Positions 1 through 24,766 of a DNA stretch of 24,766 nt are shown piece by piece. Location of the stretch: positions 1-24,766 of IMG/VR virus record IMGVR_UViG_3300029908_000140. The stretch is one strand, 5' to 3'. This DNA comes from a virus. The position numbers were made by a program, and so were the translations under genes. The notes under the pieces are model-generated. The model ran no database searches, had not been told where the DNA came from, and was given only the letters and a program-made list of their open reading frames with translations. Within the stretch, counting starts at the first letter, position 1, and every line of letters begins with the position of its first letter.

Positions 1-1090
1 CGATCTGCGGATACTCAGGAAATAGCACTTCGCACAGACGTTTTAACTTCGGGCGCAAATAGTTGTACTGCTCAGTGCCGATGTAGTTGTACCAATTCTG
101 AGACGTAGAGTTCCCGGTGGCATTAGATCCATCCGGGCTTTCACCGAGGAGTTTCGTATGCGGGATATCGGTCTCAGCGACCAGACGGTTCGATTGCTTG
201 TCGAGAAGCTCGGCGACGCCTTCGAGCGACCGCGATTTGTTCTCGTAGGTCTCTTGATCGGTGTCGATGAGGATCGCGCGAATAACCGACTTGGCATAGT
301 TGATGGTCTCGATGCGGTTCCGAACAACGTCGACCTTGCCCGCCGAGATGAGGTTCGCGAGATTCTTCATGCCGTAGACGTCTACGTTGAAATCCTGAAG
401 GCAAGCCGCAGCCGCATCGTTTGAAATCTCGTAGTTTCTGATCGCATTGTACGGACGATTCAGAATCGAGTCGTGCCAGTAGTTGTTTCGGATGTAGGTT
501 CGGCGCGGGACGAGCTGTCCGTCGAACCGGAGCATGCGGGTCCAGTGGATCGGGTAGCCCTTGAACTGCGAGCCCATCTGGACATTGAGATAGTAAATTC
601 TGGGCATTCCCCAGTTAGGTGAGCCGAAATCGAATTCCACATCCGTCGTGAGAATGCGAAGGTCCCAGCGCGAAAGATCGCGTAGACCGATGACCTTTTC
701 ACCAACCTGGAGCGGGCTAGAAGGATCTCGGGTGTCAGTGACGATGTGACAAACTGCACCGCCGTAAGCTCGTCCCCACTTCCAAGACTTGAGCAAAGCG
801 CCTCGGACGTCGAGTTCTTCGCAGCGTGGGTTGATGACTTTTTCAATGTCTTCCTTTTCTACGTTGAGCCAGTCAACCCAGTGACGGAGAGCTTCCTCTG
901 GGATGAGGTCCACGATTCGAGATGGGATGCCTCCGCCGGCGTAAAGCTGCTCGTAGAACTCTGGCGGATGCATCTCCCAGTTGGCGCGTGCGTGCGTGCG
1001 TTTGTCAGCAGAGGTCCCGAGCAGGGTCGCGAGATTCGACCAACTATCCATGCGCTGCCCAGGAATCTTTGGCTCGATGATTTTTTTCAT
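1..1090 (-). CDS. Phage portal protein, DUF1073 type (3' end outside window)
   Basis: Portal proteins form the dodecameric ring at the capsid vertex through which DNA enters and leaves. The frame is open from an ATG at 1090 to the window edge, giving 363 residues without a stop, so the C-terminus is missing. Early residues include GGGIPSRIVDLIPEEALRHW, and near the cut end there is LLGESPDGSNATGNSTSQNW followed by an aromatic-rich segment. Both fit the DUF1073 portal pattern (a bound 'arginine-isoleucine-valine-aspartate' segment early and an F/LGxSPxGxNATG segment late). The ATG overlaps the TGA of the upstream methyltransferase gene (ATGA). It is the last visible gene of a leftward packaging operon starting with terS. 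Assignment rests on motif memory and context. Confidence 0.85.
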   Translation of the reverse strand, partial: MKKIIEPKIPGQRMDSWSNLATLLGTSADKRTHARANWEMHPPEFYEQLYAGGGIPSRIVDLIPEEALRHWVDWLNVEKEDIEKVINPRCEELDVRGALLKSWKWGRAYGGAVCHIVTDTRDPSSPLQVGEKVIGLRDLSRWDLRILTTDVEFDFGSPNWGMPRIYYLNVQMGSQFKGYPIHWTRMLRFDGQLVPRRTYIRNNYWHDSILNRPYNAIRNYEISNDAAAACLQDFNVDVYGMKNLANLISAGKVDVVRNRIETINYAKSVIRAILIDTDQETYENKSRSLEGVAELLDKQSNRLVAETDIPHTKLLGESPDGSNATGNSTSQNWYNYIGTEQYNYLRPKLKRLCEVLFPEYPQI

Positions 1091-2124
1091 TCGTCAATCC
1101 TTTTGGAAGCTATTTTAAAATAGTCTTCATCTTTTTCAATTCCGATGAAATCAAAATCATTTTTTGCTGCCACTCCTGTGCTCCCGCTGCCCATGAACGG
1201 GTCAAGAACGATGCCGCCCGGAGGCGTGACGAGTTTAATCAGGTAGGACATCAGCGCGGTGGATTTCACGGTGGGGTGCGTGTTGCCGTCACCCTTGTCG
1301 GACTTCGAAGCTTTAGCTACATAAAAGAAACGAGAGGCCCCGCCTGAGTCGTTGTGGCTCATGAAATTATCAGTCTTCATCTTGTAAGATTGAAGTGTTA
1401 TCCCATTACCTCCGTCGGTTCCGGCTGGTTTAGTCCGATGTGGGCGGGTAATTGAAAATCCGCTCTGCTCATCCAGCGCCGCTGCTGCCTCTTCGTCTAA
1501 GACTAGGTTCGCGGGGAAGCGGCCCGTCGAGCTGTCGGGTTTTGGAGGCCGTTCGGTATTAGCCCCACTCATCGAGAGATTTTCGGACGCTTTACTCCCG
1601 GACTTAGACCAGCCCGATTCAAATGCGCCTGGCACCCGACTCGCATCAATGTTAATCCCGCCTGTCCCGTGCTTTAAGACGTTCGCCGCTACGGTTTTTT
1701 CGGAGCATGGCTTCCGTACTAAGATCCAGTGCTCGGACGCTGGCTTAAGCGCAGTTCCCCATCCGGCCCATTGCAAGCCCGCGCCAGCCTTTTCAAGATT
1801 CATCGATTTCGGAAACCCAGTCCCGAAGAGGTGCGTGACCACATCCCGCACTTCAAAGCCCGCATCCTCAAGCGCCGTAGCCGTCCAGTGAGACGTGCGA
1901 GGGAGCGCCCAAACTAATCCGTGAGCGCCGGGCTTTAGAACGCGGAGGCATTCGGACATGACGGATGTCATCCACTTAATCCACTCATCGCGTCCGCCCT
2001 TGTCGTCGTCCCAGTCTTTCCCCATGAACGAGATCCCGGCCGGCGGATCGGTGACAAGAGAATCAATTGAATTCGATTCGATTGAAGCTAGTTTTTCTAA
2101 ACAGTCCCCTTTTAAAAGCCTCAT
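1087..2124 (-). CDS. DNA methyltransferase, N4-cytosine/N6-adenine class (beta order)
   Basis: A 345-residue SAM-dependent DNA methyltransferase. The catalytic motif IV comes first (TDPPAGISFMGKDW, about residues 25-38) and the SAM-binding motif I near the C-terminus (LDPFMGSGSTGVAA, about 307-320), which is the beta-class order. Motif IV reads DPPA, not the usual DPPY/F; I recall similar DPPA proteins among phage and metagenome sequences, so it may be a real subfamily and not a dead enzyme. A longer in-frame start at 2265 exists, but the ATG at 2124 overlaps the terL stop as ATGA and precedes MRLLKGDCLEKL, the natural start of such enzymes. It lies between terL and portal with 4-bp overlaps on both sides. 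No restriction partner is visible, so it is probably an orphan enzyme for phage DNA modification. Confidence 0.85.
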   Translation of the reverse strand: MRLLKGDCLEKLASIESNSIDSLVTDPPAGISFMGKDWDDDKGGRDEWIKWMTSVMSECLRVLKPGAHGLVWALPRTSHWTATALEDAGFEVRDVVTHLFGTGFPKSMNLEKAGAGLQWAGWGTALKPASEHWILVRKPCSEKTVAANVLKHGTGGINIDASRVPGAFESGWSKSGSKASENLSMSGANTERPPKPDSSTGRFPANLVLDEEAAAALDEQSGFSITRPHRTKPAGTDGGNGITLQSYKMKTDNFMSHNDSGGASRFFYVAKASKSDKGDGNTHPTVKSTALMSYLIKLVTPPGGIVLDPFMGSGSTGVAAKNDFDFIGIEKDEDYFKIASKRIDE

Positions 2125-3473
2125 CGTCTCCCCAGTGCCTCCATAGCTCTCATAGAAGAGGCCATGCGTCCGAAGTAATTCACCGCCATAGTTGCACAAT
2201 CCACGGTATCGTCGTTCTTGGCCTTTGGAAACTTGGTTATTTCGTTCAAGTTTAAGTTGACCCATGGATGGATCGTCTCATCCGGGTACCAGACGTTTCC
2301 AGCATGGTACAGCGGTGCGACAGCGGCGAGGCGAGCGGCCTTTTCAGTTTTCGGGCGGTTGGCCTCGATGCCAGGGAACGTGGCTTTCAGAGTTTCGATG
2401 ACGGCCGCACCATTTGCATGTTCTTCGATCTCCTTATGGAAAGCGTCAGGATAAAGACCGAACATCCGCTCGAGCGCCTGGAGTTGATCCGCAAAGCCCA
2501 TTTGTGCGCGTATTTGCGCAATAAGGTAAATGTTAGCACCCGCGCGTCCCCAAGCCTCAACCACTGCAAAGTCATTTTCTTCGCCCTCTTTGTAGGTCAA
2601 GTCAGCGAATACCGCGACTTCCTCCATGCGTGGAAGCTCTTTGTAGCGCTTGATCCACTCGCCACGGATGATATTCCCGCCGACCTGCACAGGCTTCCCC
2701 TGGTATAGGGCCGACCAAACCATTTCGCCAACTTCTCGACGCATCAGATCGAGAGCAGCGCGGTCGTAGCGGTCCGGGCATAAGGGCTCGCCCTCGGGCC
2801 TGCCCATTGGGTCGTTCTTCTCGGCGATGGCGGCGAGGTTGATATACTCCCAGTTTCCCTGCGCTTCGAGCTCGCCGATCATGTCGGCCTCGTGCCAGCG
2901 CGTGTGCAGGACAATGATTGAGCCGCCAGGCGCGAGACGAGTTGTCGCGACCGAGCGGAACCAATCCATGTTGCGCTCGCGGATACGCGGAGACATCGCC
3001 TCCTCGTAGTTCTTAAACGGGTCATCGACGATGAAAAGATCAGCGCCTTGGCCCGTAGCCGGACCGTCGACACCGACCGAGAGCATCTGCCCTTCGGCAC
3101 GTGTGATGAACAGGCGCTTAGACTTCGAGTCGTTCTTGATCGGAACGAACGCACGCCGGTTGTGCATGAGATTGTTTTTCACGCGCGATCCCCACGTGTC
3201 GGCGTAGGCCTGAGCGTAGGTGCCGAGAATGACTTTTTTATTTGGCCATTGATTCAGGAACCACGTCGGGACCCAGTTGGATATGAGCTGCGATTTACCG
3301 TGCTGAGGTGGCGCGGAGACGAGTATCCGTGCGCCGCCTTTATCAATTGCGTCTCTGATTCTAGTTCCGAGGTACTGCACCCACGGATACGCGATCCATC
3401 GTCCTTCGCTTGCCCACTCGGCGAAGGTGTCTGGCCACATTCTGACAACGCTCGCTCCGATAGCCTCTTCCAT
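2121..3473 (-). CDS. terL: Terminase large subunit
   Basis: ATP-driven DNA packaging motor and nuclease, 450 residues, a normal length for the family. The ATPase part shows Walker A SAPPQHGKSQ (53-62), Walker B LFIVDD (146-151) and the coupling segment LHTRWHEAD (189-197). The C-terminal RNase H-like nuclease part shows FADLTY (D291), an acidic IEEHANG segment (349-355) and DDTVDCA (421-427), which would supply the metal-binding acids. This matches the terminase-6/TIGR01630-like group. The ATG at 3473 sits 4 bp after the stop of a 34-residue gene. The spacing to a GAG upstream is short, so translation may depend on coupling. It is followed by the methyltransferase with an ATGA overlap. Confidence 0.95.
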   Translation of the reverse strand: MEEAIGASVVRMWPDTFAEWASEGRWIAYPWVQYLGTRIRDAIDKGGARILVSAPPQHGKSQLISNWVPTWFLNQWPNKKVILGTYAQAYADTWGSRVKNNLMHNRRAFVPIKNDSKSKRLFITRAEGQMLSVGVDGPATGQGADLFIVDDPFKNYEEAMSPRIRERNMDWFRSVATTRLAPGGSIIVLHTRWHEADMIGELEAQGNWEYINLAAIAEKNDPMGRPEGEPLCPDRYDRAALDLMRREVGEMVWSALYQGKPVQVGGNIIRGEWIKRYKELPRMEEVAVFADLTYKEGEENDFAVVEAWGRAGANIYLIAQIRAQMGFADQLQALERMFGLYPDAFHKEIEEHANGAAVIETLKATFPGIEANRPKTEKAARLAAVAPLYHAGNVWYPDETIHPWVNLNLNEITKFPKAKNDDTVDCATMAVNYFGRMASSMRAMEALGRR

Positions 3474-3477
3474 CGGC

Positions 3478-3582
3478 TCAATCTGGATCTATGATCAGAA
3501 TGAGCAAAATCGCGGCGATTGCCACGAGCAGAGAGTCGCCGAGTCCGAGCATGATGTCGGAAAGCTCAGGAGTTATCCGCAT
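3478..3582 (-). CDS. 34-residue predicted membrane microprotein in the packaging operon
   Basis: A 34-residue peptide beginning MRITPELSDIMLG with one predicted transmembrane helix (SLLVAIAAILLILII, about residues 17-31) ending in the short tail DPD. The ATG at 3582 shares a base with the TGA of the upstream gene (TGATG), and its stop is 4 bp before terL, so it fits the coupled operon exactly. A longer in-frame start at 3669 would fully overlap the upstream gene and is less likely. I do not recognise a family. A membrane peptide of this size between terS and terL could be a lysis-related or regulatory peptide; that is a guess from topology only. Confidence 0.55.
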   Translation of the reverse strand: MRITPELSDIMLGLGDSLLVAIAAILLILIIDPD

Positions 3583-4112
3583 CAGCTCATCTGTTGGTAC
3601 AGGTGTTGGACGAGCGGCCACTTGATCGCGCCGACAGACGACTTCGAGGCCTCTTTGGCCTTCTCCCATTTGGCATCGTCAAGCTTTTCGCCGAGCGCGT
3701 TTTCAAACGAATGCTTGGCCACGGCTTCGTCGGCGTCGAACGCGTCGTAGTGCTCCATGGCTTGCTTCGCGGTGAACCCGCGACTGATCACATTCCCCTC
3801 GGCGCTTCGGAGAACGTAGACTTTACCTTCGCGCTGGAGCGAGTCCATTTTCTGCCACGGTTCGCCTGGCTGCTTTTGCATCGACATCGGAGCCGAGACC
3901 GGGCCGTGTTGAGAAGAGTGCGTATGGCCTGGTTCATTGTGCATAGGACCGGTCTCATAGGTGTCTTCCTCGAACTCGTAAAGATGCGTGTGCATCGCTG
4001 ATTGATCCTTGCAGGGCTTCATGAGCGCGCCGCCCGTGAAGTCGCCGGAGTCAAGGCGATGGCGATGGTCTTCGATGGCGTCGCGGCGGATGGTAGACTT
4101 TCTGATTTTCAT
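3582..4112 (-). CDS. Unknown His/Met-rich protein between terS and terL
   Basis: A 176-residue protein of unknown function. The N-terminal third is basic and then rich in His, Met, Glu and Pro (HTHLYEFEEDTYETGPMHNE, then PGHTHSSQHG), looking flexible and possibly metal-binding. The second half (from about residue 95: GKVYVLRSAEGNVISRGFTA) looks folded, with an 'R..G..ISRGFTAKQAMEHYDAFDADEA' style alpha/beta pattern and a helical, lysine-rich end (WEKAKEASKSSVGAIKWPLV). The ATG at 4112 overlaps the terS stop as ATGA, and its TGA overlaps the next ATG. Placement between the terminase subunits suggests a role in packaging or virion assembly, but nothing in the sequence names one. Confidence 0.8.
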   Translation of the reverse strand: MKIRKSTIRRDAIEDHRHRLDSGDFTGGALMKPCKDQSAMHTHLYEFEEDTYETGPMHNEPGHTHSSQHGPVSAPMSMQKQPGEPWQKMDSLQREGKVYVLRSAEGNVISRGFTAKQAMEHYDAFDADEAVAKHSFENALGEKLDDAKWEKAKEASKSSVGAIKWPLVQHLYQQMS

Positions 4113-4699
4113 TTCTCTTCCCCTTTTTTGGCCTTCGCGACTCGAAGGGCCAGTTGCCTTGCGTCTTCTTTTAAAGCTGGATCGCTCATAATAGCCGCCA
4201 TGTCTTCCAGGCTCATGCCACTCGTCTTTAACTCTCCGGACAGCTCTAGTCGATCATTGAAGAGTTTAAAGTGCTTTCCGAGCAATTCCAAGGCGCGCGT
4301 CTTGTCGTGCGTGCGTATCTTTTTGCGGTTCCCGATCTTCACCATTTCGCGGCCCTGGCGCTCCATGAGCTCGTCAGTCTCCATGGACGCAATCGCGGCC
4401 TGAGTGCTCTCGTCCATGTCGTGGATGTTCTTCATTGAGCCGTCTTCGGCGTAGGCGTTTTTCAGGTTCATGAACGCGAGCTTGGCCATTTCCGCGATCA
4501 CGCGCTCAGCGGTGATGCCGGTCTTGGCGGCGTGTTTTTCGAGGCCTTTTTCAATTGCTTGCCGCACCTCAGCATTGTCCAGCATGCGAGGCCCGCAAGA
4601 GTGTGCGCTTTTCTCGGAGTACCCGGCTGCGATGGCCGCCCTCGTCGCGTTCTTATCTATTAGATATTCCTGAACAAATGCCCGTTGTTTTGGATTCAC
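4109..4699 (-). CDS. terS: Terminase small subunit (Terminase_2 type)
   Basis: DNA-recognition subunit of the packaging terminase, 196 residues. The N-terminus MNPKQRAFVQEYLIDKNATR followed by AAIAAGYSEKSA is the classic Terminase_2 helix-turn-helix signature. A coiled/helical centre follows (DESTQAAIASMETDEL), then KTRALELLGKHFKLFNDRLE, also typical of the family. The start is a GTG at 4699, exactly at the conserved family N-terminus. No Shine-Dalgarno sequence precedes it. A good minus-strand promoter ends only 7 nt upstream, so the mRNA may be leaderless. It is the first gene of the packaging operon and overlaps the next by ATGA. Confidence 0.93.
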   Translation of the reverse strand: MNPKQRAFVQEYLIDKNATRAAIAAGYSEKSAHSCGPRMLDNAEVRQAIEKGLEKHAAKTGITAERVIAEMAKLAFMNLKNAYAEDGSMKNIHDMDESTQAAIASMETDELMERQGREMVKIGNRKKIRTHDKTRALELLGKHFKLFNDRLELSGELKTSGMSLEDMAAIMSDPALKEDARQLALRVAKAKKGEEK

Positions 4700-4706
4700 A
4701 AATTTC

Positions 4707-4735
4707 AGAATAGGTCAAGTTTGACATGGGGTCAA
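4707..4735 (-). promoter_or_regulatory. Sigma70-like promoter of terS, placed for a leaderless transcript
   Basis: On the minus strand TTGACC (4735-4730), a 17-bp spacer and TATTCT (4712-4707). The -10 box ends 7 nt before the GTG start of terS, so the predicted transcript start falls on or next to the start codon. There is no ribosome-binding site between them. Promoter call is from consensus match and position. Confidence 0.55.
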
Positions 4736-4786
4736 AGACAAAGGATTGACGAAGGGCTTGACTTCTATAACGCCATGCGATAACCT
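4714..4786. promoter_or_regulatory. Divergent control region with five TTGAC/GTCAA elements
   Basis: GTCAA occurs at 4714-4718 and 4731-4735, and TTGAC at 4721-4725, 4746-4750 and 4758-4762, so five copies in alternating orientation lie within 49 bp. They form inverted pairs (GTCAA-N2-TTGAC at 4714-4725; TTTGAC-N5-GTCAAA at 4720-4736). One is the terS -35 box. TTGACT at 4758-4763 with TAACCT 17 bp on (4781-4786) is a possible but weak rightward promoter for the gene at 4827. They may be repressor half-sites, overlapping promoters, or both. Confidence 0.4.
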
Positions 4787-4826
4787 TGAATTACATTCAA
4801 AGTTGAAAACGATAAGGAGACTAATC

Positions 4827-5111
4827 GTGAAGACTCAATCAAAAGAAAAGATCGAAAAAGCCGCTCGCCTTCATGCCCTGATTCAAGCCCGCCTTCAGTT
4901 CGAGAAGGAGGAAGCGGAACTCAAGGATTTCTTCAAAGAAGACATCAAGGACGGCGTACTCGAAGCCGGCGAAATCACCATCATCGTCGAAACGAAGAAC
5001 CGGACGACGCTTGACCGCAAGAAGCTTCTCGTCGAACTCGGAGACCTGGAGAAGTTCGAGAGCCAGACGCAGTTCAAGCAGGTCACCGTGAAGTCACGGG
5101 AGGTCGCGTGA
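4827..5111 (+). CDS. Small conserved-looking phage protein, function unknown
   Basis: A 94-residue protein. The start chosen is the GTG at 4827, which has AAGGAG 8 nt upstream; a longer in-frame ATG at 4746 lies within the promoter region and has no such site. Residues 4-45 form a charged helix (KEKIEKAARLHALIQARLQF), followed by a beta-rich part (GEITIIVETKNRTTLDRKKL) and the tail FESQTQFKQVTVKSRE. The 'xRTTLDRKKLxxELGDLEKFExQTxFKQVTV' pattern recalls small proteins encoded near phage recombination or replication genes. I cannot name a family. It is the first gene of the rightward small-gene chain. Confidence 0.8.
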   Translation: MKTQSKEKIEKAARLHALIQARLQFEKEEAELKDFFKEDIKDGVLEAGEITIIVETKNRTTLDRKKLLVELGDLEKFESQTQFKQVTVKSREVA

Positions 5112-5371
5112 AAAAGCTATCCATCCAAAGCTCCCACGTCGTTGAGCATACGCACGACGAAATCGCCGAGGCGCTTGCGAACATGGACTCAGCCGCGTAC
5201 GCCGCCCTCATGAAGACCTACACCGAATACCTTGAGTCCGCGTGCGGTAGAAACGGAGCCCGTGCCGAGCAACAGGAATGCCATATCGCCGCGAGCCTTG
5301 GCGAGGAAGCCAAGAAATTTTTCAGGAGCGTCGTTACGTTTATCGACATTGCAGAATCGGAGAACAAATGA
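5108..5371 (+). CDS. Small helical protein, unknown
   Basis: An 87-residue, mostly helical and acidic protein beginning at a GTG that overlaps the previous stop (GTGA). It has two Cys residues (ESACGRNG and QQECHIAA) about 14 residues apart, in the middle of the chain, and a C-terminal hydrophobic stretch FFRSVVTFIDIAES that is too broken for a clear membrane span. I recognise no family. Its place in an unbroken series of coupled genes and its use of G/C-ending codons support it being real. Confidence 0.72.
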   Translation: MKKLSIQSSHVVEHTHDEIAEALANMDSAAYAALMKTYTEYLESACGRNGARAEQQECHIAASLGEEAKKFFRSVVTFIDIAESENK

Positions 5372-5646
5372 ACCCCACCGAAGTCTCCCACGCTCGTACG
5401 CTTGCGTGTGTAAGGGCCTGCGAAGGTATCGATGACCCCTCACTGCTCCCACTCGTCCTGAACTCGCTAGAGGTCCGTGCCGAGAAGGCTGACCACCGTA
5501 TGGAGGAGCTCATCAAAACGCTTGAGACCGTTCAATCTCATCTGTTTGAGAAGCCTCTCGTGACCACCGGCGACCGTCTTATTTTGCAATTGATTCACGC
5601 GACGATTAATAAGGCGAAAGGGATTCACGATGGGCCAACTGATTAG
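5368..5646 (+). CDS. Small helical protein, unknown
   Basis: A 92-residue protein starting at the ATG at 5368, which overlaps the previous TGA (ATGA); an in-frame start further upstream at 5278 would lie wholly inside the previous gene. Predicted almost all helix: HARTLACVRACEGIDDPSLL, then AEKADHRMEELIKTLETVQS, which has a coiled-coil look, then LILQLIHATINKAKGIHDGP. No catalytic motif or family is apparent. The next gene starts 17 bp before this one's stop. Confidence 0.72.
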   Translation: MNPTEVSHARTLACVRACEGIDDPSLLPLVLNSLEVRAEKADHRMEELIKTLETVQSHLFEKPLVTTGDRLILQLIHATINKAKGIHDGPTD

Positions 5647-5773
5647 ACCTCCGTGCCCACGGTGCAAGGGCTACGGCTCGGTAGAAATCCCCGGGGACTG
5701 GAAAGAATGCCCAGTCTGCCATGGAACTGGATTACAAGAACTACAGGAGCTAAAAGATGACAAAGAATCCTGA
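5630..5773 (+). CDS. 47-residue DnaJ-type zinc-finger protein
   Basis: A very short protein with two CxxCxGxG repeats, CPRCKGYG (residues 9-16) and CPVCHGTG (27-34), the zinc-binding pattern of the DnaJ central domain, and little else. The four Cys would bind one zinc ion. ATG at 5630 is preceded by AAAGGG about 8 nt upstream. Its ends overlap both neighbours by 17 bp, as expected in this chain. A similar CxxCxGxG pair recurs at 18405-18518. Small phage proteins of this kind are common; the role is unknown, perhaps protein binding or regulation. Confidence 0.75.
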   Translation: MGQLIRPPCPRCKGYGSVEIPGDWKECPVCHGTGLQELQELKDDKES

Positions 5774-5987
5774 AGAGAAATCTCCCGGCCGAATCCTGTG
5801 CTGGGAGTGCGGACGAAAGCTCTGGGGCACCCGCTGCGAAAAACTGAAAATAGACGGCCACCCGCGCTCGCTTCACATCCAGTGCGCGAAGAATGTGAAA
5901 CGAAGTCTGAACTTCGTAAGGCGCGGCGACGAGTACGTTTCAATGATGTGGGTCACGGCGGAGCGTTCCGAACCGGAAGGCGGGTAG
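5757..5987 (+). CDS. Small Cys-containing, basic protein, unknown
   Basis: A 76-residue basic protein. CWECGRKLWGTRCEKL (residues 15-30) holds three Cys and IQCAKNV a fourth (residue 43), a plausible zinc-binding set. The ATG at 5757 has AGGAG 7 nt upstream, a clear ribosome-binding site. Rich in Arg and Lys (HPRSLHIQCAKNVKRSLNFV), so nucleic-acid binding is possible but not shown. It lies between a zinc-finger microprotein and a membrane protein. Confidence 0.72.
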   Translation: MTKNPEEKSPGRILCWECGRKLWGTRCEKLKIDGHPRSLHIQCAKNVKRSLNFVRRGDEYVSMMWVTAERSEPEGG

Positions 5988-5988
5988 G

Positions 5989-6171
5989 ATGAAGACGTTA
6001 ATTAACATCGTGATAGGCTTTCTCGTTTTCGGTGGGATTTTTTGGTTCTGCGTCGAATTCAAAGACGTCGTCGAGTGGGTCGGGTTCGGAATAATAACTC
6101 TCTTCATCCTCATGATGATTTGCGGGTTCGCGCACGCCATCGGCGCTGCGATCTTGGAGGCCTTTCGATGA
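5989..6171 (+). CDS. Small two-helix membrane protein
   Basis: A 60-residue protein with two predicted membrane helices, INIVIGFLVFGGIFWFCVEF (about 5-24) and a second, FGIITLFILMMICGFAHAIG (about 33-52), joined by a short charged loop. The ATG at 5989 lies one base after the previous stop. Holin-like in size and topology, but it sits in the early-type small-gene chain, away from the lysin at 17520, so a membrane-acting anti-host or superinfection role is just as possible. No family recognised. Confidence 0.7.
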   Translation: MKTLINIVIGFLVFGGIFWFCVEFKDVVEWVGFGIITLFILMMICGFAHAIGAAILEAFR

Positions 6172-6308
6172 AAACTGCCCTTGAGTATTATGAGGAAACG
6201 CGAAGGCTTCCTGAATGGGGCGGAAGCGTTAGTAATTATAAATCGGACGACTGCGCAAATCGGGCGCTGAACAAGATCCGCGCCCTGCTCGCGAAGGAGG
6301 CGGGATGA
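6168..6308 (+). CDS. 46-residue protein, unknown
   Basis: A 46-residue protein starting MKTALEYYEETRRLPEWGGS and ending with the helix RALNKIRALLAKEAG. ATG at 6168 overlaps the previous stop and its own TGA overlaps the next ATG (ATGA both sides). A longer in-frame start at 6042 would lie inside the membrane-protein gene. Coupling at both ends is the main evidence. Function unknown. Confidence 0.65.
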   Translation: MKTALEYYEETRRLPEWGGSVSNYKSDDCANRALNKIRALLAKEAG

Positions 6309-6607
6309 AGACTTACTGGATATGGGATAGTTCCAATTACGATAAAGGTATGCAAGCCGGTGAGACGCGGCCCTACTTCGCGGATTATATTTCCGACTAC
6401 GAGCACGAGAGGAAAACGCTCTTAGAAGTTGTCGCATACCGCGATTTTGTTAACCTCGAATCCCGCCTGAAATGGGCTGAGGATCTTTTGAAGGTTGCTC
6501 ATGGCCTTATATTGGTTGCAGAACAGCAAACCCCAAAAATTCAGATAGCGTATGAATCGTTCCTTTCCGACATCGCGAAAGGCTTTCCGGGAGGGGAGAA
6601 GGAATGA
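6305..6607 (+). CDS. Member 1 of a tandem small-protein family (RLxWAExxL motif)
   Basis: A 100-residue protein. Residues 51-65 read LESRLKWAEDLLKVA and the C-terminus FLSDIAKGFPGGEKE (86-100). The same two-part layout, a charged helix with Arg-Leu-x-Trp followed after 25-30 residues by a 'W/F-L-x-D-L-x-x-G-P-x-G' tail, recurs in the genes at 7034, 7363 and 7620. This suggests local duplication and divergence. The N-terminus is Trp/Tyr-rich (MKTYWIWDSSNYDKG) and unique to this copy. ATGA overlaps at both ends. No catalytic residues or known domain are visible. Confidence 0.75.
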   Translation: MKTYWIWDSSNYDKGMQAGETRPYFADYISDYEHERKTLLEVVAYRDFVNLESRLKWAEDLLKVAHGLILVAEQQTPKIQIAYESFLSDIAKGFPGGEKE

Positions 6608-6741
6608 ACAACTGTGAATGTGATTACAAGCCATATTTTTCCTGTAAAACGTGCTGCTACTCCACCACTTCGTGGATGAAGGCTGAGAAGCACGAAAAGG
6701 AAACAGGCCACGACGTAGAGGAAGTGATGGACTCAGAATGA
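6604..6741 (+). CDS. 45-residue Cys-rich microprotein
   Basis: A 45-residue protein whose first half holds five Cys (CECDYKPYFSCKTCCYSTT from residue 4), likely a small zinc-binding knuckle, followed by an acidic helix with a His (KAEKHEKETGHDVEE). Its ATG overlaps the previous stop and its stop overlaps the next start. Too short for a family call; the Cys arrangement plus coupling at both ends support it. Confidence 0.65.
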   Translation: MNNCECDYKPYFSCKTCCYSTTSWMKAEKHEKETGHDVEEVMDSE

Positions 6742-7037
6742 AATCTATAAACGACCTAATCGACGGCGCGATGGATGTGAAGTGCGATGCGGGACGCTTG
6801 CGCAACGAAACACACGTCAACCTGTATACGAACGGATTCAATGACGGAGCCCGCGCCGTCGGAGAGCCTTTGGCGGCGGCGCTGAAAGCGATCGAACCTA
6901 CTTTAATAGAGCTTTCCAAAACGCTGCTTAAAGCGAACTGCAAAGGAAACGGTGTGGCTGAACACGACGCAATTTTGATTTCGATTGGATTTCTTGAGGC
7001 CAAGATCCGCTCTCTACTCTCGAAAGGAATCGAATGA
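6738..7037 (+). CDS. Small helical protein, unknown
   Basis: A 99-residue protein, mixed then helical: MKSINDLIDGAMDVKCDAG, then YTNGFNDGARAVGEPLAAAL, then two amphipathic helices ending SIGFLEAKIRSLLSKGIE. It lacks the Arg-Leu-x-Trp motif of its neighbours, so I do not include it in their family, although its length and final helix are similar. ATGA overlaps at both ends. Function unknown. Confidence 0.72.
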   Translation: MKSINDLIDGAMDVKCDAGRLRNETHVNLYTNGFNDGARAVGEPLAAALKAIEPTLIELSKTLLKANCKGNGVAEHDAILISIGFLEAKIRSLLSKGIE

Positions 7038-7366
7038 AGACGGAGAAAAGCGAGAGAAAAGAGGCCCGCAATGAATGCAACGAAAACCTTAAAAACGACA
7101 TCCCGCCAACGGCGACGATTACACTCGGAGATTTTCGCTTTGTCTCCGACCTCCTCGACGACATCGACGAACTCCAGGCGCGGTGTGAGGAGCTCAAAGG
7201 ACTTTACGATGCGGAATATAATCACACGCAGTCGCTTCGGGCTAAATGCGAATGGCAAGCCGGGATGTTGAATGAAGCGAAACGGATTTTCACTACACTT
7301 GACGGGCCTGGAGCGTCCGAGTGGCTCTCCAACCTTGCGAGCGCGCAGGAGGGGAAGGCGAAGTGA
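7034..7366 (+). CDS. Member 2 of the tandem small-protein family
   Basis: A 110-residue protein with a very charged N-terminus (MKTEKSERKEARNECNENLK). It then has the family layout: DLLDDIDEL (39-47), LRAKCEWQAGMLNEAKRIF (68-86) and the tail WLSNLASAQEGKAK (97-110). The DLLDD helix and the 'W..ML..AK..' helix match the next gene closely. Between them is an extra helix (ELKGLYDAEYNHTQSL) likely extending a coiled coil. ATG overlaps the previous TGA. Function unknown; purely helical build suggests a protein-binding role. Confidence 0.75.
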   Translation: MKTEKSERKEARNECNENLKNDIPPTATITLGDFRFVSDLLDDIDELQARCEELKGLYDAEYNHTQSLRAKCEWQAGMLNEAKRIFTTLDGPGASEWLSNLASAQEGKAK

Positions 7367-7623
7367 AAATAAGCGAAGGTTTCCGAAAACAGCTTCGTAA
7401 GCGACCAAAGCGTGGCGACACCGATTCAATGATTATCCACGATCTTCTCGACGATGTCGGCGCACTCGCGGCGCGGCTTTGGTGGTCTAATAAGATGTTG
7501 GTTCGCGCGAAGTCCTTCGTATGTTCGGATGCGAATGAGCAGGCCCATAACGGATATAAAATTGATGACCATGAAAAATGGTTAGATGACCTAAATCGCG
7601 GGCCCGAAGGGAAGACAAAATGA
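7363..7623 (+). CDS. Member 3 of the tandem small-protein family
   Basis: An 86-residue protein starting at a GTG at 7363 that overlaps the previous TGA (GTGA), with GAAGG just upstream; an in-frame GTG at 7321 is deeper in the previous gene and less likely. It is the shortest family member and shows the core plainly: HDLLDDVGALAARLWWSNKM (26-45) continuing to LVRAKSF, then KWLDDLNRGPEGKTK (72-86). The N-terminus is basic (FRKQLRKRPKRG). Function unknown. Confidence 0.75.
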   Translation: MKISEGFRKQLRKRPKRGDTDSMIIHDLLDDVGALAARLWWSNKMLVRAKSFVCSDANEQAHNGYKIDDHEKWLDDLNRGPEGKTK

Positions 7624-7949
7624 TTGACCTCACCGAGCTCCGCCAAAAGGCGGAACGTCACCACGACATCGCTGGGCTCTGCATGACCCCGAGAGACGTT
7701 CTCGCCCTACTTGACCAAGTCCGCGACGCCCGCGCCTTAGTCGAAGCGGACAACTCCGCTCTTAAGAAAGCGGAAGCGCGCCTTCTTTGGGCCGAAAAAA
7801 TGCTAAAGCGTGCGGACGCTCTGCTCGGGGAAGCGCGCCCGTCCGGAGTCGAGCATCAGAACCTCTGCCACGAATGGTACTTCGATCTCGCTCGTGGTCC
7901 TGAAAGCGATATAAACTTCGCTCTGGTCGTCGTAAAGGTGGACGCATGA
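7620..7949 (+). CDS. Member 4 of the tandem small-protein family
   Basis: A 109-residue protein. RDVLALLDQVRDA (25-37), ARLLWAEKMLKRADALL (53-69) and HEWYFDLARGPES (84-96) reproduce the family layout most fully, with a 14-residue extension (DINFALVVVKVDA) of its own at the end. The first helix also carries paired His (ERHHDIAGLCM). ATGA overlaps at both ends. No enzymatic motif seen. Confidence 0.75.
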   Translation: MIDLTELRQKAERHHDIAGLCMTPRDVLALLDQVRDARALVEADNSALKKAEARLLWAEKMLKRADALLGEARPSGVEHQNLCHEWYFDLARGPESDINFALVVVKVDA

Positions 7950-8110
7950 AAGCCGAATCTCATCTCGAAGCCGTCGTGCTTGGCCTTCTCGGTCTCGCTC
8001 TGATTCTTGCGGTCGTGCTTTCGCACAAGCCAGATCCGCAGCCTCTTACGAAAGGCACGTTCTTTTACAAGGTCGTGCCCGAATCAGGTCCAGAGGTTTC
8101 TCGCGAGTAG
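7946..8110 (+). CDS. 54-residue membrane-anchored protein
   Basis: A 54-residue protein with a short N-terminus (MKAESHLE), one membrane helix (AVVLGLLGLALILAVVLS, about 9-26) and a soluble tail of about 28 residues (HKPDPQPLTKGTFFYKVVPE). It could be a signal anchor or a type II membrane protein. ATG overlaps the previous stop (ATGA); the stop is TAG at 8108. It is the last gene of the rightward chain and its end overlaps the convergent gene on the other strand by 27 bp. Confidence 0.65.
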   Translation: MKAESHLEAVVLGLLGLALILAVVLSHKPDPQPLTKGTFFYKVVPESGPEVSRE

Positions 8111-8239
8111 TAAGCAAATGATCATGAGCGCGATGAGTATCGATTTCGGAACTCTTCGCTTTCTCGTCAGAGGCCAGGCCCGCTCGTCTTGAGAGTCGAA
8201 TTTTCTGTCCATCAGTTCATGATACGACTCGAATACCAT
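8084..8239 (-). CDS. Small tail-anchored-type membrane protein
   Basis: A charged N-terminal part (MDRKFDSQDERAWPLTRKRR) leads into one C-terminal membrane helix (SILIALMIICLLLA) with almost nothing after it (RNLWT), a tail-anchored topology. Two starts are possible: ATG at 8239 with GGGGGA about 9 nt upstream (51 residues), or ATG at 8212, 4 bp after the upstream stop (42 residues). I give the longer one. An even longer start at 8293 is unlikely. It is last in a leftward group of five genes. Function unknown. Confidence 0.5.
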   Translation of the reverse strand: MVFESYHELMDRKFDSQDERAWPLTRKRRVPKSILIALMIICLLLARNLWT

Positions 8240-8498
8240 GCGGGCAATCCCCCAACTTGATGCCCATGCCGACCCCACGCCTGAAATGCTCAAGTAACGT
8301 TCCTCGTGAATTCTGCTCGTAGCTGAGCAGTACTTTAGTCATAACGGAATTTCCTACGAGCATGTCGTTCGGATCTTTCCGTCCTGATTCGATAGAGCGG
8401 AGCATCGCAATCGTCGCGCCGAGAATAAAAAGCCGCTCGGCGTTCGTGAAATTTTTTACAAGCTCTTTGCCAACCCGCTCGCAATTTGAACAAATCAT
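8217..8498 (-). CDS. Cys-containing small protein, paralogue of the gene at 8846
   Basis: A 93-residue protein with CSNC at residues 3-6 and CPH at 85-87, which could together hold a zinc ion. The middle is helical (AERLFILGATIAMLRSIESG). The same skeleton, CxxC, an 'ER' helix, a 'GRxD' turn, a Ser-(Tyr/Phe)-Glu segment with a following 'R..LL..(F/V)R', and final CPH, occurs in the protein at 8846-9220, so the two look paralogous. They lie either side of an HNH gene. ATG overlaps the HNH stop (ATGA) and AAGGA lies upstream. Function unknown. Confidence 0.72.
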   Translation of the reverse strand: MICSNCERVGKELVKNFTNAERLFILGATIAMLRSIESGRKDPNDMLVGNSVMTKVLLSYEQNSRGTLLEHFRRGVGMGIKLGDCPHGIRVVS

Positions 8499-8845
8499 TT
8501 TTTTGCTTCCTTCCGCTCGAGAGTAGTTTTAACCGCGTGGCAAGGCTTACACAAAGCCTGTAGACCACTCGATGGACAGAACAGGCGCGCGATAAATCCA
8601 GCGTCCACATCGCCGACCCTTGCAACGTGGTCGACAAATATTTTAGGCGTCACGGCCCGGCACGATTCGCACCTGTAGAATCCGGTCGCATCGGTTGCTC
8701 TCTGTAGACAAAGCCTCCGGGGATACGACCACGACCAGACCTGTCGGATGGCCTTCCTGATTTTTTCAACGTCTACCGGCGACAGGCCGTCGATTCTCTC
8801 AGGTTTTGGTTTCTTCGGCTTCGGCGGTTTTTTCGCGCGCGCCAT
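8495..8845 (-). CDS. HNH endonuclease-like protein
   Basis: A 116-residue protein with a Lys/Pro-rich N-terminal tail (ARAKKPPKPKKPKPERIDG), then the HNH-like part: CESC (59-62), FVDHVARVGDVDAG (70-83, with His 73 as the likely catalytic His), FIARLFCPSSGLQALCKPCH (84-103) and a final KTTLERKE helix. The Cys pairs would bind structural zinc. It resembles small stand-alone phage HNH proteins. Such enzymes cut or nick DNA, sometimes in packaging or homing. ATG directly abuts the stop of the upstream gene. It sits between two paralogous genes. Confidence 0.75.
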   Translation of the reverse strand: MARAKKPPKPKKPKPERIDGLSPVDVEKIRKAIRQVWSWSYPRRLCLQRATDATGFYRCESCRAVTPKIFVDHVARVGDVDAGFIARLFCPSSGLQALCKPCHAVKTTLERKEAKK

Positions 8846-9220
8846 CTAAACCGCCCGGCACGCTGGCCCGGTAGGCTTTGGTTTATGAGGGCACGACTCG
8901 TCTTTCACGTTGAAAGCAAGTCCGTGGTCTTTTCTCACCTGTGCAAGAAGCGCGTCTCGCTGCTCAGGCTCGAAGCTCACGATGAACTTCCCAATCATGA
9001 CCGAGGCGAAATCCATGTCTCGCCGACACCGAAGCGCCGTCTTGATATCGTTTCGCCCGGCCTTCTGAAGCTGCATGCTCGAAATCTTTATCGACGCCGC
9101 CGTGAGGAGCATCAGCATGACCCGCTCATCGGACGAGAAAAGCTCCGCCATCAGGCGCTTCGTCTCGGCATCGAACGCCGAGCATTCCGCGCATCCCGAC
9201 TCTTCAGGTTGCGATGTCAT
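8846..9220 (-). CDS. Cys-containing protein, paralogue of the gene at 8217
   Basis: A 124-residue protein starting MTSQPEESGCAEC at the ATG at 9220, which overlaps the upstream gene by 17 bp; an in-frame start at 9316 is possible but lies deep in that gene. CAEC is at 10-13, DERVMLML at 31-38, GRND at 55-58, a Ser-Phe-Glu segment (VSFEPEQRDALLAQVRKDHG, 81-100) and CPH at 110-112. This matches the skeleton of the 8217 protein, with an insertion in the middle. Likely a small zinc-binding helical protein; no function can be given. Confidence 0.72.
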   Translation of the reverse strand: MTSQPEESGCAECSAFDAETKRLMAELFSSDERVMLMLLTAASIKISSMQLQKAGRNDIKTALRCRRDMDFASVMIGKFIVSFEPEQRDALLAQVRKDHGLAFNVKDESCPHKPKPTGPACRAV

Positions 9221-9476
9221 ATTCTTTGTCCGTCGCCTTGAGGCCGGAAATATCTTTCCGCTCTTCGATGAGTTCGAGTGCGATTTGTTTCCAGCCCTCG
9301 ACTTTTGATTTTTCAACAGAAAGATTCTTTAACAATCCTTCAATGCGTTTCTCTTGCCCGTTCAGCTTCGCTTCGTAGGATGAAAGACGCATTTGTGCGC
9401 CGTCCAGCACCTCTTCGAGCTGTGCCAAATTGGTGCGGAGTCCCGCGATAGTTGCGTCTTTGCTTTTTTGTGCCAT
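9204..9476 (-). CDS. Coiled-coil protein, unknown
   Basis: A 90-residue protein, almost entirely coiled coil with leucine heptads: IAGLRTNLAQLEEVLDGAQM, SSYEAKLNGQEKRIEGLLKN, then VEGWKQIALELIEERKDISG. It is the first gene of a leftward group. ATG at 9476 has AGGGG about 9 nt upstream, and a promoter with a perfect TTGACA lies further up (9546-9518). It may work as a small oligomeric scaffold; no family is recognised. Confidence 0.72.
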   Translation of the reverse strand: MAQKSKDATIAGLRTNLAQLEEVLDGAQMRLSSYEAKLNGQEKRIEGLLKNLSVEKSKVEGWKQIALELIEERKDISGLKATDKEYDIAT

Positions 9477-9516
9477 CTGAAAGTGCCCCTTTGTGACGAT
9501 GGTTGATGTGTTTTCG

Positions 9517-9546
9517 GTCGTACAGGCACCGTCACGAAACTGTCAA
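9517..9546 (-). promoter_or_regulatory. Candidate leftward promoter for the gene at 9476
   Basis: On the minus strand a perfect TTGACA (9546-9541) is followed 18 bp on by TACGAC (9522-9517), a weak -10 box. It is correctly placed and oriented, about 40 bp before the ATG at 9476. The strong -35 and weak -10 would suit an activated promoter. Confidence 0.35.
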
Positions 9547-9592
9547 CGCGTTTTCTGTGAGGCAGTCCGCCACAAAAATTATTTGCGGTGCG

Positions 9593-9608
9593 CGATCACC
9601 TGTGATCG
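9593..9608. promoter_or_regulatory. Perfect palindrome CGATCAC-CT-GTGATCG upstream of dam
   Basis: A 7-bp perfect inverted repeat with a 2-bp centre, ending 9 bp before the dam start codon. Each arm contains GATC, the usual target of Dam-family enzymes. It could be an operator for a dimeric regulator, or a hairpin that affects translation. See finding. Confidence 0.5.
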
Positions 9609-9617
9609 AAAATTAAG

Positions 9618-10139
9618 ATGGAAAAACCATCACTCAGTAAAAGTTCAGGATTCACTCACGAGAAAACGCATCGCGGCGAAACGGATACATGGCTCACCCC
9701 GTTACCGCTTATTCAGAAACTTGGCCGGTTCGATCTCGACCCGTGCGGGTATCCCGGACACCGAACAGCGTCCACGCTCGTGTGTTCGCCCGACGACGGT
9801 CTCGGCACGGCGTGGTTTAACCGGGTGTGGCTGAACCCGCCTTATGGTCCGGCGACCGGACGGTGGCTTATGCGGCTTGCCTCGCACGCGGAGCTCGGCG
9901 GGACCGGGATCGCGCTCGTCTTCGCCCGCACGGACACGAAATGGTTTCAGGCCATTGCAGATCAGGCAGACGCGTTTCTCTTCATGGCGGGGCGGGTGCG
10001 CTTTCTCAGGCCGGACGGAGCGCCGGCCGACTGCGCGGCAGCGCCCTCGGTCTTAATCGCGTTTGGGCGCAGCGAGGCGCGCGTGCTGAAAGCTTGCGGA
10101 ATTCCGGGCGTGTTCTTCAACACGGCGAAAAGACCATAA
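9618..10139 (+). CDS. dam: DNA N6-adenine methyltransferase, phage Dam family
   Basis: A 173-residue phage Dam-type enzyme (pfam05869-like), which transfers a methyl group from SAM to adenine, usually in GATC. ETDTWLTPLPLIQKLGRFDL-DPC (21-43) is the family N-terminal segment, with DPC probably at the SAM site. WLNPPYGPATGRW (71-83) carries the catalytic NPPY. Later GTGIALVFARTDTKWFQA and SVLIAFGR match the rest of the fold. Length is normal. ATG at 9618 has only a weak upstream TTAAG, and the palindrome at 9593 overlaps its leader. It stands alone between two leftward groups, and a two-way terminator follows. Expected role: protection of phage DNA or control of its own genes. Confidence 0.88.
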   Translation: MEKPSLSKSSGFTHEKTHRGETDTWLTPLPLIQKLGRFDLDPCGYPGHRTASTLVCSPDDGLGTAWFNRVWLNPPYGPATGRWLMRLASHAELGGTGIALVFARTDTKWFQAIADQADAFLFMAGRVRFLRPDGAPADCAAAPSVLIAFGRSEARVLKACGIPGVFFNTAKRP

Positions 10140-10166
10140 TAGGGTCTTTCCCTGATATCGGGGCCG

Positions 10167-10211
10167 CAGTTTATGTCAAAAAAAGACATAAACTGGTCTT
10201 TTTATGTCTTT
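10167..10211. terminator. Two-way terminator with a shared central arm
   Basis: Arm A (10167-10177) pairs with arm B (10185-10195) as an 11-bp perfect stem with an A7 loop, followed on the plus strand by a T-rich run (10197-10203). Arm B (10182-10192) pairs equally well with arm C (10201-10211), 11 bp, 8-nt loop; read on the minus strand this second hairpin is followed by T7. So each direction has its own stem and U-run. It lies between the convergent dam and HTH genes. Confidence 0.7.
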
Positions 10212-10245
10212 CCTGAGTCGCCTCAGTTCAGGGCTCGGTCGCGGG

Positions 10246-10518
10246 CTAAATCTTACGCGCGAACCGGGCGTAGTAGTGCCGGGTCCGCGTGTTCTGGTCC
10301 TGGACGAGGAACCAGAATTTCTTCTCGGAAATTTTGAGTAGCTTCACGAGACGCTCGCCAAGCGAGTTCGAGATGTGGACCGGCCGTCCGCCCCGCTCGA
10401 TGTGGGCAAGGTACTCAGGGGTGATTTTAAGCCTCTTGGCGGCGGTCTCACGGGTCATCAGGGCAGCTTCCCTACGCGCCCGCAAGAGCGCGACGAGGGT
10501 TGGGTTTGATCGGATCAT
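10246..10518 (-). CDS. XRE-family helix-turn-helix regulator
   Basis: A 90-residue DNA-binding protein. ALLRARREAALMTRETAAKR, then LKITPEYLAHIERGGRPVHI is a Cro/CI-type helix-turn-helix with the recognition helix TPEYLAHIERG. ERLVKLLKISEKKFWFLV closes the domain. The C-terminus is basic and aromatic (RHYYARFARKI). ATG at 10518 has AGGAG 9 nt upstream; a longer GTG start at 10548 has no such site. A promoter (10568-10539) and a near-perfect palindrome (10580-10595) precede it, fitting an autoregulated phage repressor. It may also control the gene at 10840. Single-domain, so no self-cleavage region. Confidence 0.85.
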   Translation of the reverse strand: MIRSNPTLVALLRARREAALMTRETAAKRLKITPEYLAHIERGGRPVHISNSLGERLVKLLKISEKKFWFLVQDQNTRTRHYYARFARKI

Positions 10519-10538
10519 GGGTTTAGTCTCCTGATCGA

Positions 10539-10568
10539 ATAATGGCACGGCGGGCCAAACTCTGTCAA
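10539..10568 (-). promoter_or_regulatory. Promoter of the HTH regulator
   Basis: On the minus strand a perfect TTGACA (10568-10563), an 18-bp spacer and CATTAT (10544-10539). The transcript would start near 10532, so the leader is very short and begins at about the AGGAG site. Confidence 0.5.
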
Positions 10569-10579
10569 TAGAGAATACT

Positions 10580-10595
10580 CACTGTAATTGCAGTG
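10580..10595. promoter_or_regulatory. 16-bp near-palindrome CACTGTAATTGCAGTG, candidate operator
   Basis: Arms CACTGTAA and TTGCAGTG pair at all positions except one T/G. It lies 11 bp upstream of the -35 box of the HTH regulator gene. The same CACTG/CAGTG half-sites recur at 10879-10891, next to the other leftward promoter here, suggesting a common DNA-binding protein. Confidence 0.5.
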
Positions 10596-10597
10596 TT

Positions 10598-10840
10598 TTA
10601 ACAGAACTCTACTGCACAGCGCCCCTTATGGGGCCTTATTTGTAGGGTCGACTCGTGTCCGCACTCGCCCCTAAAAGTTAGGTCAATGTTCTCGTAGCGG
10701 TCGTCTTCGCTCCGTGAGGTCTCGACCTTAACGACCCCGAGATACTGGCCAAGTGCGAGATCAGCGCACTTGGGGCACGCAATCTCTCTTCCGTTTACAT
10801 AATTTGAAAATTTCACAAAATCAGGTGCGTTGTTTTTCAT
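10598..10840 (-). CDS. Small zinc-ribbon-like protein, possibly leaderless
   Basis: An 80-residue protein with CPKC (22-25) and a second site CGH (about 59-61), near a C-terminal beta-rich segment (ESTLQIRPHKGRCAVEFC). The spacing fits a zinc ribbon with C/C/C/H ligands. Start choice: ATG at 10840 (MKNNAPDFVKFS) lies 6 nt after a good -10 box, so the message would be leaderless. ATG at 10849 overlaps that box, and a start at 10957 is further upstream. No Shine-Dalgarno precedes any of them. It lies directly upstream of the HTH regulator, but the 80 bp between them contain a separate promoter. Confidence 0.68.
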   Translation of the reverse strand: MKNNAPDFVKFSNYVNGREIACPKCADLALGQYLGVVKVETSRSEDDRYENIDLTFRGECGHESTLQIRPHKGRCAVEFC

Positions 10841-10846
10841 AGAGTT

Positions 10847-10875
10847 CATATACAGAGGTTGTGAGTCAAAGTCAA
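10847..10875 (-). promoter_or_regulatory. Promoter of the 10840 gene, placed for a leaderless transcript
   Basis: On the minus strand TTGACT (10875-10870), a 17-bp spacer, TATATG (10852-10847), then 6 nt to the ATG at 10840. A second TTGACT (10869-10864) abuts the first, the two forming a direct repeat. Geometry matches the terS promoter almost exactly. Confidence 0.55.
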
Positions 10876-10878
10876 CTA

Positions 10879-10891
10879 CAGTGACGCACTG
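10879..10891. promoter_or_regulatory. Inverted repeat CAGTG-ACG-CACTG, candidate operator
   Basis: A 5-bp perfect inverted repeat with a 3-bp centre, ending 3 bp upstream of the -35 box of the 10840 gene. It uses the same pentamer as 10580-10595 but in everted order. Confidence 0.4.
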
Positions 10892-10898
10892 CGCCTGC

Positions 10899-11060
10899 AT
10901 ACAATTGTAGCTGTTGTAGGGGGGGGGTCTATAGGGCCTAGGGCTATAACACATCAAGTCTAACTATAGGCCGGGATACAATTACAATTACAACAATTAT
11001 ATATATATATAATATTATTATATATTTTATATATTATGCTATGTGTTGAATTGTATAGCA
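10899..11060. other. AT-rich tract with ATACAATT repeats: candidate replication origin
   Basis: The 310 bp between the genes ending/starting at 10840 and 11161 hold no convincing gene. From 10976 to about 11038 the sequence is nearly pure A/T, with runs of TA dinucleotides. ATACAATT occurs at 10899-10906 (inside the palindrome TACAATTGTA) and 10976-10983, and inverted as AATTGTAT at 11049-11056, so two copies flank the A/T tract. A G9 run lies at 10919-10927, followed by partly self-complementary TATAG/CTATA segments. Position beside the prim-pol/helicase gene and this composition suit a DNA-unwinding element with binding repeats. Confidence 0.5.
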
Positions 11061-11098
11061 CTGAGTCATTTATCTGATTCTTTCTGTCAACCTCTATA

Positions 11099-11126
11099 AT
11101 ACCTGACCGATAACTCGGTCGGGTAT
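11099..11126. terminator. Strong 12-bp hairpin downstream of the primase gene
   Basis: ATACCTGACCGA (11099-11110) and TCGGTCGGGTAT (11115-11126) pair over 12 positions with one G-T wobble and a 4-nt loop. No T-run follows on either strand, so a classical terminator is not certain. A perfect TATAAT (11095-11100) overlaps its left edge on the plus strand, without a good -35. It may end the leftward primase transcript or mark the origin border. Confidence 0.4.
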
Positions 11127-11160
11127 TCATCGTCAGAAACAAGACAACTGACCAAACAGG

Positions 11161-13263
11161 TCAAGTAGCGTGCCACACCTTGGCCCGGCTGTCCGAGACG
11201 GCCGACCGGATCTTCCCCTCGGACTCAAGGGAACCCAAAATCTCATGGCGCTCGCTCGTGCGCAAAAAGCGCGTTTTTCCGATGAGGCGCGAGTGGGTGA
11301 TTGAGCCGGAGCTCTGGATGATCGAGAGCACCCGCATGACGTTCGTCTCTTGCGTGTTCTCCGCCCCCAGCTCGGGCAGTAGCATGGTCGAATTGTGGTA
11401 GGACGCCTTGACGGTCGCAATCGCCCATTCAACGTCCCAGAGGCGAACCAAGGCCCCGTCGAGCGCCCCGTGGATGAGGGCCAGCTTCTGAGCCTGCACT
11501 CCGGCCCGCGTAAGGAAGTGCCTTTCCATCTCGTCCGTGTCTGACAGCGAAATACGCTGCGAGCAGTCAAGATCGTATGCGTCCAAAGCGAGCTGAGCAT
11601 TCTCGTCGATCGGGATGAGAGTCGGCTCAGGTTTTGGCGACATCATGTTTTTCCGGTCGAGTTGGCCGTACTTCTGAAGCTCCGTGAAAAGAGTGATGAG
11701 TTCCGTGGCGCGCGCCTCGTTCCAAATCGACTTCCGAAGCTCTCCATATGCCGAGTCATTGAAGATCAAACACCGAGGGAGAAACCCGCCAGTCACGAAT
11801 TCCTTATTTACCGACCCCTTCAAATTTCCGGGAGTGGTCGACATCAGGGCCGTCACGCATGGATGCCAGACCTGGACTCTTTCACGCCCGACCGAGTCTG
11901 GACCGATGAAAAGCGAACTCGAATCGGTATAAAGCCCGTTTAGGATATCGAGCATGTCCTGTTGAAACACACCGCCGTCCCGGATGACTTTAAAGAGGGA
12001 CGAGCACTCATCGATCAGGTCCAGCCGCTCACGACGTCCGACGAGATCCTTGATCATGGCCGAAGACGAGCGGAAGCCGCCGGAGCCGATGAGGTCGAGC
12101 GAATTTTCGGCCGAAAATAAACGCTTAGCCGTCGTGTAAGGAAATGATTTTCCGGCCCCAGTGGGGGCCACATTTATAACGTAAACATTTGGCCAAGTGT
12201 TTCCGAGCCTAAGCCGATTTCCGATCACGGCCGCGCCAATCGCAATCGCCCCTCCCATCGAAAGAGCGGGCTGCGCGCGGACGGCAAATTCGTTGATTTG
12301 GTCCCTGATTTTTTTAAGACCGCCACGAGGCTCCGGCCATGGCGCTTCCTCGAAGGCTCGCCCGACAGGTGAAAGGAGTGCCGACACGTCAACGAGCTCG
12401 GACCCCGAAATCAGCGGAATGGCTGGAGTCGACTGTGTTTGAATTTGCCGGCGATTATAGGTCTTTGCATTTGAAGCGTAAAAGAAAAGCGCATTGGTCA
12501 CCGGGTCCGCGTGACAGTCAGGTCTCGTCGAATCAGAAAAATATCCGACCGGAAAATGGTTTTCCTCATCGAACCGGAGAAGCTCGCGAACTGCCTCGTC
12601 AGGCGTCACGCTTCTCGCGATCATGGCGTTCGCGATTACTTTCAAGCGGTCGTGCGAACCGGTGGGCGAGCCTCGCTTCGGGTCATCGTTCGTCCATGGG
12701 CCGCCGACGAGGTCGACTCCGGTCGTACCGAACTTACCAGCGGATTCGCCTTGCTCAAGTGCCGTGCGCAGCGATGCCAGGTCTTCCGGTCCAAAGGTAG
12801 GAAGATCGCAAATATCGAAATTCTCAAGCGTATCCGGCGTCTGCCAAAAATATGGTTCGCCAGTCTCGGGGTGCGTTGTAGGAGGGAGGACGGTTTGTTT
12901 CCCGAGCCCCAGAACGTCGATAACGCCCGCTATTTTACAGGACGGCACGCGGGAGTCGTACCGAAAGAACCGTGTCTCCCCCTTTCGTCCGCGCTTGGAC
13001 ACCGGCGAGTAAGGACACGCCGATATAATTTTCGGATCATCCGAATCAATGTCGAGCGCAAGTACGCCGCTCGCCGGGCCGCACGCGAGCCCGTAGCGTT
13101 TCGCCTTCGTCTCTTCCCAGAGGTAGCACTCCTCTTCAGTAGGAAGCCTTACACAGTACTCTTCCCATGCCTCCCCGAACTCGCGCCCCTGAAAATCAGG
13201 CCTTTTCGAGTCATTTTTGATCGGGATGAGCGAAAGACCGCGCTCGCGGTATTTGTTAAACAC
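11161..13263 (-). CDS. Prim-pol primase fused to DUF3987-type helicase-like ATPase
   Basis: A 700-residue replication protein. The N-terminal AEP prim-pol domain (about 1-165) starts MFNKYRERGLSLIPIKNDSK and shows the catalytic ALDIDSDD (69-76), a GRKGETRFFRY segment (92-102) and VLPPTTHPETGEPYFW (125-140), all family features. The C-terminal half (about 310-640) has Walker A APTGAGKS (366-373) and Walker B RLDLIDE (413-419) in a DUF3987-like context, with a helical C-terminal domain. Primer synthesis and DNA unwinding or loading are the expected roles. GTG at 13263 has GGAG 6 nt upstream. It is a single-gene leftward unit whose 3' end points at the AT-rich tract. Confidence 0.88.
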   Translation of the reverse strand: MFNKYRERGLSLIPIKNDSKRPDFQGREFGEAWEEYCVRLPTEEECYLWEETKAKRYGLACGPASGVLALDIDSDDPKIISACPYSPVSKRGRKGETRFFRYDSRVPSCKIAGVIDVLGLGKQTVLPPTTHPETGEPYFWQTPDTLENFDICDLPTFGPEDLASLRTALEQGESAGKFGTTGVDLVGGPWTNDDPKRGSPTGSHDRLKVIANAMIARSVTPDEAVRELLRFDEENHFPVGYFSDSTRPDCHADPVTNALFFYASNAKTYNRRQIQTQSTPAIPLISGSELVDVSALLSPVGRAFEEAPWPEPRGGLKKIRDQINEFAVRAQPALSMGGAIAIGAAVIGNRLRLGNTWPNVYVINVAPTGAGKSFPYTTAKRLFSAENSLDLIGSGGFRSSSAMIKDLVGRRERLDLIDECSSLFKVIRDGGVFQQDMLDILNGLYTDSSSLFIGPDSVGRERVQVWHPCVTALMSTTPGNLKGSVNKEFVTGGFLPRCLIFNDSAYGELRKSIWNEARATELITLFTELQKYGQLDRKNMMSPKPEPTLIPIDENAQLALDAYDLDCSQRISLSDTDEMERHFLTRAGVQAQKLALIHGALDGALVRLWDVEWAIATVKASYHNSTMLLPELGAENTQETNVMRVLSIIQSSGSITHSRLIGKTRFLRTSERHEILGSLESEGKIRSAVSDSRAKVWHAT

Positions 13264-13391
13264 GCGTCACTCCGATCCGGAACCGCGAAGAAACCTGAAA
13301 TACGCCTAGACGACATTCTGCATGACTGGTAAACAGATCGTACCTCTTGTCTGCCGAGTTTAAACCACACGGCGGTTCACTGAAGGTGCCC

Positions 13392-13430
13392 AAAGAGTGG
13401 ATCGGAGAAATCTGATCCACTCTTTTTATT
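13392..13430 (+). terminator. Strong rho-independent terminator with no gene upstream
   Basis: A perfect 12-bp stem (AAAGAGTGGATC 13392-13403 with GATCCACTCTTT 13414-13425), a 10-nt loop and a T-rich tail (TTATTTT). It acts in the plus direction, yet no plus-strand gene precedes it. The rest of the 300-bp gap 13264-13563 holds no gene I can support; a clear promoter for the gene at 13564 was not found, though a TTGACT occurs at 13439. Confidence 0.7.
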
Positions 13431-13563
13431 TTCGCTTTTTGACTTGCATAGCGACTACCGCTTGAGTAGTAACTCTCTCAGGGCACAAAAGTGAAGATCG
13501 AATCAGGGACAAATACAAAAAACTTTTTGTGCATGTCTGAATCAAAAACCAAGGGGCATCAAA

Positions 13564-14415
13564 ATGAAAGTGAACAACACACGTAACGCAGAAAGCGGCA
13601 CGATTAAAATCGTCGTCGCCGGAGAGCCGGGAAACGGAAAGACGTCGCTCGCGCGGACGATCGAAGCAGGTCTCGGCGAAAAAGTCCTTCTCATCTCCGC
13701 CGAAGCCGGCCTTCTTTCTCTGAAGGGATCGGACGTCGACTTCGTCGAACTCCAAATCGATGACGCAGGAAACGAGGTCCCAAAAGAAAAACGGATCGAG
13801 CGCCTTGGCGAAATTTTCGTCTGGCTAAAAGAGCCGGAGCAGGTGGCCAAGTACAAATGGATCTTCGTGGACTCCCTGACCGAGGTTCAACAGAACCTCC
13901 TCGAGTATCTCGAGACCGTGAAGGACGCGGAAGGAAACCTCGTCTTCGGGGGTCCTAAGAACACTATTAAGAAATACGGCGAGCTCTCGACCCGGATGAT
14001 GGCGCTTGCGAAAATTTTCCGGGACATCGGCCACTATAACGTTGTGTTCTCGGCGCTCGTAAAAACCGAGAAGGACGCCGACGATATCCCGAAAATGAAA
14101 ATCAACCTCATCGGGGCGTTCGCTGACCGTCTTCCGGCACTGTTCGACGAGGTTCTATATCTCGGCGTCACCGAAGAGCAGGATGAGAACGGCGTTCACG
14201 TCCGTAAGATCCTTACTCAGAAAACAAACAAGATCGACTTTCCGAAAGACCGATCGGGCAAGCTCTCTACGCTTGAGCCTGCGGACCTTTCGGTCATCGT
14301 CAAAAAGATTCGCGGAAGCACTGCGCTCATCGCGGATATTTCTGCCAAGGCCAAAGCGGCTTCGGCGGAAGCTAAATCAACCAAAGCAGAACAAACGGCA
14401 CAACAGGGAGCATGA
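13564..14415 (+). CDS. Sak4-like RecA-fold ATPase (single-strand annealing)
   Basis: A 283-residue ATPase with Walker A AGEPGNGKTSLA (19-30), Walker B KWIFVDSL (98-105) and a RecA-like core (ISAEAGLLSLKGSDVDFVEL). It fits the phage Sak4/AAA_24 group, which assists single-strand annealing recombination together with SSB. The end (about 255-283) is a Lys/Ala-rich flexible tail. ATG at 13564 has AAGGGG 7 nt upstream. The next gene, a DUF669 protein, overlaps by ATGA; the Sak4-SSB pairing is common and supports both calls. A YqaJ-like exonuclease lies 4 kb downstream as possible partner. Confidence 0.85.
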   Translation: MKVNNTRNAESGTIKIVVAGEPGNGKTSLARTIEAGLGEKVLLISAEAGLLSLKGSDVDFVELQIDDAGNEVPKEKRIERLGEIFVWLKEPEQVAKYKWIFVDSLTEVQQNLLEYLETVKDAEGNLVFGGPKNTIKKYGELSTRMMALAKIFRDIGHYNVVFSALVKTEKDADDIPKMKINLIGAFADRLPALFDEVLYLGVTEEQDENGVHVRKILTQKTNKIDFPKDRSGKLSTLEPADLSVIVKKIRGSTALIADISAKAKAASAEAKSTKAEQTAQQGA

Positions 14416-14885
14416 CAATGGGTCTCAATTTAAATCTCGAAGGCGTACAAGAAAACTCTCCGATTCCAGACGGAGTGTATCCAGTCATCCTGAACTCGGC
14501 AGAGGTCGCACCGACCAAGGCCGGCGGTTCGATGATTAAGGTTCAACTGAAAATCCAGGAAGGTGCCCCGCACGCGGGTCGCGTTCTGTTTGATCAGTTC
14601 AATATCGAAAACGCGAATCCGAAAGCTGCCCAAATCGGGCTTGGTCAGCTCAAGACGATGATGAAAGCTTTCGGCCACAAGAATCCGAACATGCTGAAAT
14701 CGTCTGAAGAGCTCATCGGCTTGAAAGGAATCGTCGCGGTAAAAGTCGTCGATGACGGCGGATCGTACGGACCACAAACGCGCGTGCGCGCGTATAAGCC
14801 TCTGGCTGCAAGCGAAGGCGGTGGGTTCGCCCCTACCACTGCGCCGGCAACCGGAACGGCAGCTAAAACAAATCCCTTCGGTTAA
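14412..14885 (+). CDS. DUF669-type single-stranded DNA-binding protein candidate
   Basis: A 157-residue protein. IPDGVYPVILNSAEVAPTKA, then GGSMIKVQLKIQEG and FNIENANPKAAQIGLGQLKT match the DUF669 pattern, a family found beside phage recombinases and thought to serve as SSB. A segment ELIGLKGIVAVKVVDDGG follows, then a low-complexity Ala/Thr/Gly linker and the end KTNPFG. The end lacks the acidic DDIPF-type tip; strikingly that tip is on the helicase at 15865. ATG at 14412 overlaps the Sak4 stop (ATGA); ATG at 14418 is an alternative. Confidence 0.82.
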   Translation: MTMGLNLNLEGVQENSPIPDGVYPVILNSAEVAPTKAGGSMIKVQLKIQEGAPHAGRVLFDQFNIENANPKAAQIGLGQLKTMMKAFGHKNPNMLKSSEELIGLKGIVAVKVVDDGGSYGPQTRVRAYKPLAASEGGGFAPTTAPATGTAAKTNPFG

Positions 14886-14926
14886 TTTCCCCGAAATGAA
14901 TTGTCTTTAGCAGCCTAAAAAGGAGA

Positions 14927-14959
14927 CGCCCCGGATAGACCATGAAGCTATCTGGGGCG
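14927..14959 (+). other. 12-bp hairpin between the DUF669 and zinc-ribbon genes
   Basis: CGCCCCGGATAG (14927-14938) pairs with CTATCTGGGGCG (14948-14959), one G-T wobble, 9-nt loop. No T-run follows. A good AAGGAG lies just before it (14918-14923), and an 11-codon reading frame (14942-14977) starts in its loop and ends one base before the next gene. It may be a processing site, an attenuator or a translational control element. Confidence 0.45.
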
Positions 14960-14978
14960 CGCTCCGAAAAGGAATGAA

Positions 14979-15224
14979 ATGAACTGCCCAGTGTGCGCAT
15001 GCGAAACGTCTGTAGTCGACTCCAGGCCCATGCCTTACGGCATCAGGCGTCGCCGTAAATGCGACGTGTGTACGAATAAGTTTTCTACCGTCGAGATGCG
15101 TGTCGGCGCAATCCCGTCCGAAGAGTTCGCTAGACTTGCGGCCCGCTTTTACCAGGAAGCCGTCGCGCTAGTGACCAAGAACAACGAGATTGAAAATTCA
15201 GTAAACAAATGGGTCACTAAATGA
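14979..15224 (+). CDS. NrdR-like zinc-ribbon protein without ATP-cone
   Basis: An 81-residue protein whose first 40 residues copy the zinc ribbon of NrdR: MNCPVCACETSVVDSRPM, IRRRRKCDVCTNKFSTVEMR, with ligands C3, C6, C28 and C31. NrdR represses ribonucleotide reductase genes and needs an ATP-cone domain, which is absent here. The remainder is a short helix (EEFARLAARFYQEAVALVTK). It may bind DNA through the ribbon alone, or block host NrdR. AAGGA lies 5 nt before the ATG. The next gene overlaps by ATGA. Confidence 0.75.
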   Translation: MNCPVCACETSVVDSRPMPYGIRRRRKCDVCTNKFSTVEMRVGAIPSEEFARLAARFYQEAVALVTKNNEIENSVNKWVTK

Positions 15225-15451
15225 GCTTCGCCAATCCCGATCAGTGCCCGCAGTGCACGCTTCAGGGTCAGTCTCATTTTCACGGTACGACGGACATCAC
15301 GATGCAGGTGAGCTGTGTGAATGGGCATGTATCGAACGTGATCCTAAAATTTGATTTGAAAGAGCTGACTTTCATCGACACCAAAAGCGGCCGACTCATC
15401 CGGTACGACAAAATAAAAAAGCCTGAAAAACCAAACCTCAACTTTAGCTAA
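15221..15451 (+). CDS. Small Cys-containing protein, unknown
   Basis: A 76-residue protein with CPQC (9-12), a His-rich QSHFHGTTD segment and CVNGH (about 32-36), a plausible four-ligand zinc site. A beta-rich centre (SNVILKFDLKELTFIDTKSG) leads to a basic, Pro-containing end. It starts with an ATGA overlap after the NrdR-like gene. No family recognised. Confidence 0.7.
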   Translation: MSFANPDQCPQCTLQGQSHFHGTTDITMQVSCVNGHVSNVILKFDLKELTFIDTKSGRLIRYDKIKKPEKPNLNFS

Positions 15452-15463
15452 GTGCGAACTGAT

Positions 15464-15868
15464 ATGAGAAAATTAAAAACACCAAGGACCCCGCTTGGGC
15501 CGTTCGAGACCGACGATTACGGCCCCTACTTTGAAATCCCCCTTACACAGGGGATGCACGCGAAGGTTTCTCCCGAAGACGCTCCTATTATCGGCGCTCA
15601 CTGTTGGTACGCGTCCCACGAGTCGCGTAGGACTAAGTTCTACGCCGTCCGCTGGACGACGATGAACGGCAAGCGCGTGAAGCTCCGGATGCACCGAGAA
15701 ATCATGGGGCTTCCCACCGGCGATATCGACTCGCTCGTGGTGGACCATCTGCCGCCTCATCACGATAGTCTCGACAATCGGCGCTCCCGTCTTGAGGTCA
15801 TCACACAGGACGAGAACATGCGTCGCTCGAAGGGATGGAAAAAGAAGCCAGAGGAGCCGTCGCTATGA
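15464..15868 (+). CDS. HNH endonuclease (homing-type, AP2/HNH-like)
   Basis: A 134-residue protein with the layout of stand-alone phage HNH enzymes: a strand-rich start (YFEIPLTQGMHAKVSPEDAP), a Trp/Tyr-containing segment (HCWYASHESRRTKFYAVRW), an MHREIMG helix, then VVDHLPPHHDSLDNRRSRLE (catalytic His in VDH, Asn in DNRR) and ITQDENMRRS. Such enzymes often act as free-standing homing nucleases. A GTG at 15452 would add four residues; neither start has a strong ribosome-binding site. The helicase gene overlaps its end by ATGA. Confidence 0.82.
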   Translation: MRKLKTPRTPLGPFETDDYGPYFEIPLTQGMHAKVSPEDAPIIGAHCWYASHESRRTKFYAVRWTTMNGKRVKLRMHREIMGLPTGDIDSLVVDHLPPHHDSLDNRRSRLEVITQDENMRRSKGWKKKPEEPSL

Positions 15869-17508
15869 GTGAACTCGTCGCGCGCCCTTACCAGCTTGAA
15901 CTCGTCGACTCCGTGTGGACGGAGCTTTTCACCGAATCGGTTGCCCTCGCGCAGCTCCCCACCGGCGGCGGTAAGACCTTTTGCTTTTCTCTTCTCATCA
16001 AAAAGGCGCTTGAGATTCCAGGCGTTCGCGTTGGCGTCGTGATGGGGCGCGTGGACCTCGTTAAACAGACAGAGAGAGCCATCGCCCGTGTAATTCCAAG
16101 AAAAGATATTGGCATTTACTGTGGCAGCATGAACCGAAAAGAGGTCAGGAGACCCGTCACAATCGCGTCGATTCAATCGATTCGTGACATCAAGGATCTT
16201 TTTTTCAACCTCCTCATCATCGATGAGGCTCACAACTTTGACCAAAACAAAGGCGGCTATTTAGAGTTCATCGACTCGGCTAGGCTCACAAACCCAAAGG
16301 TCAAAATCGTAGGGTGGACTGCGACTCCGTTCCGCTCCGACGGCCGCATTTACGGGAAGGGAAGTTTTTTTCCTAGGCTCTGTTATCAGAAAACGATTCA
16401 AGACATGATCGCTCTCGGCTTTCTTTGCCGCCCTATTTTAAAGCAGGGCGACAACTCATTCGACACGTCTCTACTGCGCGTACGTGCGGGCGAGTACCGT
16501 CAGGAAGACGTTGATAAACTTGTTTCGGATGAAAGCACGCTTGAGCTCCAGGTGAAAGACGCGCTCGAAAAAATGAAGGGCCGCACCTGCGTGGCCTGGG
16601 CGACTGCCAACATTGACCACTGCAACCGAGTCTTGGACGAGCTCCAGGCAAGAGGCGAATATGCGACTTCGGTCCACTCGAAACAAAACAAAGAAACTCG
16701 AAATACGAATCTCTCTGCATTCATGGGCGGCGGTCCTCGCCACATGGTATTCGTCTCAATTCTTTCCGAAGGGTTCGATCATCCCCCTATTGATTGCGTT
16801 GTGCTCATGCGCCCTACTCGTTCCCCTGTCTTATATATTCAGACGGTTGGTCGAGGTCTTAGAATTGCGAATGAGAAAAACAACTGTCTCGTACTCGACT
16901 ACGGGCAGGTCGTACGATTACTCGGCCCGCTTGATGAGCCGAACATCAAAGGATCAAAGCGAGAAGTCGACTCCTCTAAAGGAGAAGCCGTTCTAAAACT
17001 TTGCGACACGTGCCAAACCTGGGTTCCTGGCGGATGCAAAGAGTGCCCGGAGTGCAGCGCTCCGTTTCCGATCCTTCCACCCGAAGAGAAGCTCGATAGA
17101 GCGCCTGAGGTTGAAGCCAAAATTCTGTCGGAGAAGACAAAGCCCGTTACCGAGCACCTTGGCCCAGCCTATATCGGCATGCACGAATCGAAATCAGGAA
17201 ATCAATGTATCCGGATCACGTACCGCGACGGCAACATGCTGAGCCGCTGGGGCGGATACTTCGGGACGAGCGAGTACTTCGTCGTGACGTCAACGTGGGC
17301 CATGGAGCGCCTTGAGCGCCGCCTAACCGACATCGACGCGGATTTGCCAGGCATTCCATTCGACGAAGAGATCAAGGTCCCAGGCACGTTTGAAGTCACC
17401 AAGACAAAGGACGGGAAATATGATCGAATCATTTCAGTAAAAAAAGTTTCAAGCTCCGCCCCTCAACCGGATCAACTTGATTTCACCGAAGACGACATTC
17501 CATTTTGA
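15865..17508 (+). CDS. SF2 DEAD/H-box helicase with zinc cluster and SSB-like tail
   Basis: A 547-residue helicase. LPTGGGKT (31-38) is motif I, IIDEAH (118-123) motif II, GWTATP (150-155) motif III, SEGFDHP (301-307) motif V and QTVGRGLR (326-333) motif VI. C380, C383, C391, C394 and C397 form a zinc cluster. An extra domain follows (about 430-530), and the end is LDFTEDDIPF, nearly the acidic tip of bacterial SSB (DFDDDIPF). Start ATG at 15865 overlaps the HNH stop and has GAGGAG 8 nt upstream; an in-frame ATG at 15835 is less likely. Probable roles are fork remodelling or recombination. Confidence 0.9.
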   Translation: MSELVARPYQLELVDSVWTELFTESVALAQLPTGGGKTFCFSLLIKKALEIPGVRVGVVMGRVDLVKQTERAIARVIPRKDIGIYCGSMNRKEVRRPVTIASIQSIRDIKDLFFNLLIIDEAHNFDQNKGGYLEFIDSARLTNPKVKIVGWTATPFRSDGRIYGKGSFFPRLCYQKTIQDMIALGFLCRPILKQGDNSFDTSLLRVRAGEYRQEDVDKLVSDESTLELQVKDALEKMKGRTCVAWATANIDHCNRVLDELQARGEYATSVHSKQNKETRNTNLSAFMGGGPRHMVFVSILSEGFDHPPIDCVVLMRPTRSPVLYIQTVGRGLRIANEKNNCLVLDYGQVVRLLGPLDEPNIKGSKREVDSSKGEAVLKLCDTCQTWVPGGCKECPECSAPFPILPPEEKLDRAPEVEAKILSEKTKPVTEHLGPAYIGMHESKSGNQCIRITYRDGNMLSRWGGYFGTSEYFVVTSTWAMERLERRLTDIDADLPGIPFDEEIKVPGTFEVTKTKDGKYDRIISVKKVSSSAPQPDQLDFTEDDIPF

Positions 17509-17519
17509 AAGGGAAAAAT

Positions 17520-18074
17520 ATGGCTAGACATCTGAACGCACCGCTCTCTTCTTTTATCACTGCGAGAATCCCAATCGCTCCGGACGCGAACACCGATCCG
17601 ACCATGCTCTTCAAAATGGCGATGGTCGCCCTCGAAGCAATCACGTCGGTCGGCGGAAACGATACCGGAGTTCTCGTAAACGACATCCAGGACACCGTTC
17701 AACTCGTCCCCGGAGAGTCGTGGTGCATGGCCACCGTACAAAGCGCGCTTCGGTACGTCGAACTCATCACGGGTAAAATATCGGCTATCGCGGCGGGCGG
17801 TCTCTGTACCGCTGTATTTGCTCAGAGCGTGCCTAACCAAGTGACGACTCCGCAAGTGGGAGACATCATCGTGTTTCAGCACGGGGCCGGCCCGTCTGGG
17901 CACACTGAAATTGTCACTGGGCTCGGTGACGGCACGTTCGTATTCGCCGCTGGCGGAAACACGACGCCAGGCGCGGGATACACCGGCGCTGCGGGCGTAT
18001 TCCACAAAATGCGCACGACAACCGCACCGATCGGCGACATGACGATTCTTGGATTCCTGCGGCCGTACCTATGA
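17520..18074 (+). CDS. CHAP/NlpC-P60-like peptidoglycan hydrolase (endolysin candidate)
   Basis: A 184-residue protein. GESWCMATVQSALRYV (65-80) places the likely nucleophile C69 at the start of a helix, TPQVGDIIVFQ (110-120) is the CHAP strand pattern, and GHTEIVTG (127-134) supplies H128; GGNTTPG (145-151) could carry the third residue. A Cys peptidase that cuts the peptide stems of the cell wall is the expected activity. There is no signal peptide, so release would need a holin. ATG at 17520 has AAAGGG about 6 nt upstream. It lies inside the replication module, unusual for a lysin, and overlaps the next gene. Confidence 0.75.
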   Translation: MARHLNAPLSSFITARIPIAPDANTDPTMLFKMAMVALEAITSVGGNDTGVLVNDIQDTVQLVPGESWCMATVQSALRYVELITGKISAIAAGGLCTAVFAQSVPNQVTTPQVGDIIVFQHGAGPSGHTEIVTGLGDGTFVFAAGGNTTPGAGYTGAAGVFHKMRTTTAPIGDMTILGFLRPYL

Positions 18075-18409
18075 CCAAGAAAACAGGAGCTGAAAAAAAT
18101 GACCAAGAGAAAACTCGCCTTGACCTACTCTCTCCGATTTGGATCGAAGGCGTGGGTCGGGTGCTCACCTTCGGGGCGAAGAAATACGCGGCCCACAATT
18201 GGAGAAAGGGCATTGCTCAGTCTCGTCTACTTGGCGCAGCCCTTAGGCATGTTTTTGCGTTTCTCGGGGGTGAGGATAACGACCCAGAAAGCGGACTGTC
18301 ACATTTACTTCACGCAAGTTGCTGCCTCCAATTCGCCTTCGAGCTCCACCGAGACCGGCCAGAACTCGACGACAGATGGAAGCCGGAGACAGGTAAAAAA
18401 ATGCGCTGA
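18071..18409 (+). CDS. dATP/dGTP diphosphohydrolase-like protein (DUF5664 type)
   Basis: A 112-residue protein. RLDLLSPIWIEGVGRVLTFG, then AKKYAAHNWRKGIAQSRLLG, then ALRHVFAFLGGEDNDPESGL and SHLLHASCCLQFAFEL match the family pattern (GAKKY, NWxKG, LRHL, GEDxDPESGLSHLxHA). The E/D/H set would bind metal for dNTP pyrophosphate removal. ATG at 18071 overlaps the lysin stop (ATGA). The frame ends KKMR then stop, just after an A7 run at 18395-18401; a zinc-finger frame continues in the +1 frame (see the feature at 18099). Expected role: shaping dNTP pools during replication. Confidence 0.82.
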   Translation: MTKKTGAEKNDQEKTRLDLLSPIWIEGVGRVLTFGAKKYAAHNWRKGIAQSRLLGAALRHVFAFLGGEDNDPESGLSHLLHASCCLQFAFELHRDRPELDDRWKPETGKKMR

Positions 18410-18518
18410 CTGTAAAGGCTCAGGATGGGTGCTTGGATGGCACGATTTAATACCAAATATGCCGGCCACGAAGGAATGTGGCCGGTGTTACGGCACCGGA
18501 TTTGATTCAACCAAATAA
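18099..18518 (+). CDS. Zinc-finger reading frame overlapping the dNTP hydrolase in +1 frame
   Basis: The last 45 residues hold CADCKGSGW and CGRCYGTG, a DnaJ-type zinc pair that is clearly coding, at about 18404-18518. How translation reaches it is unclear. The frame is open from ATG 18099, which has AGGAG 9 nt upstream, but the stretch to about 18395 looks like a shadow of the hydrolase gene. No start codon lies between the A7 run (18395-18401) and the first Cys pair. So either the overlapping frame is used in full, or the ribosome shifts +1 at A7 to fuse the finger to the hydrolase, or the run has a one-base error. The start given is the longest option. Confidence 0.4.
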   Translation: MTKRKLALTYSLRFGSKAWVGCSPSGRRNTRPTIGERALLSLVYLAQPLGMFLRFSGVRITTQKADCHIYFTQVAASNSPSSSTETGQNSTTDGSRRQVKKCADCKGSGWVLGWHDLIPNMPATKECGRCYGTGFDSTK

Positions 18519-18536
18519 AGACTAAGAGAACAAAAA

Positions 18537-18761
18537 ATGATGAACCCAAACTGTGGATTCCCCGAATGCATGATCGGCGGATTCGGATGCAACCGAGAAA
18601 AGATTTGCACGGCCGAAGACGAGAAAAAACTGAAGTCAATTAAACAAGACGACCGACACGACGCGGAGGTTTACGCCGCTGATCAGTGGGAGCAGGGCAC
18701 CGCAAAGAAGTCTTTTATCGCTGGACGAGAGACCTGCGCTTGCAAAGGAGAGAAACGATGA
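18537..18761 (+). CDS. Small Cys-rich protein, unknown
   Basis: A 74-residue protein with Cys at CGFPEC (residues 6-11), CNREKIC (18-24) and CACKG near the end, in all six Cys, suggesting zinc binding or a small knuckle fold. The middle is acidic and helical (DEKKLKSIKQDDRHDAEVYA). Two successive ATGs (18537, 18540) start it; either may be used. The exonuclease gene overlaps its end by ATGA. No family recognised. Confidence 0.72.
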   Translation: MMNPNCGFPECMIGGFGCNREKICTAEDEKKLKSIKQDDRHDAEVYAADQWEQGTAKKSFIAGRETCACKGEKR

Positions 18762-19750
18762 GTGGTTTAGACTGGCTAGAAAAAGCGGCAGAGCGAACTG
18801 ACGATAACGACCCGACCATTCAAGGATCGAAGGCTTGGCTTGAGTGGAGAAAAAAAGGACTCGGCGGATCAGACGCCGCTGCTCTCCTCGGATGGTCTCC
18901 GTACGTCACGGCGTTTGAGCTCTGGCAAGAAAAGATCGGAGTCATCAAGCGTGAGTTCGGACCGTTTCAAGTAAAGGCCATGCAGCGCGGAAAGGATCTA
19001 GAGCCGATCATCCGGGAGTGGTACGAGAAAAAGATCGGCGCTACGTTCAAGGAAGGCATCGGCATCTGTCCAGATGCTCCGCACATCCGCGCAAGCTACG
19101 ACGGTATTAATCACGAAATCGAAAACGCTGACGGGTCTAAAGGCCGCGTTCTCGAAATCAAGGCCCCGAATAAAGACGACCACGCGCTGGCTGCGGAAGG
19201 TTTAGTCCCATTCAAGTACCTAGCCCAGCTCCAGTGGATGGGCATCGTGTCCGGGATAAAATGGTTCGACTACGTGTCGTTCGGAACGGACGGAAAGTAT
19301 CACGTCGTCGCCATTGAAGCCGATCCAGCTATTCAGGCCGAGCTCATTCGAAGGGCTCAAATCATGTGGACGGCAATCGAAACAAAAACCGCTGACCGCA
19401 GTCAGTTTGAAGCTGACTTCAAAAAGTGGATGATTCCAATGAAGCCACTCGACCTGACCGCCGCAGAGGCGCAGATCGAAGACCAGTCGGTGGAAGCTCT
19501 CGTCGCCGAGACGATTGCGGCACAGGCCGAGCTCGACCAAGCGGACGCTCGATTTCAGGCACTGCGTGCAAAATTGCAATACATCTTAGGCGACAAAGAA
19601 AAGATGGAATGCGGGGAAGCCGTGTTCGGTTGGCAGACCCGGAAGGGGTCAGTCGAGTACGCGAAAATTCCAGAGATCCAGACTGTCGACCTAGAGAAGT
19701 ACCGAAAAGACGACGTCCGGGCGTTCTATTTTAAAAGGAGCAAAAAATGA
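18758..19750 (+). CDS. YqaJ-like viral recombinase/exonuclease
   Basis: A 330-residue nuclease of the YqaJ/lambda-exonuclease type, which degrades one strand of duplex DNA to make single strands for annealing. GLGGSDAAALLGWSPY (34-49) is the family opening, RGKDLEPIIREWYE (78-90) includes E82, ASYDG (112-116) gives D115, LEIKAPNK (132-139) gives the E133-x-K135 pair, and YLAQLQWMG (154-162) follows. This is the full PD-(D/E)XK set. ATG at 18758 has AAAGGAG 7 nt upstream and overlaps the previous stop; an in-frame ATG at 18686 is less likely. Likely partner of the Sak4-like ATPase. Confidence 0.9.
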   Translation: MSGLDWLEKAAERTDDNDPTIQGSKAWLEWRKKGLGGSDAAALLGWSPYVTAFELWQEKIGVIKREFGPFQVKAMQRGKDLEPIIREWYEKKIGATFKEGIGICPDAPHIRASYDGINHEIENADGSKGRVLEIKAPNKDDHALAAEGLVPFKYLAQLQWMGIVSGIKWFDYVSFGTDGKYHVVAIEADPAIQAELIRRAQIMWTAIETKTADRSQFEADFKKWMIPMKPLDLTAAEAQIEDQSVEALVAETIAAQAELDQADARFQALRAKLQYILGDKEKMECGEAVFGWQTRKGSVEYAKIPEIQTVDLEKYRKDDVRAFYFKRSKK

Positions 19751-20019
19751 ATACGAATTGGATTCAGGTTTTGGGAATCATTGTGTCTTTCTGCGCGAAT
19801 TCGTTCACGTTCAAAGAGGATTTTCAGGTCAGAGGGCCAAACGAATGCCGGTCTGATCGAATCAAGTGCGTTCGAGAAGGCGTGCCGCACGGCGGAGATT
19901 TAGTTGACCTGATCGACGCTTGCCTTAAAGATCCAAGCTATAAGCCGGCGCCTATCCCGTCTCCCTCGCCGTCTTCAACTCCGTCTCCAGTCCCAGAGGT
20001 AAACAATGAACATCATTGA
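19747..20019 (+). CDS. Small possibly exported protein with Pro/Ser tail
   Basis: A 90-residue protein. The N-terminus (TNWIQVLGIIVSFCANSFTF) has a short hydrophobic core that could be a weak signal peptide or membrane anchor; there is no good lipobox. Four Cys follow or lie within the first 60 residues, fitting disulfides. The end is a low-complexity Pro/Ser/Thr stretch (PIPSPSPSSTPSPVP). The ATG overlaps the exonuclease stop, and the next gene starts 14 bp before its end. Function unknown. Confidence 0.65.
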   Translation: MNTNWIQVLGIIVSFCANSFTFKEDFQVRGPNECRSDRIKCVREGVPHGGDLVDLIDACLKDPSYKPAPIPSPSPSSTPSPVPEVNNEHH

Positions 20020-20350
20020 GCACGTAAAGCACAGGCTACAAGGAAAGATCCCGAGCGGTAAAAAGCGCTCGGGGGAATGGCCATCGGTCCGAAAAGCGCA
20101 TTTAGAGAAGTCACCCGACTGCGTCGTATGCGGCGGAAAACAAAAGATCGAAGTTCACCACATCCAGCCGTTTCATCTGAACCCGAGCCTCGAGCTTGAC
20201 CCGCTCAATCTCATCACGCTTTGCGAGGCGAAGAAAAACGGCGTGAACTGTCACCTTCTTTTCGGTCACATCGGAAACTTTAAATCCGTAAACACTCAGG
20301 TAAAAGTCGATGCCGGCACCTGGAAAAAGAAAATAAAGGAACGGCCCTAA
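20006..20350 (+). CDS. HNH endonuclease
   Basis: A 114-residue protein with CVVCGGKQKIEVHHIQPFHL (39-58), in which CxxC binds zinc and the HH pair holds the catalytic His. LDPLNLITLCE (64-74) gives the Asn, and CHLLFGHIGNF (82-92) the third His and the last Cys. This is a compact HNH of the HHxxPxH type. It is the third HNH protein in the window and not obviously a copy of the other two. It overlaps the previous gene by 14 bp. Likely a nicking or cutting enzyme; recombination or homing roles are both possible. Confidence 0.85.
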   Translation: MNIIEHVKHRLQGKIPSGKKRSGEWPSVRKAHLEKSPDCVVCGGKQKIEVHHIQPFHLNPSLELDPLNLITLCEAKKNGVNCHLLFGHIGNFKSVNTQVKVDAGTWKKKIKERP

Positions 20351-20353
20351 TGC

Positions 20354-20629
20354 ATGACCCCCGATGCCTTCAGTTTGTCTGCACGTGCCGACGCCTCAGA
20401 AAAGAATCCAAAGATGGAAACCGAACTAGAGAAGAGCCTGAGAGCCGAGATCGAGATTCTGAAAATTCGCATCCGTGGTGCGGAGAAGGAGAATCAGGAT
20501 CTTCGGACCCTCATCGAATCACGGAGAAGACGCTCTTTCACTGAGCCGGACACTGAATCATATGACGCTCGGCTGGACGTTCAGGGAAGCGAACAGATTG
20601 AAGTTGTAGTTCGACCCGTTGATTTCTAG
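20354..20629 (+). CDS. Coiled-coil protein, reading frame uncertain at its start
   Basis: A 91-residue frame whose centre (METELEKSLRAEIEILKIRI, then RGAEKENQDLRTLIESRRRR) is a convincing heptad coiled coil with natural codon use. The first 20 residues are less convincing. A second frame, 20350-20544 (64 residues, MHDPRCLQFVCTC), begins with a TAATG coupling to the HNH stop and overlaps it. A start at ATG 20414 would keep only the coiled coil. The last 72 bp overlap the convergent gene at 20558. Function unknown. Confidence 0.5.
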   Translation: MTPDAFSLSARADASEKNPKMETELEKSLRAEIEILKIRIRGAEKENQDLRTLIESRRRRSFTEPDTESYDARLDVQGSEQIEVVVRPVDF

Positions 20630-20950
20630 GTTCACTTGGCAATCGTTATTCCCGTTCGCAAGTAAAGCAAAGTCCGCCGCGACCATCGAGACGAGTACCT
20701 GATTTCGGTATCCGGAAACGAGCGTGATGCCCGATACAAGGGTCTTAGAGAGCACGGTCAGGTCGTCGGCTTCGAGCACGCTGAATTCGATCGCAGATGC
20801 GCCAGTGACATCGTAAGGGTAGTTGTTCTCGTCGAAAAATGAGAGCAAGAATTGCGCATCGGAGTTCTGAGCTACTACAACCGGATTCTGACCAGGCTGC
20901 GGAGCAACGCCGACGTTTACGATAAGGCCCTGAACAATTGGAGGAGACAT
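20558..20950 (-). CDS. Beta-rich structural-type protein, possibly tail or baseplate
   Basis: A 130-residue protein with the look of an Ig-like or BppU-like beta sandwich: AQFLLSFFDENNYPYDVTGA, SAIEFSVLEADDLTVLSKTL, then LVSGYRNQVLVSMVAADFAL and CQVNLEINGSNYNFNLFASL. Similar 'F(F/V)DExxxPYDVTGASxIEFxV' patterns occur in phage tail accessory proteins. ATG at 20950 has AAGGA 7 nt upstream. It lies 21 bp after the stop of the large fibre-like gene and is last of the leftward module. The assignment is by pattern only. Confidence 0.72.
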   Translation of the reverse strand: MSPPIVQGLIVNVGVAPQPGQNPVVVAQNSDAQFLLSFFDENNYPYDVTGASAIEFSVLEADDLTVLSKTLVSGITLVSGYRNQVLVSMVAADFALLANGNNDCQVNLEINGSNYNFNLFASLNVQPSVI

Positions 20951-20971
20951 TTTAGATTCCTTCTCTTTCGA

Positions 20972-23227
20972 TTAGAATGTACATGCGGTCAGCCCGGTAG
21001 ACGGCTGCACCCAGCTCGTCCCGTTATACACGCAAAGAATATAAGCGCTCGTAAGCGCCACCGATCCGACGACCGGATTTGACGGAGAAACCCCGGAGGC
21101 TTGAACCGGAAGGTTGAGCAAGTTTTTAACCGTGAGAATGCTTGCCGTTTCAGATCCAGCGAACGAGGTTTCAAAAGCGGTAGAGAATAGGTCCAGCGTG
21201 CCGCTTGACCCGGGGGCCACTCCGTAGTCGGCAGCCCAGATATAGCCCTTACGTGGGTCGAGAGCGATCCCGCCGTAAGAGGAGCCATTTACGTTCGTTG
21301 AAACCGTTCCGACCTTCACAGGGACAGATCGGTTGCTGACGTCGAATAAGTCGATGACTCCGCCCGCGGTTCCGGCGCTCACCGATGGAACGTAAACGAA
21401 CGATGGGTTTACCGAAGGAATCGTGACCTGAGAAGGCCCGATCGTTCCCGATGCGCTGAACTGGCTTAGGTTCGTCATCGCAGTCGGGGTCGTGATGTCG
21501 ACGAGATCGACGGCATTGCCTGAACTCGTCACCGTGACGTAAGCCGTGTTCCCAGAGATGGTCACGCCAAGCGCTTCGCCGACCGTCGTGACGTTCACGC
21601 TGGCCACGGGGGAAGGCGTCGGAGTGGGAGTGGTCGGGATCGTCCAAGCGTTCAGTAACCGCGTCGAGAATCCGGAAGTGACGTACTGGGTCGAGTAAAG
21701 GTTCGACGCAGAGAACGCGACCCCGAAGCTCTTCGCTCCGCCGGATTGCTGATACCCCTGGACCAGAGACGAACTCGTCCCGCCAAGGCCCAAGCCCCCG
21801 GCGTCCGCGATAACAAGCCCTGTACTTTGAGTCGCAAGCGCCAAAACGCCGTTCGAGTAGGCGCAGTTATAAACCGACCCCGGAGATCCCGAGATGACGA
21901 TGTGGGAAACGTCGACCGGCGCGGCTGGGTTCGCGATCGAAACGACGTCGACCCGCCCAACGGACCCGCTCGCAGGAACGTAAACGTATGGCCAAGGACC
22001 TGGGCAAATATTGTACGCCCCGTACAAAAGGACCGAACCTCGGTAAACCGGGTTCGCCTGGTCGGTGATGTTGAAGACCTGCAAGTAATTTTGCCCACCG
22101 GCCACGACCGCGTAGTAGCTCAGCCCGTTGCTTATGATGGCGACGTTTTGGTTCTTCGTCGTCGTCGCTGGCATTCCCGTGGTCATCGACAATAAAGAGA
22201 ACGGATTGACCCGGAACTTCGAGGTGTCGTTCGCAGCGAAGCTGCCATTTGCGTTCAGAACGTAGTTTTGTTCGCCGACTCCCGGACTCGGAGACGGGAC
22301 GACGCCCGGAAGTCCACCGGTTCCGGAATCTCCAGTGAAGACGGAAGCAGTGACCGTATTCGATGTGTTCACGAGCGGAGCGGTAAAAGTCAGATTCGGC
22401 TGCTTGCTCGCGAGATCCGACGTCAAATTCGTGACCTGCGATTCGGCGACCTGAATAGAGCTCGACGACGCTGCGGTGACGAGGCCTTTTCCGTTTACAG
22501 TGAAGGTGCCGACAGTGGACGCCGAACCGAACGACCCGACGTTCGAGTTAACGGTGGCAAGCGTGAGCGCCGCAGACCCCGGGCCTGACGCGGTGGCGTC
22601 GCCAGTAAGCGCGGTGAGGTAGCTTCCAGACGGCTGCTTCGAGTTGAACGTCGTCCAGTCGCTGGATGCCAGGCACCCCGGCTGCGACCCGGAGGCCACG
22701 TTGCACGAAATGGTGCTCGAACTGTTCACGAGCGGAGCAGAGAAGCTTAGCGCGCCTTGCTTGCTGTTGAACGTAGTCCAGTCGGCGCTCGCCAAATATC
22801 CGTTCGCGCTCGACGTCGCGACCGGCATTGAAATGGCCGGCGTCGTTCCGCCCGAGCTTACGACCGGTGAGGTCGCCGTGACGGCCGTTACTCCTCCACC
22901 CCCGCCGCCGCCGCTCGGAACCGGGATAACGTTTCCGTGCCCGTCGGTCGTGTACAGAACGCTCGCCGACCACCGCCGGCTGCTATTGTCGATTAACGTC
23001 CGGTTGCTTGAGTTCAGGACTCCGAGCACGTTATCGGTCGACGCGACGTCGCCCAGGGTAAAAATGTCGCCCATGCCGTCGGTCGTGAAGCCGATCTGCG
23101 CGTTCCACTTCGCTCCGGAGTTATCGATGAGGTAGCACTGTGAGGAGCCGTCGCCTGAGCAGAGAATGTTTTCGGCAGAGAACGCTGACGCTACGAAAAG
23201 CGAAACGAACAGCAAAAATTTAATCAT
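20972..23227 (-). CDS. Secreted fibre-like protein with beta-propeller-like repeats
   Basis: A 751-residue protein. Residues 1-18 form a classic signal peptide (MIKFLLFVSLFVASAFSA). Two ~40-residue repeats follow (LIDNSGAKWNAQIGFTTDG at 33-51, LIDNSSRRWSASVLYTTDG at 78-96), then a Gly7 linker (106-112). Fibre-type repeats include YLASADWTTFNSKQ (144-157), CLASSDWTTFNSKQ (185-198), and LTGDATASGPGSAALTLATV (207-226) with TVNGKGLVTAAS. From about 355 to 685 LVIVD-like repeats (LQVFNITDQANP, VDVVSIANPAAP, VDLVDITTPTAM, IDLFDVSNRSVP) suggest a propeller. A TPTPTPSP linker splits it. Likely an adhesin; a signal peptide is odd for a virion fibre. Confidence 0.85.
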   Translation of the reverse strand: MIKFLLFVSLFVASAFSAENILCSGDGSSQCYLIDNSGAKWNAQIGFTTDGMGDIFTLGDVASTDNVLGVLNSSNRTLIDNSSRRWSASVLYTTDGHGNVIPVPSGGGGGGGVTAVTATSPVVSSGGTTPAISMPVATSSANGYLASADWTTFNSKQGALSFSAPLVNSSSTISCNVASGSQPGCLASSDWTTFNSKQPSGSYLTALTGDATASGPGSAALTLATVNSNVGSFGSASTVGTFTVNGKGLVTAASSSSIQVAESQVTNLTSDLASKQPNLTFTAPLVNTSNTVTASVFTGDSGTGGLPGVVPSPSPGVGEQNYVLNANGSFAANDTSKFRVNPFSLLSMTTGMPATTTKNQNVAIISNGLSYYAVVAGGQNYLQVFNITDQANPVYRGSVLLYGAYNICPGPWPYVYVPASGSVGRVDVVSIANPAAPVDVSHIVISGSPGSVYNCAYSNGVLALATQSTGLVIADAGGLGLGGTSSSLVQGYQQSGGAKSFGVAFSASNLYSTQYVTSGFSTRLLNAWTIPTTPTPTPSPVASVNVTTVGEALGVTISGNTAYVTVTSSGNAVDLVDITTPTAMTNLSQFSASGTIGPSQVTIPSVNPSFVYVPSVSAGTAGGVIDLFDVSNRSVPVKVGTVSTNVNGSSYGGIALDPRKGYIWAADYGVAPGSSGTLDLFSTAFETSFAGSETASILTVKNLLNLPVQASGVSPSNPVVGSVALTSAYILCVYNGTSWVQPSTGLTACTF

Positions 23228-23543
23228 TTTGGCTGTCTTCTTTCACTTGCTGGATCTGCGCATTCACGTTCGATTTGATCTGCGCGGCCTGAGCTGGGGT
23301 GACGTTCGTTCCGCCGTAACACCACGACGTAAAATTAGAGATGTCCGTCTCGCCGGTAGCCCAGTAGTTTTTCATCATCGACGGCGTCCGGTAGAGCTTG
23401 GTCCCGTCGGATTCTGTGCAGTCGCCTCCACCGAGTCCGTCGAGAATGCAGACTTCAATCGGCGGTGGATACGATTTATCGCACGCGCTAAGCAGACACG
23501 CGAGGATTAGAAAGAGCTTTTTCCCATGCTTGGCTTGCGGCAT
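23220..23543 (-). CDS. Predicted outer-membrane lipoprotein (o-spanin-like position)
   Basis: A 107-residue protein with KKLFLILACLLSAC (residues 8-21), a lipoprotein signal with lipobox LSAC, followed by KSYPPPIEVC. After processing at C21 the mature protein would be about 87 residues with further Cys (VCILDGLGGGDC, SWCYGG). The end is a helix (PAQAAQIKSNVNAQIQQVKE). ATG at 23543 has GGAG 6 nt upstream. It starts inside the upstream membrane-protein gene (56-bp overlap), recalling Rz/Rz1 pairs. It could be the outer-membrane half of a spanin or an exclusion lipoprotein; the length and Cys content are not typical for Rz1. Confidence 0.7.
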   Translation of the reverse strand: MPQAKHGKKLFLILACLLSACDKSYPPPIEVCILDGLGGGDCTESDGTKLYRTPSMMKNYWATGETDISNFTSWCYGGTNVTPAQAAQIKSNVNAQIQQVKEDSQND

Positions 23544-23718
23544 ACCGATCTCCGTCCGTTTGTGCGTGAGCGGCCAGAGCGGCTGCGTCCGCGATTTGAG
23601 AGAGCGTCGCCGTAGTCTGGCGCTGCACCCACCAAAGGGTCACCTGGCTCGCGAACTGCTCCACGTATCCGACGATTTTCGGGATTGCGATAAGCGCATT
23701 TAAAATCGTGATGACCAT
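23488..23718 (-). CDS. Small membrane-associated helical protein
   Basis: A 76-residue protein with a hydrophobic N-terminal helix (MVITILNALIAIPKIVGYVE), a Trp-rich interface (TLWWVQRQT) and a helical Ala-rich end (IADAAALAAHAQTDGDRYAA). The topology, one N-terminal anchor and a helical outer part, would suit an inner-membrane spanin partner for the overlapping lipoprotein gene, though it is short for one. Its ATG at 23718 overlaps the upstream stop. Confidence 0.65.
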   Translation of the reverse strand: MVITILNALIAIPKIVGYVEQFASQVTLWWVQRQTTATLSQIADAAALAAHAQTDGDRYAASQAWEKALSNPRVSA

Positions 23719-23912
23719 TATGCCCTCCCTGAGAGTTTAACCGGTCTCTCTTCAGTTTTAAATCTTAAGATAATATGGAAAATCGATTGGAAATAAACAA
23801 CCGATCGATAATCCGCATGGACCAAATCCCTCACCTTCGGGACGCAGCACAGGATGAGCGTCGCGACTGCCGTCTGAACGGTGAGTGACTTGGTCCACCA
23901 CGGAAATTTCAT
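23718..23912 (-). CDS. Small membrane protein, unknown
   Basis: A 64-residue protein with MKFPWWTKSLTVQTAVATLI at its start and a hydrophobic segment (VQTAVATLILCCV, about 12-24), then a second less hydrophobic segment (SVVYFQSIFHIILRF, 37-51) and a basic end. It may be a holin-like or accessory membrane protein. The ATG at 23912 lies 3 bp after the upstream stop, and the next gene's ATG overlaps its end. No family recognised. Confidence 0.6.
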   Translation of the reverse strand: MKFPWWTKSLTVQTAVATLILCCVPKVRDLVHADYRSVVYFQSIFHIILRFKTEERPVKLSGRA

Positions 23913-23915
23913 CGA

Positions 23916-24269
23916 TTAACCGATGGCGGAAGCGAGCGCCTTCACTTGAGGAAGGAGCGCGATCAGGCTGTCCGCGAGCGGAAACACGGCTGCGATGATC
24001 GCCTTGGCTTTTTCGCTCGTGAACGCCAAGTCGCTGACAAGGAGTTCGGCTCCCGCTTCGAGTTCGGATGGCGACGACTTGAGTGCTGCGATTTCAGATC
24101 CGATGGCGCTCACTTGAGGGATGAAAGCCAGGATTTGAGGAATCATGCCGATCGAACCCTCGAGCTTTTGCACGATGGTTTCGTTCGGAACTTCAGCGCT
24201 CTGAACTCCCGAGGACATGATTGCGAGAAGGGCTGCGATAGCTGGATACTTGGAAGCAAATGAACCCAT
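23916..24269 (-). CDS. Small Ala-rich, possibly exported helical protein
   Basis: A 117-residue protein. The N-terminus (SKYPAIAALLAIMSSGVQSA) looks like a signal peptide with possible cleavage after QSA. The rest is hydrophobic helices (GMIPQILAFIPQVSAIGSEI, then KAIIAAVFPLADSLIALLPQ) without clear polar sides, so membrane association is possible. ATG at 24269 has a strong AAGGAG 8 nt upstream, and a promoter lies at 24335-24306. Function unknown; it lies among probable lysis or surface genes. Confidence 0.7.
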   Translation of the reverse strand: MGSFASKYPAIAALLAIMSSGVQSAEVPNETIVQKLEGSIGMIPQILAFIPQVSAIGSEIAALKSSPSELEAGAELLVSDLAFTSEKAKAIIAAVFPLADSLIALLPQVKALASAIG

Positions 24270-24305
24270 GGTAAGGTCTCCTTATTTGAGGTGTTTCAGA
24301 GATTA

Positions 24306-24335
24306 ATACTAAAGGCCGTATAGAGCCTCCGTCAA
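24306..24335 (-). promoter_or_regulatory. Candidate leftward promoter for the gene at 24269
   Basis: On the minus strand TTGACG (24335-24330), an 18-bp spacer and TAGTAT (24311-24306), 36 bp before the ATG at 24269. Confidence 0.4.
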
Positions 24336-24343
24336 TGTCCCTT

Positions 24344-24583
24344 TCAACGGCCCTTTTCCAGCTTGCCTTCGATGTGAGAAAGTCGACCATTTATCTCATC
24401 TAGTTTTGAGAAAAGAGTTTCGAACTTAGACGTCGTGTCTACTTGGATCCGCTCTTGAGCCGACGCCGTACCCACCGCGACGTAGTCGACATGGGTGATC
24501 CACGCCGTGAATCCTATCCCGGTGACGAGGAAAGACCCGATGGTGCCCCAGAATAAGGCCTGATCTCCGATAGATGCTTTCAT
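24344..24583 (-). CDS. Membrane-anchored coiled-coil protein (XhlA/holin-accessory-like)
   Basis: A 79-residue protein with an N-terminal membrane helix (ALFWGTIGSFLVTGIGFTAW, about 9-28) and a C-terminal coiled coil (FETLFSKLDEINGRLSHIEG, about 54-73). This layout is like small phage haemolysin XhlA-type or tail-chaperone membrane proteins, although XhlA has the reverse order. ATG at 24583 has GGGAG 5 nt upstream; an in-frame TTG at 24595 is less likely. It follows the partial structural gene by 15 bp. Confidence 0.65.
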   Translation of the reverse strand: MKASIGDQALFWGTIGSFLVTGIGFTAWITHVDYVAVGTASAQERIQVDTTSKFETLFSKLDEINGRLSHIEGKLEKGR

Positions 24584-24598
24584 CCAAGCTCCCAATTA

Positions 24599-24766
24599 TT
24601 AGTGAGGACCCATACACATAATCGAAGTATTCGTGTCGTTTTGTGGAGTGCCGGATCCGTTCAAGGTCAAAAGCGGAAGGTTAGTCGAACTCGACGGGCC
24701 GGTGATCGCCGCGATGGCTCCCCCCGAGTCGGAGACGCTCGCAACGCACGAAGGAGTAGCACTGAA
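24599..24766 (-). CDS. C-terminal end of a fibre/structural-type protein (5' part outside window)
   Basis: The last 55 residues of a protein open to the window edge. The sequence is Ser/Thr/Gly/Asn-rich and beta-like (FSATPSCVASVSDSGGAIAA, then LPLLTLNGSGTPQNDTNTSI) and ends MCMGPH. A 'TPSC....(I/V)xCMGP' end is one I associate with repeat-rich fibre proteins in phages and predatory bacteria; this is memory only. It heads the visible part of the leftward module. Confidence 0.65.
   Translation of the reverse strand, partial: FSATPSCVASVSDSGGAIAAITGPSSSTNLPLLTLNGSGTPQNDTNTSIMCMGPH

Follow-up and report, generated by a model that had tools for sequence, protein, structure and literature searches.

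Bacterial DNA metabolism has its central docking hub in the acidic C-terminal tip of SSB proteins (SSB-Ct). Proteins that bind the SSB-Ct hexapeptide are established (PMC10238739), among them the helicase RadD of E. coli, which does so with an apparent KD of 5.4 uM through Arg21, Arg49, Arg145 and a hydrophobic pocket; this pocket lies on the first RecA-like domain, and SSB-Ct stimulates the RadD ATPase (PMC10238739). RadD has two zinc fingers and a C-terminal domain (CTD) that has been called unique (PMC9049331). Tails of related or analogous kinds have been described in phages: in HK620 the tail NDYPPF of the DUF669 SSB is required for binding and stimulation of Sak4 (PMC5928155), and in T7 the acidic C-terminal tail of the gp4 helicase-primase docks on a basic patch of the T7 DNA polymerase (PMC5997990).

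Here we analyse a stretch of viral DNA of 24,766 nucleotides (IMG/VR record IMGVR_UViG_3300029908_000140, positions 1 to 24,766; hereafter "the window") in which a tip of the SSB-Ct type terminates a RadD-like helicase, and we follow this tip through the corresponding loci of related phages. The SSB tip itself is already known; in a search of the literature outside subscription papers, no report emerged of such a tip on RadD-like helicases or clamps of phages, or on the small Cys4 protein, in combination with a phage SSB that lacks it.

A RadD-like helicase and its gene neighbourhood

The 547-aa protein that bears the tip contains the Pfam domains ResIII, DEAD and Helicase_C, matches phrog_16 (DNA helicase, E 4.6e-79) in PHROGs, and has the Walker A sequence PTGGGKT and the DEAH box IIDEAH of an SF2 motor. 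Its best match in the PDB is E. coli RadD (6jde, E 9.8e-32), the next protein following at 6e-11 (phmmer). An AlphaFold2 (AF2) model built from a 62-sequence alignment (mean pLDDT 83.3) shows two RecA-like domains, one Cys4 element and a beta-rich CTD, in that order, with a final strand at residues 519-529. When the whole helicase model was used as query, all eight best Foldseek matches were RadD chains, and VIA structural alignment gave a Z of 36 for RadD and 28 for the next entry. The VIA alignment to RadD chains reaches model residues 529-531, and its high rmsd indicates that domain orientation differs. The segment ahead of the tip had been described from sequence alone as OB-like, a description that finds no support here: it corresponds to the last strands of a RadD-type CTD in the AF2 model, RadD being the closest fold.

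Judged by its sequence, the protein is RadD-like, yet not a full RadD. A RadD orthologue would have two Cys4 zinc fingers, and the window helicase has a single invariant Cys4 set; of the three arginines of the SSB pocket (21, 49 and 145), two have been replaced, the aligned residues being Phe22, Gly53 and Lys147, with only one of these three positions basic. A single-sequence scan of viral contigs with this helicase retrieved two contigs only, encoding an identical protein, and was insufficient to reach further viral homologues, for which profiles were needed.

The surrounding genes (Table 1) include a Sak4-like annealing protein and a DUF669 SSB, which flank the helicase both in the window and in most loci with tipped helicases. 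Within the portions of the phage genomes covered by these loci, phmmer with E. coli SSB found no classical OB-fold SSB. An HNH gene also precedes the helicase in the gene order of phage CRP-902. Directly after the helicase lies a CHAP-domain lysis-type gene (17505-18074), at a position that is occupied in relatives by a clamp, Cys4 or VRR-nuclease gene, and close to the helicase is a gene for a dATP/dGTP diphosphohydrolase (PF18909; 18071-18409).

Table 1. Coordinates of the helicase, its parts and neighbouring genes in the window
Feature	Position	Strand	Basis
RadD-like SF2 helicase, tip carrier, 547 aa	15865..17508	+	Pfam, PHROGs, PDB, Foldseek
Single Cys4 zinc-finger-like element, Cys380, 383, 394, 397	17002..17055	+	4/4 Cys invariant, 62-sequence alignment
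Helicase CTD, residues 428-529, beta-rich, RadD-type	17146..17451	+	AF2 secondary structure
Short linker preceding tip, predicted disordered, about residues 530-537	17452..17475	+	AF2; hypervariable linker in tipped homologues
SSB-Ct-like tip LDFTEDDIPF, residues 538-547	17476..17505	+	Same tip type in 81/183 non-redundant homologues
HNH-like gene overlapping helicase start	15452..15868	+	phrog_99, E 1.6e-7
DUF669 phage SSB, tail KTNPFG, no acidic tip	14412..14885	+	Pfam DUF669, E 2.7e-11; phrog_6015 single strand DNA binding protein
Sak4-like single-strand annealing ATPase, same operon	13564..14415	+	phrog_124 Sak4-like ssDNA annealing protein, E 2.6e-41
Primase-polymerase/helicase-like replication protein, same module	11161..13263	-	Pfam Prim-Pol and DUF3987; phrog_3022 DNA primase

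An SSB-like tip on a linker predicted to be disordered

Translation of the helicase ORF ends in SSSAPQPDQLDFTEDDIPF before the stop (also given as QPDQLDFTEDDIPF), and the codons GACGACATTCCATTTTGA at 17491-17508 encode DDIPF-stop. The window contains a single match to a degenerate DDIPF-stop pattern, and 100 shuffles contain none. The sequence-only reading had noted that the helicase ends in a near-copy of the SSB acidic tip, and the comparison bears this out: LDFTEDDIPF stands against MDFDDDIPF at the C-terminus of E. coli SSB (EPPMDFDDDIPF, strain MG1655). The TEDDIPF-stop ending has the form typical of SSB-Ct, a run of acidic residues followed by I/V/L-P-F at the extreme end of the protein.

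Residues 534-547 have pLDDT values below 50 in the AF2 model, from which we infer a tail that is disordered and not buried; this rules against the burial of the tail in the predicted fold that had been raised as a possible objection. In the related helicase of locus L012, the last 18 residues average a pLDDT of about 50. A free, variable linker ahead of a conserved tip, a further hallmark of SSB-Ct, is evident both from these pLDDT values and from the identities between pairs of homologues given below.

The SSB candidate beginning at 14412 had been read as ending in NPFG, and is indeed a DUF669 protein with the ending KTNPFG. The contrast drawn earlier between a tipped helicase and a tipless SSB is correct and proves to be general: a P(x)W/F tail (e.g. 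TPPWKR) is present in 129 of the 141 DUF669 proteins, and the mean net charge of the last eight residues is +1.1 for DUF669 tails and -3.1 for helicase tips. These basic-aromatic tails (TPPWKR, PPWARR, APWNKKG), with a charge inverted relative to bacterial SSB, are a candidate second docking tail.

Conservation of the tip among phage helicases

To score the tip we required a terminal [ILVMA]P[FWY] and two or more D/E among the nine C-terminal residues. By this definition 50 of 75 complete helicases were tipped in the first profile scan. Four viral scans and a set of named phages were then pooled, with near-duplicates removed, into 183 non-redundant loci, 81 of which carry the tip on the helicase; each scan contributed the best 80 matches per query and the first query was itself tipped, and the proportion is not a population frequency. 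Whether homologues keep DDIPF had been put forward as a check, and the tip does recur at about 30% identity. Named relatives that have it, at about 25-35% identity, include Roseobacter phage CRP-902 (VDFSFEDIPF), Acinetobacter HD01 (GEDDLPF), Moraxella Mcat24 (MIDDMPF), Stenotrophomonas BUCT627 (TYEDDDIPF), Pseudomonas PAJD-1 (DLDDDIPF), Escherichia Greed, a Seuratvirus (VDDPDYVPF), and Rhizobium RHph_X2_25 (ELEDDVPF). In four helicases (L013, L019, L045 and L049) IPW replaces IPF.

The tip and the residues before it have diverged very differently. In 950 pairs of tipped helicases, whose motors are 50-85% identical (mean 65%), identity is 66% over the final six residues and 9% over the twenty before these. 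Because the pairs were selected by the tip, the figure is in part circular for the final three residues; positions -4 to -6 are likewise strongly D/E. This difference points to a selected tip borne on a free linker. Beyond the last CTD strand, tipped helicases continue into an additional long linker (median 47 residues), and tipless ones terminate with the fold itself (median 5).

The tip is scarce in control families encoded in the same loci: Sak4 (0/136), Cas4 (2/125) and DUF669 (1/141). Among 2983 other ORFs of at least 100 aa in the first-scan loci, 13 were tipped; 11 of these proved to be seed-locus helicases or downstream neighbour carriers, and the remaining two were upstream genes, one of them a Cas4 exonuclease. 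None of 80 cellular RadD proteins in a gammaproteobacterial sample (Enterobacterales or Aeromonas only) has the tip.

Alternative carriers of the tip in related phages

Where the helicase is tipless, the tip is often found on a neighbouring gene of the same operon: a Cys4 gene (31 loci), a clamp of phrog_947 (11), a DUF6511 gene (4), Cas4 (2) or DUF669 (2). Over the 183 loci, 128 have one carrier, three have two and 52 have none, the last figure being that of the family search and including several loci with near-tips (ECPF, VIPF, DPPF), with carriers which that search missed (L011, L071, L127, L143 and L273) or with short flanks. Helicase and neighbour both carry a tip in three loci, against 23.5 expected under independence.

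The Cys4 carrier is a protein of 62-126 residues with four cysteines (phrog_23504), and in most loci its gene begins at the stop of the helicase gene or close to it. It adjoins none of the 81 tipped helicases and 39 of the 102 tipless ones. Examples downstream of tipless helicases are L099:4685-4894, L103:4637-4894 and L010:5586-5951, and nearly all are tipped. At one locus (L014:4437-6677) the helicase is fused to a Cys4 domain (domain E 5e-6) with the tip at the end of the fusion, which suggests a functional link between the two genes.

The clamp carriers of phrog_947 comprise 386-405 residues, and the 387-aa clamp of Pseudomonas phage HMGUpa1 gives an E of 1e-75. Clamps are tipped in none of 13 loci that have the tip on the helicase or the Cys4 protein, and in 11 of 19 loci without it there. 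Clamp genes with a C-terminal extension ending in DDDIPF occur in L112, L114, L205, L215, L219, L223, L226, L231, L241 and L246, and in L096 (L096:4655-5818). Further carriers are DUF6511 proteins, the Cas4 exonuclease of L022, and the DUF669 SSB of Streptococcus phage Javan7, which ends in EEDDLPF.

On the tree the helicase tip changes at least 13 times. Fisher values for the exclusivity of carriers are 4e-12 and 6e-4, but these treat related phages as independent, are inflated because of shared ancestry, and are not to be read as significance; matched-pair tests on independent pairs, and on the clamp against other carriers, had too few informative pairs and did not reach significance.

Proposed role of the tip and alternative readings

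We propose, with confidence that stands evenly balanced, that the helicase recruits host SSB-interacting proteins by means of a predicted docking tip on a short flexible linker, one of the two roles that the sequence-only reading had suggested. The phage would coat its ssDNA with a DUF669 SSB of its own. The tail of this SSB differs in kind (NPFG in the window, PPWKR-like in relatives) and should for that reason not attract host SSB-interacting proteins. The helicase would work on the same DNA, beside DUF669 and Sak4, and would expose its acidic end to those host proteins that have an SSB-Ct pocket, for example PriA, RecO, RecQ, RecG, Exo I, DnaG or the chi subunit, and so draw them to the forks or recombination intermediates of the phage. 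A tip on the sliding clamp, on the small Cys4 protein, on a DUF6511 protein, on a Cas4 nuclease or on the SSB may fulfil this function in related phages. The P(x)W/F tail of DUF669 may serve Sak4, leaving the acidic tip for others.

Extended to the group as a whole, the proposal is a tentative one, held at a little under even confidence: in a large group of tailed phages the hub function of SSB may have been separated from SSB itself, such that the SSB lost its acidic tip, each replication-recombination operon usually keeps one selected tip on a carrier that switches (helicase, sliding clamp, Cys4 protein, DUF6511, Cas4 or SSB), and it is not the ssDNA coat but another component that recruits host SSB-interacting proteins. 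If true, the hub has been split from SSB and moved among parts of the replisome, making the tip a transferable recruiting tag, and the tip would provide a sequence-level way to find phage proteins that tether host repair and replication enzymes. Two further items emerge from the survey: phrog_23504, a small Cys4 protein, as a widespread partner that had gone unremarked, and a phage clamp that bears a tip. Laboratory phages exist for each carrier, which makes the question directly testable.

The main rival, in our judgement unlikely, is that the phage helicase is itself the receptor, the tip serving as its own activator by docking within the same chain (in cis) or on an adjacent molecule, and in trans where it is carried by the clamp or the Cys4 protein. 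Cellular RadD is a receptor of the SSB tip, the positions of its hydrophobic pocket are kept along with a basic residue at position 145 (Lys147 in the window), and an arginine occupies the Arg21 equivalent in 37 of 81 tipped helicases as compared with 6 of about 100 tipless ones. This reading is nonetheless weakened because the Arg21 contrast tracks one clade, nearly all phage helicases have lost Arg49, Phe22 and Gly53 stand at these two positions in the window protein, and AF2 does not place the tail in the pocket with confidence, either in the window protein or in the L012 helicase, which retains Arg21. Nor is the basic pocket kept in loci that carry the tip in trans.

Two other readings are possible but less supported. 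By analogy with HK620, where an SSB tail is needed for Sak4 (PMC5928155), the tip might bind a phage protein, most simply the neighbouring Sak4 annealase, whose gene, with that of DUF669, flanks the helicase here and in most tipped loci. We regard this as rather improbable: the DUF669 proteins of the module keep P(x)W/F tails of their own, which are YPPF-like and could serve Sak4, and the HK620 tail has fewer acidic residues and ends in PPF, not IPF. The tip could instead be a decoy that takes partners away from host SSB by competition and thereby blocks repair or defence functions of the host. Since the ligand is the same, such competition is chemically possible and would work from any carrier; but a decoy would presumably be needed in many copies, a helicase, clamp or nuclease would be a costly and scarce way of supplying them, and every carrier found is a replication or recombination protein or lies in an operon of that kind, so that we hold this reading to be quite doubtful. 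Finally, that the tip is a chance or annotation artefact, a random acidic C-terminus, is excluded for practical purposes by its conservation in homologues (81/183 helicases as against 0 to 2% in control families of the same loci) and by its retention across deep divergence behind a hypervariable linker.

Comparison with known systems

The proposed recruiting tip shares with SSB-Ct its place at the extreme C-terminus, the terminal Phe, Pro at -2, Ile/Val at -3, acidic residues at -4 to -6, and a variable, unstructured linker. It differs in standing on an SF2 helicase body and not on an OB-fold ssDNA-binding protein, and in the length of its linker, which in the window is only about eight residues ahead of LDFTEDDIPF.

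E. coli RadD (YejH; 6jde, 7r7j, 8h5y, 8h5z) is the closest solved sequence and fold to the window helicase, with which it shares two RecA-like domains, a zinc element and a CTD. RadD, however, is a receptor of the tip and lacks a tip of its own (as do all 80 cellular RadDs from Enterobacterales and Aeromonas), and it has two zinc fingers (PMC9049331), in contrast to the one Cys4 set of the window protein, from which two of the three pocket arginines are missing.

HK620 resembles the window in that Sak4 adjoins a DUF669 SSB and an SSB-Ct-like tail matters (PMC5928155). The tail NDYPPF is there on the SSB, whereas in the window the helicase is tipped and the SSB is without an acidic tip. The gp4 protein of T7 belongs to an unrelated helicase family, its partner is a phage polymerase, and its tail is not the conserved bacterial DDIPF tip; as a phage helicase with an acidic C-terminal docking tail, it is nevertheless the nearest precedent (PMC5997990) for the arrangement described here.
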